From contig NZ_CAMJCX010000002.1 of assembly GCF_946404245.1 (NCBI RefSeq), positions 1 through 64,000 of the forward strand: DNA of 64,000 nt, written 5' to 3'. This document shows, one piece after another, positions 1 to 64,000 of this stretch. The stretch is from an uncultured Methanobrevibacter sp. GTDB lineage: Archaea > Methanobacteriota > Methanobacteria > Methanobacteriales > Methanobacteriaceae. The position numbers and the translations under genes were made by a program. The notes beneath the pieces are model-generated. The model searched no databases and was not told where the DNA came from. It saw nothing but the letters and a program-made list of their open reading frames with translations. Within the stretch, counting starts at the first letter, position 1. Every line of letters starts with the position of its first letter.

Positions 1-113
1 TTTTTATATAGGTTAATGGTTTGTATGTCCAATTTTTGTAAGGCATTTGACAAGTTATATTTGTTTGTTAAATGTGGAAACAAAATTCACTAAAAAGTAG
101 TAGATAATTTAAA

Positions 114-341
114 GTGTGTTACGCCAACAGCAACATGAAGCTGATCAAAAGGAACCAAAAGTTGAATAATCCAGATTTGCCATTGCTGATTGGGGAAGTT
201 AATGATGATGTTGTAAATGAAGTCAATGAACATAGTTATATTGAAACTCACGAAAAAGTTCTACCACTTATGCATATTTTTCAATCAACTTTATACAAAT
301 ATTTTGAATTAATATTCATGAAAAGAAAAAGTAGCTATTAA
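114..341 (+). CDS. Short doubtful ORF of unknown function, possibly a remnant
   Basis: A GTG-started ORF of 75 codons with no recognisable domain. I see no clear ribosome binding site in front of it, and the first 50 bases can also be read in another frame as a short charged peptide ending at a stop. The region upstream contains only broken short ORFs. It could be the decayed 3' part of an older gene or a chance ORF; an ATG at 135 would give a shorter version. I cannot assign a role. Confidence 0.25.
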   Translation: MCYANSNMKLIKRNQKLNNPDLPLLIGEVNDDVVNEVNEHSYIETHEKVLPLMHIFQSTLYKYFELIFMKRKSSY

Positions 342-400
342 TTATATATAACTTAAAAATTAAATCATTAATTAATTAAAATTATTTTGGAGAGAGTTAT

Positions 401-751
401 ATGAAAGGCGATGTATATTACGGAAAAGGTATAAGAGAGTTAAAAGACAGCCATCCTGACTTGTTTGAATTGGTATCAAGCATTAACGATACAGTATGGG
501 ACGGTAAAGTTTTAGATTACAAAACCCAAAAATTAATTGCTATTGGTATCACCGCTTCCCGTGCTGATCCAAGAGCTACCAAAAAACAGATGAGAAGTGC
601 AATTGAAGTATTGGGCATCACCAAAGAGGAAATCGTTGATGTATTGAGAGTTGTACTGTTGACTTCAGGTATGCCTGCATTTTCCAAATCTCTTCAGATT
701 TTAAACAGTGTCACTGAAGCTATTGAAGAGGAAAGAGAAGATAAAGCTTAA
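401..751 (+). CDS. Carboxymuconolactone decarboxylase-like (AhpD/CMD fold) protein without the redox cysteines
   Basis: This 116-aa all-helical protein matches the CMD family pattern: a segment LIAIGITASRADPRATKKQM followed by an Ala-rich helix and a KEEIVDVLRVVLLTSG segment. In redox-active relatives the loop carries CxxC or a single Cys and a His; here it reads ADPRAT and the whole protein has no cysteine, so AhpD-type peroxidase-partner chemistry is unlikely. The start is the ATG after GGAGAGAG (about 389-396). It stands alone, about 250 bp from the next gene. Family assignment is fairly sure; substrate and reaction are unknown. Confidence 0.75.
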   Translation: MKGDVYYGKGIRELKDSHPDLFELVSSINDTVWDGKVLDYKTQKLIAIGITASRADPRATKKQMRSAIEVLGITKEEIVDVLRVVLLTSGMPAFSKSLQILNSVTEAIEEEREDKA

Positions 752-1010
752 TTTTCTCTTACTATTTTTCTTTTTTTAATATTTTGTTGTATTTTGGTCT
801 AGTTTTGTTAATAGTTGTTGATGAGTAGGTTTTCATTGATTCGCATTTAACTCATGATGCTGCCTGGTTAATGTCAAATATGTCCTTGAAATCCGTAAAA
901 TATCAATAATTGTCATTGGTATTAAATTGGTTGCAGTTATTCATTTTCTAAATAGTAGTTAATACTCACATTTAAATAATTAATATGACAAATATTTTTA
1001 TGGTGATAAT

Positions 1011-1307
1011 TTGTTAGAACAATTTTTACCTTTTGTAGGATTAATTATATTTGGAAACATAGAAAACTTGATTCTAGCATCACAAGGTGTAGTTCAAGGC
1101 GCAGACCCTAAAATATTAGGTGGATTAAGTATTATTTGCGTAATTATCTGGTTAACTATTGGAACCGTAGCTACAGAAGTTGCAATCCAATATGCAAATT
1201 ACATCACATTTATTGGTGGTCTTGCAATTGTTATTTTAGGTATTCAAGCAATTCACGGTGCTGTCCAGAACATTGAAAAAACTAAAAGGGGCGAAAACAA
1301 TGGTTAA
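1011..1307 (+). CDS. Small multi-pass membrane protein, first of a tandem pair (half-transporter-like)
   Basis: 98 residues with about three hydrophobic segments (near residues 5-20, 35-57 and 62-84). The start is TTG, placed behind GGTGATAAT. It is a close paralogue of the next gene: both have FGNIENL.LASQG, then an aspartate-proline loop, an IIW helix and a GG..I.ILG.Q helix. The layout recalls half of a six-helix metal or amino-acid exporter (MntP, TerC and LysE families), but I cannot name the family. The gene overlaps the next by 8 bp, so the two are translationally coupled and probably form a heteromer. Function unknown. Confidence 0.7.
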   Translation: MLEQFLPFVGLIIFGNIENLILASQGVVQGADPKILGGLSIICVIIWLTIGTVATEVAIQYANYITFIGGLAIVILGIQAIHGAVQNIEKTKRGENNG

Positions 1308-1581
1308 TTTAAAAGACTATGCTCCATTTTCCGGTTTGCTTATTTTTGGAAACATAGAAAACTTGGTTCTCGCATCACAAGGTGCAGTTGCGCATGTAGA
1401 TCCATATATTTTAGCTGGATTAAGTTTAATTGCTGTAATCATATGGTTCCTTCTTGGAACATACGGAACTAAAGTCGCTATCAAATATGCAGATTATATC
1501 GAGATATTTGGTGGGGTAGTTATTATTATTTTAGGTGTCCAATCTATGATTGAAGCTATGGGAGTTAATCTTTTCCCATAA
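1300..1581 (+). CDS. Small multi-pass membrane protein, second of the tandem pair
   Basis: 93 residues starting at ATG 1300 (MVNLKDYAPFSGLLIFGN). The ORF track extends it upstream to 1258, but that extension lies inside the previous gene, and AAAGGGG (1286-1292) fits the ATG. It aligns with its upstream neighbour along the whole length (FGNIENLVLASQGAV, then GGVVIIILGVQSM), with about three membrane helices. The invariant Glu-Asn in the first helix and the GG pair in the third are the obvious functional positions. Two half-size paralogues in one operon suggest a heterodimeric transporter. Substrate unknown. Confidence 0.7.
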   Translation: MVNLKDYAPFSGLLIFGNIENLVLASQGAVAHVDPYILAGLSLIAVIIWFLLGTYGTKVAIKYADYIEIFGGVVIIILGVQSMIEAMGVNLFP

Positions 1582-1582
1582 T

Positions 1583-1605
1583 CTTTTTTTTCTTTTTTTT
1601 GTTTT
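1583..1605 (+). terminator. Oligo-T terminator after the membrane protein pair
   Basis: Two runs of seven and eight T residues directly after the stop codon, as is typical for archaeal transcription termination. It separates the pair from the convergent CPBP protease gene. Confidence 0.55.
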
Positions 1606-1611
1606 GAGAAT

Positions 1612-2544
1612 TTAGGCTATAATTTGACGTATCATCAATGCAATACTGAATCCTATAAAAAGAATCATTCCCGGATTTAGAATTATTGTTTTAACTGGTT
1701 CTCTAAGTATTATTTTTCCAGGCAGTTCTGCTATTCGAACATTTTTGAAGCCGCTTAGTTTTATGATGCCGATTAAAAATGATGCAAATATTATCATTAT
1801 GTATAGCACTACAATAACTATGTCGAGAGGCTGCACAAATCCTGAAGTAATGTGCTCTACACCGCTTACGACAAACAGGCTGACGACGGATCCCATCAGG
1901 TTGACGATGATGTGAAGCAGGATTGTGTATTTAATTTTTCCTGTCCTGATATATACATATGCAAAAAAGCCTCCGATTAGGAATGCATAGAAAAACTGGT
2001 TCAGGTTACCATGAAACAGTCCAAACAGAAGTGCGGATAACAGAATGGATGCTTTAGCACCATATTTCATTGTCCTGTCAATCAGCAGTTTTCTAAAGAA
2101 TATTTCTTCAAAAATAGGGCCTATGATGCTTATCAGCATCAGATTAAGCCATATGTCAGATGAATTGATCATGCTTTGGACGGGGTTTGACACCTCAAAT
2201 GGTGTAATGAAGCTGATAAGTGCGGTTATTGCCAGTCCTATGATGTTTCCGGCCCACATCAATGTCAATGTTACTGCGATGTAGGCAATGAATCTCTTAA
2301 CTGTCAATGTGTTTTTTTCCGGTGTTTGCGAATATATTTTTCCCATCAGATAAATTAGAATAGGGAATGGCAGGATATAGTTGCAGATTGCTGAAATTAT
2401 GGTCAGTGAATTGAAATCATAAATTAGGTTGGAATTTAATAGTCCTAAAATGTTTATTATGATTACCTGAATAATTATTGAAGCAATTCCATAAATCAGA
2501 TAGTTGAATCCTACCTTTGAGAAAAATTTTTTATCCACATTCAT
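1612..2544 (-). CDS. CPBP family intramembrane metalloprotease (Rce1/CAAX protease-like)
   Basis: A polytopic protein with the three CPBP/Abi motifs: EEIFFRKLL (paired Glu and Arg), FGLFHGN (FxxxH) and HIIVNLMGS (HxxxN), expected to form the glutamate/histidine catalytic site within the membrane. About eight hydrophobic helices are visible. The ORF track begins at a TTG (2574, 320 aa) without a ribosome binding site; the ATG at 2544 (310 aa) has GTGAG just upstream and I prefer it, although the spacing is short. In bacteria and archaea the targets of this family are mostly unknown (prenylated proteins, bacteriocin immunity). It stands alone on the minus strand. Confidence 0.85.
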   Translation of the reverse strand: MNVDKKFFSKVGFNYLIYGIASIIIQVIIINILGLLNSNLIYDFNSLTIISAICNYILPFPILIYLMGKIYSQTPEKNTLTVKRFIAYIAVTLTLMWAGNIIGLAITALISFITPFEVSNPVQSMINSSDIWLNLMLISIIGPIFEEIFFRKLLIDRTMKYGAKASILLSALLFGLFHGNLNQFFYAFLIGGFFAYVYIRTGKIKYTILLHIIVNLMGSVVSLFVVSGVEHITSGFVQPLDIVIVVLYIMIIFASFLIGIIKLSGFKNVRIAELPGKIILREPVKTIILNPGMILFIGFSIALMIRQIIA

Positions 2545-2602
2545 AATCTCACTAAATTCTATTTTTTGTTTCAAGTAACTATTAACTTTTAACTGTTAAA
2601 AA

Positions 2603-2618
2603 TTTAGGCATTCCAAAA
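2603..2618. promoter_or_regulatory. DtxR-type box, imperfect, upstream of the ferredoxin promoter
   Basis: TTTAGGCATTCCAAAA has the TTAGG half-site exact and the second half CCAAA in place of CCTAA, with the same 4-base spacer as the other boxes in this window. It lies just upstream of the TATA-like TATTTATATAAT, and a second box lies just downstream. Confidence 0.5.
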
Positions 2619-2632
2619 TATTTATATAATAT
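2619..2632 (+). promoter_or_regulatory. TATA box of the ferredoxin gene
   Basis: ATTTATATAATATT lies about 42-55 bp before the ATG, between two DtxR-type boxes, which is the arrangement expected for repression by blocking TBP/TFB or polymerase. Confidence 0.5.
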
Positions 2633-2643
2633 TTTCAATATAA

Positions 2644-2657
2644 TTAGGTATACCTAA
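2644..2657. promoter_or_regulatory. DtxR-type operator, perfect palindrome
   Basis: TTAGGTATACCTAA is a perfect 14-bp palindrome placed where transcription should begin, 16 bp before the ferredoxin ATG. It matches the TTAGG-N4-CCTAA boxes in front of the P-type ATPase locus and of the DtxR-family gene at the window's right edge. Confidence 0.75.
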
Positions 2658-2673
2658 AAATGAGGCGTGTGAA

Positions 2674-2955
2674 ATGAGAAGTAGGCATGGTATGGGTCAT
2701 TCTTCAATTGGCCTGGAATTGGGTATGCACTTGTTTTCTGAATTTTTAAGGTCATCACATAAATCACGATGGCGCATAGGAAATGATATTCATAAGTGCA
2801 CATTATGTGGAAAATGCGAATTTGTCTGTCATGTTAATGCAATCACTGTCAGCGGGCATAATAAGACATGGACATTGAACAACAGAAGGTGCAATCAGTG
2901 TTTGGAATGTCTGATGAAATGTCCTGCACGCTGTCTAACACAGGTTAGGCTATAA
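2674..2955 (+). CDS. Small two-cluster [4Fe-4S] ferredoxin-like protein under DtxR-type boxes
   Basis: 93 residues. After an Arg/His-rich N-terminus (MRSRHGMGHSSIG) and a short hydrophobic stretch come two cluster motifs, CTLCGKCEFVC and CNQCLECLMKC, each followed by a further region with Pro or Ala as in 2[4Fe-4S] ferredoxins. The start ATG follows GAGG. Its promoter is flanked by two TTAGG-N4-CCTAA boxes, so it is probably iron- or manganese-controlled. The N-terminus resembles that of the 45-aa protein on the far side of the TnpB element (RSRHGMGHSS against RRHRHGRSPS), which suggests both belong to one system. The electron-transfer partner is unknown. Confidence 0.8.
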   Translation: MRSRHGMGHSSIGLELGMHLFSEFLRSSHKSRWRIGNDIHKCTLCGKCEFVCHVNAITVSGHNKTWTLNNRRCNQCLECLMKCPARCLTQVRL

Positions 2956-3005
2956 TTTCTTAAAACAATTGTTATCCTATATTTTATCTTTAAAATTCGA
3001 GAATA

Positions 3006-3027
3006 CCTCGACTTCTGCAAGTCGGGG
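3006..3027 (+). repeat. Left-end hairpin of the TnpB element
   Basis: A 9-bp stem (one G-T pair) with a CTGC loop. Its sequence matches the right-end hairpin closely, as expected for the subterminal structures recognised by TnpA in IS200/IS605 elements. Confidence 0.7.
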
Positions 3028-3303
3028 ATGAATTGAAAAGTTGGGTGTACTTTTGTTAATTGTCTATATAATTAGTTATTTTTTAAAATAAGCTTTTTTT
3101 ATAAGGTATTTAGGGGGATTATTATATTCACTATACTTTTTGATTTTCATATTAATATTGGAAAATTAATACTTTTCATATGCTCTCTTACTATTTCTTT
3201 ATAAATGGGGAAGTTGTTAATTTAATATTAGTGAGTCTTTAATTTTTGTATGTTAAAATTAAAGAACCATATAGTTTTAATTCAAAAATGTGGTGGATAT
3301 ATA

Positions 3304-4449
3304 ATGGATAAACGAGTAATGGCTATTAAGGTTAGACTTAAACCTTCACCTGAACAAATTGAAGAGTTTCATAAGAATTTCGGCTGTGTCAGGAAAGTTT
3401 ACAATCTAACCTTAAATGAATACAACAAATTATACGAAAAGGATAACAGTATAAAACCCAATTACACCTTCTTATATAATTTGATGATGAAATACAAAAA
3501 ATCAATCCCTTATTTGGATAAAATGGAATCCACAAGTTTACAGCAGTCCATAAGAGACTTAACCAACGCTTTTAATAATTTTTTTAAAAATCCTGCTCAT
3601 AATCTTCCAACTTTTCATCGCAAAAAAGATAAAAAATTCAGCTTCAGACAAACTATTCCACCAAACAAGAAAATCATAGAAAAAAACAAAATATCATTAA
3701 GAAAATACGGAAAAATACCATTTCAAACCAGTAAAGAGTACAGAAAACTGTTAAACCAACCTGATCTCAAAATCAACAATATAACAATAAAATATGATGG
3801 TATACATTACTATGCTATAATCAACATAAACTATGATACTCTTAAACATTTTGAATTGACTGGAAAGAAAATAGGCGTTGATATAAATTCAAATAAAAAC
3901 GGCTGGATAGTAACAAGCGACGGCGTTAAAGAACATTTCGATGTAAATCATGAAAACAAAATGATAAAATATCTAAACCAATTAATAAGCCCATGCAGAA
4001 AAAAATTAAGCCGAAAAAAGAAAGAATTACTAAAAAGACTACAAAAACAATACAACAAAAGAACCAACAAACTACAAGACTACCTAGAAAAACTTTCTTA
4101 TAACCTCGTAAAAAAATATGATGTCATAGTTTTTGAAAAAAATTATGCTAAAATCAAAATACTCATCGGAGGAGAACAAAATTTGATTTTTCCTCTATCT
4201 GAATTCATAAATAAATTAAAAAAGAAATTTGAATGGTACAAGCCAGAAGCTGAAGGAGTAGTGTTTGTTGATGCCAAAAATACCAGTAAAACATGCCACA
4301 AATGCGGCCATATAAATGAAAATTTAGATGTGAAAACACGAGATTGGATTTGCCCGAAATGCGGTGAAAAATTAGATAGGGATGTCAATGCTGCTATTAA
4401 CATACTTAACCGGTGGAACCCCGGGGATTGCCTAGAAAGCACTCAATAA
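3304..4449 (+). CDS. tnpB: TnpB RNA-guided nuclease of an IS200/IS605-type element
   Basis: 381 residues from the ATG at 3304, which follows GGTGG; the ORF track start at 3250 lies in leader sequence. The N-terminal helix-turn-helix part (KVRLKPSPEQIEEFHKNFG) is followed by the RuvC domain with all three acidic residues in place: Asp193 in GVDIN, Glu278 in VFEKN and Asp360 in DRDVNAA. A CxxC...CxxC zinc ribbon (CHKCG, CPKCG) lies between the last two. TnpB proteins are transposon-encoded nucleases guided by a RNA from the element's right end. It appears full length and catalytically intact. Confidence 0.9.
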   Translation: MDKRVMAIKVRLKPSPEQIEEFHKNFGCVRKVYNLTLNEYNKLYEKDNSIKPNYTFLYNLMMKYKKSIPYLDKMESTSLQQSIRDLTNAFNNFFKNPAHNLPTFHRKKDKKFSFRQTIPPNKKIIEKNKISLRKYGKIPFQTSKEYRKLLNQPDLKINNITIKYDGIHYYAIININYDTLKHFELTGKKIGVDINSNKNGWIVTSDGVKEHFDVNHENKMIKYLNQLISPCRKKLSRKKKELLKRLQKQYNKRTNKLQDYLEKLSYNLVKKYDVIVFEKNYAKIKILIGGEQNLIFPLSEFINKLKKKFEWYKPEAEGVVFVDAKNTSKTCHKCGHINENLDVKTRDWICPKCGEKLDRDVNAAINILNRWNPGDCLESTQ

Positions 4450-4504
4450 ACGATTGAGTAATAAAAACAAAACTCTAGGAATCCTCGCCTTCTTCAAGGC
4501 GAGG
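4400..4504 (+). ncRNA. Probable omega RNA (reRNA) of the TnpB element
   Basis: In this family the guide RNA scaffold spans the 3' end of tnpB and the right end, and the guide is read from the flanking host DNA. Here the interval contains a CCGGTGGAACCCCGG segment, the paired ACTCAATAAACGATTGAGT hairpin (4441-4459) and the terminal 9-bp hairpin (4483-4504). Bases after 4504, including the start of the 45-aa gene, would form the guide. The 5' boundary is an estimate. Confidence 0.5.
4483..4504 (+). repeat. Right-end hairpin of the TnpB element
   Basis: A perfect 9-bp stem with a CTTC loop, nearly identical to the left-end hairpin. Its 3' arm ends in GCGAGG, which lies 8 bp before the ATG of the next small gene and could serve as its ribosome binding site. 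Confidence 0.75.
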
Positions 4505-4512
4505 TTGTTCAA

Positions 4513-4650
4513 ATGGGACGTAGACACAGACATGGTAGATCACCTAGTTTGTTGCATTTGTTAGCTCCTGGGCACTATCCCGCAAAGGCTAATTTAATCC
4601 ATGATGTTGCATTAGGTGCTCTTATCGCTCGTGAGATTATTAAGAAATAA
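4513..4650 (+). CDS. 45-residue Arg/His-rich small protein of unknown function
   Basis: Not in the ORF track. The ORF reads MGRRHRHGRSPSLLHLLAPG, then a helix ending HDVALGALIAREIIKK. The only ribosome-binding-like sequence, GAGG, comes from the right end of the TnpB element. The N-terminus is Arg/His-rich like that of the ferredoxin upstream of the element, and the middle is hydrophobic. Four DtxR-type boxes and a P1B-type ATPase operon follow, so it likely belongs to the same metal locus. I do not recognise a family. The coding nature is supported by clean codon use and the abrupt stop, not by homology. Confidence 0.5.
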   Translation: MGRRHRHGRSPSLLHLLAPGHYPAKANLIHDVALGALIAREIIKK

Positions 4651-4684
4651 TTTCTCTACTATTTTTTTTATTCTGATTTTCAAT

Positions 4685-4698
4685 TTAGGTTTGCTTAA
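4685..4698. promoter_or_regulatory. DtxR-type box, one mismatch
   Basis: TTAGGTTTGCTTAA differs from TTAGG-N4-CCTAA at one position and has the same TTTG spacer as the perfect box at 4981. It lies just downstream of the 45-aa gene. Confidence 0.5.
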
Positions 4699-4726
4699 AA
4701 TTCTTTATTTCCAATTCTTTCTATTT

Positions 4727-4740
4727 TTAGGATTATCTAA
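4727..4740. promoter_or_regulatory. DtxR-type box, one mismatch
   Basis: TTAGGATTATCTAA has one mismatch in the second half-site. Together with the box at 4685 it forms a pair 42 bp apart, the same pairing seen around the ferredoxin promoter (40 bp). I see no good gene directly behind this pair: 4741-4980 is AT-rich and contains no supportable ORF, only tiny ones such as a 22-codon ATG ORF at 4889. Confidence 0.4.
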
Positions 4741-4980
4741 ACTATTTTTTTGATTATCAAAAATTATTTTTTTATTTAACTAAATATTATTCTTTGTTTA
4801 ACTTAAAAAAGCTCTTAAAATCGAATACTTTAAATATGATAAATTAGTTAATCTAATATGTCAAATAACTCATGTGGCTAAATTGAGGATGGAACTGTCA
4901 CGGGGTTATATTTGCAGATGTAATCAAATTACTTTTTTTCTGAGCTTCAAGTTTTGATTTTATACAATATTCCCTTGTAT

Positions 4981-4994
4981 TTAGGTTTGCCTAA
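4981..4994. promoter_or_regulatory. DtxR-type operator, perfect half-sites
   Basis: TTAGGTTTGCCTAA has both half-sites exact. It lies just before the TATA-like AAAATATATATAAT (4993-5006) of the DUF6110-ATPase operon; a partner box follows at 5036. Confidence 0.75.
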
Positions 4995-5006
4995 AATATA
5001 TATAAT
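4993..5006 (+). promoter_or_regulatory. TATA box of the small protein/P-type ATPase operon
   Basis: An AAAATATATATAAT stretch about 90 bp before the ATG at 5092, placed between two DtxR-type boxes. The implied transcript start near 5030 overlaps the second box. Confidence 0.5.
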
Positions 5007-5035
5007 ATTGTTTACATATGTAGTGATGTGATAAT

Positions 5036-5049
5036 TTAGTTTTGCCTAA
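5036..5049. promoter_or_regulatory. DtxR-type box overlapping the expected transcription start
   Basis: TTAGTTTTGCCTAA has one mismatch in the first half-site, inside a longer inverted repeat AATTTAG...CTAAATT. It is 55 bp from the perfect box on the other side of the TATA element. Confidence 0.6.
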
Positions 5050-5091
5050 ATTATCAGGTAAATTAAAAATTTTTTTTAGGATGGTATAGAA

Positions 5092-5358
5092 ATGAAACGT
5101 GAAGATATAATTAATACTTGTGTAGAACATAAACATGCTTTAATTTTTGCAGCAGGAATCGCAACAGCTATTGTTGGTAAAAAAATATTAGAATCAAAAG
5201 TTGTTAAAGATGCCGCAACCCAAGGTATGGCTACCGTAATGTCTGCTAAAAAAGATGCAGAAGAATGCTTCCAAGACATGAGAGAAAACGCAGAAGACAT
5301 TGTTGTTGACGCTCACGAAGAAGATAAAAAAGAAATTTACGTAGAAGCAAAAGATTAG
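5092..5358 (+). CDS. DUF6110-like small protein encoded with the P1B-type ATPase
   Basis: 88 residues: a short polar N-terminus, one hydrophobic segment (HALIFAAGIATAIVGKKIL, about residues 14-32), an Ala/Lys-rich helix and an acidic tail. It resembles the small proteins with one hydrophobic helix annotated as DUF6110 that precede heavy-metal P-type ATPases in anaerobes. The ATG follows TTTTAGGATGG. It begins the operon with the ATPase 24 bp downstream, behind DtxR-type boxes. It may bind or organise a metal-containing membrane, but its function is not known; the family label is from memory and moderately sure. Confidence 0.7.
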   Translation: MKREDIINTCVEHKHALIFAAGIATAIVGKKILESKVVKDAATQGMATVMSAKKDAEECFQDMRENAEDIVVDAHEEDKKEIYVEAKD

Positions 5359-5382
5359 ATTTAATTTTTCAAGGTAATAAAA

Positions 5383-7530
5383 ATGAAATATCAAGTAATG
5401 CATGATAGCGGGCCTCGTTTAAGAGTCCGTGCCGGCCAATGGGCCTTCACAAAAGAGGAAGGCTACGGTCTCGCTTCATTACTTTTAGATCAGGATTTTA
5501 TTCATGACGTTTTCACATCACACAGAAACGGCAGTATAACAATATACTATGACGGTGATACTGAAAGCAAGCAAAAAATATTCAGTATTCTAAACGGAAT
5601 AACCATTGACGATTTGTTTGAAGCTGAACCAACTCAGACTCAGGTTTCAAAAGAAATCACTGACGATTTCTACCTGAAACTGTCCAAAATGATTGGACGC
5701 AGGTTGCTTGGAAGATGGTTCCTGCCACTCCCAATCAAAAACGCTTTAACAATCTATCGTGCAATCCATTATGTTTGGAATGGATTGGACAGCTTAACAG
5801 ATTTCCGTGTTGATGTGGCTTTACTCGATGGTGCTGCAGTTGCAGGGGCATTGTTACAAGGACAATACCAGCCTGCAAGTTCCATGATGTTCTTGTTGTC
5901 AATCTCCGACGCTTTAGAAGACTACACAGTACAGAAAGCTAAAAGTACATTAAAAGACAGTTTAGCTTTAAATATTGATACAGTTTGGGTAGTCGGAGAC
6001 GACGGCGAGGAAAAACAAGTCCCTGCATTGGATATTGAAAAAGGAGATAAAATCAAAGTCCATATGGGTGATGTGATCCCTGTTGATGGAAAAGTAGTTG
6101 ACGGCGAGGCAATGGTTAATGAAGCTTCAATGACCGGGGAACCGTTAGCGGTTCACAAGACTGAAGGCAAGACAGTTCATGCCGGAACAGTCATTGAAGA
6201 GGGAAATATTATTGTCGAAGTTTATTCAATGAATAAGGAAACCAGATTAAACAAGATTATTGACCTAATTGAAAATTCAGAGGATTTAAAGGCTGAAACT
6301 CAAAGTAAGGCAGAAAAACTTGCTGATTCAATTGTCCCATACAGTTTCCTTGCAACAGCATTGACATATCTGATTACAAGAAATGCATCAAAGGCATTGT
6401 CTGTACTGATGGTTGATTTCTCATGTGCAATCAAATTGACCACTCCACTATCCATCATATCTGCAATGCGTGAAGCATCAGACAACAGAATGATGGTTAA
6501 AGGTGGAAAATTCCTTGAAGCTTATGCAAATGCCGACACCATTGTATTCGATAAGACCGGAACATTGACCAACGCAACACCGAAAGTTGTTGAAGTCATT
6601 CCAATGTCCAGAAGATACAAACGCAATGACATCCTAAGGATGGCGGCATGTATTGAGGAACACTTTGCACACAGTATCGCTACAGCTATCGTAAAACAGG
6701 CTGAAGAGGAAGGTCTCAAACATGAAGAGGACCACAGTGAAGTTGAATATATCGTAGCTCACGGTATTGCAACCGAATATGACGGTAAACGTGCAGTAAT
6801 CGGATCAAGACACTTCCTGTTTGACGATGAGGGAGTCAAGCTAACCAAAGCTCAAGAGAAAAAGGTCGAAAAAGAGGCAAAAGAGCATTCTGTTGTTTAT
6901 CTGGCAATCGACGGAAAACTTGAAGGACTCATTTGCATTGACGACCCTGTCCGTGAAGAGGCAAAATACGTAATCGAAGAGCTGAAATCATTGGGCATTG
7001 AAAATGTCATCATGCTCACAGGAGACAGTGAAAGCGGTGCTAAAGCAGGTGCTAAGGCACTGGGCATCACCGAATACAGGTCACAAGTGCTTCCTGAAGA
7101 CAAGTCAAGGATTGTTGAAGAGCTTAAGGCTGAAGGCAAGACAGTTATCATGGTAGGGGACGGCATTAATGATTCACCTGCTCTTGCGGCTGCGGATGTG
7201 TCCGTTTCAATGAAACATTCATCTGATATTGCCCGTGAGGTTGCGGATATTTCACTGCTTTCCGATGATTTGTATGATCTTGTAACACTTAGAAAACTGA
7301 GTGCAGGAATGTTGGACAAAATCAACTCCAACTACCGCAACATTGTTGCAGTAAACGGTTCACTATTGGTTTTAGGCGTAATGGGTGTAATTCCACCGTC
7401 AACATCTTCAATGGTGCATAATCTGTCTACAATGCTGTTCGGTGCAATGAGTACCAAATCTGTTTTAAAAGATAATGATTTCTCAAACGATATTGAAGTA
7501 GAGGCTATTGAAGTAGCTGATGCTTCATAA
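5383..7530 (+). CDS. P1B-type metal-transporting ATPase with SCA motif (P1B-6/FezB-like)
   Basis: 715 residues. The N-terminus (HDSGPRLRVRAG) is Arg-rich and followed by an HMA-like fold lacking the CxxC metal site. The core has the actuator motif TGEP, the phosphorylation site DKTGTLT (Asp390), an HS-containing nucleotide-binding domain, and GDGINDSPALAAAD. The transmembrane metal motif is DFSCAIKLTTP: Ser347-Cys348-Ala349 where Cu and Zn pumps have CPC. To my knowledge SCA defines the P1B-6 group, which includes FezB, the ATPase needed to form ferrosomes (iron-phosphate compartments). Operon with the 88-aa gene; DtxR-type boxes imply expression when iron or manganese is scarce. A plain Mn/Fe exporter is the main alternative. 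Confidence 0.85.
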   Translation: MKYQVMHDSGPRLRVRAGQWAFTKEEGYGLASLLLDQDFIHDVFTSHRNGSITIYYDGDTESKQKIFSILNGITIDDLFEAEPTQTQVSKEITDDFYLKLSKMIGRRLLGRWFLPLPIKNALTIYRAIHYVWNGLDSLTDFRVDVALLDGAAVAGALLQGQYQPASSMMFLLSISDALEDYTVQKAKSTLKDSLALNIDTVWVVGDDGEEKQVPALDIEKGDKIKVHMGDVIPVDGKVVDGEAMVNEASMTGEPLAVHKTEGKTVHAGTVIEEGNIIVEVYSMNKETRLNKIIDLIENSEDLKAETQSKAEKLADSIVPYSFLATALTYLITRNASKALSVLMVDFSCAIKLTTPLSIISAMREASDNRMMVKGGKFLEAYANADTIVFDKTGTLTNATPKVVEVIPMSRRYKRNDILRMAACIEEHFAHSIATAIVKQAEEEGLKHEEDHSEVEYIVAHGIATEYDGKRAVIGSRHFLFDDEGVKLTKAQEKKVEKEAKEHSVVYLAIDGKLEGLICIDDPVREEAKYVIEELKSLGIENVIMLTGDSESGAKAGAKALGITEYRSQVLPEDKSRIVEELKAEGKTVIMVGDGINDSPALAAADVSVSMKHSSDIAREVADISLLSDDLYDLVTLRKLSAGMLDKINSNYRNIVAVNGSLLVLGVMGVIPPSTSSMVHNLSTMLFGAMSTKSVLKDNDFSNDIEVEAIEVADAS

Positions 7531-7532
7531 TC

Positions 7533-7550
7533 TTTTCTTTTTTTATTTAT
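7533..7550 (+). terminator. Oligo-T terminator after the ATPase gene
   Basis: TTTTCTTTTTTTATTTATTT follows the stop codon closely, without a strong stem, as usual for archaeal terminators. Confidence 0.45.
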
Positions 7551-7646
7551 TTGTCTAAACTACTTTCAATTTTGCCTATTTTTTAAAAAAATATATTAAT
7601 GACTTTAACGATAGTTATGATTAATAGTTAAATGGAGGTAAAACAC

Positions 7647-7856
7647 ATGGCAAATCCTATACTCGCAGCGATATTATCATTCTTGATTCCAGGATTAGGT
7701 CAAATCTATGCTGGTGATATGCAAAAAGGATTAATATTTATTGTAATTTTGATTGTATTGATGATTGTCGGTTTCTTTACAGGATTTTTGACATCAATTA
7801 TTAATATAATTTTCTCAATCTATGCTGCATATGACGCTTACAAATTAGCACAGTAG
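7647..7856 (+). CDS. TM2-like small membrane protein
   Basis: 69 residues, MANPILAAILSFLIPGLGQI onward, with two to three hydrophobic segments. The pattern SFLIPGLGQIYAGDMQKG is that of TM2-type two-helix proteins, which are common in methanogens and have no defined biochemical role. The ORF track starts at 7632, but that ATG overlaps the ribosome binding site GGAGGT (7635-7640); the ATG at 7647 has ideal spacing. Monocistronic, with its own promoter region and a T-rich end. Confidence 0.75.
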   Translation: MANPILAAILSFLIPGLGQIYAGDMQKGLIFIVILIVLMIVGFFTGFLTSIINIIFSIYAAYDAYKLAQ

Positions 7857-7995
7857 ATTTTTGATTTTATTCAATATTCTTAAATTTCTTTTTTTTATTT
7901 TCTTTTTCTCTTTTTGTTCATGACTATTTTTTTTAAAGTTTTTATATGATGTTAACATAATTATTAATGTATAAAAATTTTAATTAAGTGATGAA

Positions 7996-8745
7996 ATGTT
8001 TGATAATTACAAGAATAAATTTATTCCGTTAATTGTGCCAGTAATTTTAATATTATTCTGGTATTTAATAACTAATGGATTTGGATTATTTTCTTCATAT
8101 ATTCTACCAGGTCCTTTAGATGTGATAAATTCAGCTTGGAACGTCATTGAAAACGGAAAACTTCTAACAAATACTATCGATACTTTATTCAAAGTATTTG
8201 CAGGTTTGATTTTAGCTTCTGTTGTAGCTATTCCTGTAGGTATTATTCTCGGATGGTATAAAACCTTGGAAGACTTATGTACCTTTGTAATAAGTATTCT
8301 AAGACCGATTCCTCCTGTTGCATGGATTCCATTTTCAATTCTTTGGTTCGGTATCGGAACCGTTCCTGCAGTGTTTATTATATTTATGGGATGTGTGTTC
8401 CCTATTTTGGTTTACACCATAGATGGGGTCAAAAGAACTGATAAGGTGTTAGTGGAATCTGCTCAGACTTTAGGTGCTAACGACTGGAACGTTTTAAGAA
8501 GAGTTGTAGTTCCTTCAACCGTTCCGTATATCGTTTCCGGTTTAAAAGTAGGTATTGGAATCGCTTTGATGTGTACAATTTCAGCGGAAATGATCGGTTC
8601 AAGCAGCGGTTTAGGTTACATGATTTTAACAGCAACCAACCTGTTTGATACAGGTACTACTGTTGTAGGTATGTTAGTAATTGGTCTGATAGGACTTGTA
8701 TTTGACTTTGTATTTACAAAAGCTCAGGATAGGATATTTTGGTAG
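7996..8745 (+). CDS. ABC transporter permease, SsuC/TauC/nitrate-type
   Basis: 249 residues with about six membrane helices and the EAA-loop signature near ESAQTLGANDWNVLRRVVVPSTVPYIVSG, which docks the ATPase. This belongs to the BPD_transp_1 family used for sulfonates, taurine, nitrate, or HMP-type thiamine precursors. The ATG follows GTGATGAA. The ATPase gene is 9 bp downstream. No substrate-binding protein lies next to it, so the substrate cannot be read from the operon; convergent thiD is only a hint towards a pyrimidine precursor. Confidence 0.85.
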   Translation: MFDNYKNKFIPLIVPVILILFWYLITNGFGLFSSYILPGPLDVINSAWNVIENGKLLTNTIDTLFKVFAGLILASVVAIPVGIILGWYKTLEDLCTFVISILRPIPPVAWIPFSILWFGIGTVPAVFIIFMGCVFPILVYTIDGVKRTDKVLVESAQTLGANDWNVLRRVVVPSTVPYIVSGLKVGIGIALMCTISAEMIGSSSGLGYMILTATNLFDTGTTVVGMLVIGLIGLVFDFVFTKAQDRIFW

Positions 8746-8754
8746 GTGTTATGA

Positions 8755-9507
8755 ATGTCAATTGAAGTTAAAAATATTAATAAATCCTTTGAAAGTAAAA
8801 AGACAGATAAGTTATCTGTTTTGGAGGATATCAATTTAACTATTGATGATGGGGAACTGGTTTGTCTTTTAGGGCCTTCCGGTTGTGGTAAGACTACTCT
8901 TTTAAGATTAATCGCCGGCCTGGATCATCCTACTTCCGGTGAAATCGTTGCAAATGGCGAGGTTGTCAAGAAGCCATCAGGAGACAGGGCGGTAATTTTC
9001 CAGCAGTATTCCCTATTCCCATGGCTGACTGTTTTGCAGAATGTTACCTTCGGTTTGGAAATGACCAAGAAGGGTTCAAAAGAGGAAAACATTCAGGCTG
9101 CAGAAAGATATTTGACAAGTGTCGGTTTAATTGACTTTAAGGATAGCTATCCTCATGAACTTTCAGGTGGTATGAAACAAAGGGTTGCAATTATTAGATC
9201 CTTGCTTAACCATTCACCTATCTTGCTCATGGATGAGCCGTTTTCTGCATTGGATATGCAAAATAGACACAAGCTTCAGGAGCAGCTGATTGGCGTTTGG
9301 AAAAGATTTGAAAATACAATCGTTTTTGTAACTCACGATGTTGATGAAGCGGTATTTTTAGCCGATAAGATTGTGATAATGGATAGAAATCCCGGACGTA
9401 TTGCAAATATAGTTGATGTTGATATAGAAAGGCCAAGAAAAAGGGAATCCAAAGAGTTCATAGCTCTTCAGGAAACCATAGTTGAAGATTTAGATATGGG
9501 AGACTAG
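8755..9507 (+). CDS. ABC transporter ATP-binding protein, SsuB/TauB-type
   Basis: 250 residues with all ABC motifs: Walker A GPSGCGKTT, Q-loop FQQYSLFPW, signature LSGGMKQR, Walker B LLMDEP, D-loop and the switch His in VTHDVDEA. It closely fits the SsuB/TauB/NrtD group and energises the permease encoded directly upstream. The start ATG follows GGTGTTATGA. Substrate undefined, as for the permease. Confidence 0.88.
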   Translation: MSIEVKNINKSFESKKTDKLSVLEDINLTIDDGELVCLLGPSGCGKTTLLRLIAGLDHPTSGEIVANGEVVKKPSGDRAVIFQQYSLFPWLTVLQNVTFGLEMTKKGSKEENIQAAERYLTSVGLIDFKDSYPHELSGGMKQRVAIIRSLLNHSPILLMDEPFSALDMQNRHKLQEQLIGVWKRFENTIVFVTHDVDEAVFLADKIVIMDRNPGRIANIVDVDIERPRKRESKEFIALQETIVEDLDMGD

Positions 9508-9526
9508 TTGTAAAAGCTAAATCCCG

Positions 9527-9904
9527 TTAAATTTCTTTTTTTATTTTTAAGATTTCGTTTTTAATTACAGTTACGCATTTTTCATCATTTTCATTAATGC
9601 GCACTGTGCATTCTGCTTTCAGGTCATGCTCTTCGAGCAATTGCTTCACGTTTAGGTTATATTCAACGCTTGCATCCTTTGTTTTCAAAATGGTTTCAGG
9701 ACAGCAGTTTTCACATCCGTTAACGGCAATGACTTTGTGGTTTTGTGCAAGGTCAATGAATTTCTTGAAGTTTCCTCCGCTTGCCACCACACAGCAGTAT
9801 TCGATATCAGCATGCTCTACGGACAGGTCATACACGCTAACTCTTGACACTTCCCCTCGGGGATTCATTCCGCTGCATGTGCATAGTACAATTTTTTCAT
9901 CCAT
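9527..9904 (-). CDS. Putative zinc-binding DGC-domain protein
   Basis: 125 residues with cysteines in CTCSGMNPRG, EYCCVVASGG and NGCENCCPETI. The spacing and the small N-terminal cysteine motif resemble the DGC family of putative metal-binding proteins (there Asp-Gly-Cys; here Asn-Gly-Cys). No enzyme activity is known for the family. The gene starts 4 bp after thiD ends, so it is the last gene of the leftward proS-cofC-thiD operon. Confidence 0.6.
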   Translation of the reverse strand: MDEKIVLCTCSGMNPRGEVSRVSVYDLSVEHADIEYCCVVASGGNFKKFIDLAQNHKVIAVNGCENCCPETILKTKDASVEYNLNVKQLLEEHDLKAECTVRINENDEKCVTVIKNEILKIKKEI

Positions 9905-9908
9905 GATA

Positions 9909-10643
9909 TCACAGTTTGGCTATTAAAGTTCCGTAATTTCCGTTTTTTATTCCTTCATATACATAATCCAACGCTTTCATGATTGAAGTGTGCAGGGCAT
10001 TGTTTTTTGCACGATATGCTGTGATTGCAGCAGATAAATTGCAGCCGGTTCCGTGAAGGTTGTCAGTTTCAATAAGCTCCTGCTTTTTGATTGTGATGTC
10101 CCCGTCAATATTGATGGTGTTGATGCCGTCAAGATGGCCTCCTGTGATTAAGCTGTTGCAGACTATTTTTTCAGAGGCTTTGATTGCATCCTCTTTGGTG
10201 TTAATCTTCAAGCCGGTTAACTTTTCAGCTTCACTGAGATTTGGAGTTGTCAAAATGGATTCTGGAAGAAGATATTTGTTGAATGCATCGGCAATATCTT
10301 CCTTGGTTAGGTCTCCGCCTGATGTTGCAACCATTACTGGGTCAACCACTGCCTTTAAATCATACTCCCTGATCTTTTCAGCGACCAGTTTGATGATTTC
10401 TGGGGAGTAAAGCATTCCTGTTTTGATGAATTCCACTTCATATGAGTCCATAACAGAATCAATCTGTTCGGAAATGTATTCCGGTGACACCGGTTGTGTT
10501 GAAAAAAATTTATATGGATTTTGAGCGGTTAAGGCAGTCACCACTCCGGTTCCATAAACTCCGATTGCCTGAAATGTTTTCAAATCGGCAAAGACCCCTG
10601 CCCCGCCTGAAGGGTCAACTCCTGCAATGCTCATTACAATCAT
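9909..10643 (-). CDS. thiD: Hydroxymethylpyrimidine/phosphomethylpyrimidine kinase
   Basis: 244 residues of the ribokinase-like fold. The N-terminus SIAGVDPSGGAGVFADLKTF is the ThiD signature, VVDPVMVATSGG contacts the substrate and phosphates, and the C-terminal DNLHGTGCNLSAAITA carries the anion hole and catalytic Asp region. It phosphorylates HMP and HMP-P for thiamine pyrophosphate synthesis. Many archaeal ThiD proteins are fused to a ThiN domain; this one is kinase only. It abuts cofC. Confidence 0.93.
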   Translation of the reverse strand: MIVMSIAGVDPSGGAGVFADLKTFQAIGVYGTGVVTALTAQNPYKFFSTQPVSPEYISEQIDSVMDSYEVEFIKTGMLYSPEIIKLVAEKIREYDLKAVVDPVMVATSGGDLTKEDIADAFNKYLLPESILTTPNLSEAEKLTGLKINTKEDAIKASEKIVCNSLITGGHLDGINTINIDGDITIKKQELIETDNLHGTGCNLSAAITAYRAKNNALHTSIMKALDYVYEGIKNGNYGTLIAKL

Positions 10644-11318
10644 CTAATCAGCTCTTGTGACTTTAATTCTTTCGCTTCCTCTGAAAGGTTCAAAGGTCAC
10701 TTTCAATTCCTTCAGATATTGTCTGGTGTGTGTTTTCTCACCGTGTATCATGATTTCGCCCAAGTCTTCAGCGGTATTCACATCCAATGCCATGAACAGG
10801 GAATCATGAACCTGAGGATTCAATTTTTTCCTTTCGGCGGCATTGACATGTTCCTTATAGCTGAATCCCTCGAATCTGGTTCTGATGGCCATAGGCTTCA
10901 TGATAATCATGTTTGTTCCGCCCCCTTTTGATGGAACGATGATGAAATCAAGGTTTTTTGATGCGTCAATTAGCATTTTGACATTGGTTTTCCCGATGAG
11001 AGGAATGTCTGACGGCACAATCATGATTTTTCTTGCTTTTCCCTTGCAGTATTTCATTGCCTGTGTCAGCGCCTTGTTCAAATTGGAGTTTTCATCCTCT
11101 AAAATGGTATCCAGATTAAGGCTTTCGGCATAGCTTAGCACATCCTCGTCACGGCTGATTATGAAAATCTTATCCACATGCTTTTTCAGTGTGTCTGTGA
11201 CGTCCTGAAGCATTACCTTAAGGAGCTTTTCCCTTTCTTTTTCTGTAAGGAAGGGTGATAGGCGGGTTTTTGCATTTTTGAATTTGCTTACGGGGATTAT
11301 TGCATAGATGTCGTCCAT
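10644..11318 (-). CDS. cofC: 2-phospho-L-lactate guanylyltransferase (coenzyme F420 synthesis)
   Basis: 224 residues of the nucleotidyltransferase (GT-A-like) fold. IIPVSKFKNAKTRLSPFL is the CofC nucleotide-binding signature, followed by MIVPSDIPLIG and the GGGTNMIIMKP segment. It activates 2-phospholactate with GTP to supply CofD in F420 synthesis. The gene lies 7 bp downstream of proS and ends next to thiD, so a vitamin/cofactor and tRNA synthetase operon is likely. The start ATG follows AGTGATAAT. Confidence 0.93.
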   Translation of the reverse strand: MDDIYAIIPVSKFKNAKTRLSPFLTEKEREKLLKVMLQDVTDTLKKHVDKIFIISRDEDVLSYAESLNLDTILEDENSNLNKALTQAMKYCKGKARKIMIVPSDIPLIGKTNVKMLIDASKNLDFIIVPSKGGGTNMIIMKPMAIRTRFEGFSYKEHVNAAERKKLNPQVHDSLFMALDVNTAEDLGEIMIHGEKTHTRQYLKELKVTFEPFRGSERIKVTRAD

Positions 11319-11325
11319 ATTATCA

Positions 11326-12729
11326 CTAGTAGGTTTTAGCTATTAAAGCAACGTATTTGGCATCCTTGCCGCTTGCTATACATTTGCCTTCGGAGACCTC
11401 TTCCTGAATTCCTAAAACGTCATAACCTGTTTTTTCTTCGATTTCATGTCCAACTTCTTCTTCTCCGCACCAGTAGAATTTGACGACATTTCCTGATTCC
11501 ACGAGCTCTGCAACTTCATCCAGATTGTGTGCAAACTTGACATGTTCATTCAGGAAGTCCCATGCCTGGGAAGATAAGTTTTCTGAGGATTGGTTTAACA
11601 GGTCAATGATGCTGTCCGCTAGATTGTCGTCCAATGGAATTTCGGTTTTCTCTTCGGTGTCTCTGGTCATTGCTATTGTAATGTTGTTTTCCAGGTCTCT
11701 TGGACCAAGCTCAAGTTTGATTGGAGTTCCTTTAAGCTCCCAATCGTTGAATTTTTTACCAGGTCTGATGTCCCTGTCATCAATGTTGACTCTCAATCCC
11801 GCATCTTCAAGTGTGTCTTTGATTTCACTGCATTTTGCTAAAACTTCTTCTTTTCCTTTTTTGAATAGGATTGGAATGATTGTTACCTGATTCGGTGATA
11901 CTTTTGGTGGTAGGCGTAAACCCTTATCGTCCCCATGCACTCCGATTAAAGATGCGATGACCCTGTCGGATACTCCTGCACAGGTCTGGTAAACAAGCTT
12001 GTGTTCGCCGTCCTTGTCTTCAAAGGTAATGTCAAATGTTTTTGCAAAGGTCTGGCCTAAATTGTGTATTGTACCGATTTGAAGGGTTTTTCCGTTAGGC
12101 ATAATCACGTCAAATGCCATGGTGTAGTCTGAACCCGGAAACTTGTCCCATTCAGGCCTTTTGGAAATCAGGTATGGAATTCCCAGATCATCAAAGAACT
12201 CCTTATACATTTCAATGAAGTCTTCGATTTGTTCATCGGACTCTTCCTTTGTTGCATGGGCGGTGTGCGCCTCTTTGAAAGTAGTGATTTCCCTGACTCT
12301 GATTAAAGGTCTGGTATGTTTAGTTTCGTATCTGAAAGTGTTTACGATCTGATACATTTTTATAGGAAGGTCAATGTGGGTCCTGATCCATAATGAGTAC
12401 ATTGGATATATTGCAGTTTCACTGGTTGGCCTTAAAGCCAGCTGTTCGTTCAGCTCCCTTTGACCGCCTTTTGTTACCCAGTACACTTCGTCTTCAAATC
12501 CCTTTACGTGTATTCCTTCTTTTGCAAGTTCACTTTCCGGAACAAGCATTGGGAATAGAACTTCATCATGGTCCTTATCCAGTAATTTTTTAATAATGTT
12601 CATGGAATGTTTTCTTATCTGAAAACCGTATGGCCTCCAAACTGCCATTCCCTTAATAGGATACCTTGAATCAGTTATGTCTGCTTGTTCTAATATGTCA
12701 TGAAACCATTCATCAAAATTTTCCACCAT
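11326..12729 (-). CDS. proS: Prolyl-tRNA synthetase, archaeal/eukaryal type
   Basis: 467 residues. Class II features are visible: motif 2 as [17 protein letters not shown], motif 3 region [17 protein letters not shown], an anticodon-binding domain ([19 protein letters not shown]) and the extra C-terminal domain ending in [10 protein letters not shown] that typifies the archaeal/eukaryal Pro[12 protein letters not shown] and GKCIASG are cysteine-containing parts of that last domain. AGGTGAT lies directly against the ATG; a GTG one codon later would have better spacing. First gene of the leftward operon. Confidence 0.95.
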
Positions 12730-12916
12730 ATCACCTAAAATATTTTTATAATATTAAATATTATGTCTTTAATAAGTATTAAAGTTATATTTTCACGGAC
12801 GGTTTTTGCTTGTTTTTTAAGAATTTGGAAAATTCTTCTGAGATTTTTTTTAAAGAAAGTTATTTATAATTATTTTATACATATATATTAATGTATAATT
12901 TATTTTAGGAGATATT

Positions 12917-13960
12917 ATGAGTAATAGGAAAATACAAATGCCTCGTGAAGTTTACATTGATCCGGGCATTATAAAGGATACTGCCGATATTTGCAAGTCT
13001 TTGCACTTGGATAAGAGGGCTTTGATTGTAACAGGTTCCCATACATATGATGTGGGTGCAAAACCTGCAATTGAAAGTCTTGAAAAGGAAAATATTGAAT
13101 ATGATGTTATCAAAGTTGATAGGGCATCTGCCGAATCAATTTCCGAAGTCGAAGAACTGATAACACCCGACACCACAGTATTGGGTATCGGCGGCGGAAA
13201 GGTTATTGATGTGGCTAAATTGTCTTCCTTCAATCAGGGCGTATACTTTGTTTCAATGCCTACAACTGCTTCTCATGACGGTATAGTATCTCCTTTAGCT
13301 TCAATTAAAAATCCTAATACTTCCATTTCCGTTACAGCTCACTCTCCAATTGCAGTCATTGCCGATTCAGAGATTTTGGCTCAATCTCCATTCAGGCTTT
13401 TGGCAGCAGGATGTGCGGATTTGATATCCAATTTCACCGCAATCAAGGATTGGGAACTGGCACACAGGCTTAAAAATGAAACATTCAGCGAATCTGCAGC
13501 GGCACTCTCAATAATGTCCGCTCATCTGATAACCGACAATATTTCAAACATCAAGCCTAACCTGGAGCCAAGTGCAAGAATAGTCATGAAATCCCTCTTC
13601 AGTGGCGGAATGGCTATCAGCATTGCAGGTTCATCCCGTCCGGCCAGCGGATCCGAGCATCTCTTCTCACACGCTTTGGATAAGATATTGGAAAAACCTG
13701 CTCTGCATGGGGAACAGTGCGGAATCGGTACAATAATGATGATGTATCTTCATGGAGGGGACTGGAAAGCCATACAGAATACATTAAAGGCTGTTCAGGC
13801 TCCAACCACTGCTGCTGAAATCGGTGTGGCTGACGATGATATTATTGAAGCGCTGATGATGGCTCATGAAATAAGGCCTGAAAGGTATACAATATTGGGA
13901 GACAACGGCATTTCTCGCGATGCCGCATATGAGCTTGCTCATAAGACAGAGGTGATTTAA
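12917..13960 (+). CDS. egsA: sn-glycerol-1-phosphate dehydrogenase (archaeal lipid backbone)
   Basis: 347 residues of the iron/zinc alcohol dehydrogenase-like family. NAD-binding GIGGGKVIDVAKLSS and the SMPTTASHDGIVSP motif are typical of G1P dehydrogenase; metal ligands are expected at the Asp in CADLISN and the His residues in GSEHLFSHALD and ALHGEQCGIG. It reduces DHAP to G1P, the archaeal lipid stereoisomer. The ATG follows AGGAGAT. The stop overlaps the next start by one base (TAATG), so egsA, the UPF0179 gene and rpiA form an operon. Confidence 0.95.
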   Translation: MSNRKIQMPREVYIDPGIIKDTADICKSLHLDKRALIVTGSHTYDVGAKPAIESLEKENIEYDVIKVDRASAESISEVEELITPDTTVLGIGGGKVIDVAKLSSFNQGVYFVSMPTTASHDGIVSPLASIKNPNTSISVTAHSPIAVIADSEILAQSPFRLLAAGCADLISNFTAIKDWELAHRLKNETFSESAAALSIMSAHLITDNISNIKPNLEPSARIVMKSLFSGGMAISIAGSSRPASGSEHLFSHALDKILEKPALHGEQCGIGTIMMMYLHGGDWKAIQNTLKAVQAPTTAAEIGVADDDIIEALMMAHEIRPERYTILGDNGISRDAAYELAHKTEVI

Positions 13961-14400
13961 TGATAACATTGATAGGAAAAAGTTTAGCAAAAAAAGGTCA
14001 GGAATTTGTTTTTTTAGGTCCTGCTGATGCGTGTGAAGACTGCAGATTTAAATCATCCTGTATTGGAAACCTGGAAAAAGACAGAAAATATGAAATTATC
14101 GATGTTAAAGATAATGAACAGAAATGTAAAATACATGCTGAAGAAACAGTAATTCCTGTTGAAGTCGACAGAGCTAAAATAAACTTATTGACACAATCCA
14201 AAAGCATTTTTGAAGGTTCCACATTTACATTTAATGCTCCTGATTGTGATGAAGAGACTTGTGAATTTCGTGACTTGTGTTTCCCTGAAGGATTGATGGA
14301 AAATGACAAATGCATTGTCCTGAAAAATGATGGAAAACATAAGGAAGAATGTAAGAAAGGTTATAAACTTAATAAACTTACTTTGGGGTTTGTGATTTAA
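13960..14400 (+). CDS. UPF0179 family cysteine-rich protein
   Basis: 146 residues with eight or more cysteines: CEDCRFKSSCIG near the N-terminus and CDEETCEFRDLCFPEG and CKKGYKL near the C-terminus. This matches the archaeal UPF0179 family, conserved in methanogens and without known function; a metal or iron-sulfur site is plausible. It is coupled to egsA by a one-base overlap and directly followed by rpiA. Confidence 0.85.
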   Translation: MITLIGKSLAKKGQEFVFLGPADACEDCRFKSSCIGNLEKDRKYEIIDVKDNEQKCKIHAEETVIPVEVDRAKINLLTQSKSIFEGSTFTFNAPDCDEETCEFRDLCFPEGLMENDKCIVLKNDGKHKEECKKGYKLNKLTLGFVI

Positions 14401-15087
14401 ATGAAAGATGCTAGTAGCAATAATTCTAGTAAAAAGAATGCAGGTTATAAAGCTGCAGAATATGTAAAAGACGGTATGGTTTTAGGACTTGGAACAGGTT
14501 CAACAACACATTTTTTCATTGAAAAAGTGGGTATGAGAATTCGTGATGAAGGAATCAGCGTAATGGGAATTCCAACATCATTTCAATCATTACTGATAGC
14601 TAAGGAGTGGAACATTCCAATAACCACCCTGGAAGAGCATGACATTGACCTGTCCGTTGACGGCGCTGATGAGGTGGACCCTGACTTTAACCTGATTAAA
14701 GGAGGCGGGGCAGCCCACACAAAAGAGAAAATAGTGGATTATGCTGCAAAGGAATTCATTGTAATTGTTGATGAATCAAAATGTGTGGAAGAGTTAGGCA
14801 ATTTCCCTGTTCCTGTAGAAGTGTTGCCTGATGCATCAAGATTGGTCATTCAAGCTCTTGAAGATATGGGGGCAAGTTGTGAGATAAGGATGGCTCAAAG
14901 AAAAGACGGCCCTGTAATAACAGATAACGGAAACTTTGTCATCGATGCCAAATTTGATGAAATCGAATCTCCGGCTCACCTTGAAATTGATTTGAATGCA
15001 ATTCCTGGTGTTGTTGAAAACGGAATTTTCTCACAGATGGTTGACCGTGTCATTGTTGGAACTGATGAAGGTACCAAAGAGTTATAG
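14401..15087 (+). CDS. rpiA: Ribose-5-phosphate isomerase A
   Basis: 228 residues. [15 protein letters not shown] binds the phosphate, [26 protein letters not shown] contains the catalytic Glu and the phosphate loop, and [11 protein letters not shown] follows. It interconverts ribose-5-P and ribulose-5-P; in methanogens lacking the oxidative pentose pathway it works with the ribulose monophosphate route. The ATG sits right behind the previous stop codon with GTGAT upstream. Confidence 0.95.
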
Positions 15088-15095
15088 GTGATTTG

Positions 15096-15314
15096 ATGCC
15101 GATACCATATGGTGGACTGCCTGATTTACGGGACATTGGTTACAAAATTGCCATGTTAGTCGGTGCATTAATCGTAATTTATGGCGTGTTATGGTTGCTT
15201 GCTTCATTAGGAATCATTCCGGCGTTAGTGGCAGCAATATTCCCGCAGATAGTTCTGATATTAATTGGAATCTTTATAATCTACATTGCATATTCCCGCA
15301 GGAATATGTACTGA
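15096..15314 (+). CDS. Small two-helix membrane protein of unknown function
   Basis: 72 residues from ATG 15096, behind AGGTGAT (the ORF track begins one codon earlier at a TTG). Two long hydrophobic helices (IAMLVGALIVIYGVLWLLAS and IVLILIGIFIIYIAYS) and a charged C-terminus. Encoded 8 bp after rpiA, so probably co-transcribed. No family recognised. Confidence 0.65.
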   Translation: MPIPYGGLPDLRDIGYKIAMLVGALIVIYGVLWLLASLGIIPALVAAIFPQIVLILIGIFIIYIAYSRRNMY

Positions 15315-15363
15315 TTTTATTTTTTTTAAAATATTTTATACTGCTTAAATCAAAGTATTATTG

Positions 15364-15768
15364 ATGACAGTCAAAACTAGTTCTTTAAAATTAGACACAA
15401 ACAAAAACTTTGAAATTATTGATATCACATCAAAAATCAACGATTTAATTGACATTGACGAGGGGATAGTTTCCATTTTTTCAAAACACTCCACATCAGC
15501 AATAGTTGTCAATGAAAACGAGTCCGGACTTTTAAGGGATTTGGAGTTCACATTGGACAATCTGATCACTGATAAATTCAGCTATTCCCATGACAGAATC
15601 GACAATAACGCTAGATCTCACCTGAAGTCATTTCTGCTTTCATCAAGTGAGTCACTTCCGATTAAAAATGGGAAACTTGATTTAGGTACATGGCAATCAG
15701 TTTTTTTCATAGAACTAGATGGACCAAGACATGCAAGAACAGTAACTTTGACAATGGTTGGTGAATAA
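15364..15768 (+). CDS. YjbQ family protein (UPF0047, thiamine phosphate synthase-like)
   Basis: 134 residues. The family signature is present: a conserved HSTSAIVVNENESGLLRDL segment with a metal-binding His, a second histidine region FSYSHDRIDNNARSHLKSFL, and the end GTWQSVFFIELDGPRHART. YjbQ homologues show weak thiamine phosphate synthase activity, but their main role is unsettled. The ATG at 15364 is preferred to the TTG one codon earlier. Followed without gap by a short membrane protein gene. Confidence 0.9.
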   Translation: MTVKTSSLKLDTNKNFEIIDITSKINDLIDIDEGIVSIFSKHSTSAIVVNENESGLLRDLEFTLDNLITDKFSYSHDRIDNNARSHLKSFLLSSSESLPIKNGKLDLGTWQSVFFIELDGPRHARTVTLTMVGE

Positions 15769-15909
15769 TTGAAAAAATGGACATTAATTTTAATAGTTAT
15801 TATAGTGGTCTTGCTGATTTTTATAGTTGTTTTCAATAATTATGATGCTTCGCCGGCAGTCAACAATTACTCCCAAATGGAAATTCAAATGAGAAAACTG
15901 TGGTATTAA
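15769..15909 (+). CDS. Small single-helix membrane protein, TTG start
   Basis: Too short for the ORF track: 46 residues, MKKWTLILIVIIVVLLIFIV followed by a polar tail ending MRKLWY. GGTGAATAA precedes the TTG, which directly follows the TAA of the YjbQ gene, so the two are translationally coupled. The N-terminal Lys pair plus a 19-residue hydrophobic stretch suggests a membrane anchor with the tail outside. No known family. Confidence 0.55.
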   Translation: MKKWTLILIVIIVVLLIFIVVFNNYDASPAVNNYSQMEIQMRKLWY

Positions 15910-15927
15910 AAAAAGAAGTTAGTGAAT

Positions 15928-17586
15928 TCATTTGTTAATGAATTCAATTTCGAATGCGATTACAGGGTACTCCAAAGTGAAGTTTGTGATTACTTCAGGT
16001 GACACTTCACCGAAGAATCCTTTGACTGTACCGTTTTTAGCCTCACCAGTCACATCAGCCGCCCTTCCCTCAATGAAGGTTTTGTTTTCACTGTCAGATA
16101 TCTCCATTGTGTAGCCTAAATTACTTAAGACACTTGTAACAATGGATTTTATTTCAGTAAAGTTGGCTGTGGAGTGACATACCAGTGCAGCTAATTTTTT
16201 AGATGAAACTGTCTTGTTTTCTTTGGAATCGTCCAGGTATAGCACGTCACCGATTTCAAAGATTTTTTGAGGCAAGTCCTCATGCTTGTTGTCTTCTAAA
16301 AATTCCATCAGACTGTTGATTAGGCTGGTTCTGATCATTGTTCTGTCAATAGTGATCGGTCTTGCAACCTGCACGTGAGGCTTTTCTTCCTGATTCATTT
16401 TTTCGTAGTGTGCCTCTTCGTTTGTAAGCATCAGACTCATTACTTCCTGGAAACCTAAGGAAATCATCACTTCACGAATGGTTGCTTCTGACTTGAACCA
16501 GTTATTTTCATAAGCTACAGTGTTGATGTCAGGGAGTTTTGCTTCAACGCTGTTAATGTGGTATTGAACAGCAATGTTTTCAACAATGTCCACTTCATGC
16601 AGGATGTCAACACGGTATGCAGGGATAATTGCTTTAACTTCATTGTCGTTTAATATTTCAGCATCAAAACGTGCTTTTAATAGTAATTCCTTGATGTCTT
16701 CTGCAGTCAGGCTTGTTCCGCCGATTAATTTGTTTGCGGTATCAACATGAACGTTCATCTCTTGAGGGGTTAAATCAGGAGTTGTAATGGTTTTGTCTTC
16801 ATACTTGACTTCCATTGACTTGATTTGACCTCCAACTTCCGCAAATGATGAACAGATGATGTTCAATGCCTGATTGACTGCCCTTTCATCAGTACCGGTA
16901 ACATCCACAATAATGTTGTGGGTGTCTTCCTTGATTTTTGTCAGCTCTCCGTTGATGATCGGAGGCATGGACAATACATTGTTGTCTTTATCTAAAATCA
17001 ATGGGTATTTGTCGAAATCTTCAATCAGATGAGCGTAATCCTTACCCTTGTCATGTTCGGTTAGGATTTCCTGTGGAGTCATTTCGGTGTCCTTTTCCAA
17101 AGGTACGAATGCATTTGCATCTTTAGGAGTTGCAATATAGTTAAATGGAGCTTCAACAACATCGGCATTATGAATACCAATTGCCACTTTTTTCCTGTCC
17201 CTTCCGATAACCCAGTGAAGGTTTTCCTGGAAATCCATGATGTATTTGAGTTTATCGCCAGTAAAATCAACATTGTCTATTTTTGCAAATCCGATGTAAG
17301 GTCTGATTTCTGCAACGTCACTGTCAACGGTAACGTACTCTCCGGATTCTACAACTTCATAATCTGGAAAACCGATTTCCTGACCGATGAATCCTTTAAA
17401 GGATCTGGCCACACCTTCAACAGACAGGTTGTCAGGTCTGTTAGGGAAGAATTCGACCTTGATTTCCTCATCGTCAAAGTCTTCAATATCGCTAGACATC
17501 ATAGGTAAAGTGTCTATCAGTTCATCTTTTTCCATATCTATTCCTAAATCTTTTAAATCTTGATATTTGAATGTAATTACTGGCAT
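15928..17586 (-). CDS. pheT: Phenylalanyl-tRNA synthetase beta subunit, archaeal type
   Basis: 552 residues, the usual archaeal/eukaryal length (bacterial PheT is about 800). Starts [18 protein letters not shown]; the B1 domain has [19 protein letters not shown]5 follows around residue 270-345, and the catalytic-like core contains [14 protein letters not shown] and [15 protein letters not shown]. The alpha subunit is not in the window. A small membrane protein gene lies 22 bp upstream on the same strand. Confidence 0.95.
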
Positions 17587-17608
17587 TTAATAACTCCATA
17601 ATTAATTT

Positions 17609-17965
17609 TTAAAATCCATAAATCAGTATGAAAACCAGAGACTCAATAACAAAGTGAAGTGCTCTGTGCTGCAACTCTCCCATATCGCGTATGAATATGG
17701 TATGGGTCACATCAATAAAGAAATGAATTAGGGCCGCTAGAATTCCAATAGTGGGATTTAAGAAAACTATTGACAATACTATAAAATGGAATCCGGCTTC
17801 CATGATTTCATGAACCACCCATGTTTGCCATATGGAATGGGTGGATTGTTGGATTAGGCCACCTAACACTATGTAAAAGTTATTTAAAACCTTCCACATT
17901 AATGTAGTGTGCAATACATCGCTTATAGCCAACACAACTGCAACATAAAACCATAATAATTCCAT
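17609..17965 (-). CDS. Conserved hypothetical four-helix membrane protein
   Basis: 118 residues with about four hydrophobic helices and several histidines in or near them (SDVLHTTLMWK, VVHEIMEAGFHF, ALIHFFIDVTHT, LQHRALHFVIE). The repeated His could bind a metal or haem, but I do not recognise the family. Encoded immediately upstream of pheT and probably transcribed with it. Confidence 0.65.
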   Translation of the reverse strand: MELLWFYVAVVLAISDVLHTTLMWKVLNNFYIVLGGLIQQSTHSIWQTWVVHEIMEAGFHFIVLSIVFLNPTIGILAALIHFFIDVTHTIFIRDMGELQHRALHFVIESLVFILIYGF

Positions 17966-18178
17966 TTTAAAACAGTCCTTTTATTAATTGATAATATTAA
18001 TAATATGAATTTATTATATAATATAGTTAACTATTTATAGATTTAATCATTGTTTTCATATTATATTCTGGATAATTATTTTTTTAACTTATTTTTTCTT
18101 AGTTCATAATTACTTTTTTAAATAATAAACAATATAATTAATAATATTATTTTTACTTTACTTATTAGGAGAAAATAT

Positions 18179-20893
18179 ATGTCAAATAAAGAAATTCCTA
18201 AAGACTATGATTTTAAAAAAGAAAAGGTCTGGGAGCAAAAATGGGAAGATGAAAACATCTACAAATACATTGGAGATGGTTCTCGTCCTAGATATGTTAT
18301 TGATACTCCCCCACCATACCCAACAGGATCTATTCACTTAGGTCACGTTTTAAATTGGGTTTACATTGATATGAATGCAAGATACAGAAGACAGAAAGGT
18401 CACGATGTGCTGTTCACTCAGGGATGGGACTGTCACGGTCTTCCGACTGAAGTGAAAGTTGAAGAGACTCACAACATCAACAAAAACGATGTTTCAAGAG
18501 CACAGTTCAGACAATACTGCATTGACTTAACCACTGACAACATTGCAAAAATGAAATCACAGATGAGAGCAATGGGTTATTCACAGGACTGGTCCCGCGA
18601 GTTTGTAACAATGACTCCGGAATACATGAGAAAAACCCAATATTCATTTTTAAAAATGTATGACGAAGGATTAATTTATCAGGGAATACATCCTGTCAAC
18701 TGGTGTCCTCGCTGTCAGACAGCTATTGCATTTGCAGAAGTTGAATACTCAGACAATACCACATTCCTGAACTATGTAAACTTCCCACCTGCTGTGGAAG
18801 ATTCCTATGAGGACATTGCATCTTCACAGAAATCCGGAAAACAGGCCGACCCTAAGGATGAAGGTATTCTGATTGCAACCACACGTCCGGAACTCATGTC
18901 TGCATGTGTGGCTGTTGTAATCCATCCTGAAGATGAAAGATACACACATCTTTTAGGAAAATATGTTGAAGTGCCGTTATCACACCAAAAAGTAAAAATC
19001 ATTGCGGATGAGGAAGTGGATCCTGAATTCGGTACAGGTGCAGTAATGATTTGTACTTTTGGGGATAAGACTGACGTAAGCTGGGTTCAAAAATATGACC
19101 TTGAAATCATCAATGCAATCGACGAGGCAGGTAAGTTAACCGCAGCCGCCGGAAGATATGAGGGAATGGACCTTCAAAGCTGTAAAAAACAGACTATTGA
19201 AGATTTGGATGCTGAAGGATACCTGTTAAAACAGGAACAAGTCGACCAGAACGTAGGACAATGCTGGAGATGTAAAACTCCTATCGAGATTCTTGTCAAA
19301 AAGCAATGGTTTGTAGCGGTAAGGGATTTAATCGAAAAAACCAAGACTGCAGCGGATGAAATGAAATGGGTTCCTGAACACATGAAATCCCGTATGGTAA
19401 ACTGGGCGGATTCCATGGAATGGGACTGGTGTATTTCAAGACAAAGAATATTTGCAACTCCAATTCCTGTATGGTACTGTAAGGACTGCGGAAAGGTAAT
19501 TTTGCCTGACGTTGAAGACTTGCCGATTGACCCAACAGTTGACAAGCCTAAACATGCATGCGAATGCGGATGCGAAGAGTTCATCGGAGAGGAAGATGTT
19601 CTCGATACATGGATGGATTCATCAATCTCCCCATTATCCATTGCAGGCTGGCCTGATGAAGATTACGTAAATCATTTCCCATCAAATATCCGTCCGCAAG
19701 GACACGACATCATCCGTACATGGGCGTTTTACACCACTCTCAGATGTTTGGCTTTAACTGATCAAAAACCGTTCGATGACATCGTAATCAACGGTATGGT
19801 ATTCGGTGAAGACGGAAACAAGATGAGTAAATCAAGACCTGAGTTTGTTGTCGGTCCTGAAGAGGTCATCGAACAATACGGTGCAGACCCGTTAAGAACC
19901 TGGGCTGCAAACAGTGTTCCTGGATCTGATGTAATATTTGACTGGAAAGACATCAAGCACGGTTACAGATTCCTCAATAAATTCTGGAATGCATTTAGAT
20001 TCATCAGTATGCAGATATTCGATGAAGAAGTCTCATATGAAGATGTTAAGGATAACTTCGGACCGCTTGACTTATGGATTTTATCCAAGCTCAACAACCT
20101 GAACAAGACTGTCGATCAGGCATTTGCGGACTATAACTTTGCAGATACAATCACATCAATCGAAAGGTTCTTCTGGCATGATTTCTGTGACGAATACATT
20201 GAAGCTGTAAAATACAGGCTATACACTGATGTTTCAGACGAATCAAGAAGGGCTGCAAAATACACCTTGAGAACAGTTGTAGAAACATGTCTTAAGTTAA
20301 TGGCTCCAATTGCACCATTCTTCACTGAAGAGGTTTACCAATACTTCTCTGATGAATCAATTCACACAACCTTATGGCCTGAAGTGTATGATGAATTAAT
20401 CAGTGAGGAAATGGAAACCAAAGGAGAAACTACAGTTGAGCTAATCGATGAAGTAAGAAGATTCAAGTCAGCATCAAAAATACCATTAAATGCAGAGCTT
20501 GCTGAAGTAAACGTATACACTTCAGATGAAGATTTAGTGGATGTTTTCAATCAGTTTGATGCGGACATTAAAGGAACCTTAAAAATCAACGATTTGGAAA
20601 TCAGCTCAGGAAAACCTGAAGTTCATGAAAAAATCATTGAAGTTGAACCTGACATGTCCAAAATCGGACCAACATTCAAAGGTGATGCCGGTAAAATCAT
20701 AGGATATCTAAAATCAACTGATATTGATGAAATCGGTTCTGTTCTAGAAGAAAATCATGAATTGACAATAGGTGAGATTGTAGTTCCTGAAGACATGTTA
20801 AACATCAAAAAAGAGATTGTCGGCGCATCAGGTAAGAAAGTTGACATCCTACAATCCGAAAACTTGGATATGATTGTGGAAGTAATTAGATAA
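18179..20893 (+). CDS. valS: Valyl-tRNA synthetase
   Basis: 904 residues. Class I motifs: [12 protein letters not shown] (HIGH) near residue 42 and KMSKSRPEF (KMSKS). The editing domain lies between, with [19 protein letters not shown], and zinc-ribbon cysteines CKDCGKVI and CECGCEE are present. The C-terminal part is an anticodon-binding helical bundle ([13 protein letters not shown]). The ATG follows AGGAGA. The gene overlaps the convergent next gene by 8 bp at its 3' end. Confidence 0.96.
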
Positions 20894-21482
20894 TTACTTT
20901 CCCATTAACTTTTTTTAATATTAAAGCTATTGCATAGGTTATAGCTAAAATAACTATAGTCCATAATATTGAATGTGATATTGGCTGTTGATAAATTCGT
21001 AAAAAAGGATATGGTCCTTCAACTATTTTTAAAATATTTAAAACAATCATTATTGCCGCATAGATTAGAGTAAAATAGAGTCCTTTAATTGCATTAATAT
21101 TTTCGTACTTTTCAAGCAATGCAAATGACAATATTGCTAAAATAGGGCATAATGTATGGTGGTACAGCATTGATCCATTGAATAGCAGGTGATATAGCCC
21201 CAAATCTGTTGTCCAGGACAGTACTGTCAAGACAATTATTAATGTCAATGTTGTGGAAACGACTGCAACAAATCTGAAGGATTCAAACCAGGTAGGCAAT
21301 TCCTTATTTTTTGAAATATAAATCAAAAAGATTATTGAAGATATCAATAGCAGTAAATTGCTGTCTTCAGTGTAATATTCTAATGAAGTGATTCCTAATT
21401 TACTAAAAACTAATATAAATCCAATTATTTCTAAAATAACTATCAATGAGTTAATTATTATATTGATGTTTTTGGAATTCAT
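20886..21482 (-). CDS. Pr6Pr-like six-helix membrane protein
   Basis: 198 residues with six predicted hydrophobic helices. The early [15 protein letters not shown] segment corresponds to the FTxxSN motif of the Pr6Pr/FAR-17a-like membrane protein group, and a HHTLCPILA histidine pair lies mid-protein. No biochemical function is known for archaeal members. Its 3' end overlaps that of valS by 8 bp (convergent). Confidence 0.6.
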
Positions 21483-21513
21483 TTTATCTTTTTTTTAAGG
21501 AGTGATGTAAATA

Positions 21514-22083
21514 TCACTGTTCTAAATCGTTTTCAATTTCTTTTATTACTCTTGCAGGAACGCCCACAGCAAGGGAATTGTCCGGGATGTCTTTTGTAAC
21601 TACTGCTCCTGCTCCAACAACTACGTTATTGCCAATTGTTACTCCTGGAAGAATTGTCACGTTTCCTCCTAGCCAAACATCATTTCCAATTCTGACTTCA
21701 CTGGCTTGCCCTAAATGTTCTCTTCTTTTTTTAGGAGATAACGGGTGGCCAACAGTCGTAATTAGCGTATTTGGCCCAATCATTACATTGTCGCCAATAT
21801 ATACCTCTTTAATGTCCAATATTGTTAAATTAAAGTTTCCAGTAAAATTGCTTCCGATGTGGATGTTTTTTCCATTGTCAAAGCAAAATCTTTTGGCTAT
21901 CCAAACCTTTTCACCGACAGAACCTAAAATTTCACTTAAGACTTCATGCTGTTTGTCCAAATCATCTTCGGCAAGTGAATTGAATATGTTTGCGTTTTCA
22001 ATTGCATGTAATTTCATCAATGAAATTTCTTCATCATCATAGCAGTATTCAAGACCTGCTTTCATTTTTTCCATTTCATTCAT
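21514..22083 (-). CDS. Sugar O-acetyltransferase, LacA/Maa (hexapeptide repeat) type
   Basis: 189 residues. The N-terminal maltose acetyltransferase cap (EKMKAGLEYCYDDEEI) precedes a left-handed beta-helix of hexapeptide repeats, with the catalytic His in TTVGHPLSPKKRREH and the end GVPARVIKEIEND. It transfers acetyl from acetyl-CoA to a sugar hydroxyl; here possibly cell-wall or exopolysaccharide sugar. Substrate unproven. Confidence 0.88.
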   Translation of the reverse strand: MNEMEKMKAGLEYCYDDEEISLMKLHAIENANIFNSLAEDDLDKQHEVLSEILGSVGEKVWIAKRFCFDNGKNIHIGSNFTGNFNLTILDIKEVYIGDNVMIGPNTLITTVGHPLSPKKRREHLGQASEVRIGNDVWLGGNVTILPGVTIGNNVVVGAGAVVTKDIPDNSLAVGVPARVIKEIENDLEQ

Positions 22084-22261
22084 AAAGATAATTATTTATT
22101 AAATTGAATTATAAATATTATCATACAAAATTATTATAATCTATTATAATTGTTTACTTTATGTTAGATTGAATTTCATTCTAAACTACTTGTTTGGTTA
22201 TTTAAGTTATAATAATTTGATGTTGGTAATTTTAGGTTAAAAAAATATTTTATGTGGTGTA

Positions 22262-22960
22262 ATGTTTAAAAAAAGTGCTATTTTAATTATTATTGCATTT
22301 ATTTTTATTTGTTCGATCACGACCATCAATGCTTATGAAATTGATGAAAATCAAACTGATGATTTTCAATTAGAAGTTTCTGAACCTGAAGATGTTGCTT
22401 CTCAAGAGGTGTTATCCGTTCCTGAGTCTAATGAATCAACTTTAAATAGTGATGATGAAGCAAATGAATCTGGAGCATATATTGTATTGGATAATGATGC
22501 GGATAAGGAAAATATATATGTTGGCGATTATGTAACATGGATTCTAAAAGCTCATAATTTAGGTCCTGATGCAGCAAAAAACGTTAAAATTCATAATATA
22601 TTACCAAATGGCTTAAAATATATTAAACACACTGCCACTAAAGGAACATTCAATCCATCTACAGGTATTTGGAGTATAGGGGATTTAACTGTTGAAGAGG
22701 GTATCGTATTTTTATACATTACTACTAAAGCATTGACTGTGGGCGAAAAGATAAATGAAGCATATATTACTAGTGATACACTCAATACAAATAATGAAAC
22801 TTCTGAAGAGGAAGAAATTGACGTGTTTGCTAGGGATGACTCGAAAATATCTGTATTTGAAAAACATGCACATGCTAAAATGATGTATGAGACAGGAAAT
22901 CCTATATTTTTGATTTTCATGTCATTGTTAATGTTGTCAGTTCCAATTATCAAACGATAA
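22262..22960 (+). CDS. Secreted DUF11-domain adhesin-like protein with C-terminal anchor
   Basis: 232 residues: signal peptide (KKSAILIIIAFIFICSITTI), an acidic linker, then one DUF11 beta-sandwich domain (GDYVTWILKAHNLGPDAAKN) around residues 75-190, and a C-terminal hydrophobic anchor preceded by ETGNPIF. Methanobrevibacter encodes many such adhesin-like proteins. The TGNPI anchor recurs in the secreted protein at 29008. It stands alone behind an AT-rich promoter; GTGGTGTA precedes the ATG. Confidence 0.8.
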   Translation: MFKKSAILIIIAFIFICSITTINAYEIDENQTDDFQLEVSEPEDVASQEVLSVPESNESTLNSDDEANESGAYIVLDNDADKENIYVGDYVTWILKAHNLGPDAAKNVKIHNILPNGLKYIKHTATKGTFNPSTGIWSIGDLTVEEGIVFLYITTKALTVGEKINEAYITSDTLNTNNETSEEEEIDVFARDDSKISVFEKHAHAKMMYETGNPIFLIFMSLLMLSVPIIKR

Positions 22961-23117
22961 TTGGGAATTTATTTTTTTTGATATGAAACTTCTTTTAAAA
23001 TTATTTAAGAGATATTAATTTTAAATATCTTCCAAAAATTTAATTAGTTAATGCAATTAAATTTTATATTAGAAGTTATGAAAATCAATAAGTTCAATCT
23101 CTTTTTGGTATGATAAA

Positions 23118-24440
23118 ATGATTCTTAAAGTTAAAAATATTTCAGAAATTGGTGGGGTTGTAAAAGCACCTCCTTCAAAAAGTTATTCTCACAGAGCAGT
23201 AATTCTAGCTAGTTTAGCTAAAGGAACATCAAAACTTTATGATATGCTTTATTCAGAGGATACTTTAGCTTCAATTCGTGTTTGCAAAGCGTTAGGTGCA
23301 AAAATATCAAGAAATGATGATTATTTGGAAGTAAGTGGTACTGGCGGAAAACTTCACAACAGTCAGGATGCGCCTATTGATTTGGCAAATTCAGGAACCA
23401 CACTGAGATTAATGACATCAGTTTCAGCATTAAGCGATAATGAAGTTGTTTTAACAGGTGATGACTCACTTCAAACTCGTCCGATGGGATTGTTGATGAA
23501 TGCTTTATGGCCTTTAGGAATCGAAACAGAATCTTTAAATGATAATGAAAAAGCACCAATATTGATAAAGCCTGGTTATCATGGTGGTGAAACCAATATC
23601 TATGGTAATGTCAGTTCACAATTCATTTCATCAATTTTAATCTCTTCACCGCTGTCTGAAGTTGGTGTGACTTTATATGTTTTGCCTGAATTCAAATCAA
23701 AACCTTATGTCAACATGACATTGGATATCATGAGAAAATTCGGCGTCAAGGTTTTAAAAGGTTATTATTTAAAACATGAAAGCTGTGATAAGGAACATCA
23801 AAACTGCAAAATTGATGAGTTTAAGGTAATAAAACAGGATTATGTTGCATGCAATTACACTGTTGAAGGGGATTATTCATCAGCATCTTATCTTTTGGCA
23901 TTAATAGCTATTAATGGTGGAAGAGCTATAATTAAAAATTTATTCTTTGATTCAAAGCAGGGCGATAAGGTAATCTTGGATATTCTGCAAAAAATGGGAG
24001 CTACAATTATACGCGGTGAAGATTATGTCGAAATTGCATCAGAGGGTAATCTGAAAGCTATTGATGTTGATTTATCCAATGCTCCGGATTTGTTAATTAC
24101 TGTAGCTGTTTTAGCTGCAATGGCTGATGGAACAACAAACATTACTGGAGTTGCTCATGCCAGAGTTAAGGAGACTGATAGAATCGACACTACCTGTCGT
24201 GAGCTTGAAAAACTGGGTTGTAAACTGGAAGAGCATGAAGATGGAATGAGCATTACCGGGGGAGTTACCTCAGGTCGTGTTGACTCACATGGGGACCACA
24301 GGTTGGCAATGGCGTTTTCATTGATTGGTCTTAAGCATGACATTGAAATTACAAACGGAGAAGTATTTGATGTGTCATTTCCTAATTTTATTGAGGCAAT
24401 GGCAGAACTTGGATTTGAATTGGAGTTAAAAAATGAATAA
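23118..24440 (+). CDS. aroA: 3-phosphoshikimate 1-carboxyvinyltransferase (EPSP synthase)
   Basis: 440 residues. [19 protein letters not shown] carries the PEP-contacting Lys and Ser, [13 protein letters not shown] and [11 protein letters not shown] the LxNSGT and RPM motifs, and [10 protein letters not shown] the C-terminal Lys/Glu. [15 protein letters not shown] is also conserved. A short Cys/His-containing insertion ([16 protein letters not shown]) makes it slightly longer than usual. Fifth-to-last steps of the shikimate pathway; aroD is also in this window at 51.2 kb. Overlaps nth by 8 bp. Confidence 0.95.
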
Positions 24441-25062
24441 GGAAGAACGAGTAATTGAACTGATAAACCAGTTGGAAAATACTTTTGAGATAAGGACATT
24501 TCTGGACCATGACCCATACAAAGTGTTGGTAAGGACAATATTATCCCAAAGAACCCGTGATGAAAATACCGATCAGGCTACTGAGAACCTATTTAATAAA
24601 TATCCTGATATTTATGCAGTTGTTGAAGCTCCGATTGATGATGTAAAAGAGTTAATTAGGCCTGCCGGTTTTTATAATGTTAAAGCGGCCAGAATTCAGG
24701 AGGTGTCTCAAATATTGATTGACCAATATGGCGGAGAAGTTCCGGACACTGTTGAGGAGCTTGTAAAGCTTCCGGGTGTTGGAAGAAAAACTGCAAATTG
24801 TGTTATGGTTTTTGCATTTGAGCTACCTGCAATTCCTGTAGACACTCACGTTCACAGAATCTCAAATCGTTTAGGTCTTGTGGATACAAAAGATCCTGAG
24901 GATACTGAAGTTGATTTATGCAAAATTGCTCCTGAGGAGTTATGGATTAAGTTAAATGACTTGATGGTGCAGTTCGGTCAAAACATCTGCAAGCCTATTG
25001 GTCCTCAGTGTGAAATTTGCCCGTGTACTGAGATTTGCGATTATTATTCTGAAAATATTTAA
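24433..25062 (+). CDS. nth: Endonuclease III (DNA glycosylase/AP lyase)
   Basis: 209 residues. Helix-hairpin-helix [12 protein letters not shown] with the catalytic Lys, the catalytic Asp in [15 protein letters not shown], and the [4Fe-4S] cluster motif [17 protein letters not shown] near the C-terminus. It removes oxidised pyrimidines in base excision repair. Translationally coupled to aroA by an 8-bp overlap. Confidence 0.94.
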
Positions 25063-25111
25063 TTATTTTTTTTCTTTTTTCCAAAACATTTATAAAGTAA
25101 AACAATGTTAT

Positions 25112-25125
25112 ATAACAATAGTTAT
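25112..25125. promoter_or_regulatory. ATAAC-N4-GTTAT operator 1 of cysK
   Basis: ATAACAATAGTTAT, both half-sites exact, upstream of cysK. It is the reverse complement of the site at 29917 in the metY promoter, so the two promoters share a 14-bp element precisely. Confidence 0.7.
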
Positions 25126-25126
25126 T

Positions 25127-25140
25127 ATAACGAATGTTAT
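25127..25140. promoter_or_regulatory. ATAAC-N4-GTTAT operator 2 of cysK
   Basis: ATAACGAATGTTAT, again exact in both half-sites, 15 bp from operator 1, so two dimers could bind side by side. Further half-sites (ATTAAC, ATATAAC) follow at 25141-25158. Confidence 0.7.
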
Positions 25141-25207
25141 ATTAACTTTTAATATAACCCTTTTAATATACCAGTAAAACCAATTAAATAATATAGGAGA
25201 AAAAAAC

Positions 25208-26155
25208 ATGGCAAATATACCTGAATTAAAAAGAGGAGTATTGGACAGCATTACTGATGCTATCGGAAACACTCCAATCGTAAGATTAAACAATTTAACA
25301 AAAGATATGGAAGCAGAAGTTGACGTAAAAATTGAATCATTCAACCCAACCGGAAGTGTAAAAGACAGAGTTGCCGTTGCAATGATTGAAGATGCAGAAG
25401 AAAAAGGTCTTTTAAAACCTGGTGCAACAATAATTGAGCCTACAAGCGGAAACACAGGAATTGGTCTTGCATTTGCAGCAGCTGCAAAAGGCTACAAACT
25501 GATATTGACCATGCCTGACACCATGTCCATTGAAAGAAGAAAATTCCTAAGTGTTTTAGGAGCTGAACTGGTACTGACACCAGGTGCAGACGGAATGGGA
25601 GGAGCTATTGCAAAGGCAAATGAACTCAACGAGCAAACAGAAGGATCCATTATTTTAGGTCAGTTCGACAACCCTGCAAACGTAAAAATCCACTCTGAAA
25701 CTACTGCTCAGGAAATCTTAAGGGATACTGAAGGAAAAGTCGACATTGTCATTGGTGGTGTAGGTACCGGTGGAACAATCACAGGAATCGGTAAAGTTTT
25801 AAAAGAGGAAGTTCCAGGTGTTAAAATCGTTGCGGTCGAACCGAAAGATTCCCAAACTTTAGGTAAAGGTGAAAAAGGACCACACAAAATCCAGGGTATC
25901 GGTGCAGGATTCGTTCCATCCATTTATGACGGCGATGTCATTGATGAGATTATTCCTGTTGCAAACGAGGATGCAGGAAACACTTTGCTCGCCCTTGCAA
26001 AAGAGGAAGGTATTTTTTCCGGTATTTCATCAGGAGCTGCAACCTGGGCAGCACTAGATTTAGCTAAAAAAGAAGAAAATAAAGGTAAAAGAATAATAGC
26101 AATTTTACCTGACAATGGAGAAAGATATCTCTCCGTAGACTGGTTATTTGATTAA
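25208..26155 (+). CDS. cysK: Cysteine synthase (O-acetylserine sulfhydrylase)
   Basis: 315 residues. FNPTGSVKDRVAVAM holds the PLP-binding Lys, PTSGNTGIGLAFAAA the substrate loop, GVGTGGTITGIG the phosphate-binding loop, and GISSGAATWAAL the last conserved motif. It makes cysteine from O-acetylserine, supplied by cysE 60 bp downstream. Start ATG behind AGGAGA. Two perfect ATAAC-N4-GTTAT palindromes lie 70-100 bp upstream. Confidence 0.96.
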   Translation: MANIPELKRGVLDSITDAIGNTPIVRLNNLTKDMEAEVDVKIESFNPTGSVKDRVAVAMIEDAEEKGLLKPGATIIEPTSGNTGIGLAFAAAAKGYKLILTMPDTMSIERRKFLSVLGAELVLTPGADGMGGAIAKANELNEQTEGSIILGQFDNPANVKIHSETTAQEILRDTEGKVDIVIGGVGTGGTITGIGKVLKEEVPGVKIVAVEPKDSQTLGKGEKGPHKIQGIGAGFVPSIYDGDVIDEIIPVANEDAGNTLLALAKEEGIFSGISSGAATWAALDLAKKEENKGKRIIAILPDNGERYLSVDWLFD

Positions 26156-26215
26156 GAATAACTATTTATACTATATGTTATATTATATAATATTATAATA
26201 AATTGGAGATTTCAA

Positions 26216-26920
26216 ATGTTCGACGGTTTAAGAAGTGAGATTCAGGCTGTAAAAGATAAGGACCCCGCAGCACGTTCTACATTAGAAATATTTTTGTGCT
26301 ATCCGGGTTTTTATGCATTACTGTTCCATAGGGTAAGTCATTGGCTGTGGAATCACTCTCTTAAACTGCTTGCCCGTATGAATTCAAATTTAGCCAGATT
26401 TATAACTGGAATTGAAATCCATCCGGGTGCAACATTCGGCAAAAGAGTTTTCATTGATCACGGAATGGGTGTTGTTGTTGGTGAAACAGCAATTGTTGGC
26501 GATGATGTGCTGATATATCAGGGAGTAATCCTTGGTGGTACCAGTACTGAAAAAACAAAAAGACATCCTACCATTGAAGACGGTGTGATTATCGGAGCAG
26601 GCGCTAAAGTAATGGGTAACATTACAATAGGCAAATATTCCAAGATAGGTACCGGAGCGGTTGTCCTGAAGGATGTTCCTCCGGAATCAACCTGTGTTGG
26701 GGTTCCTGGCCGTATAGTTAAACATAAAGGGGTACGTAAAAAGGTCGACCTTGACCACGACAAGCTTCCTGACCCTGTTGCTGATGCATTCAGAACAATT
26801 GAAAAACATCTTCAGGATAATGACAAGCGTTTTGAAATCTTATTTGACAAGCATGGAATATGTTTGACAGAGGATATCCGAGATGAACAACAAGATTTAG
26901 AGGATTTGTTTAAAAAATAG
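26216..26920 (+). CDS. cysE: Serine O-acetyltransferase
   Basis: 234 residues. The N-terminal helical part ([20 protein letters not shown]) leads into a hexapeptide-repeat domain with [20 protein letters not shown], containing the catalytic His residues, and [14 protein letters not shown]. It acetylates serine for CysK. The leader (26158-26181) carries an ATAAC and a GTTAT half-site 14 bases apart. The ATG follows TTGGAGAT; an HTH gene follows after 11 bp. Confidence 0.94.
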
Positions 26921-26931
26921 AAGGGATTTTT

Positions 26932-27312
26932 ATGAAACCACCTTGTGAAATCGTAGTATGGTATGTAATACCAGCAATCAGATCAGAACTGGCAAAAGAA
27001 CTATTGAATTTGGGAATGAAACAGAAAGATGTTTCCGAACTCATGGACATCACTCAACCTGCAGTTTCCCAGTACATTACAGATAAAAGAGGCAGCGGAA
27101 TAAAACTTGATGATAATGTAAGAGGCATGATTCATGAATTCGCACGCCAATTGTCTGAAGGTGAAGCAACTAAAGCAGATTTAATTCCAAGAACCTGCAA
27201 AATATGCAAAAACGTAAGGACAATCGATGTTTTGGAACAGCTCAACATTGACAAGTCTGAACTTAGTGAAGATTGTGAAAGTTGCATTGGTTCTGAGCTT
27301 GAAGCAAAGTAA
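26932..27312 (+). CDS. HTH transcriptional regulator with two CxxC pairs
   Basis: 126 residues. Helix-turn-helix MKQKDVSELMDITQPAVSQY spans about residues 28-50 (XRE/COG2522-like), preceded by a conserved PCEIVVWYVIPAIRSELAKE N-terminus. The C-terminal part has CKICKNV and CESCIGSE: two CxxC pairs that could hold zinc or an iron-sulfur cluster and sense redox or sulfur state. It is 11 bp behind cysE, so it is a good candidate for the factor that binds the ATAAC-N4-GTTAT palindromes of cysK and metY (inference). Confidence 0.8.
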   Translation: MKPPCEIVVWYVIPAIRSELAKELLNLGMKQKDVSELMDITQPAVSQYITDKRGSGIKLDDNVRGMIHEFARQLSEGEATKADLIPRTCKICKNVRTIDVLEQLNIDKSELSEDCESCIGSELEAK

Positions 27313-27390
27313 ATTTGTAAAATATTGGAAAATATAGTAAACTATTTAAACTATTAATTACCAATATTTTATTATCCTATTAATTTTAGT

Positions 27391-27462
27391 GGCAAGTTTA
27401 CCGAGTGGCTTAGGTGTGTGGCTGCAGACCATAATACGGGGGTTCAAATCCCTCACTTGCCT
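27391..27462 (+). tRNA. tRNA-Cys (anticodon GCA)
   Basis: A cloverleaf can be folded: acceptor GGCAAGT/ACTTGCC, D arm with GAGTGGCTTAGGT, an anticodon loop CTGCAGA with anticodon GCA, and T arm GGGGG-TTCAAAT-CCCTC. CCA is not encoded. It is located 33 bp before cysS, whose product charges it, a functional pairing. Confidence 0.92.
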
Positions 27463-27494
27463 TTTACAATTACTATTTTTTGAGGTTATTTTTT

Positions 27495-28841
27495 ATGGAA
27501 ATTTATTCAACTTTAACTCGCAGTAAAGAGAATTTTGTGACTATTAATGATAACAGAGTTAACCTATTTGTATGCGGTCCGACCGTTTATGATGATGCTC
27601 ATATCGGACACGGAAGAACATACATATCATTTGATACTATTAAAAGATATCTGGAATTTAAGGGATATGCAGTATTCTATATCCAGAACGTAACTGACAT
27701 TGACGATAAGATTATCAACAGATCAAAAGAAAGCGGAATTCCGGCTGACGTGCTTGCACGCAAGTTTGAAAAACGCTACCGCGAAGATATGCACAAACTG
27801 AATGTGGACGGTGTTAATCTCTTTGCAAGGGCAACCGACCACGTTCCGGAAATTTTAGACCAGATTCAAAGACTGATTGATAAAGGTTATGCTTATGAAA
27901 CCGAAGACGGAGTATACTTTGAAATAGACAAGTTTCCTGAATTCGGTAAGTTATCCAACAGAAACGTTGAAGAGCTTGAATCCCACAGGGACCTTGCTGA
28001 TACAACCAAGAAAAATCCGCAGGACTTTGCACTATGGAAAAAACGTGAAGGTGTGGACGAGCCTACCTGGCCTTCCCCATGGGGAGACGGAAGACCTGGA
28101 TGGCACATTGAAGACACAGCAATCACCGAGTTCTACTTCGGACCTCAGTACGATGCACACGGCGGCGGTCTTGACTTGATTTTCCCTCACCATGAAGCTG
28201 AAATCACACAGATGGAAGCGGTTTCAGGTAAAGCTCCTATGGTTAAATTCTGGCTTCACACTGGATTTTTAAATGTGAACGGGGAAAAGATGTCAAAATC
28301 CCTGCATAACTTCATTACAATCCGTGAACTTCTTGAAGACTGGGATGCTGAAACCTTCAGGTTCTTTGTACTGTCCACTCACTACAGAAGCCCTATTGAC
28401 TTTTCAAAAGATTCACTTCACCAGTCCGAAAAAAGTCTTGATAGAATCAGAAAATACTATGAGCTATTGGATGTTGAAGTAGATGACGGGGAATATGAAT
28501 GCGATGCATTGGCTCCTCACAAAAAAGAGTTCTTTGACAGCATGGATGATGACTTTAACACTCCGAAAGCTATTGCTTCAATATTCGGTCTGATTAATGA
28601 CACCAAAAATGATTTAAGTGATTATTCAGATGAGGATAAAAAAGCTATCAAGGCATTCCTTGATGATGCCGCTCATATTTTTGGAGTTAGCTTTGAGATT
28701 GAAGAGGTCTCTGCAGGATCTGATGATTTGCTTAACTTAATTTCAGAAGTAAGATCAGAGTTAAGAGCTAATAAACAATATGACTTATCTGATAAAATCC
28801 GTGATAACCTGCAGGCATTAGGTTATGAAATTAACGATTAA
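27495..28841 (+). CDS. cysS: Cysteinyl-tRNA synthetase
   Basis: 448 residues from the ATG at 27495, behind GAGGT; the ORF track's start at 27480 is a TTG that overlaps this site. CGPTVYDDAHIGHGRTYISF has the zinc Cys and HIGH motif, and KMSKSLHNFITIREL the KMSKS loop; GGGLDLIFPHHEAEITQ gives zinc ligands. Methanobrevibacter-type methanogens use direct CysRS charging rather than the Sep-tRNA route. Directly preceded by its cognate tRNA. Confidence 0.95.
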   Translation: MEIYSTLTRSKENFVTINDNRVNLFVCGPTVYDDAHIGHGRTYISFDTIKRYLEFKGYAVFYIQNVTDIDDKIINRSKESGIPADVLARKFEKRYREDMHKLNVDGVNLFARATDHVPEILDQIQRLIDKGYAYETEDGVYFEIDKFPEFGKLSNRNVEELESHRDLADTTKKNPQDFALWKKREGVDEPTWPSPWGDGRPGWHIEDTAITEFYFGPQYDAHGGGLDLIFPHHEAEITQMEAVSGKAPMVKFWLHTGFLNVNGEKMSKSLHNFITIRELLEDWDAETFRFFVLSTHYRSPIDFSKDSLHQSEKSLDRIRKYYELLDVEVDDGEYECDALAPHKKEFFDSMDDDFNTPKAIASIFGLINDTKNDLSDYSDEDKKAIKAFLDDAAHIFGVSFEIEEVSAGSDDLLNLISEVRSELRANKQYDLSDKIRDNLQALGYEIND

Positions 28842-28850
28842 GGGAATTTA

Positions 28851-28872
28851 TTTCTCTTCTTTTTTTTATTTT
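28851..28872 (+). terminator. Oligo-T terminator after cysS
   Basis: TTTCTCTTCTTTTTTTTATTTT just after the stop codon. Confidence 0.45.
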
Positions 28873-29007
28873 AATTAAAATTAGTTTTTTTAGAATGGGA
28901 CTTACTTTTTTTTGATAAGATATTTATTTTTTGTATAAAATATTTAAAAAAAGGGAGGTTAAAAGCAGGATGGGTTTTTTTCCGGCTTTTAAATTAGGTC
29001 AATGAAT

Positions 29008-29475
29008 TTATCTTTTTCTTAATACTGCGCCTGCGCCTAATACTGTGGTTACTCCGAGTAAGAGCAGGATTGGGTTACCGGTTGCTAACATGTGGTGAGC
29101 AGCAGTTGCGTTAGCTGTTTGGTTTTGTACAGCTTGTGCGGTTGTGTTTGCGGTTGTGTTTGCGGTTGCGTTGTCAGTTGCGTTTCCGGTTGCATTGGTT
29201 GGTTCTCCTGCTGCTTCGTCGTGTGCGTAGTCAGGATCTATTTCCGGTGCACCTGGGTGTCCGTTTTCCACATTTCCGTTGTACTGGCTTCCAGCCCAGC
29301 CGCCATCATATGCATCATCAATGTCATCGAAGTCAGGGTGGTCGCCAACACCCATGTCGTCTACAGCGCTAAGGTATGTTCCGTCCATGTCAGCATCTGC
29401 TGCGCATACGGCGCCTGCGGATGCAATTACACAAAATATTGCAAGTAATGTTAATAGTTTTTTTGTTATGTTCAT
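29008..29475 (-). CDS. Secreted, sequon-rich small surface protein with TGNPI anchor
   Basis: 155 residues from the ATG at 29475, which follows AAGGGTGAT; the ORF track adds an unlikely upstream part. Signal peptide MNITKKLLTLLAIFCVIASA, a short acidic/Tyr/Gly region, then a run of NAT/NTT/NQT sequons that should be heavily N-glycosylated, and a C-terminal MLATGNPILLLLG anchor ending in RKR. The Ala/Thr/Asn run comes from a simple GTTTGCGGTT-type DNA repeat. It lies within the sulfur gene island but faces the other way. Function: unknown cell-surface protein. Confidence 0.75.
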   Translation of the reverse strand: MNITKKLLTLLAIFCVIASAGAVCAADADMDGTYLSAVDDMGVGDHPDFDDIDDAYDGGWAGSQYNGNVENGHPGAPEIDPDYAHDEAAGEPTNATGNATDNATANTTANTTAQAVQNQTANATAAHHMLATGNPILLLLGVTTVLGAGAVLRKR

Positions 29476-29806
29476 TATAATCACCCTTGAATTTAATTTA
29501 ATTCGAGGCAAGTTAGTTTGTTTTGGAGGAAAAATAACTTGCTTCACACAATTAATTATATAATCAAGACCATATATAAAGTTTTTCGAATGTAAGTGCT
29601 CACTTGCATCTTAAAAAAAGAAAAAAAGCAAAAATAACAGATTATAATAAAAAATAATCTATATGAAACTTTAACTGGTTATATGTCAATTTTTTTGGAG
29701 AGTTTCAATGGTTATTTTCACGGTTTTTCTTGAAGCTTCAAAGTATAGGCTATTTATTTGAATTGCTGGGTCATGTTCAATTTGAATTTTGATTCAATGA
29801 TGAAAT

Positions 29807-29820
29807 ATAACAATGTTTAT
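29807..29820. promoter_or_regulatory. ATAAC-N4-GTTAT operator of metY, imperfect
   Basis: ATAACAATGTTTAT, one base different in the second half. It is the farthest of a row of five sites before metY. Confidence 0.45.
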
Positions 29821-29829
29821 ATACTAAAA

Positions 29830-29843
29830 ATAACAAATGTTAT
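29830..29843. promoter_or_regulatory. ATAAC-N4-GTTAT operator of metY, perfect
   Basis: ATAACAAATGTTAT upstream of the TATA-like region of metY; 20 bp from the next perfect site, so both would be on the same DNA face. Confidence 0.65.
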
Positions 29844-29849
29844 ATCTGT

Positions 29850-29863
29850 ATAACATAAGTTAT
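29850..29863. promoter_or_regulatory. ATAAC-N4-GTTAT operator of metY, perfect
   Basis: ATAACATAAGTTAT; second of the distal perfect pair. Confidence 0.65.
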
Positions 29864-29916
29864 AATTTATTTTTTGTAGTTGTTATTTAGGCATACAAAA
29901 CATTTAAATATAAAAA

Positions 29917-29930
29917 ATAACTATTGTTAT
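29917..29930. promoter_or_regulatory. ATAAC-N4-GTTAT operator of metY, perfect, near the start site
   Basis: ATAACTATTGTTAT lies just after the TATA-like ATTTAAATATAAAA (29902-29915) and is the exact reverse complement of cysK operator 1. An imperfect copy (ATAACACGTGATAT) follows at 29939-29952. Confidence 0.7.
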
Positions 29931-29987
29931 ATAGTAATATAACACGTGATATATTTACTGAAAATTAATTTATATAGGTGATTATTA

Positions 29988-31283
29988 ATGACAAATAAAA
30001 ATTATGGATTAGCAACATTAGGTGTACGCGCAGGTCAACAGCCTGACCCTGTAACCGGGGCCCAAGCAGTTCCGATTTATCAGACAACTTCATACGTATT
30101 CAAAGACTCAGATGAAGCTGCTAGGAGATTCGCCCTTCAAGAATTTGGACAAATTTACTCCAGATTAACCAATCCTACCAGCGATGTATTTGAAGCAAGA
30201 ATAGCTGCTATCGAAGGTGGAAACTCTGGTATTTCAACTGCAAGCGGTCTTGCAGCAATTTCATATGCAATATTAAATGTAACCGAACCTGGAGACAACA
30301 TTGTTTCAGCAGACAACCTCTACGGCGGAACTTACCAATTATTTAATTACACTTTCAAGGATCTCGCAAGAGATGTAAAATTTGTTGACTCTCAGGACTT
30401 GGATGCTTTTGAAGAGGCAATCGATGAGAAGACAAAGGCAATATATGTCGAATCAATCGGAAACCCAAAACTGGACGTCCCTGACTTCGAAGCTCTTGCA
30501 GAAATCGCACATTCACACGACATTCCATTAATCGTTGACAATACTGTCGGTGTAGGTTTAGTCAGGCCACTGGAACATGGTGCGGATGTCATTGCAGCAT
30601 CAGCAACCAAATATGTCGGCGGACACGGTACTGCAATTGGAGGATACATCGTGGATTCAGGTAAATTCAACTGGGGAAACGGCAAGTTTGCAAACTTCAC
30701 AAAACCTGACCCAAGCTACCACGGACTCGTATTCTGGGATGCATTCGGGGATGTTCCGGAACTCGGAAACCTTGCATTCACAGTAAGAATAAGGGCAAGA
30801 CTCTTAAGAGATCTTGGAGCAACCCAGGCACCAGTGCACAGCTTCATATTCCTGCAGGGACTTGAAAGCCTTGACGTCAGGGTAAAAAGACACTCAGAAA
30901 ACGCACTTAAAGTGGCTAAATTCCTCGAATCACACCCTAAAGTCAAATGGGTAAACTATCCTGGACTCGAATCCCATCCAACTTATGAAATCAACAAGAA
31001 ATACCTGAAAGACAACTTTGCGGGAATCTTGGGATTCGGTGTTGAAGGCGGAGAGGAAGCCGGAAGAAAAGTAATCGAAAAACTGGAATTATTCTCAATA
31101 CTTGCAAACATAGGTGATGCAAAAAGCCTTGCAATCCACCCTGCAAGTACAACACATCAGCAATTGTCTCCTGAAGAACAGGAAGCAACAGGTGTAACAC
31201 CGGACTTCATCAGGCTTTCCATAGGTTTGGAGGATGTGGATGACTTAATTGCTGATTTAAGTCAGGCTTTAGACAGTATCTAG
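29988..31283 (+). CDS. metY: O-acetylhomoserine sulfhydrylase-type PLP enzyme
   Basis: 431 residues of the Cys/Met metabolism PLP family. [21 protein letters not shown] matches Met[16 protein letters not shown] and the PLP lysine motif [15 protein letters not shown] are clear, and the end [18 protein letters not shown] is typical. It makes homocysteine from an O-acylhomoserine and sulfide. Methanogens were long thought to make homocysteine otherwise, so substrate use should be tested. The ATG follows GGTGATTATT. Strong palindromic operators lie upstream. Confidence 0.9.
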
Positions 31284-31354
31284 TTACTGTCTAATCACTT
31301 TAAATTTAAATAATTAAAAATTTTACATATTAAAAAACAATTGGGAGATAAAGA

Positions 31355-32563
31355 ATGTATTTAGACAACTCAGCAACCACTCAAGTTAGTGAGGAAGTAT
31401 TTAAAGAAATGGAACCATATTTCATCGAAGAGTACGGTAACCCTTCAACTCTTTATGGAATCGGTCGTGAATCAAAAAAGGCATTGACTTTGGCTCGTGA
31501 AAGAGTGGCTAAGGCAATCAATGCAAAACCTGATGAAATTATCTTCACAAGCGGAGGATCAGAATCAGATAATCTTGCAATTAAAGGAATTGCATTCAAG
31601 TTATCAAAAAAAGGTAAACATATAATTACCACCAATATTGAACACCCTGCCGTTAAAAACACTTTGGGATTCTTGGAATCCCTGGACTTTAAGGTTACAT
31701 ACCTTCCGGTTAATGAAGAAGGTATCATCAGCGTTGAAGAACTGAAAGAGGCAATCACAGATGAAACAATTTTAATTACCATTATGCATGCCAACAACGA
31801 GCTCGGTACCATTCAGCCTATTGAGGAAATAGGTAAAATCGCTCGTGAAAAAGGCATCAAGTTCCACACTGACGCAGTACAGAGTTTCGGTAAGATTGAA
31901 GTGGATGTTGAGAAATTAAATGTTGACTTGCTTTCTCTATCTTCCCATAAAATCAACGGTCCGAAAGGTGTCGGTGCACTCTACATCAAGAAGGGAACTC
32001 GTGTAGTGCCTCTCATTCATGGAGGGGGCCAGGAAAAAGGAATCAGATCCGGAACTGAAAACGTTCCTGGAATTGTCGGATTCGGAAAAGCCTGTGAATT
32101 GGCAGCTGAAAGATTGGATGAGCATTACGAAAAGTTATCATCAATCCGAGATGAGCTAATTGATAAAGTTTTAACCACCATTCCCGAATCCTACCTGAAC
32201 GGTTCTAAGGAAACCAGACTGCCTAACCTTGTAAACTTCAGATTCAAGGCTATTGAAGGGGAATCATTGATTCTTTTGCTGGACGCTAAAGGTTATCAGG
32301 CATCCACAGGTTCAGCATGCTCTTCCAATACATTGGAAGCGTCACCTGTACTGACTGCATTGGGTCTTGACCCTGTAGATGTGCACGGTTCTTTAAGAAT
32401 ATCCCTGGCACCGGAAAGCGATGCCTTTGATGTGGATGAATTTGTAAATACTATTGCGGAAGCCGTAGGCAGACTAAGGCAAATGTCACCGTTATGGAAT
32501 CAGGAACTTGATTACGATGGTGTAATGTGTAAAAAAGATCACGATGACTGTAGGAGATGTTAA
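31355..32563 (+). CDS. nifS: Cysteine desulfurase, NifS/IscS type
   Basis: 402 residues, class V aminotransferase. The start YLDNSATTQVSEEV, the PLP His in TDAVQSFGK, the lysine motif SLSSHKINGPKGVGALYI, and the catalytic Cys loop STGSACSSNTLEASP are all present. A Cys-rich tail CKKDHDDCRRC is an extension. It supplies persulfide sulfur for clusters or tRNA. nifU follows 2 bp later. The ATG follows TGGGAGAT. Confidence 0.94.
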   Translation: MYLDNSATTQVSEEVFKEMEPYFIEEYGNPSTLYGIGRESKKALTLARERVAKAINAKPDEIIFTSGGSESDNLAIKGIAFKLSKKGKHIITTNIEHPAVKNTLGFLESLDFKVTYLPVNEEGIISVEELKEAITDETILITIMHANNELGTIQPIEEIGKIAREKGIKFHTDAVQSFGKIEVDVEKLNVDLLSLSSHKINGPKGVGALYIKKGTRVVPLIHGGGQEKGIRSGTENVPGIVGFGKACELAAERLDEHYEKLSSIRDELIDKVLTTIPESYLNGSKETRLPNLVNFRFKAIEGESLILLLDAKGYQASTGSACSSNTLEASPVLTALGLDPVDVHGSLRISLAPESDAFDVDEFVNTIAEAVGRLRQMSPLWNQELDYDGVMCKKDHDDCRRC

Positions 32564-32565
32564 TT

Positions 32566-32940
32566 ATGGATTATTCAGAAAAGGTAATGGACCACTTTGC
32601 AAACCCAAGAAACTGTAGGATGATGGAAGACGCCAACGGTGTTGGAACTGTAGGAAACCCGACATGCGGAGACTTGATGACAATCTACATCAAGGTCAAT
32701 GAGGATGAAGTAATCGAGGACATTTCATTCCAGACTTTCGGATGCGGCGCTGCCATTGCAACAAGCAGCATGATTACCGAAATTGCAGTTGGAAAAACTC
32801 TTGAAGAGGCTTTAAAAATCTCAAGAAATGATGTGGCAGAGGAATTGGACGGTCTTCCACCAATCAAGATGCACTGTTCCAACCTTGCGGCAGACGGTCT
32901 TCAGGCAGCTATCGAAAACTACTATGAAAATAACCAGTAG
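32566..32940 (+). CDS. nifU: Iron-sulfur cluster scaffold, IscU/NifU N-terminal type
   Basis: 124 residues from ATG 32566 (the ORF track starts two codons into the previous stop region). MDYSEKVMDHFANPRN matches the family, and three cluster cysteines appear in GNPTCGD, FGCGAAIAT and MHCSNLA. It receives sulfur from NifS to build [2Fe-2S]/[4Fe-4S] clusters. Start behind AGGAGATG inside the end of nifS; the two genes form an operon. Confidence 0.94.
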   Translation: MDYSEKVMDHFANPRNCRMMEDANGVGTVGNPTCGDLMTIYIKVNEDEVIEDISFQTFGCGAAIATSSMITEIAVGKTLEEALKISRNDVAEELDGLPPIKMHCSNLAADGLQAAIENYYENNQ

Positions 32941-33004
32941 GTAACAATAATAATAAATACTTTAAGCAATAAAATAATTTTAATATTTAACGGAGATGTT
33001 TTAT

Positions 33005-33370
33005 ATGGCAAAAATATTAAAATGTAACGAATGCGGAAGTATTATTCAAGTTTTATCTGAAGGCGATGAAAAAGTATGCAACGATCACATGCTTGAATTC
33101 CCTGTTCAAACTGAAGGTGAAAAAGCACCTAAACACAAACCAGTAGTAGAAATCGATGGAGACAAAGTTACCGTTAAAGTCGGTGAAGCAGCTCACCCAA
33201 TGGATGATGACCATTTCATTGAATTTGTCATTGTCGAAGCAGGCGCTGAACAATACGCAAAATGCTTCAAACCTGGAGATGTTGCAGAAGCAACTTTCAC
33301 TGTAAACTCCACAGATGATGTTAAAGCATTAGCATTCTGTAATCAACACGGACTCTGGTCAAGCGAATAA
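33005..33370 (+). CDS. Desulfoferrodoxin/superoxide reductase
   Basis: 121 residues. The N-terminal desulforedoxin knuckle KCNECGSIIQVL is present with a Cys in KVCNDHM, and the superoxide-reducing Fe(His)4Cys site is formed by AAHPMDDDHFI and FCNQHGLW. It reduces superoxide without making oxygen, as usual for anaerobes. The ATG at 33005 lies after GGAGATG; the ORF track uses the ATG within that site. Located after nifSU, fitting a cluster-protection role. Confidence 0.92.
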   Translation: MAKILKCNECGSIIQVLSEGDEKVCNDHMLEFPVQTEGEKAPKHKPVVEIDGDKVTVKVGEAAHPMDDDHFIEFVIVEAGAEQYAKCFKPGDVAEATFTVNSTDDVKALAFCNQHGLWSSE

Positions 33371-33404
33371 GTTTAAAATCCATTTTTAAACTTCTTTTTT
33401 TTCT
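33371..33404 (+). terminator. Hairpin plus oligo-T terminator
   Basis: GTTTAAAA-TCCAT-TTTTAAAC forms a perfect 8-bp stem immediately after the superoxide reductase stop, followed by TTCTTTTTTTTCTTT. Confidence 0.65.
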
Positions 33405-33456
33405 TTAATTTTTTTCATGAAAAATTTTAATTACTTGTTTTAATATAAAATATATC

Positions 33457-33972
33457 GTGTCTAGTTATAGTAAATTAATAATTTTTATTGTTGTTTTAGT
33501 TTTAATTTCAGCAGCTCTCGTTTTCATTGAGAGTTCAACAGACAGCATAAACAAATCCATGCCTGAAATCAGTGATGGAATAGTTCAAGGAGATGCTGAC
33601 TATAATGAGGCTGTTGAACTGGTAAACAATAAGAATTTTTATGAATCAATGGAAAAAGCGGAATCTGCAGGGGATAACTATAATAAAAGTCTATCGAAAT
33701 TGCATGAAATCCAAAGAAATTTCTCTGCCGATGTCAATAAGGTTCATCAGGAGTACATTACCACCACTATCCGTGAACTTGAACTAAAACTCGAAGCTGT
33801 TGATTCATTAAAAGAAGCGATTGAGTGCTTTGAAGTATATTCAAACTACACAGGCAGCAACTATGGTTTTGAAGCCAACGATTACATGAATCAGGCTGTC
33901 GAATATCAGCATCAAAGGGATTCGATCGTAAGCGATAATCCGAATTTATTTAAACAAAATTTTATTATGTGA
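33457..33972 (+). CDS. Membrane-anchored helical protein of unknown function
   Basis: 171 residues, GTG start with no clear ribosome binding site, so probably leaderless. One N-terminal membrane helix (LIIFIVVLVLISAALVFIE) followed by a long mostly helical, acidic outer or inner domain. No catalytic motif or known family. Ends 12 bp before the RecJ-like gene and may be in its operon. Confidence 0.6.
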   Translation: MSSYSKLIIFIVVLVLISAALVFIESSTDSINKSMPEISDGIVQGDADYNEAVELVNNKNFYESMEKAESAGDNYNKSLSKLHEIQRNFSADVNKVHQEYITTTIRELELKLEAVDSLKEAIECFEVYSNYTGSNYGFEANDYMNQAVEYQHQRDSIVSDNPNLFKQNFIM

Positions 33973-33984
33973 TGAGGGATTAAT

Positions 33985-36246
33985 TTGAAAACTAAATGTC
34001 CGAAATGTAAAGGTATAGGTTCCGTTGTTGTGGACTATAAAGAATGTGATGCATGTGGCGGAACAGGATATGAAGATGATTTATTTGATGTGGGAAGCCA
34101 TTTTAAAGGAGTCAACAGCAAGGCAAAAGCGAAATTTGATTTAGGCTCAGACCAGGACATTCCATGTGAAGTCTGTAATGGAAAAGGGCAGGTGGAAGTG
34201 TTTGAGGAATGCCCTCGCTGTCATGGAACCGGTCAGATTAATGTATGCAGGGACTGCGGAAAACTGATTTCAGAAAGTTTAGATTTATGTGATGACTGTA
34301 AAGAAAAAAGAAAGGTAGAAAAAATGAAGCATGATGAATTTGAAGCCCGCAGAAAAGCGGCTCGTGATGTGTATGTTTTGGATTCCTTGTGTCAGATGAG
34401 GGACATTGACAAGGACAGATTATATAGAGGTAAAATAACAAGAATCGAAAGGTATGGTGCTTTCGTATCTCTAAACAATAACGTATGGGGACTTATGAGA
34501 GGAGATGTCTCTGGTTATAAGGTCGGTGAAGATGTAATTGTATTCATTACCGCAATCAAGTCAAGGGAAGGAAAAATTGATTTTGCACCTGCTTATGTTG
34601 ATTCATACAATCTTAAAAGACTCACCAAATCAATTCCAAGAACTTTAATCAGTAAGTTGGAAGAGAAAAAAGGCAAAATGGTTAGAATTGACGGTGAGGT
34701 TCAGCAGATTCAGCAGACTTCCGGTCCGACAATATTCATAATAAATGATGAAAGCGGAACAACCGAGATTGCCGCATTTGACAAGGCCGGCGAAAGGTCC
34801 TATCCTGAAATTGAGCTTGGCGATGCGGTGCAGGTCATCGGTGAAGTTAATGAACATGGCGGAAAGACACAGATTGAGTCATCTTCAATGACAAAACTTT
34901 CCGAAGAAAATACTATCAAGCTACATAAGTTAATAGACGATGCATTAAACAAAAGAGCAGAGCCTCAACATGTTGATTTCTTGGTCAAAAGTGATGTTTT
35001 AAACAGACTCAAACCTAAGATGAGAGAGGCTGCACAGAAAATCCGAAGGGCAATTCTTGACGGAAGAACCGTTTTGCTCAGACATCACAATGATGCCGAC
35101 GGAATATGTTCAGGAGTTGCAATGGAAAAGGCTATCGTTCCTTTGATTGAAAAGGTAAATCCAAGCAATGACGCTCAATATTATTATTTCAAACGTTCTC
35201 CAAGTAAAGCACCATTCTATGAGCTTGAAGATGTTGTTAAAGATTTATCCTTTGCTCTTGAAGACCAGGAAAGGCACGGTCAGAAATTGCCTCTGATTGT
35301 TCTTCTGGACAACGGGTCAACTGAAGAGGACATTGTCGCACTGATGCAGGCCAAGATTTATGATATCGAAGTTGTCGTAATAGACCATCACTCTCCGGGT
35401 GAACTTCTCACAAAAGATGAAAGGGACGGCGAGATATACGGCGCAACAGTTGCAGTTGACGAATATGTTGACACACATGTCAATCCTTACCTTGTCGGGG
35501 GAGATTCACAGCTTACAGCCGGAGCCCTGGCAACAGAAGTTGCACACCTGATCAATCCTGACGTGAAGGATTTAATCAAGCACCTCCCGGCAGTTGCCGC
35601 ATTGGGAGACCGTGCGGAATGCGGTGAAGTTTACCAATATCTGCAAATTGCCAGTGAAAAAGGATTTACAAAAGAGCATTTGGCAAAAATAGCTGAATGT
35701 GTTGATTTTGAAGCTTATTTCCTGAGATTTATGAATGGTAGAGGAATAATGGACACCATATTGGCAGTGGATAATTTGGATAAACATGAAAAGATGATTG
35801 ATGCCTTATACAAGGAATATCAAAAGAGAATTGACACCCAACTTAAGGCGGCACTTCCTAATATCAAAAGAACACAGCTTGAAAACGGCATCTATTTCAA
35901 TCTTATTGATGTTGAAAAGTATGCTCATAAATTCACATTCCCTGCTCCTGGAAAAACATGCGGATTTGTCCATGACCATGTGATAAAGGAATTGGGTGAG
36001 GACAAGCCTATTGTAACATTGGGACACGGTCCTGATTTCGGTGTGTTTAGAGCAACTGATGCCGTCAATGAAGAATTTGGCTTTAATGTCAATGATATTG
36101 TAGCAACAATGATTGAAAGGGTTCCGTCAGCAGGAATTGACGGTGGAGGTCATGAATGTGCGGGTTCCATCAAATATATTGAGGGACTTGGAGACGAGGT
36201 ACTGTTCAAGGTTGTTGAAGAGATTCAATCATTGACTAAAAAATAA
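33985..36246 (+). CDS. RecJ-like DHH phosphoesterase with DnaJ zinc finger, S1 and OB domains
   Basis: 753 residues. A DnaJ-type cysteine-rich zinc finger (CPKCKGIG, CDACGGTG, CEVCNGKG, CPRCHGTG) plus a CRDCG ribbon opens the protein; then an S1 domain (YRGKITRIERYGAFVSLNN), an OB-fold (VRIDGEVQQIQQTSGP), and the DHH nuclease core with LRHHNDADGICSG and IDHHSPGE, ending with the DHHA1 GGGHECAG. It resembles the archaeal RecJ/GAN replisome exonucleases plus extra nucleic-acid domains. Start TTG after GAGGGATTAA. Followed after 11 bp by a zinc-ribbon gene. Confidence 0.85.
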   Translation: MKTKCPKCKGIGSVVVDYKECDACGGTGYEDDLFDVGSHFKGVNSKAKAKFDLGSDQDIPCEVCNGKGQVEVFEECPRCHGTGQINVCRDCGKLISESLDLCDDCKEKRKVEKMKHDEFEARRKAARDVYVLDSLCQMRDIDKDRLYRGKITRIERYGAFVSLNNNVWGLMRGDVSGYKVGEDVIVFITAIKSREGKIDFAPAYVDSYNLKRLTKSIPRTLISKLEEKKGKMVRIDGEVQQIQQTSGPTIFIINDESGTTEIAAFDKAGERSYPEIELGDAVQVIGEVNEHGGKTQIESSSMTKLSEENTIKLHKLIDDALNKRAEPQHVDFLVKSDVLNRLKPKMREAAQKIRRAILDGRTVLLRHHNDADGICSGVAMEKAIVPLIEKVNPSNDAQYYYFKRSPSKAPFYELEDVVKDLSFALEDQERHGQKLPLIVLLDNGSTEEDIVALMQAKIYDIEVVVIDHHSPGELLTKDERDGEIYGATVAVDEYVDTHVNPYLVGGDSQLTAGALATEVAHLINPDVKDLIKHLPAVAALGDRAECGEVYQYLQIASEKGFTKEHLAKIAECVDFEAYFLRFMNGRGIMDTILAVDNLDKHEKMIDALYKEYQKRIDTQLKAALPNIKRTQLENGIYFNLIDVEKYAHKFTFPAPGKTCGFVHDHVIKELGEDKPIVTLGHGPDFGVFRATDAVNEEFGFNVNDIVATMIERVPSAGIDGGGHECAGSIKYIEGLGDEVLFKVVEEIQSLTKK

Positions 36247-36257
36247 TTCAGATAAAA

Positions 36258-37142
36258 ATGATTGCAGGCAATTATTGTAAAAAATGCGGGCACAGGATAT
36301 TCCCTAGCGACCAGTACTGCAAGGTTTGCGGTTGTAAAACGGGGTATCACAATGAAGATGCTCATGTTTTTACAATACCATTGTATGATATTGGCTTTTT
36401 TAATTTGGATGTTGATTTTTCGCCATACATCGAAAGCAAACGTGATGACTTTCACTATGAGATATGCTCCTGCGGCTATCTGAATAATGTGGAAAATGAA
36501 TACTGCTATATGTGCGGCGCCAAAAGGGCTCCGAGCAAACTGGAGAAAATCCTCAAAAAGGAGGTTAAGCCAGCTTTTTCTATAGACAATATGCTGTGCG
36601 AGTGCGGCGCAATAAACTCCAGCGAAAACATATACTGCGAGATGTGTGGAAAACGTTTGCATGGAGATGAAAAACCCGTAAACACCAACTACAGCAATTT
36701 CAATCTTGAATTTGACGATTCCGTATTCTGTTTTTGCGGTGAGGAAAACGAAAGATTTTCCAGATTCTGCAGAAACTGCGGAAGGCCCCTGATGAATTAC
36801 GGAAAATCAAATGACATATTCATATTATGCACATGCGCCACAATCAATGAGGCCACCTCTGATTTTTGCATTGAATGCGGCAAAAGTCTAAAAAAGGAAA
36901 ATTCAGTCATAGTATGCATCTGCGGTGAAAAAAATCCCGACGGTTCCAATTTCTGTCAGAGATGCGACAGGCCATTGAATCCTCAAAAAACCTTAAAATC
37001 AAAAATCATCTGTTCCTGTGGTGAAGTATTGGACTGGGACAGTGAATTCTGTTATAATTGCGGAAAAAATGTTAAAGCGGCATTAGCCCGTAAAAATTCA
37101 ATCAATGACACAGTAAAAACAATTAAAGGCATTTTCAGGTAG
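36258..37142 (+). CDS. Protein of seven tandem zinc ribbons
   Basis: 294 residues built almost wholly of zinc ribbons: a first CKKCG...CKVCG unit, then six of the form CxCG...CxxCG (for example CSCGYLNNVENEYCYMCG and CECGAINSSENIYCEMCG), with a linker of variable length between the first four. No catalytic motif; the C-terminal part is basic. Probably a protein- or RNA-binding scaffold. Lies between the RecJ-like gene and a zinc-ribbon metallopeptidase. The first ribbon's start ATG 36258 follows AATTCAGATAAAA, a weak site. Confidence 0.75.
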   Translation: MIAGNYCKKCGHRIFPSDQYCKVCGCKTGYHNEDAHVFTIPLYDIGFFNLDVDFSPYIESKRDDFHYEICSCGYLNNVENEYCYMCGAKRAPSKLEKILKKEVKPAFSIDNMLCECGAINSSENIYCEMCGKRLHGDEKPVNTNYSNFNLEFDDSVFCFCGEENERFSRFCRNCGRPLMNYGKSNDIFILCTCATINEATSDFCIECGKSLKKENSVIVCICGEKNPDGSNFCQRCDRPLNPQKTLKSKIICSCGEVLDWDSEFCYNCGKNVKAALARKNSINDTVKTIKGIFR

Positions 37143-37149
37143 TGATAAT

Positions 37150-38130
37150 TTGAAGTATTGTGATGTTTGCGGCACATTGAACCCTCGTGAAAACAATTTT
37201 TGCATTCACTGCGGAAACAGACTGATTACAGAACATTTCTGCCCTTACTGTGGCGAACTTAATCTGGATTATGCAACTTCCTGTGTTAAATGCGGAAAGC
37301 AAATCAATCCGATAGCCATTGATGATTTTGATATCTTTTTCAGCCAGTACAATGAGGACTTATTGTCCAATGCCCACATCAGTGACGAGGAATATGTCAC
37401 ATTGCTTTCAAACATATTCAAAAGGGCTGATTATTTTGAAATCAGCGGAAGCACCATTAAAAACAAGATTTTGAATTTTGCAAGCGCCTTTGCCGAATGT
37501 GAAACAAAGTCAAGAGGCTATGAAAGGGGTTCCATTTATCTGGGAAATAAGATAAGCTATGATGACCGTTTGGATGATTCGGTTCAGATAGCAACAATCA
37601 TCCATGAACTGGCTCATTATCTGTTGTTCCTGATAATTGACACGTTACTGTGCAAAATATTGAAGGTAAACACCTCTTCAACTATAGAAAGTTTCGTGTG
37701 GTATTTTTTAACCCTGCCTGAATTTAAAATCATGAATGAGTACTGCGCCCACACTGTTGAAGGCAGGTTCATTCCATACGGATATCAGAATTACGGATCA
37801 TTCAACATGCTGGTGGAGCATCTCAATGTTGATGAGGAAGCGCTGAACGGCATGGTGGTTTTCGGCAATACATTCGCCAATGAGATAATCATATATCTGG
37901 AAAAATTCATCGATGAGGACTTGAGGGATGAGATAAAAATTCAATACAGAAAGGATTCCGTTGCCCCTACTTATAAGTCAATCTTAAGGGAAACTACTGA
38001 CTCATTGCCGTTGAGTATAAAAAATATTACGTTGCTTCAGGTTTTAGTTGATATTTTTAAAGAAGCATCGTCCGAAGATGTTAGAAATGAATTAGAAGAA
38101 ATAAAAAAAGAGATTGAATTAAATTACTAG
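37150..38130 (+). CDS. Zinc-ribbon protein with HELAH metallopeptidase-like motif
   Basis: 326 residues, TTG start behind AGGTAGTGAT. Two N-terminal zinc ribbons (CDVCG...CIHCG, CPYCG...CVKCG) precede a helical domain with IIHELAHYLLFL, an HExxH zinc-protease motif, around residue 155, next to a hydrophobic stretch. A Glu or His farther on (NEYCAHTVEG) could be the third ligand. It follows the seven-ribbon gene after 7 bp, so the two probably act together. Peptidase activity is inferred; family unknown. Confidence 0.65.
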   Translation: MKYCDVCGTLNPRENNFCIHCGNRLITEHFCPYCGELNLDYATSCVKCGKQINPIAIDDFDIFFSQYNEDLLSNAHISDEEYVTLLSNIFKRADYFEISGSTIKNKILNFASAFAECETKSRGYERGSIYLGNKISYDDRLDDSVQIATIIHELAHYLLFLIIDTLLCKILKVNTSSTIESFVWYFLTLPEFKIMNEYCAHTVEGRFIPYGYQNYGSFNMLVEHLNVDEEALNGMVVFGNTFANEIIIYLEKFIDEDLRDEIKIQYRKDSVAPTYKSILRETTDSLPLSIKNITLLQVLVDIFKEASSEDVRNELEEIKKEIELNY

Positions 38131-38420
38131 TCTTTCTTCTTTTTTTCATTGTTTTCGATTGTGTTCAATACATCTTTACCGGTATCGGTCAATCTGTATA
38201 ATCTTCCCTTACGAGCTTCTTCATTTATGCATTCCACAATTTCTTTGCTTTTTAATTCGCTTAGAACTTTTGAAATATGGTTAGTTCTAATTCCACTGTC
38301 TTTTGCAATATGAGTTGGGATTTTAACTTCGTCTCCAATAGATTTCAATGTCTTTTCTCTATATTTGGAAATTTGAACATATGAAGTTAATTTCAAAAGC
38401 TCATCGTTTTCTTTTGACAT
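38127..38420 (-). CDS. Winged-helix transcriptional regulator (MarR/ArsR-like)
   Basis: 97 residues. IPTHIAKDSGIRTNHISKVL is a helix-turn-helix, followed by the wing GRLYRLTDTGKDVL, as in small single-domain archaeal regulators. The ATG (38420) is preceded by TTATGTCAAAAG-type sequence and no strong ribosome site. A perfect inverted repeat lies just upstream and suggests self-control. Overlaps the convergent neighbour by 4 bp. Target genes unknown. Confidence 0.8.
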   Translation of the reverse strand: MSKENDELLKLTSYVQISKYREKTLKSIGDEVKIPTHIAKDSGIRTNHISKVLSELKSKEIVECINEEARKGRLYRLTDTGKDVLNTIENNEKKKKD

Positions 38421-38436
38421 AATAGAATATTATATT

Positions 38437-38451
38437 TTTTATACTATAAAA
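38437..38451. promoter_or_regulatory. Candidate autoregulatory operator, perfect inverted repeat
   Basis: TTTTATACTATAAAA, 7-bp half-sites around a central C, 17 bp upstream of the winged-helix gene's start codon and over its likely promoter. A second, partial copy (TTTTATACCATTTTATAA) follows at about 38455-38472. Confidence 0.45.
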
Positions 38452-38580
38452 TATTTTATACCATTTTATAAGGTGAATATAAGTATTTTAGTCACTGCTT
38501 ACAAGGTATTATTAATAAGAATTAATTATATAATATAATATAGTTAAAAAATAACTTATACTTGAATTAGTTGATTTATC

Positions 38581-39207
38581 ATGAAATGTGAAAACTGTGG
38601 TTTTGAAAATAAGGATACTGCAAAATTCTGTACAAAATGCGGTGCGGAATTTAATGCCGGGCCAGTTGCCTCGCCTGCTGAACCTTCATCCAGCAATAAC
38701 TCAAAATATATTATCATTGCATTGGTAATTGTAATTCTGATTCTTGTTGGATGTGTGGGTTACTTTATGGGGACTATGAATACCGGTGACGCTCAAAGTG
38801 GCGGTGCAGTTGACAATGCTTCTCAAGAGGTTTCATCAAGCGATTCCGGAAATGATGACGGAAGTGCTAAAACTCAAACTACTTCTTCATCAAGCTCAAG
38901 CAGCAAATCCAAGTCATGGGAATCCATAGGCAGCTATTCCGGCTCAGGGTCAGGTTCTCAAACTATCACTGTTCCTGAAGGCCAGATTATGGTTAAGCTT
39001 TCAGCATATCCTATAAAAAATTATGCTACAAACCATCTGTATGTCACAGGCTCCAACGGCCAGTCCGGCGGAGTGGATTGGGGATCCCATAGTGATGTTG
39101 AGACAAGATCTGATTCATTTTCATTTACTTCATCTTCATCCGAGACATTCACAATAGATTACTATGAAACCGTAAGCTGGGAAGTCGAATTTTACCGTTA
39201 TCAGTAA
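38581..39207 (+). CDS. Zinc-ribbon, membrane-anchored protein with Ser-rich linker
   Basis: 208 residues: N-terminal CENCGFENKDTAKFCTKCG zinc ribbon, one membrane helix (YIIIALVIVILILVGCVGYF, about 40-60), a Ser/Asp-rich linker and a C-terminal beta-rich domain of about 90 residues exposed outside. This zinc_ribbon_2-plus-TM layout is frequent in methanogens, but the function is not established. Separate promoter from the upstream winged-helix gene, which faces away. Confidence 0.7.
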   Translation: MKCENCGFENKDTAKFCTKCGAEFNAGPVASPAEPSSSNNSKYIIIALVIVILILVGCVGYFMGTMNTGDAQSGGAVDNASQEVSSSDSGNDDGSAKTQTTSSSSSSSKSKSWESIGSYSGSGSGSQTITVPEGQIMVKLSAYPIKNYATNHLYVTGSNGQSGGVDWGSHSDVETRSDSFSFTSSSSETFTIDYYETVSWEVEFYRYQ

Positions 39208-39276
39208 GTGATTTCAAATCACTTCACTTATTTTTTTTAAAAAATTATTAATATCATAAAAGGGAAATTATCTACT

Positions 39277-39987
39277 ATGTTTTTTGATTTAAATATTAAG
39301 GGAAGTAGCTTTGATGATAATTTAAAATTAGCTATTGAAGCTTCCAAATACGGATGGGAGCACATTAACTTTTCATATGATCAAAATGACTTCAAACAGG
39401 CTCAGGAGTTTAGAGATGAGCTTTCAGATAATTTGGAAAACATTATTGATTTTGATTATACCTTAGAGATTAAATCAAACAACGTTAATGAAATCAGAAA
39501 AATCGTCCGTAAATTCAGAAACAGGGCATCATGCATTTCCGTTGTGGGCGGAGATTTGAAGGTTAACCGGGCAGTGCTTGAAAATGTCCAGATCGATGTG
39601 CTGTCAAGACCGTATCTTAGAAGATATGACAGCGGTCTTAACCATGTTCTGGCCAAGGAAGCTTTAAGAAATAACGTTGCCGTTGAGTTATGCTTCAAGG
39701 ATGTTTTAAAAAGCTATCTGGCTCCAAGGTCTAAAGTCATTTCCAATTTTAAGGACGTTTATACATTATACAGGAAATTTGATTTTCCTTTAATTTTATC
39801 ATCTCGCGCAGAGTCAGTTTTCGATATCAGAACCACCCATGACTTCATCGCTTTTTTTACACAGACCGGCTTGACAGCTTGCGAAATTGAAAAGTCATTC
39901 ATGACTGCAAAAAACATATTAAACTTCAATAAGGATAGGAAGAATATGATTTTAACCGGCGTCAGGAGGGTGGATGATGAAGCTTAG
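39277..39987 (+). CDS. rnp3: Ribonuclease P protein component 3 (Rpp30)
   Basis: 236 residues with the PHP/TIM-barrel fold of Rpp30: start FFDLNIKGSSFDDNLKLAIEA, then VVGGDLKVNRAVLENV, VDVLSRPYLRRYDSGLN and the helical FPLILSSRAES. It binds the RNase P RNA with Rnp2 (Pop5). The gene overlaps rnp2 and opens the archaeal exosome-proteasome cluster. Confidence 0.92.
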   Translation: MFFDLNIKGSSFDDNLKLAIEASKYGWEHINFSYDQNDFKQAQEFRDELSDNLENIIDFDYTLEIKSNNVNEIRKIVRKFRNRASCISVVGGDLKVNRAVLENVQIDVLSRPYLRRYDSGLNHVLAKEALRNNVAVELCFKDVLKSYLAPRSKVISNFKDVYTLYRKFDFPLILSSRAESVFDIRTTHDFIAFFTQTGLTACEIEKSFMTAKNILNFNKDRKNMILTGVRRVDDEA

Positions 39988-40333
39988 GGTATTGCCTCCA
40001 ACTCTCAGAAAGAACAACAGGTATCTGACAGTTGAAATTAAGATAACATCTCCAATCGTTAAGGATGACCTCGTTAACATTGTATGGGATGCCTGCGTTC
40101 GTTTTCAGGGTGAACTGAATACTGCTAACTATAATTTATGGGTAATGAAATTCTATGAGCAGGAACATCATGATGACTACTGCTGCTATAAGGCAATCAT
40201 CAGATGTCAGAGGGGTTATGTTGATGAGGTCCGCTCAGCTTTGGCACTGTCCACTAGATTCAATAACTCCAGAATTGCCATTACGACTGTCGGTCTTTCC
40301 GGCACCATCAAAGCATCACAAAAATATATTTAA
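39977..40333 (+). CDS. rnp2: Ribonuclease P protein component 2 (Pop5)
   Basis: 118 residues from the second of two adjacent ATGs, since GGAGGGTGG would be too close to the first. KLRVLPPTLRKNNRYLTVEI and the end RIAITTVGLSGTIKASQKY match archaeal Pop5, the partner of Rpp30 in RNase P. Overlaps rnp3 by 11 bp. Confidence 0.93.
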   Translation: MKLRVLPPTLRKNNRYLTVEIKITSPIVKDDLVNIVWDACVRFQGELNTANYNLWVMKFYEQEHHDDYCCYKAIIRCQRGYVDEVRSALALSTRFNNSRIAITTVGLSGTIKASQKYI

Positions 40334-40563
40334 TTACTTTTTGTAAGTTTAAAATAGAAAACTATATAAATAATATATTATTATAAATATCAATTGGATT
40401 TATGGAAAAAGAATATAAAATATTTTAATAAACTACAATGTAGTGATTAAAATTAAAATTTGCCTTTTCATGGAAGATTTGGTTTTGATTTTTGAATAAT
40501 ATTTTTTATACGTAGTTGAATTAAAATTTTTAATATTAAAAATAGTATATATGAGGTATTAAT

Positions 40564-41358
40564 ATGCAACCTTTACAAAATGCTGGATACGATAGGGCTA
40601 TTACTGTCTTTAGCCCAGACGGAAGACTTTTCCAAGTTGAATATGCAAGAGAAGCTGTTAAAAGAGGAACTACTTCTATAGGTATTAAAAGTTCTGAAGG
40701 AATTATTTTAGCTGTCGACAAGAGAACTACTTCTAGTTTGGTTGAAGCATCATCTATTGAAAAAATATTCAAAATAGATGAACATATCGGAGCAGCTACT
40801 TCAGGTCTTGTTGCTGATGCAAGAGCTTTGGTTGAAAGAGCAAGAGTTGAAGCTCAAATAAATAAGATCACCTACAGCGAACCTATCAGAGTAGATAGTT
40901 TATCTAAAAAGCTATGTGATATGTTGCAGTTATACACACAGAACGGTGGAGTAAGACCATTCGGTTCCGCCTTAATCATTGGTGGTGTGTATGACGGTAA
41001 ATGCAAACTCTTCGAAACCGATCCAAGTGGTGCATTAATTGAATACAAAGCAACCGCAATCGGTTCAGGCAGAAATGCTGCAATGGAAATCTTTGAAGAA
41101 AAATATGATGATGACTTAACATTGGACGGAGCTATCGAACTTGCTTTAACCGCAATTAATGAAGCAACCGACCATGACACAACTTCACAGAATGTTGAAA
41201 TTGCAGTAATCAAAATCGAAGATGAAAAATACGTCAAACTCTCCCAGGATGAAGTACAAAAATACATTGATGAAGTGCTTGTCGAAGAAGAGGAAGAAGA
41301 AGACGTAGAAGAAGAATCTGAAGAAGTCGAAGAAGACTCCGAAGAAGATGAAGAATAA
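40564..41358 (+). CDS. psmA: Proteasome subunit alpha
   Basis: 264 residues. [21 protein letters not shown] is the diagnostic alpha-subunit N-terminal motif, then [15 protein letters not shown]. It forms the outer rings and gate of the 20S proteasome; the acidic tail of about 30 Glu/Asp/Ser residues is unusually long. Own promoter (230 bp from rnp2). Confidence 0.96.
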
Positions 41359-41386
41359 TTTTTATCATTAGTTAGGGGATGTTTCA

Positions 41387-42088
41387 ATGGTTAATGTTGA
41401 TGAAGCAATTATTGCTAAATACGAATATTGTGGTGAACATTTTGAAATATTGGTTGACCCTGATTTAGCAGCTGATTTTAGGAATCCTGATGGTCCGGAT
41501 GTTGCCATTGAAGATCTTTTAGCTGTTGAAGAAATTTTTAAAGACTCCAAAAAAGGAGACAAGGCTTCCGATGAAGCCATGAATAAGATATTTGAAACTA
41601 CAGATCCTATTGAAGTTTCTAAAATTATCCTTGAGAAAGGAACTGTTCAATTAACTGCTGAGCAAAAAAGAAAAATGCAAGAAGATAAAAGAAAATTGGT
41701 TATTAATAAAATAGCTAAAGAAGCAGTTAATCCTCAAAATGGCCTTCCTCATCCGGTTCAAAGAATTGAAAATGCATGTGATGAGGCTAAAGTTAAATTT
41801 GATCCATTCACTTCTGTTGATCAACAAGTTCAAACAGCTTTAAAAGCTATTAAACCGTTAATTCCTATCAGGTTTGAAAAAGCTAGAGTCGCTGTTAGAC
41901 TTCCAGGGTCCGCTGCAGGCAGTGCTTATTCTGTAATTCACGGTTTCGGTGAAATATTAAACGAAGAATGGCAGCAAGATGGTTCATGGATTGGAATTAT
42001 TGAAATGCCTGGAGGTCTTCAAAATTCTTTCGCCGCTAAAATGGCGGAAATTTCAGGTGGAGAAGCAGAAACTAAAACTATTAAATAA
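41387..42088 (+). CDS. sbds: Ribosome maturation protein SBDS
   Basis: 233 residues with three domains: N-terminal VNVDEAIIAKYEYCGEHFEILVDP, a central helical domain beginning LTAEQKRKMQEDKRKLVINK, and a C-terminal ferredoxin-like domain. It helps release the anti-association factor aIF6 from the large subunit. Lies between psmA and rrp4, as in most archaea. Confidence 0.94.
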   Translation: MVNVDEAIIAKYEYCGEHFEILVDPDLAADFRNPDGPDVAIEDLLAVEEIFKDSKKGDKASDEAMNKIFETTDPIEVSKIILEKGTVQLTAEQKRKMQEDKRKLVINKIAKEAVNPQNGLPHPVQRIENACDEAKVKFDPFTSVDQQVQTALKAIKPLIPIRFEKARVAVRLPGSAAGSAYSVIHGFGEILNEEWQQDGSWIGIIEMPGGLQNSFAAKMAEISGGEAETKTIK

Positions 42089-42114
42089 TAATTAATTAAT
42101 CTTATGGGATTATT

Positions 42115-43032
42115 ATGATATATGTGGAAAATAAAGATTTAGTTATTCCTGGTCAGGTATTGGCTGACGATGAATACTATTCAGGAAGAGGTACCTTTAA
42201 AGAAAATGGTAAAGTTTGCTCTTCTTTAATAGGACTTGTTTCTTTAAGGAATAAAAAGATTAGAGTTATTCCTCTTAAAAGCAAATATGTTCCTAAAAAA
42301 GGAGATGTCGTAATAGGTAAAATCAATGATGTCAGATTCTCAATGTGGGATGTTGACATAAATTCACCTTATTCCGGAATTTTACCTGCTTTTGAAGTGT
42401 TTGGTCGTGAGAAAAAAGAGCTCAACAAAGTATATGATGTTGGGGATGTTCTATTTTTAAGAGTTGTCGATGTTGATGAAATCAAGAAGGCAAAACTCGG
42501 TTTGAAAGGAAGAGGAATGGGTAAGTTTAAAGGAGGAATCATTGTAGATATTGCTCCAACTAAAGTTCCTAGATTAATCGGTAAAAAAGGTTCCATGATT
42601 AACATGATTAAAGACAAGACAAAATGTAAAATCGTTGTTGGTCAAAACGGTCTCGTTTGGGTTAAAGGGGACGAAGACATGGAACAGCTTACCAAAAACA
42701 TTATTCATTTAATTGAGGCTGAAGCTCATACTTCCGGTTTAACAAACAAAATCAAAAACAAATTGTATTTAGCTATTGACGGCGAATTGCCTCCTGAAGA
42801 AAACCCTCAAGAGGAAGAGGAATTTGTTTTGGAAAAACCTAAGCTTCAAAATTTCAAAGAAGAATTAGAACAGGAAGAAAGAGAAGCTGAAGAAAAAGCG
42901 AAAAAAGAAAATGAAGATAAACCGAATATTGCTGAAGTCATTGAAGAATTAAAGAGAAAAAACAAAAAGCAAGATAATTCCTTATCTTATGGTGATAACT
43001 CAAATAATTCTTTCATTTTGAATAATAAATAA
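42115..43032 (+). CDS. rrp4: Exosome complex RNA-binding protein Rrp4
   Basis: 305 residues. N-terminal domain, S1 domain ([22 protein letters not shown]) and KH domain ([20 protein letters not shown]) in order, as in archaeal Rrp4, with a charged, Glu/Lys-rich C-terminal extension. It caps the exosome ring of Rrp41/Rrp42 and feeds RNA into it. Confidence 0.95.
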
Positions 43033-43072
43033 TGATTATAAAATCTTCGTATTATAAATTGAGGTAGATATG

Positions 43073-43765
43073 ATGTCTGAAATGATAAGAGAAGATGGTA
43101 GGAAATTTGATGAATTACGCCCTATCAAAATTGAAGCAGGAGTTCTTGAACGTGCGGATGGTTCTGCTTATTTGGAAGTTGGAGGAAATAAAATTTTAGT
43201 AGCTGTATATGGTCCTAGGGAATCTTACATTAGGAGATTACTTCAACCTAATACCGGTGTTATCAGATGCAGATATAACATGGCACCGTTTTCAGTGGAT
43301 GACAGGAAAAGGCCAGGACCTGACAGAAGATCATCTGAAATTTCTAAAATTACCGCTGATGCATTAAGGCCAGCTCTAATGTTGGAAAATTATCCTCGTT
43401 CAATGATTGATATTTATATAGAAGTAATTGAAGCTGAAGGTGGAACCCGTTGTGCAGGAATCACAGCAGCTTCCGTTGCTTTAGTTGATGCTGGAATACC
43501 TATGAAAGATATTGTTGTAGGTTGTGCTGCAGGTAAAGTAAATGACGAAATTGTACTTGACTTGTCTGAAGTTGAAGATAAAGAAGGTCAGGCTGATGTT
43601 CCAATAGCTATGATGCCAAGAACCGGTGAAATCACATTACTGCAAAGTGACGGTGACTTGACTGAAGAAGAATTTGCAAAAGCAATCGATTTGGCTATGG
43701 AAGGATGTCGTCAAGTAAGTGAACTTCAAAAAGAAGCTTTAATGAAAAGGTATTCTACAGAATAG
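43073..43765 (+). CDS. rrp41: Exosome 3'-5' exoribonuclease Rrp41
   Basis: 230 residues, RNase PH-like and the catalytic subunit. [20 protein letters not shown], the phosphate/RNA-binding [21 protein letters not shown], and the phosphate site in [15 protein letters not shown] are conserved. Second ATG chosen; GAGGT spacing fits better. Operon with rrp4 and rrp42. Confidence 0.96.
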
Positions 43766-43777
43766 TGGGTGGATAAT

Positions 43778-44563
43778 ATGGATATAGTACCAGAAATTAC
43801 AAGACAAAGTATTACTAACCTTGTCAAAAACGATAAAAGAGAAGATGGCAGAGGTTTAACTGAATATAGGGATGTTTCCATTGAAACTAATGTTATTTCT
43901 AAAGCTGAAGGTTCTGCTCGTGTAAAACTTGGTGGAACTCAAGTTATTGTAGGTATTAAACCACAACTTGGAAGCCCATTCCCTGACACTCCTGACTTAG
44001 GAGTTTTAATGACCAACTGTGAAATGTTGCCAATGGCGGATCCTAATTTCGAACCAGGTCCACCTAGCGACGATTCTATTGAACTTGCACGTGTAGTTGA
44101 CAGAGGTATCCGTGAAAGTGAATTGGTTGAATTGGACAAATTATGTGTTGAAGAAGGAAAACACGTATGGATGTTATTCATCGACCTGCACATTATCGAT
44201 AACTGCGGAAACCTTTTTGATGCTTGTGAATTAGCTGTAATGGCTGCACTCAAATCAACAAAATTACCTGTTGCAACTATTGAAGATGAAGAAGTTGTCC
44301 TTAGTGAAGACGAAACCTTTGATTTACCGATTAACAACGAATTGGCATTATGTACTTTTGTTAAAATTGGTGATAAGATGGTCATTGACCCAACACTCGA
44401 TGAAGAAAGAGTGGCTAGTGCTCGTTTAAATGTTGGTGTCACAAAAGATGGTCACATCTGCTCCATGCAAAAAGGCGGACAGGAACCATTAACTAAAGAT
44501 GAAATTCTTTATTGCGTAAATACTGCTGTTACAAAAGTAAAAGAGTTAATAGAATATCTTTAA
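43778..44563 (+). CDS. rrp42: Exosome complex component Rrp42
   Basis: 261 residues from ATG 43778 behind GGGTGGATAAT; the ORF track uses a GTG in that site. RNase PH fold with EDGRGLTEYRDVSIETNV and LGGTQVIVGIKPQLGSPFPD; the non-catalytic ring partner of Rrp41. It ends with a 4-bp overlap against convergent mobA. Confidence 0.95.
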   Translation: MDIVPEITRQSITNLVKNDKREDGRGLTEYRDVSIETNVISKAEGSARVKLGGTQVIVGIKPQLGSPFPDTPDLGVLMTNCEMLPMADPNFEPGPPSDDSIELARVVDRGIRESELVELDKLCVEEGKHVWMLFIDLHIIDNCGNLFDACELAVMAALKSTKLPVATIEDEEVVLSEDETFDLPINNELALCTFVKIGDKMVIDPTLDEERVASARLNVGVTKDGHICSMQKGGQEPLTKDEILYCVNTAVTKVKELIEYL

Positions 44564-45189
44564 ACGTCGCTCGGACGGTTAAGATTTCTAAATTCTTTTT
44601 TTTCTATTTTTTTATTATCTATCAAAACAAATTTCGCATCTATTTTTTCTATCAGTCCCTTTATGTGCAAAACATCTTCATTAACTAAATTCTCAATAAC
44701 AGGGATAACTCTTTTATCATATATTGAATGAAGCGGTTCTGATGTTTTCAGCTTGTTTTCTTTGTCATGATACGGGACAACAGCTTGATATCTTTCATCG
44801 ATTTGGGAAAAAATAGTGTTTATATAATTTTTTGAAACATATGGGCTGTCACAAGGCAATATCAGGGCATATTCTCCCTTAATGTGTGAAAGTCCGGTCA
44901 TGATTCCGGGCATAGGCCCTTTACCTTTTATTTCATCTTCAACAAATGTGATGGTGTAGGTGTAATCTGTAGGATTAATGAATTTGCTATATCTGTCAAT
45001 CCTTTCTTGGTTGTTTAAAACAATTACAACTTCATTAATTTCATGGTTTAGTGTAGAAAGAATGTGTTTAATCATAGGTTTGTCCTGAATAATCATGGAA
45101 CCCTTGTCACGACCCATTCTTCTACTCTGCCCTCCACATAAAATAATGCAAGATTTAATATTTTCATTATTTTCAATTTCACTACTCAT
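44560..45189 (-). CDS. mobA: Molybdenum cofactor guanylyltransferase
   Basis: 209 residues. Nucleotidyltransferase signature LCGGQSRRMGRDKGSMII, then LPCDSPYVSKNYIN and the end QFRNLNRPSD-like motif (EFRNLNRPSDV). It attaches GMP to molybdopterin for Mo/W enzymes such as formylmethanofuran dehydrogenase. Convergent to rrp42. Confidence 0.92.
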   Translation of the reverse strand: MSSEIENNENIKSCIILCGGQSRRMGRDKGSMIIQDKPMIKHILSTLNHEINEVVIVLNNQERIDRYSKFINPTDYTYTITFVEDEIKGKGPMPGIMTGLSHIKGEYALILPCDSPYVSKNYINTIFSQIDERYQAVVPYHDKENKLKTSEPLHSIYDKRVIPVIENLVNEDVLHIKGLIEKIDAKFVLIDNKKIEKKEFRNLNRPSDV

Positions 45190-45207
45190 ATTAAATCTCC
45201 CTCAAAT

Positions 45208-45969
45208 CTATTCCTTTACATATACGTCTGCATCTTCATCAAACGGATTGGTACGTATGATCAATGCAATCATGTATGGATAATGTTTGTATAGGTATTT
45301 TAAATAATAAACCCATTCATGAACCAATCTGTCATATACTCTTTGCATGTCCCCATTCAAATGGCCGAAATCGGCATCATTGACCAATGCAAGATCGCTT
45401 CTGTGAACCAATTCCTCATCAAGGTGAAGGATGGCATTGACTAATCCTGTAAATTCCTCTTTTTCAAGCAGGTTTGGATTGTTTATTAAGTTAATAATAA
45501 ATTCCCTTTTGCTTTCAAGGAATTCACTTAAATTGGTTAAGAACTCTTCACGCTCTTCAGGACTGATGTCTGCTTGAAAATCAAGTGAAGAACCTTTAAG
45601 TTCAGCTAATTTATTGTCAAAGTCCTCTTCGGTCCAGTTTTTAATGGATTTTAGGTTTTCAGTACTTGCTTTATATTTGTTGACTGTACTTAACTGACTT
45701 ATCAAATCGTTTCCGACTTCGGAAAAGAATGTACTCATAAGCATGTCCAGTTTTTCAAGCATTGCTTCTTTTTCTTTTCTTTCAATAATCTCGTCAAGCA
45801 GGAACGCTACAAGCAGTATGTCCACAGGAATGAATCCTAAATGTGTCCATATGTAGGAAATAATGTGCTCTGCATCTCCTAAAACGAGATAATTGGACCC
45901 ATATATAATTATTATTAAAATAACCATCAATATGGAAAATTTCACTTTCCAACTTAATCGTTTGCTCAT
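45208..45969 (-). CDS. Membrane-anchored protein of unknown function
   Basis: 253 residues. Two N-terminal membrane helices (FSILMVILIIIIYGSNYLVL and HLGFIPVDILLVAFLLDEII) are followed by a long helical, charged cytoplasmic domain of about 190 residues ending with a YPYMIALIIRTNPFDED segment. Resembles small conserved proteins of Methanobacteriales without known role. First gene of a leftward pair with mobA (18-bp gap). Confidence 0.6.
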   Translation of the reverse strand: MSKRLSWKVKFSILMVILIIIIYGSNYLVLGDAEHIISYIWTHLGFIPVDILLVAFLLDEIIERKEKEAMLEKLDMLMSTFFSEVGNDLISQLSTVNKYKASTENLKSIKNWTEEDFDNKLAELKGSSLDFQADISPEEREEFLTNLSEFLESKREFIINLINNPNLLEKEEFTGLVNAILHLDEELVHRSDLALVNDADFGHLNGDMQRVYDRLVHEWVYYLKYLYKHYPYMIALIIRTNPFDEDADVYVKE

Positions 45970-45990
45970 TTTATATTCTCCAAATTTTAT

Positions 45991-46554
45991 TTATCTTTTT
46001 TTGGCAGTAATTATTGCTATCGGGTTTTCACTTATCATTAAAATTCCCCTGTCGAGAATTCTGCCGTTTGAAGCATTAATTTCCATTAATTTAGGATTAT
46101 AGCCCAAACTTTTAAGCTTATTAATAGCTTCAACCTTAGTGTCTACCAAAATGGCTGTAATTATGATCCTGCCTTTTGAATTTAATTTTTCATGAACAAT
46201 GTCCAGGATATTTTCCAATTGTCTGCCGCTGCCCCCAACAACGGCGATGTCAATGTCGTCAATATCCTTTAAGGCATTTGCTCCATCATCATTAATTAAT
46301 GTGACGTTGTCTCCAAGTCCGAATTTTTCAAGGTTTCTGGAAGTTACTTCAATAGCTTCGGGATTTGTGTCAATTGAAATCACTTCACGTGCTCTCTGGG
46401 AAAACTCGCAGGTGATGCCTCCGGTTCCACATCCGCAATCTACAACCTTATCCTCTGATGTCACATCGGATTTATAAAGTATTATTGCTCTTATGGCCTC
46501 TTTGGTTGGTCCTGGCACGTCACAGGATTTGATAAAATCCTTGTCTTCTAACAT
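45991..46554 (-). CDS. cbiT: Cobalt-precorrin-6B (C15) methyltransferase
   Basis: 187 residues of the SAM-dependent methyltransferase fold. GPTKEAIRAIILYKSDV, the SAM loop VVDCGCGTGGITCEFSQ and the acidic SIDTNPEAIEVTSRNL fit CbiT, which methylates C15 and decarboxylates in corrinoid synthesis. Abuts ubiX (stop and start adjacent). Needed for cobamide-dependent methyl transfer in methanogenesis. Confidence 0.9.
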   Translation of the reverse strand: MLEDKDFIKSCDVPGPTKEAIRAIILYKSDVTSEDKVVDCGCGTGGITCEFSQRAREVISIDTNPEAIEVTSRNLEKFGLGDNVTLINDDGANALKDIDDIDIAVVGGSGRQLENILDIVHEKLNSKGRIIITAILVDTKVEAINKLKSLGYNPKLMEINASNGRILDRGILMISENPIAIITAKKR

Positions 46555-47103
46555 TTATTCCCACCTTTCAAATAGATTGTTTTCAATTTTCAATGAGTCT
46601 AGAATTTTTCCAACAACAAAATTAATCTGGTCGTCAACGGTATCGTGCGCTGAGTAGAATCCTGGCATTGCAGGTAAAATTATAGCTCCTTCTTGTGATA
46701 ATGTTAGCATATTCTGTAAGTGAATGCTTCTCAGTGGAGTTTCACGAGGAACAATTACTGTGGTTCTCCTTTCCTTAAGGCTAACGTCAGCTACTCTTGT
46801 AATTGTATTTGCGCCGTATCCGTTTGCTATTGATGACAATGTTTTCATTGAACATGGGACAATGGCAAGCGCTTCGGCCTTAAATGACCCACTGTTTATT
46901 GAAGCGGTTAAGTCATTGAAATCGTAGTAAGTGTCTGCCAGATTGATAACCTCTTCTACGCTATATTCGGTTTCTGATTCTATAACGATTTTTCCGGCAT
47001 CACTGATTACCAGACTGTTTTCTATATTTAATTCGTTAAGTGCTTCGAGCAATCTTATTCCATATATTACTCCGCTTGCACCTGTAATTGCAACAACTAT
47101 CAT
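46555..47103 (-). CDS. ubiX: Flavin prenyltransferase UbiX
   Basis: 182 residues. AITGASGVIYGIRLLEAL is the N-terminal flavin-binding signature; AIVPCSMKTLSSIANGY and VIVPRETPLRSIHLQNML complete the prenyl-phosphate and flavin site. It makes prenylated FMN for UbiD-family decarboxylases; in many archaea this serves anhydromevalonate phosphate decarboxylase of the modified mevalonate pathway. Confidence 0.95.
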   Translation of the reverse strand: MIVVAITGASGVIYGIRLLEALNELNIENSLVISDAGKIVIESETEYSVEEVINLADTYYDFNDLTASINSGSFKAEALAIVPCSMKTLSSIANGYGANTITRVADVSLKERRTTVIVPRETPLRSIHLQNMLTLSQEGAIILPAMPGFYSAHDTVDDQINFVVGKILDSLKIENNLFERWE

Positions 47104-47111
47104 TTTATCTC

Positions 47112-48338
47112 CTAGAATAGTTTAATTTGGTCATAATGAATGCCGTGGAATTTTTCCCTGTCTATTTCAGGCAAGTCAAGGTAGTTTTCCAGTTTGAATT
47201 TATTGAATTTTGATTTTTCGCTTTCATCAACATAAACGCTGATGTCAGGGATGTTGAATCTTGCTTTGCTTAATGCGCCGATAATATTTGAAATCTCTGT
47301 TAAAGGGTACAGTTTTCCATCTACATTGACCTGGGTTTTCATTTCATCAAAGCGAGGATATTCAGCTATATTTATAAATACGTAATTTTTGTCAATGTCA
47401 TAGTCTTCTGCAATTTCCTCTTCCGCTTTTCTAAGCTCGCTTTGCTCGATTTTATACATTTTTTCAGGATATTTGAAATTGTCAAGCCTGATGGTTTTAA
47501 CCCTTTTCATGATGCGCCTGTTGTCCAGTCTGGACATCATGTCATTTATAAATTCATTTTCGCAGTGTCTGAATACTCCAATAATCTCGGCATCATCGTA
47601 TTTGTATATGTCGTTTTCATTGATTATGTCTTCGTCAATGGCCATCTTCAGTGCTCTTCTAAACATTGAGTTGACTATTCTGGTAGTGTGGTGCTGATAA
47701 ACGCTTGGATACATGAAGTATCTTGAAACCAATGCTCCTTCAGCAGCCTGAACACCTTTAATGTCCAATATCAATCCGTCTTCGAGTTTTAAGTTTGAAA
47801 TAATTCTTTCATAGTCAATGATTCCGTAGGCGACTCCAGTATTGTGTGAGTCCCTTAAAAGGTAATCCATTCTGTCAACGTCAAGTTCCCCTGAAACGAT
47901 AGGTCCGAGATATCCTTTTCCGTTCACAATATCGACGATTTCATTCACGTCAAATTTTTCTTCAAGCAAGTCTCTCATGGAAGTTTTTGTAACTACATAT
48001 TTGGTGAGCTCTTCGTGGGGAACTGACAGCACTCCTTCGGATACGTGTGAAAATGGGCCGTGACCGATGTCATGCAGAAGAGCGGAAGCTCTGATTAATT
48101 CAATATCGTCATCTGAAAGTCCAAGCTCTGTTGAAAGCTTTGATCCAAGATTCATTGTTCCGACACAGTGTTCAAATCTGGTGTGGGTAGCTCCCGGATA
48201 AATTAAACTTATCAGTCCAAGCTGTTTAATCCGTCTTAAACGTTGGAATTGCGGCATGTCCATAATTCTTTCTTCAAACTTGTTTAAGCTAATATCTCCA
48301 TAGACGCTATCTCTGATAAATTTTTTCTTTTCAGTCAT
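47112..48338 (-). CDS. HD-domain phosphohydrolase (SAMHD1/dGTPase-like)
   Basis: 408 residues from ATG 48338 with GGGA just before it; the ORF track adds seven residues. RDSVYGDISLNKFEERIMDM, the metal motif with HTRFEHCVG and SALLHDIGHGPFSH, and VDRMDYLLRDSHNTGV follow the HD phosphohydrolase pattern related to SAMHD1 and YdhJ-type proteins. Role in nucleotide turnover is likely; substrate is not known. Overlaps the upstream small gene by 8 bp. Confidence 0.9.
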   Translation of the reverse strand: MTEKKKFIRDSVYGDISLNKFEERIMDMPQFQRLRRIKQLGLISLIYPGATHTRFEHCVGTMNLGSKLSTELGLSDDDIELIRASALLHDIGHGPFSHVSEGVLSVPHEELTKYVVTKTSMRDLLEEKFDVNEIVDIVNGKGYLGPIVSGELDVDRMDYLLRDSHNTGVAYGIIDYERIISNLKLEDGLILDIKGVQAAEGALVSRYFMYPSVYQHHTTRIVNSMFRRALKMAIDEDIINENDIYKYDDAEIIGVFRHCENEFINDMMSRLDNRRIMKRVKTIRLDNFKYPEKMYKIEQSELRKAEEEIAEDYDIDKNYVFINIAEYPRFDEMKTQVNVDGKLYPLTEISNIIGALSKARFNIPDISVYVDESEKSKFNKFKLENYLDLPEIDREKFHGIHYDQIKLF

Positions 48339-48636
48339 TTTCCCAGAACTCCAAATCATTCAGTGTATCTGTGTAGTTGTCTTGCCATGTATCATTCCAG
48401 TCATCGATTGTATTGTTTGTAATGTTAGTGTTATTGGTTGTATTTTCAACTTTCGGCATGATTGTCGGAACCTCTTCAACATAATTTGGTTCGAATGAAT
48501 CATTTTCAATTGCACTTAACTTGTATGAGTCATTGTCTTCAGTTATTGTTAGACTGGCAAATGCACTGCTGATGGTAAATGCAATTGTAGCAATTATTAA
48601 AAATACTATTAAATTTGCTTTTATTGAGTCTTTCAT
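48331..48636 (-). CDS. Small secreted or anchored protein, Asn/Thr-rich
   Basis: 101 residues. N-terminal signal or anchor helix (ANLIVFLIIATIAFTISSAF), then a low-complexity region with several N-glycosylation sequons (NTTNNTNITNNT) and an acidic, Trp-rich end. No family. Its stop overlaps the start of the HD gene, so the two are translationally coupled. Confidence 0.6.
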   Translation of the reverse strand: MKDSIKANLIVFLIIATIAFTISSAFASLTITEDNDSYKLSAIENDSFEPNYVEEVPTIMPKVENTTNNTNITNNTIDDWNDTWQDNYTDTLNDLEFWEND

Positions 48637-48791
48637 AATAACACTAATTTTTATTTTATTTAAACATTAAACTATACTATTATTATTTATTTAAAAAGCT
48701 AATATTTAATTGTTATTGAAAATCACTAATTTAAAATGCTTTTTTCAGATGTAATCTATTTTTTCAAATTCAAAATGTTTATATGCTATTA

Positions 48792-48805
48792 GGAACAACT
48801 ATTCT
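48792..48805. promoter_or_regulatory. NrpR-type operator, one mismatch
   Basis: GGAACAACTATTCT fits GGAA-N6-TTCC with one mismatch. It lies 19 bp from the perfect site and just after the TATA-like TTTATATG. Confidence 0.5.
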
Positions 48806-48810
48806 ATATC

Positions 48811-48824
48811 GGAAGTATACTTCC
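48811..48824. promoter_or_regulatory. NrpR-type operator of amt-glnK, perfect
   Basis: GGAAGTATACTTCC, inside the longer palindrome TCGGAAGTATACTTCCGA. GGAA-N6-TTCC is the known operator of NrpR, the methanogen nitrogen repressor, whose targets include ammonium transporter and PII genes. A CCGAC-TGAG-GTCGG inverted repeat (48837-48850) follows. Confidence 0.8.
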
Positions 48825-48885
48825 GACATATTACTTCCGACTGAGGTCGGTGATTTTTATTATTAAATATAGATGAGAAGATAAA

Positions 48886-50103
48886 ATGGATGTAATTTTT
48901 AGTGCAGGTGACACAGCATGGGTGCTTATTTGTAGTCTTTTGGTACTTTTAATGAGCATTCCTGCTGTCGCATTTTTTTATGGTGGATTAAGTAAACGTA
49001 AAAATGTTTTAAATACAATATTCTTAACTTTCATAGCATTTTCAATTGTAAGTGTTTTATGGGTTATTTTCGGTTACCAATTTGCTTTCGGTAGCGATAT
49101 AAACGGTCTGATCGGAGCCCCAACAAATTTTTTCCTTCAGGGTATCGGATTGGATGATTTGAATGGAACAATTCCAACTTTACTGTTTGTAATGTTCCAG
49201 TGTGCTTTTGCAGGTTTGACTGTAGCACTTATTTCAGGAGCATTGGTTGGAAGGATGAAAACAAAAGCATGGGTAATATTTACAATAGTGTGGTCATGCC
49301 TCGTATATGTCCCTGTAGCCCATTGGGTATGGGGCGGAGGATGGCTGATGCAGATGGGTGCACTTGACTTCGCAGGAGGTGCAGTGGTTCACATGAACTC
49401 TGGAGCGGCCGCATTGGCTGTCGCATTAGTATTAGGCAAAAGAAAAGACACTTCATTAATTCCTCATAACTTGGGATATGCAGTTTTAGGAGCTGCATTG
49501 CTCTGGTTTGGATGGATGGGATTCAATGGAGGATCAGGTCTTGCAGCAGATGGACTTGCTGCAAACGCAATTATAGTGTCAAACGTTGCAGCTGCAATGG
49601 GACTGATTGTTTGGTCAGCTTTAGATACATATATAGTAGGTAAACCAACAGTTTTAGGCTCAATTTCCGGTGCAGTGGCAGGGCTTGTAGCTATTACTCC
49701 TGCAGCAGGATTTGTGGATCTTCCGGGAGCGTTATGCATCGGTGCAGTAGCTCCATTCGTATCATACTTTGCAATATATTATCTCAAAGCAAGACTCGGA
49801 TACGACGATGCTTTGGATGTATGGGGAATACATGGTATGTCAGGTGTTTGGGGAGCTGTCGCTACAGGAATCTTTGCTGTACCTTCCGTAGGGGGAGTTG
49901 CAGGACTGATTGCCGGAAACCCGAATCAGGTTGTAATACAGCTTATAAGTGTGGTTGCTACCCTCGCTTACTCATTTATTATCAGCTTCATATTGGCTAA
50001 AGTATTGGATAAAGCAATGAACGGTATCAGAGTGGAAGACTATGAAGAAGTCGGTGGACTTGACAAAAATCTTCATGAGGAATCCGCATACAATTTTAAC
50101 TAG
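48886..50103 (+). CDS. amt: Ammonium transporter
   Basis: 405 residues with eleven membrane helices. Conserved [36 protein letters not shown] (with the first of the pore histidines) and [18 protein letters not shown] (second pore His) are present. Imports ammonium or ammonia; inhibited by GlnK under nitrogen excess. Operon with glnK, behind NrpR operators. Confidence 0.95.
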
Positions 50104-50111
50104 GTGTAAAA

Positions 50112-50450
50112 ATGAAAAGTGTAGTTGCGATTATAAGGCAAGAAAAGTTTCAGGATGTTAAAAATGCCCTTCTGGAGGTAGGATGCGAAGGTATGAACGT
50201 GTCTGAAGTAAAAGGGCGCGGAAGTCAAAGAGGAATCAAGGAATCATACAGGGGATCCAGTTACTGCATTGACCTGATTCCAAAAACACGTGTTGAAATA
50301 ATTGTCAAGGAAGAAGGTGTGGACACTATTGTTGAAGCAATCAAGAAAGGTGCGCACACAGGAAACATTGGGGATGGAAAAATTTTCATCTATCCTGTTG
50401 ACAATGTAATCAGAATAAGAACCGGTGAAGAGGGGGACAGAGCCGTGTAA
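50112..50450 (+). CDS. glnK: Nitrogen regulatory protein P-II
   Basis: 112 residues. VVAIIRQEKFQDVKNALLEVG begins the ferredoxin fold; the T-loop reads GRGSQRGIKESYRGSSYCID, with Tyr next to the loop end; GDGKIFIYPVDNVIRIRTGE is the C-terminal signature. It binds ATP/ADP and 2-oxoglutarate and closes Amt. Encoded 8 bp after amt. Confidence 0.95.
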   Translation: MKSVVAIIRQEKFQDVKNALLEVGCEGMNVSEVKGRGSQRGIKESYRGSSYCIDLIPKTRVEIIVKEEGVDTIVEAIKKGAHTGNIGDGKIFIYPVDNVIRIRTGEEGDRAV

Positions 50451-50507
50451 CCTCTTTTCCCTTTTAATGTAAAAAAATACGAACAACTTTGTTCATATAT
50501 CTCCCTG

Positions 50508-50547
50508 GGAAATAGTGCTTTAGTGCATTATTTCCTTCCTTTTTTTT
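50508..50547 (+). terminator. Hairpin/oligo-T terminator after glnK
   Basis: GGAAATAGTGC-TTTAGT-GCATTATTTCC forms an 11-bp stem with one G-T pair, followed by TTCCTTTTTTTT. A second imperfect inverted repeat (GAATCTTCCACTT...AAGTTGGAGATTC) at 50551-50582 covers the 3' end of the convergent gene. Confidence 0.65.
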
Positions 50548-50580
50548 GCAGGAATCTTCCACTTTCTTTAAGTTGGAGAT

Positions 50581-51183
50581 TCAGTATCGGATAACAACGC
50601 CGCCAATGTCTGAAATGTCAACCCATGTGGTTATCCCTTTAATCTCATAGAGATTGCCGTTAATGTATTCATAGGAAACATCCTTATTGTCACTTACAAG
50701 ATGAATGCTGTCTCCGTTAATGTCATCGACTCTTTTTATGATTCCGCCGTATTCGTCTGATTCGGCCACGACAATATCTCCAACATTAACGTCATGGCTT
50801 TTGTTGACAAGAACCTTCTGGCCGTCCTGAAGGGTTGGAAGCATTGAAGTGCCGTCCACGCTGACAATAACAGGAATTTGATTTTTTCCGATGCTTGAGT
50901 CGAGATTTACTTCAGCATCATCAAGCCCGTAACGGCTGCAGATGTCTTTAACACCACTTTTATATTCTGAAATGTCGGAATCAGTGTCATTCATTATATT
51001 AACTGTGTAATCACAGATTTCCCTGTTTAAACTGTTAACATCAATGCCTGAAATGGTTCTGGTGGTGACGCTGACGTTTTCACCGTCGATATAAACGTCC
51101 ACGGTATCATTTCCAAGATAGTTAAATGCAAAAAAAGCTATTAAAATAAGTATTATGAAAGCTAAAATCAGTTTTTTAGCCAT
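50581..51183 (-). CDS. S24/S26-type signal peptidase-like protein
   Basis: 200 residues from ATG 51183, behind GAGTGAT. One N-terminal membrane helix (KLILAFIILILIAFFAFNYL), then an extra domain of about 80 residues, then the S26 core: SVDGTSMLPTLQDGQKVL with the nucleophilic Ser, and a Lys in GGIIKRVDDI as general base, with VGDIVVAES between. It should process secreted proteins at the membrane; the extra N-terminal domain is unusual. Coupled to aroD. Confidence 0.85.
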   Translation of the reverse strand: MAKKLILAFIILILIAFFAFNYLGNDTVDVYIDGENVSVTTRTISGIDVNSLNREICDYTVNIMNDTDSDISEYKSGVKDICSRYGLDDAEVNLDSSIGKNQIPVIVSVDGTSMLPTLQDGQKVLVNKSHDVNVGDIVVAESDEYGGIIKRVDDINGDSIHLVSDNKDVSYEYINGNLYEIKGITTWVDISDIGGVVIRY

Positions 51184-51188
51184 TTGAA

Positions 51189-51866
51189 TCACTCATCCAT
51201 GATATTTAAATCCATATTAAGGAGAGCCTTCATCGTTTCAATATCAATCTGGCCGGGTGCTGTAACGTCAGTGCCGGCTGCAAAGGTAATCGGAGAATCG
51301 AATTTTGATGCCATGACTCGGGTATAGCTTCCAAGATCGCCCATTGAAATTGCAATGGTGTCCTTGCAGTGTGAAAGAACTGCCAATATTGTCAATGTGT
51401 CTTCCAGGTTCTGCGGCATGAATGCAACCTTTGCAATGTCGCCCAGTTCATGTTCCTTTTCAACGATATACATTATTTCATTCAAATCAGGTGTCTTTTC
51501 GAAATCATGGTATGAAACGATTGTTTTAACGCCTGTGTCATGGATTTTATTAATGTATTCATCATCACATTGAAGCTCAATGTCCACATAGTCAACAAGA
51601 TCAGCACATTCATATAAAATGTTGATTCTCTCATCCTCTGAACCCTTAAATGAGCCTCCTTCAGTGCTGATTCTGTTGGTGGCAATCATCGGAAAATTGA
51701 TTTTTTCAATTGTATCCCTAATTTCTGAAATTTCAGGGTTTTTCAGGCCGTCTATTCTAAACTCTAAAACATCTGCGCCTTTATCAATACAATCGTTGGC
51801 CACTTCAATTACGTCTTTGCAATTGTCCTGAAAAATTGGAATTGCAATTTTAGTTTGAGAATACAT
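51189..51866 (-). CDS. aroD: 3-dehydroquinate dehydratase, type I
   Basis: 225 residues, TIM barrel. VLEFRIDGLKN, TIVSYHDFEKTP with the catalytic His, DIAKVAFMPQN with the Schiff-base Lys and AISMGDLGSYTRVMASKFDSP are the family motifs. Third step of the common shikimate pathway (aroA is at 23.1 kb). First gene of the pair with the peptidase. Confidence 0.93.
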   Translation of the reverse strand: MYSQTKIAIPIFQDNCKDVIEVANDCIDKGADVLEFRIDGLKNPEISEIRDTIEKINFPMIATNRISTEGGSFKGSEDERINILYECADLVDYVDIELQCDDEYINKIHDTGVKTIVSYHDFEKTPDLNEIMYIVEKEHELGDIAKVAFMPQNLEDTLTILAVLSHCKDTIAISMGDLGSYTRVMASKFDSPITFAAGTDVTAPGQIDIETMKALLNMDLNIMDE

Positions 51867-51995
51867 TATTTATATATTTAATACGGGTTATTTATTAAAT
51901 TTTCTTAAATCTTTATATAAAGTGAAAAACAAAATATATACCAATAAAATATTTATATTTTATTTATTAATTAATTGATAATAAAAGGTGTTAAT

Positions 51996-52721
51996 TTGAA
52001 AATTACAGCTATAGGGGCAGATATATCCAGAAATGATGTATCATGCAGTTCCATGCTAGTAGAAACTATTGAAAAAAACCTTTATAAACTTAAAGAATTG
52101 GGTGCAAGAGATGCCGCTTTGACCAATGTCACTGGTGATGATGTGGTAATAAGTGCATTTGTCGAAGACGATTTGCTTGAACCTGTCAATGAAGGCATTG
52201 TTAATATACTAAAAGAAAGTGCAGAAAACTTGGGAGATTTGTCTGGAATTTCACAAAACCCTGATGATGCGGGTGAAGGAATTTCCTATGCCGAAGCGAA
52301 AATTAGGCCAGACAGATACCCTGACGCTATTGTTTTAGGATTTGACACATATGGGGGAGAACCCTTTGTCGGGGATGTTGCAAACTCTGCAATTGAAGCT
52401 GCAAGGGGAATGAAAAATTTAACTGATGTGTCAGATTACATCGAGCCTAAATCAAGGAAAATACCTGGTGTCGGTTACGTTTCACCTGAAACCGATGATC
52501 CGGTTGTAGTGGCTACAATTGAAGACATTGAATCTGTTGGTGTTATAGCCAGTGCAATGATAGGTGCTGCGCTTGGAAATAAAAATACTTATTTGGTTAA
52601 AAGGGGAACAACCTGTAATGTATTGCCGGGCAGTGTAATATTTTCGGCTACTGCATTTATGAATGGTAATGTGATAGATTTGGCTGTTCCGTTTGAAAAT
52701 AAAACTAGAATTTTAAGATAG
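51996..52721 (+). CDS. Conserved hypothetical protein encoded with sucD
   Basis: 241 residues from TTG 51996 behind GGTG; the ORF track starts at an upstream TTG without a site. KITAIGADISRNDVSCSSML and VVATIEDIESVGVIASAMIG show an alpha/beta fold; no catalytic motif stands out. It looks like a methanogen-conserved protein but I cannot name it. Ends 12 bp before sucD. Confidence 0.65.
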   Translation: MKITAIGADISRNDVSCSSMLVETIEKNLYKLKELGARDAALTNVTGDDVVISAFVEDDLLEPVNEGIVNILKESAENLGDLSGISQNPDDAGEGISYAEAKIRPDRYPDAIVLGFDTYGGEPFVGDVANSAIEAARGMKNLTDVSDYIEPKSRKIPGVGYVSPETDDPVVVATIEDIESVGVIASAMIGAALGNKNTYLVKRGTTCNVLPGSVIFSATAFMNGNVIDLAVPFENKTRILR

Positions 52722-52733
52722 GAGTAAAATATT

Positions 52734-53597
52734 ATGATTTTATTAAATGAAGACACAAAATGTTTAGTTCAAGGAATAACAGGTAAGCAAGGTTCATTCC
52801 ATACAGAACAAATGTTGAAATACAATACAAATATTGTTGCAGGACTCACTCCTGGAAAAGGTGGTCAGAAATTCTTAGACAAAGTTCCGATTTTCAATTC
52901 AATGGAAGAGGCTACCGAAGAAGTTGACGTAAATGCTTCAATCATTTTTGTACCTGCAAGATTTGCAAAGGACGCTGCTTTTGAAGCAATCAGACACTTG
53001 GATTTGGTTGTTATCATTTCAGAGCACATTCCGGTACATGACAGTATGAAAATCATGGCTTATGCAAAACAGATGGGAACCACAATTATCGGACCTAACA
53101 CTCCTGGAATCATTTCCCCGGGTGTCGGTAAATTAGGTATCATGCCGACCCATATCTTTTCAGAAGGTAACGTGGGAGTAATCTCCAGAAGCGGTACATT
53201 AACCTATGAAATCGCAAGCGAGCTTACTAATGCAGGAATCGGTCAAAGTACTGCTGTTGGAATCGGTGGAGACCCAGTTACCGGTGACAATTATGTGGAC
53301 ATCTTAAAAAGATTTGAAAAGGATGACCAGACCGAAGCTGTGGTATTGATTGGTGAAATCGGAGGAACTGCCGAAGAAAGAGCAGGCAAATACATTGCTG
53401 AGGAAATGTCAAAACCTGTCGTATCATACATTGCAGGAAGAACCGCACCACCGGGCAAAAGAATGGGTCACGCTGGAGCTATCATTCAAGGATCTTCAGG
53501 TACTGTTGCAAGTAAAACCAAAGCATTGAATGAAGCAGGTGTTGAAGTGGCTCAAAAACCATCAGAAATCGTAGATTTACTTAGAAAGGTAATGTAG
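52734..53597 (+). CDS. sucD: Succinyl-CoA ligase, alpha subunit
   Basis: 287 residues. CoA-binding domain [31 protein letters not shown], and the phosphohistidine loop [19 protein letters not shown] are typical. Part of the partial citric acid pathway feeding 2-oxoglutarate; the beta subunit is elsewhere. Its stop is directly followed by hmgA. Confidence 0.93.
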
Positions 53598-54800
53598 ATG
53601 TCTAATCAGGAAATTATTGATAAATTATTAAAAGGTGAAATGAAGCTTTATCAGGTAGATAAGGAAGTTTCAGCTAAAGAGGCAACCGACATTAGAAGAG
53701 AATTTTTAGAGCAGAAATACGATATCGACCTTTCCCACATCTCAAATTATACATTGGACATGGAAAGGGCATCTGCCCGTAACATTGAAAACTCAATCGG
53801 TGTTTTGCAGCTTCCGATGGGAATTGCAGGTCCATTAAAAATCAATGGTGAATACTGCAAAAGGGAGGTTTTTGTTCCTTTGGCAACCTCTGAAGGAGCG
53901 CTTGTTGCATCAATTAACAGGGGAGCGTCAACCATAACCGCTTCCGGAGGAGTTAATGCAAGAGTCGTTTCAGACATAATGACCCGTGCCCCTGCCATCA
54001 AATGTGATGGCGTCGGCGATGCGTTAAAAATCAGGCAATGGTTTATTGATAATTTCGATGAATTAAAAGAAATTGCAGAAAGTACAACTTCACACGGTAA
54101 ACTAATTAAAATAGATCCTATCTTAATTGTTGGAAGCTATGTTTATCCAAGATTTGTTTTCTCAACAGGAGACAGTATGGGAATGAATATGGTGACAATA
54201 GCTTCTGAAAAAATTCTAGAAAAGCTTGCAGAAGAGACCACTGCAACACACATTGCACTGAGCGGTAATGTATGTGTGGATAAAAAACCGGCTGCTATAA
54301 ACATAGTTGAAGGAAGAGGAAAAAGCGTTATAGCAGACATATTAATACCTGAAGAAATTGTATCTAAAAAACTAAAAACAACCGCTGAAGCCATAGTTGA
54401 AGTGAATATTGCTAAAAACCTGATAGGTTCTGCCGCAAGTGGAAGCATGGCATATAATGCTCATTATGCAAATATGGTCGCAGCAATCTTTTTGGCAACA
54501 GGCCAGGATGCAGCCCATGTCGTTGAAGGCTCTTTGGGCATCACAACTGCCGAAAACAGAAACGGGGATTTATATTTCTCTGTAAACTTGCCTGATTTGC
54601 CTGTAGCTACTGTTGGTGGAGGAACTAGCCTTGAAGTGGCTCATGAAGGATTGGAAATTTTAGGCGTAGCAGGTTCAGGCAAGGCTCGTGAATTTGCAGA
54701 GATTGTTGCATCAACTGTTTTAGCAGGTGAATTGTCACTTGTTGGAGCATTGGCAGCAGGACACCTTGCAAGAGCTCACCAAGAACTTGGACGAGGATAA
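53598..54800 (+). CDS. hmgA: HMG-CoA reductase (class I)
   Basis: 400 residues. Substrate and catalytic motifs: ENSIGVLQLPMGIAGPLKI, ATSEGALVASINRGA with the Glu, the Asp/Lys region GDSMGMNMVTIA, and GTVGGGTSL-like VGGGTSLEVAHE with the His later in GHLARAHQELGRG. NADPH-dependent mevalonate synthesis for archaeal isoprenoid lipids. Start ATG directly behind sucD's stop. Confidence 0.96.
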   Translation: MSNQEIIDKLLKGEMKLYQVDKEVSAKEATDIRREFLEQKYDIDLSHISNYTLDMERASARNIENSIGVLQLPMGIAGPLKINGEYCKREVFVPLATSEGALVASINRGASTITASGGVNARVVSDIMTRAPAIKCDGVGDALKIRQWFIDNFDELKEIAESTTSHGKLIKIDPILIVGSYVYPRFVFSTGDSMGMNMVTIASEKILEKLAEETTATHIALSGNVCVDKKPAAINIVEGRGKSVIADILIPEEIVSKKLKTTAEAIVEVNIAKNLIGSAASGSMAYNAHYANMVAAIFLATGQDAAHVVEGSLGITTAENRNGDLYFSVNLPDLPVATVGGGTSLEVAHEGLEILGVAGSGKAREFAEIVASTVLAGELSLVGALAAGHLARAHQELGRG

Positions 54801-54801
54801 A

Positions 54802-55005
54802 ATGGACGACATTTTAGAGGATTTATATCCTGAAATTACTCTCGAAACAGATGATTTGATTATGGAAATATCTGTTAAGAAGGATTATTCTCAAATTGAA
54901 GATTTGGATAAAAGAAAAGAAGAATTTATCAATGATTTAAAAGATTTCATTAATGAATTCAGTGAAACTCCCGAATCAAGGGAGTTCATGGCTTTTTTTG
55001 ATTAG
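54802..55005 (+). CDS. Small acidic protein of unknown function
   Basis: 67 residues from ATG 54802, behind GAGGAT at the end of hmgA; the ORF track start at 54727 lies inside hmgA. Mostly charged helix (DDILEDLYPEITLETDDLIM) without cysteines or membrane segments. Translationally coupled to hmgA, so co-expressed. No family recognised. Confidence 0.5.
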   Translation: MDDILEDLYPEITLETDDLIMEISVKKDYSQIEDLDKRKEEFINDLKDFINEFSETPESREFMAFFD

Positions 55006-55137
55006 TATCTGGATTCATACAAACCTGTATGATTTCCACTATTTTTTTAAACTTCTGAACCAAATTGTTTTGCTTTTTTCTATTGGTAACATTATTAATA
55101 CAAAAAAAATCATTGATTTTACTATATTTTATATAGA

Positions 55138-55779
55138 TTAGTATTTGGAATCGAGTTTTTCAAATACTTTTTTAACATTTACCTTTGTTTCAAAACATCC
55201 TGTTTTTTCAAGCAATACTCCCTGCGGACAAAAATCGGATAACAGCATCATCATCTGATTCAAGTCTTCATGACAGGCCACGCCAAGGACTGCCTGAAAC
55301 TTATTTTCCATCACTATTTTTTTAACAAAACTTGAACCCGGAACAATATATAACTTATATCCTAAAGGTAATGCCTTTTTCTTGATGACTCCTATTGAGC
55401 ATAAACCGCATTCTGTGCAGTTCAAACCTTCTTTTTGCAGTGTTGCAGGACAATCCTTATGTCTAAGACAATGTGGCAGGAAAATCAATGTTTTTTCAGC
55501 AGGAATCTCTTTGAAGCGTTCCCTGTTGATGTCGTCACGAACTCTAATTGCAATATTGTCAATCAAATGCTCATCCAATTTTAGGAAGTGAGCTATTGTC
55601 TTGAACGGGGAGTATAACAGGTCCACTATATACAGCAGGAATCTTGGGAACTTGATCTGGTTTTTACGTGCAATCAGATATCCTAAAATTAAAACTACGA
55701 TAAACAATACTGCAATCAGTATCAGTAAAAATACTACTAACTGACCTAAAAACATGTAGAATGAATCGATGAATAACAT
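55138..55779 (-). CDS. DUF116 family protein
   Basis: 213 residues. N-terminal membrane helices, then the DUF116 domain with conserved cysteines FLPHCLRHKDCPATLQKEG, CTECGLCSIG and GVACHEDLN, which may hold an iron-sulfur cluster. DUF116 occurs in methanogens and other anaerobes next to cofactor or tRNA genes; function unknown. Operon with the two genes that follow in transcription order upstream. Confidence 0.8.
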   Translation of the reverse strand: MLFIDSFYMFLGQLVVFLLILIAVLFIVVLILGYLIARKNQIKFPRFLLYIVDLLYSPFKTIAHFLKLDEHLIDNIAIRVRDDINRERFKEIPAEKTLIFLPHCLRHKDCPATLQKEGLNCTECGLCSIGVIKKKALPLGYKLYIVPGSSFVKKIVMENKFQAVLGVACHEDLNQMMMLLSDFCPQGVLLEKTGCFETKVNVKKVFEKLDSKY

Positions 55780-55788
55780 TTTTGCAAC

Positions 55789-56241
55789 CTAAAATTTTTC
55801 AATGGTGTAATTGTCAAAGTCCTTGTTTAACCTAACGCCTGTCGGTGTCTTCACTATTTCAAGTCCTGATAAACTGTCACAGGAACATAAGACATTCTGT
55901 TCAGGATGGGTTCCTGGAGTAATGTTACAATTCAGGTTTACCATCTCTCCAATTGATAAAACAGTTTCCAGACGTTTTGTTGACGGATGATCTTTATTTA
56001 GAATTACTAACGGTGAGGATTCTTCACGGCCAAGGTATGCCTGTGATCTTATTGCTCTCTTATCTTTTTTAAAGTTTGAAACGGCGATTATGTCATCTGA
56101 CTCTAAAAATTGAACTATCTCTTCATTGTCCTGTGTTGCTATAAACAGCATCTTGTTTTCATATGCAACCTTAACCACGCCTACAATTCCGGTTTCGCCC
56201 TCAAGAAATAGTATTTCATCATTTTTAAAATCAATGTTCAT
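55789..56241 (-). CDS. Conserved hypothetical protein
   Basis: 150 residues from ATG 56241, preceded by AGTGATAAC; the ORF track adds 21 upstream residues. Beta-rich N-terminal half (IGIVGVVKVAYENKMLFIAT-like) with a Cys-Ser-Cys (LCSCDS) near the end. No recognisable family. 9 bp from DUF116, likely one operon with it and the zinc ribbon below. Confidence 0.55.
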   Translation of the reverse strand: MNIDFKNDEILFLEGETGIVGVVKVAYENKMLFIATQDNEEIVQFLESDDIIAVSNFKKDKRAIRSQAYLGREESSPLVILNKDHPSTKRLETVLSIGEMVNLNCNITPGTHPEQNVLCSCDSLSGLEIVKTPTGVRLNKDFDNYTIEKF

Positions 56242-56278
56242 GTTATCACTAAAAATAAAAAAAGAGAGTAAATTAAAT

Positions 56279-56434
56279 TTACTCTGCAAGTTCCACATTG
56301 TCACTTTGACAAGATGGACAAACTACTTTTTTTCCAATTCCTTTAAAGGAATTTCCACAGTCTTTACAATGGTATTTTTTTGTTTTTAATTTTTTCAAAT
56401 CAATATCGGCCATTGGTCCTCCACTAGAGCACAT
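56279..56434 (-). CDS. 51-residue zinc-ribbon protein, missed by the ORF track
   Basis: Reading from the ATG at 56434 gives MCSSGGPMADIDLKKLKTKK, then YHCKDCGNSFKGIGKKVVCP and SCQSDNVELAE. Two CxxC pairs 15 residues apart form a rubredoxin-like zinc ribbon. GGTGAT lies 7 bp before the ATG, so this is a real gene. Similar tiny zinc ribbons occur in Methanobacteriales; role unknown. It leads the operon with the hypothetical and DUF116 genes. Confidence 0.7.
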   Translation of the reverse strand: MCSSGGPMADIDLKKLKTKKYHCKDCGNSFKGIGKKVVCPSCQSDNVELAE

Positions 56435-56472
56435 TTTAAATCACCTGTTATATTATATATAATTATATATTA

Positions 56473-57486
56473 TTAATAGTTTAGTTTTCTGATTTCATTA
56501 ATTTTTGAAAGCGTTTCCTCATCATTTGTCAAATCAAGTTTCAACTCTAAAAAATATAGTAATTGATTATATAGTTTGTTTTCTTCATATTCTTTGATGA
56601 ATTCATTTAAGGTGTCTAAAATAAATGGATTTACGCCTAATTGTATATTCTTATCTTCAATGATTTCAATGCATTCTTTTAGAGATAATTCAAAATCATC
56701 ATTTCTTGATTGGATTGATTTGATTTCTGTATATGCCAAAGGATTTGCTTCGTATTCCATACTGTAAATCAGCAATGCAACTGCAGTTTTCATTTGATTT
56801 TCTTCAATGTAATATTTTGCAAAGTTTCTATAGCATCTTGCAATGTCCTGTGGGTAATATGCATATTGAAGGGCATCTGATGTGCGGATAAAATACTCAT
56901 TGTAGGAATATGTGTGTATTTTATATATTTCTGTCAGTTCAAGGATTATTCTTGCTGAAACCGGATTTATTTTAAGTGCTTTTTTTAAATACTTTTCTGC
57001 CTTATCGTATTGTTGGGTTTCTAAAAGTAAAAATCCGTAAACGTAATAAAGATCAAGCAATGGCTGGTTATCCGGAATATATCTTAATTCCTTTTTAGCT
57101 CCAATGTATTTTCTGAAAATAATTTCCTCAAGGGGATTTGTGAAGTAATGGTATTCGCTTACCTTATCATCTTCAAACATTCCCGGAAAAGTTTCCATGA
57201 ATTCATTAAGTTTTTCTAGGGGTTTTTCATATTTCCCGTTTTCAATATCATAATATATGTCATTTAAGATGTCCATGATAGGATTTTCATTTTGTGAAAA
57301 TTCCATGAACTCCCTTTTTTCATCTTCGCTAAGGCAGTCCCACATTAATCGTGAAATTTCCTTGATAATCTCTATGCCATCCGGATGGTCTTTATAGACC
57401 TCTGCTTGTGCGGATAAGTATTTTCTGTTCAGCTCCTTATTTGAGCCTAAGTTGGATTTGATTTCATTTATTATGTCTTCGTACAT
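56473..57486 (-). CDS. TPR-repeat protein
   Basis: 337 residues from ATG 57486, behind GGTGTTA; the ORF track's first ten residues precede that site. Helical throughout; QQYDKAEKYLKKALKINPVSARI is a clear tetratricopeptide repeat around residues 160-190 and weaker repeats flank it. No catalytic motif. Probably an adaptor in a protein complex; partner unknown. Confidence 0.7.
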   Translation of the reverse strand: MYEDIINEIKSNLGSNKELNRKYLSAQAEVYKDHPDGIEIIKEISRLMWDCLSEDEKREFMEFSQNENPIMDILNDIYYDIENGKYEKPLEKLNEFMETFPGMFEDDKVSEYHYFTNPLEEIIFRKYIGAKKELRYIPDNQPLLDLYYVYGFLLLETQQYDKAEKYLKKALKINPVSARIILELTEIYKIHTYSYNEYFIRTSDALQYAYYPQDIARCYRNFAKYYIEENQMKTAVALLIYSMEYEANPLAYTEIKSIQSRNDDFELSLKECIEIIEDKNIQLGVNPFILDTLNEFIKEYEENKLYNQLLYFLELKLDLTNDEETLSKINEIRKLNY

Positions 57487-57607
57487 TAACACACCAAAAG
57501 TTACTTTAATGGACAAGGTTTTTATATAACCTCTTACCTATTTATATATGTATAAAAATTTAGTTTTATATATATTGTTATTTAAAAAAATTTAAGGTGA
57601 TTATGAA

Positions 57608-59257
57608 ATGGCAAATCAACCAATATTTATTCTTCCTGAAGGGACAGAAAGATATTCTAAAAGAGATGCTTTAAGAATGAATATCACTGCAGCTAAAGTA
57701 TTAGCTGGTATTGTAAGAACCACTTTAGGTCCTAAAGGTATGGATAAGATGTTAGTCAACTCATTAGGTGATGTAACTGTCACCAATGATGGCGCAACTA
57801 TCATGAGAGAAATGGAAATCAATCAACCTGCAGCTAGAATGCTTGTAGAAATTGCAAAAAAACAAGAAGATATTGTCGGAGACGGAACCACTTCCGTTGT
57901 TGTAATTGCAGGTGAATTATTAGCTAAAGCTGAAGAATTATTAGATGATGGTATTGCAACTTCCGTTGTTGTAAAAGGATTCAGAAACGCTACTGCAAAA
58001 GCAGTTGAACTTTTAAACAACATTGCAATTGATGCTGATGATGAAGAAACCCTTAAAAAAGTAGCAGTCACTGCTATGAGTGGTAAAGGATCAGATTACG
58101 CAAAAGAACATTTAGCTGACCTTGTTGTTAAAGCAGCTTTAAGAATTGAAGAAGACGGAAAATCTGACATTGACAACATTAATATTCAAAGGGTTTCCGG
58201 AGATTCTGTAGAAGATTCATTCTTAGCTGAAGGAATTGTAATCGACAAGGCTCCTGTATCCAAAAGCATGCCTAAAGATGTAGAAAACGCTAAAATTGCT
58301 ATCATGAAATATCCTATCGAATTAAAGGATATGAACACCGATACCAAAATTGACATTACAAGCCCTGAACAATTTGAAATCTTTTTACAAAACGAAGAAC
58401 AAATGATTAAGGATTTAGTTCAAAAAATCATTGACTCCGGAGCTAATGTGTTATTCTGTCAAAAAGGTATTGACGACATGGCAGAACACTACCTGAAAAA
58501 AGCAGGAATCATGGCTTACAAAAGAGTTAAAAAATCTGACATGGAAAGAATCGAAAAGGCTACCGGCGCTAAACTCGTCACTGACATTGAAGATTTAACC
58601 GAAGACAAGTTAGGTACCGCAGGCCATGTATATCTTGACAAACTCTTTGACCATGAATTGACCTTCATCGAAGAATGTGAAAATCCAAAAGCTTCTTCCA
58701 TTGTTTTAAGGGGAAGTACCCGTTATGTAACCGAACAAATTGCAAGAGCATTGGATGATGCTTTAGGTGTAGTTGCAGCAACCATTGAAGAAGGAAAAGT
58801 TCTCATTGGTGGAGGAGCTTGTGAAATTGATTTGGTAAAACAATTAAGAGAATACGGTGAATCTGTAAGTGGAAGAGAACAGTTAGCTATCTTAAAATAT
58901 GCTGAAGCTTTAGAAGTTATTCCAAGAACCTTAATCGAAAATGCAGGTTTAGACACCATCAACTTAATTGCTGATTTAAAAGCTGCTCATGAAGACTCCA
59001 AATTCATTGGAATCAACGTATTTTCAGGCGAAGTAGTTGACATGAAAGAAGCTGGAGTTATCGAACCTTTAAGAGTTAAAATCCAAGCGCTTCAATCTGC
59101 TGGAGAAGCTTCTGAAATGATTTTACGTATTGATGACATGATTGCAGCAAGAAATGCATTGAACTCCACCGGACCTGATGAGTCTGGTAACGATGCAAGT
59201 GGTATGCCTCCAATGCCAGGTGCTGGCGGTATGGGTGGAATGCCTCCAATGATGTAA
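57608..59257 (+). CDS. ths: Thermosome subunit (group II chaperonin)
   Basis: 549 residues. [35 protein letters not shown] and [17 protein letters not shown] are chaperonin motifs, and the C-terminus is Gly/Met-rich ([18 protein letters not shown]). It forms the double-ring ATP-dependent folding machine of archaea. Start after GGTGATTATGAA, stop within a terminator hairpin. Confidence 0.96.
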
Positions 59258-59298
59258 AATTTTAAAAAATTTTTACATTTTTCTTTTTTTTAATTTTT
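59252..59298 (+). terminator. Hairpin and oligo-T terminator after the thermosome gene
   Basis: ATGTAAAA...TTTTACAT, an 8-bp stem that includes the stop codon, followed by TTTTTCTTTTTTTTAATTTTT. Confidence 0.6.
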
Positions 59299-59678
59299 CG
59301 TACTTATTTTTAATTATACTCGATTATTTTATTTGATTTTTGTTCTAACTCAAATATAATCTATGTTTTTAGTTGTTATAGGTTTAAATCATAGGGTATT
59401 TTATATGATAAGCACTACAATTACTGTTTATATTATAATATAGTTAAGTAACTTTAATTTTCATTTCATATAGTTTAATCCTTTTAGAACGATATTCAAG
59501 TATAATTTTGCTTAACTTTTCATTTTCATTAAGTTTTAAACTTATTTTTTAAAAATAATTGAGTATAATCCTTTTTTCTAAATAAAAAGGTTTATATAAC
59601 ATCTTTGCAATAAATATTGTTGAAGTGAGAATGTAAACTCACGGGATGTTTAAAAAATTGTTATGGAGGTAAAATATT
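59299..59678 (+). promoter_or_regulatory. 380-bp AT-rich upstream region of the large surface protein
   Basis: No ORF is supportable here. AAAGGTTTATATAACAT (59587-59603) is a good TATA/BRE-like site. The leader contains the hairpin GTGAG-AATGTAAA-CTCAC (59625-59642) and GGAGGT at 59665-59670 before the TTG start. Confidence 0.45.
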
Positions 59679-62600
59679 TTGAACAAACAATTATTACTCA
59701 CTGCTTTTTTGGCGCTTATTGTAGTATTTTCTGTTAGCGCTGTATGTGCAAGTGAAGTAAGTGTTACAGATTCATATGCTACAAGCTTAGTAGATGACAC
59801 ATCAGATGTTTCAGTCCCATTGGAGAAAACTGCTGATTCATCAGAAATTTCTGTATCTAGTGATTCAAATGTTGATAATGATTCATCTAAAGTTTCTCTA
59901 TCAAGTGAAGAAGTTTTAGGATCTGAAAATTCAAATACTTTATCAACAGTAACGTATTCTAATGATGATGGTGAAAATGGGGTTACCAGTTTATCTGTAT
60001 CATCTGATGATGTATATGGTGACTCTGGTAATGTTTCTTCTACTGTAGACATAGCAGATACCATCAAATCAAGTGATATTTCTAAATATTATAAAGGAAG
60101 CACAAAATACACTGCAACTTTTACAGATGAGCAAGGAAATGTATTGGCTAACACCAATGTTAAGATAGTATTGAATGGTGTTACAAAAACTGTAAAAACT
60201 AATGCGAATGGTGTTGCTTCCCTCGCAGTTGATCTTAAACCTGGTACTTATAAGGTTGTTGCAACTAATCCGGTGACCGGTTATCAGAAAACCAACACTT
60301 TCAAGGTTTTAACAACAATTAAGGCAAGCGATGTTACTAAGGTTTATACTGATGCTAAAAAATTCACAGCAACATTTTTAAAAAGCAATGGAAAGGCTTT
60401 AGCTAACAAAAACGTTAAGTTTAAGATTAATGGTAAAACTTATACTGTAAAAACTAATAGTAACGGTGTAGCTAGTCTGTCAATGACCAATCTCAAGAAA
60501 GGTACTTATAAGATGATTTCTTACAATACTGACGGATTAACCAAAACCAATACTGTAAAGGTAGTCAGTTCAACTACTTCAAAATTAACTGCTAGTGCAT
60601 ATAATTTCCTTAAAAGCACCAGCACTAAAAAAATCAAAGTTAATTTGCTCAACGGTTTAGGTTATGCACCTGGATCAGGTAAAATTATTAAATTTACCGT
60701 AAACGGTAAAACTTATACTTCTAAAACTAATAGTAATGGTAATGCTTATTTGACATTGCCTAATTTAGCTAACGGTGTTTATACTGTAAAATATAAATTC
60801 GATGGAAATGCTTTTTACAAGGCATCAAGTACTTCAAGCAAAGTTACCATCCTTCCAAGTAAAACACCTACTTTCACAGTTAAAAGTGGTACTACTTTTG
60901 GAAACGGTGCTGGAACTTCATTTAAAGTTGCTTTAACATCCGGTAGTGTTCCTTTAGCTAGTAAAACTGTTACTTTAACTTTAGATGGAAATACATATAC
61001 TAAAACTACTGATAGCAATGGAGTGGTTTCATTACCTATCTCCCTGGCTGTTGGTAAATATACTTTAACATATAATTATAAAGGCGATTCATTTTTAAAT
61101 GAAAAAACTGCATCATCTGAAATAACCGTTAAGGAAAGGGCTCCTACTACCATTAAATGGAGTAAAGGAACTTTTGAAGCAGGATCTCAAACTTTCAGAG
61201 TATTCTTAAAAGACTCTGACGGTAACGGTATGGGCGGCGAAACTGTCAAGTTAACAGTCAACGGCAAGACATATTCTGTAACCACTTTCACAAACGGATG
61301 CGCTTCATTTGATCTAAATTTACCTGCAGGAAACTATACTGCAACATTTAATTATGAAGCAACCGGCGATAACGATAACGCTCCAAGTAGCTATAGTAAA
61401 TCCGTAAGCATCATTGCATCTGAAAATGGTTTAGCAGGTTACGGGTACTGGCTTTTCGGTGGAGATATGAAAAGTGTCGATTTAAGTAGTTTGGCTTCTA
61501 AAGGAACTACAGATTTATTCCTGAATTATTTCGCTGTAGAAAAATGGGGTAAATCCAGTGTTGAGTCTTGGATTGCTTCTGCAAATAAATATGGAATGAG
61601 AGTTCACATTTGGATGCAAACCTTCTATGACGGTGGTTGGATTAATCCGGTTAAAAACGGCAGTCCTAACACAGCATACTTCAATCAGGTAATCAATGAG
61701 GCTAAGGAATATGCTTCCCTTAAAGGAGTTGCAGGTATTCACTTTGATTATATGAGATATCCTGGTACTGCTTATAAAACCACTGGGGGTACTGCAGCTA
61801 TCAGTCAATTTGCTAAATTAGCATCACAAGCACTTCATGCATTGGATCCACATCTCATCGTATCCTGTGCGGTCATGCCTGAAACTACAAGTAATGCATA
61901 TTATTACGGTCAGGACATGGCAGCAATCAGTTCATACATGGATGTAGTTGTTCCTATGATTTACAAAGGAAATTACGGTAAATCCACTTCATGGATTACC
62001 ACCACAACCAAATGGTTTGTTGATAACTCCAAGGGTGCTGTAATCTGGTCTGGAGTACAATCATATAAATCTGATGATGATGTTACAAAATTGTCCACCA
62101 CTGATTTAACCAAGGATGCTCAGGCAGGAGTCAACGGTAAGGCAACTGGTGTTATGATATTCAGATGGGGTATAACCAATTTTGTTGACTTTAATTCATT
62201 AACTGGTAAAGTGACTCCTAGTTCTTCCAGTTCTAGTTCATCAAGTTCCTCTAGTTCCAGTTCAACCAGTTCCTCAACTGTAACATTAGCAAATATTTTA
62301 ACTGCAGCAGATACCTTGAAAAGTACAATATCTTCAACCGGTGCAGTGCCTTCAAAAGTCACTGTTGGTGGAGTAAGTTACACAACTCCTCAATTCTTAT
62401 ATATGATGGCACAGGCTGTAGTAAACCTTAATAATGGAAAAACTTCTGCAGTTTCTGTATTGTCTGCTTCAGCACCTGCAAATTCAGCCGGTGACTCTGA
62501 AGGTCAGTTAAGTTTAGAGGATTATGTTGATGTGGCAACAAGATTGGCAAATTACATCTCAACTCATAAACAGGCTCCTAATTATGCAAGTTCAACATTA

Positions 62601-63722
62601 GGTAACATCAAGTATGAAAACTTAGTTGATGCATTTTCCAGAATTGTTACATATTATAAAGATCATTCACAATTGCCGAATTATGTAACAATCAGTGAAA
62701 TTAAAAAGTCCAGTTCAAGCACAACTACTCCTACTACCGATACAAGCACTGCAACATCCAAGACAATCTCAATTAAGAATGTCTTAACAGGCGCTACCAA
62801 TCTGAAAACATATTACGCCAATAACGGTAAACTCCCTGCAACAGTCACTGCCGGTGGAATCACATTCACCTTGCCTGAATTCCTGTATGTGATGAGTCAG
62901 GCCATTTACCAAATTGGAAATTCAAACACTAAGGACCTTACTTACATTAGTGGAGTAAGCGCTCCTGAATCTCCATACGGTGATACAATCAGTTCAGAGC
63001 AACTGACTAAGGATAATTATATTACTGTGGCAAACAATGTTGCAAAATTCATTAGTACTAATAAATTAGCTCCAAACTATGCTTCTTCAGATGTTGGAAA
63101 AATAATTTATTCAGAATTAGTCGATTCATTTTCACGTGTATTGGCTTATTACAATACTCATAATGAATTGCCAAATTATGTAGTTGTCACTTACGGATCA
63201 AGCAGCAGCAGTTCATCCTTGACTGCTACAGGTACAGGTTTAAATGAAGCAAACAAGGTTAGTGACCTTACAGCATATTTAAAATCCTCAACCAATTGTC
63301 AAGTGGGCAACAGTGCTATCAAATCTGTTGTTAACTCTATAACCAGCGGTTTAACTTCAGATTATGACAAGGCAGTTGCAATCTACAACTATGTGAGAGA
63401 TAAAGTATCATACAGTTTCTACTATAATACTAAATATGGTGCAGCAGGTACATTATCCGCTAAGACCGGAAACTGTGTTGACCAGGCTCATTTGCTTGTT
63501 GCAATGGCCAGGACTGCAGGTCTTGCAGCCAGATATGTTCACGGTACATGTTATTTCACATTAAGTGGAAGCACTTACGGTCACGTATGGACTCAAATAT
63601 TGGTTGACGGCAAATGGTATGTCGCTGATGCAACCAGTGAAAGAAACTCATTTGGTAAAGTAGTAAATTGGAATACAAATTCATTTTCCCTTAATGGAAT
63701 TTATTCAGGTATTTCCTTCTAA
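59679..63722 (+). CDS. Secreted pseudomurein hydrolase-like protein: Ig repeats, GH-like barrel, PMBRs and endoisopeptidase domain
   Basis: 1347 residues, TTG start behind GGAGGT. Signal peptide (about 1-26), a Ser/Asp-rich stretch, five Ig-like repeats (about 126-580; each with NGKTYTVKTNSNG-like strands), a TIM-barrel glycoside-hydrolase-like domain (about 585-845) with GVAGIHFDYMRYPG (Asp690), a poly-Ser linker, four pseudomurein-binding repeats (about 867-1175; for example VPSKVTVGGVSYTTPQFLYM), and a C-terminal transglutaminase-like domain with triad Cys1266 (GNCVDQAH), His1302 (YGHVW), Asp1317 (VADATS) as in pseudomurein endoisopeptidases PeiW/PeiP. It likely cuts both sugar and peptide parts of the wall. 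No C-terminal anchor, so it is held by the repeats. Activities are inferred. Confidence 0.88.
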   Translation: MNKQLLLTAFLALIVVFSVSAVCASEVSVTDSYATSLVDDTSDVSVPLEKTADSSEISVSSDSNVDNDSSKVSLSSEEVLGSENSNTLSTVTYSNDDGENGVTSLSVSSDDVYGDSGNVSSTVDIADTIKSSDISKYYKGSTKYTATFTDEQGNVLANTNVKIVLNGVTKTVKTNANGVASLAVDLKPGTYKVVATNPVTGYQKTNTFKVLTTIKASDVTKVYTDAKKFTATFLKSNGKALANKNVKFKINGKTYTVKTNSNGVASLSMTNLKKGTYKMISYNTDGLTKTNTVKVVSSTTSKLTASAYNFLKSTSTKKIKVNLLNGLGYAPGSGKIIKFTVNGKTYTSKTNSNGNAYLTLPNLANGVYTVKYKFDGNAFYKASSTSSKVTILPSKTPTFTVKSGTTFGNGAGTSFKVALTSGSVPLASKTVTLTLDGNTYTKTTDSNGVVSLPISLAVGKYTLTYNYKGDSFLNEKTASSEITVKERAPTTIKWSKGTFEAGSQTFRVFLKDSDGNGMGGETVKLTVNGKTYSVTTFTNGCASFDLNLPAGNYTATFNYEATGDNDNAPSSYSKSVSIIASENGLAGYGYWLFGGDMKSVDLSSLASKGTTDLFLNYFAVEKWGKSSVESWIASANKYGMRVHIWMQTFYDGGWINPVKNGSPNTAYFNQVINEAKEYASLKGVAGIHFDYMRYPGTAYKTTGGTAAISQFAKLASQALHALDPHLIVSCAVMPETTSNAYYYGQDMAAISSYMDVVVPMIYKGNYGKSTSWITTTTKWFVDNSKGAVIWSGVQSYKSDDDVTKLSTTDLTKDAQAGVNGKATGVMIFRWGITNFVDFNSLTGKVTPSSSSSSSSSSSSSSSTSSSTVTLANILTAADTLKSTISSTGAVPSKVTVGGVSYTTPQFLYMMAQAVVNLNNGKTSAVSVLSASAPANSAGDSEGQLSLEDYVDVATRLANYISTHKQAPNYASSTLGNIKYENLVDAFSRIVTYYKDHSQLPNYVTISEIKKSSSSTTTPTTDTSTATSKTISIKNVLTGATNLKTYYANNGKLPATVTAGGITFTLPEFLYVMSQAIYQIGNSNTKDLTYISGVSAPESPYGDTISSEQLTKDNYITVANNVAKFISTNKLAPNYASSDVGKIIYSELVDSFSRVLAYYNTHNELPNYVVVTYGSSSSSSSLTATGTGLNEANKVSDLTAYLKSSTNCQVGNSAIKSVVNSITSGLTSDYDKAVAIYNYVRDKVSYSFYYNTKYGAAGTLSAKTGNCVDQAHLLVAMARTAGLAARYVHGTCYFTLSGSTYGHVWTQILVDGKWYVADATSERNSFGKVVNWNTNSFSLNGIYSGISF

Positions 63723-63725
63723 TAA

Positions 63726-63752
63726 ATTCCTTTTTTTATTTTATTTTTTTAA
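63726..63752 (+). terminator. Oligo-T terminator after the surface protein gene
   Basis: TTCCTTTTTTTATTTTATTTTTTT just after the stop, with no strong stem. Confidence 0.4.
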
Positions 63753-63824
63753 AATCTCTATACGCTTGTTTAAGCGCAGTATCAGTTGGAATTCTTTTTT
63801 TAGATTATTTTCCTTAGTTTATAT

Positions 63825-63838
63825 TTAGGTTTACCCAA
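63825..63838. promoter_or_regulatory. DtxR-type box of the DtxR-family gene
   Basis: TTAGGTTTACCCAA, one mismatch to TTAGG-N4-CCTAA, just before the TATA-like TTTTTTATACTC. It suggests the regulator controls its own promoter. Confidence 0.6.
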
Positions 63839-63893
63839 ACTTTTTTATACTCTTAATTACAGAAATTAAATTAATAATATTTAGGTGAATCTC

Positions 63894-64000
63894 ATGGCTG
63901 ATGACAAGATAAGTGAAAATATTGAGGAATATTTGGAAGTTCTCTATCGTAATGGAAGTAATGGGGAACAGGTTTCAACAACAATGCTGTCAAAAGAGCT
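63894..64000 (+). CDS. DtxR-family metal-dependent regulator, 5' part only
   Basis: The visible 35 residues read MADDKISENIEEYLEVLYRN and then QVSTTMLSKEL, the start of the winged-helix domain of DtxR/IdeR/MntR regulators (ISENIEEYLE.LY is characteristic). AGGTGAAT precedes the ATG. The gene runs off the window. The same TTAGG-N4-CCTAA box upstream of it, the ferredoxin and the P1B ATPase operon makes it the probable controller of all three; iron or manganese as co-repressor cannot be told. Confidence 0.8.
   Translation, partial: MADDKISENIEEYLEVLYRNGSNGEQVSTTMLSKE

Follow-up and report, generated by a model that had tools for sequence, protein, structure and literature searches.

We found that an uncultured Methanobrevibacter sp. 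encodes a one-helix DUF6110 protein beside a P1B-6 ATPase, and that these two genes, which form the core of the locus described here, probably constitute a FezAB-type iron-sequestering system. The locus lies in a window of 64,000 nucleotides that opens a 67-kb contig; the draft genome measures 1.83 Mb. An archaeal pump and one-helix partner placed under the switch of iron-uptake genes suggest a possible way for methanogens to hoard iron.

The named genes all lie on the + strand, in the order ferredoxin, TnpB, RH45, DUF6110 and P1B ATPase. The core opens with the gene for an 88-aa, PacL-like protein (5092..5358) that matches DUF6110 (Pfam PF19605) at 33.7 bits against a gathering cut-off of 26, and continues after a gap of 24 bp with the gene for a 715-aa ATPase (5383..7530), a heavy-metal P1B ATPase by NCBIfam (497 bits). 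A ferrosome locus pairs a FezB-type ATPase gene with one for a small membrane partner, and the DUF6110 gene takes the latter position here as the FezA candidate. A sequence-only reading of this DNA had pointed to a ferredoxin, a 45-aa Arg/His-rich ORF, an 88-aa protein and a P1B ATPase lying together. Each was recovered at its own coordinates, but a 399-aa TnpB gene that went unmentioned in that reading separates the ferredoxin gene from the 45-aa ORF. The search of the locus for RNA elements gave no Rfam match.

Motifs and phylogeny place the ATPase. Its TM4 reads DFSCAIKL, with the SCA seen earlier at residues 347-349 (S347-C348-A349), and its TM6 reads MVHNLST, in which HN corresponds to H679-N680. 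C348, H679 and N680 are invariant across 27 relatives from archaea, Firmicutes, Deinococcus and Proteobacteria. HN in TM6 has been described as a mark of P1B6 ATPases (PMC9374683), and the window ATPase combines it with a non-CPC site in TM4, as P1B-6 enzymes do. The N-terminus is Arg-rich, as previously noticed (RLRVR at residues 12-16), and the first 80 residues are devoid of cysteine. A structure model (pLDDT 79, pTM 0.61) predicts a P1B fold whose N-terminal domain is small and of alpha/beta type, and confirms only these two features.

Two maximum-likelihood trees, a quick one of 76 rows and a careful one of 42 rows, agreed. The archaeal DUF6110-linked ATPases form a single clade (support 99; 100/99), nested with DUF6110-linked ATPases from Firmicutes and Deinococcus and with Desulfovibrionaceae ATPases accompanied by a one-TM partner (100; 100/100). 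Sister to this wider group stands the multi-gene fez type (97; 100/100 for the joint branch). ZntA, CopA, the CtpC-like ATPases and the CPC pumps of this same genome fall outside. Judged from sequence, the window ATPase belongs with the FezB-type P1B-6 family, in which fez-type rows were assigned by operon make-up and not by the name FezB. The phylogeny proposed as a check of the sequence-only reading thus sets the enzyme apart from CtpC, ZntA and CopA. An ordinary Cu or Zn pump was ruled out by the TM4 and TM6 motifs together with the trees, and a CtpC-like assignment by the separate branch of the CtpC-like ATPases and their CPC in TM4.

The partner protein brings in the main rival to the FezAB-type reading, a PacL/CtpC-like efflux platform in which DUF6110 would cluster the ATPase in the plasma membrane for the expulsion of surplus Fe(II) or of some other divalent metal. 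P1B ATPases generally export, and the family to which DUF6110 is related, DUF1490/PacL, forms such platforms together with CtpC: in M. tuberculosis, the PacL1-CtpC zinc efflux platform likewise has a one-TM small protein encoded upstream of an HN-in-TM6 ATPase. However, the M. tuberculosis system has CPC in TM4, a His-rich metal-binding PacL tail and a role in zinc stress, and its ATPase sits on a different branch. On the 88-aa protein, the DUF1490 profile scored a weak 14.5 bits against a cut-off of 28.4, a His-rich tail is absent, and the accompanying ATPase has SCA. Aligned with Firmicutes members and DUF1490, the DUF6110 copies of the genus and its close kin share a conserved EHKH[AV]L, followed by a Gly-rich helix and an acidic tail, and they lack the His-rich end of PacL.

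The pairing itself is already known because it has been published, archaea included: in the accessible part of Boudehen et al. 2022 (PMC9374683), DUF6110 is likened to DUF1490/PacL, is reported from archaea as well as from Firmicutes and other bacteria, and is said to be encoded as a rule alongside P1B6 ATPases. The same pairing is seen here; as far as that part of the paper goes, iron boxes, feoAB linkage and a ferredoxin neighbour do not appear in it, and efflux platforms are proposed. DUF6110 occurs in 59 of the 67 genomes of the genus and in 101 of 152 genomes of a phylum sample, all in one family among the matches listed. A P1B ATPase adjoins DUF6110 in all 40 loci examined, with SCA or SCS in TM4 in 33 and CPC in 7. 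The pair is widespread in Methanobacteriaceae, which answers a suggested gene-neighbourhood comparison and revises the idea of small lineage-specific partners: the 88-aa protein belongs to a widespread family, the ferredoxin is frequent but optional, and only the 45-aa protein is rare. The CPC cases represent a second system, with a ZntA-like pump, mostly of 860-930 aa and with a Cys/His-rich N-terminus, followed by 1-3 DUF6110 genes. In this genome, a pump of this kind is encoded near a contig end, with an ArsR-family gene upstream. DUF6110 alone does not mark storage, because it also partners a CPC pump under an ArsR-type gene, and we rejected it as such a mark; the same pairing counts in favour of an efflux platform.

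Signs of possible control by iron lie in the DNA around the genes. Exact copies of TTAGG-N4-CCTAA, the box described in the sequence-only reading, lie at 2644..2657, 16 bp ahead of the ferredoxin start codon, and at 4981..4994, about 100 bp 5' of the DUF6110 gene. One-mismatch copies accompany them: a near-box TTAGG-N4-CCAAA at 2604..2617, 5' of the ferredoxin gene, whose form recurs before the ferredoxin in relatives, and another at 5036..5049, 5' of the DUF6110 gene. Allowing at most one mismatch, a pattern scan of the window gave 7 copies against 1.9 expected, 6 of them in this locus, and none of 100 shuffles reached 7. Across the genome, 21 exact sites compare with 4 for a reversed control pattern. 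In 17 of 25 related loci, the 350 bp preceding the DUF6110 gene contain an exact box; in this upstream stretch, the density of exact boxes is 2.8 per kb compared with 0.09 per kb elsewhere in the 25 loci (about 30-fold). Shuffles, reversed-pattern control and upstream enrichment together rule out chance boxes.

The boxes are shared with iron-uptake genes. Exact sites in the genome lie near two feoB genes, a flavodoxin gene, a nitroreductase gene, mobB and cbiM. The only DtxR-family match in this genome is encoded at the far end of the window (63885..64000, +, the 5' part of a gene that continues to contig position 64607; PF01325, PF02742 and FeoA domains), with a one-mismatch box (63825..63838) about 47 bp upstream; on sequence grounds, its product is likely to be the reader of the boxes. 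In three relatives (L039, L048 and L049), feoB, feoA, a small Cys-rich gene and then the pair follow one another on the same strand, and an exact box is absent from the 350 bp preceding the DUF6110 gene. Bacterial pairs adjoin FeoB (L120), a Fur-family gene (L118) or a DtxR-family gene (L125). A pump for Mn, Co or Ni, under a DtxR-type regulator sensing such a metal, would fit the single box 5' of cbiM, and some DtxR-family proteins do sense Mn, which we counted in its favour. The boxes at two feoB genes and the flavodoxin gene, together with the feoAB linkage in relatives, speak against such a pump, and we consider it improbable.

These arrangements also bear on efflux. The box sharing with importer genes and the run with feoB-feoA favour, as far as gene context can indicate, a pump that loads iron when iron is limiting rather than one for simple efflux. 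Making an importer and an exporter at the same time would be futile cycling if the exporter did not fill a compartment inside the cell, which is the logic of a ferrosome. With the placement of CtpC and the missing PacL tail, this leaves the efflux platform unlikely in our judgement. Under the FezAB-type reading, low iron would release the DtxR-type repressor from the boxes, and the pair would be expressed alongside flavodoxin and FeoB, the importer of ferrous iron. Within the membrane, the one-helix DUF6110 protein would gather and steady the ATPase, which would pump cytosolic Fe(II) into an internal membrane-bounded store for later use. Of the fez-like iron locus first proposed, the placement of the ATPase and the boxes in common with feoB, flavodoxin and DtxR genes stand as observations; we infer the storage compartment from them.

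Among the closest known systems is fezAB of C. difficile (CD630_05910-05920; PMC11651100), which has a small membrane protein and the FezB ATPase under iron-responsive control. Its ferrosomes need both FezA and FezB, which are Fur-repressed (PMC12574912), and an iron/Fur study tabulates four values for 05910, all positive (2.41, 6.77, 2.80 and 7.54; PMC6311696). Locus L199, from the family of Clostridioides mangenotii and probably C. difficile itself, encodes a DUF6110 protein (73.9 bits) and an SCA/HN ATPase in the clade of the window ATPase. Whereas C. difficile uses Fur, the archaeal locus has DtxR-type boxes, and in some species a ferredoxin and RH45 lie beside the pair. C. difficile also forms a ferrosome organelle; for the archaeal system, the label 'ferrosome' would be an interpretive one. 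FezB reportedly occurs in archaea, according to the 2022 ferrosome paper.

Multi-gene fez clusters, such as the six fez genes RPA2333-2338 of R. palustris (PMC12016538), are more elaborate. The proteobacterial look-alikes used here, from Azospirillum (L108), Hahella (L127) and R. capsulatus (L137), share with the archaeal locus a P1B-6 ATPase whose N-terminus is Arg-rich and whose TM6 contains HN, and a one-TM protein encoded just upstream. Unlike it, they have extra HMA2 and YtxH-type genes, and their ATPases form the sister clade. In some bacterial ferrosomes, FezC is a cytochrome (PMC10979944). Neither a FezC nor an HMA2 companion gene was found in this locus, which we counted against the FezAB-type reading. 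The only FezC candidate in the genome, a DUF4405 protein encoded elsewhere beside a flavodoxin gene that lacks a box, was rejected.

Present in most genomes of a major genus of gut methanogens, the FezAB-type pair, with its ties to FeoAB and DtxR-type boxes, is a concrete two-gene candidate for iron storage; if this is true, a bacterial organelle-forming iron system would reach into gut archaea, with possible effects on the competition for iron. Iron storage in anaerobic methanogens has been described as unclear: ferritin homologues are frequent in type I methanogens, but their chemistry depends on O2 and is ill-suited to these organisms (PMC8351635). Ferritin-family genes are present in this genome as well, and we counted them against the storage reading.

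The remaining genes appear to be accessory or foreign. The ferredoxin (2674..2955, +; Pfam Fer4_7, 33.5 bits) is of the two-[4Fe-4S] type, with an R/H-rich N-terminal extension. In the FezAB-type system it may, where present, set the redox state of iron, as proposed for the haem protein FezC in some bacterial ferrosomes, and the Arg/His peptide RH45 (4513..4650, +) may bind mineral or phosphate. That the ferredoxin takes the place of FezC here is a guess. The fuller proposal, that in ferrosome-like stores of methanogens a dedicated, box-controlled ferredoxin replaces cytochrome FezC as redox partner of the FezB-type pump and an Arg/His peptide holds the mineral, strikes us as doubtful. There is close to an even chance that both proteins are unrelated to the pair and mere neighbours under the same boxes. 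A ferredoxin near the pair is missing from about two thirds of the genus genomes, RH45 occurs in 5 of 67 (one copy with a stop), and in G077 the ferredoxin keeps its place while the pair sits with feo genes. Against this, the ferredoxin N-terminal region is found in 21 of the 67 genomes and 18 of these 21 copies lie beside a DUF6110 gene; roughly one in four genomes of the genus have the ferredoxin gene next to the DUF6110-ATPase pair, and L245 has all three in tandem. Both ORFs look like real genes because their differences from L044 by codon position are 8/6/16 for RH45, which is kept in L044 and L071 and shows a third-position bias, and 20/11/47 for the ferredoxin. TnpB (3250..4449, +; NCBIfam guided_TnpB, 195 bits), of the IS200/IS605 type, is an insertion outside the system and is missing from L044, L071 and L051. 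The ferredoxin-RH45 spacing is about 160 bp in L044 and L071, which lack TnpB, and in the window only about 4 bp separate the right end of TnpB from the start codon of RH45, with the native upstream sequence replaced.

Analysis of related genomes revealed a second genomic setting for DUF6110 in the genus, in which one to three genes for this one-helix, PacL-like protein follow the gene for a ZntA-like CPC pump whose N-terminus is rich in Cys and His. This arrangement was found at loci L040, L042, L043, L045, L047, L053 and L074, and on another contig of the window's own genome (C40, locus L260), where an ArsR-family gene lies upstream of the pump. Because DUF6110 also occurs with a ZntA-like CPC pump, two different pumps in archaea have PacL-like partners. 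Downstream of the P1B-6 ATPase gene, positions 7647-7856 encode a small, DUF6677-like membrane protein (27 bits), matched at the same place in one related locus only (L051).

The TnpB gene (3250-4449) is inserted such that its right-hand hairpin stops ~4 bp before the start codon of RH45, the Arg/His-rich protein. No TnpA gene adjoins it, and an Rfam search for a guide RNA there gave no match.

At 63825-64000, and running on to contig position 64607, lies a gene for a DtxR-family regulator, with a one-mismatch copy of the TTAGG-N4-CCTAA box upstream. The protein carries a FeoA domain at its C-terminus, and no other such gene was found in this genome.

Elsewhere in the genome (C74, locus L258), a flavodoxin-like gene with a signal peptide is followed directly by one for a DUF4405-type membrane protein; the genus is not known for cytochromes. 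Adjoining feoA/feoB in L039, L048, L049 and the genome's own L097 (C11) is a gene for a 64-69-aa Cys-rich protein (MKCRxCGxEFDE...), which returned no Pfam match and is likely a small partner of Feo for iron or zinc.
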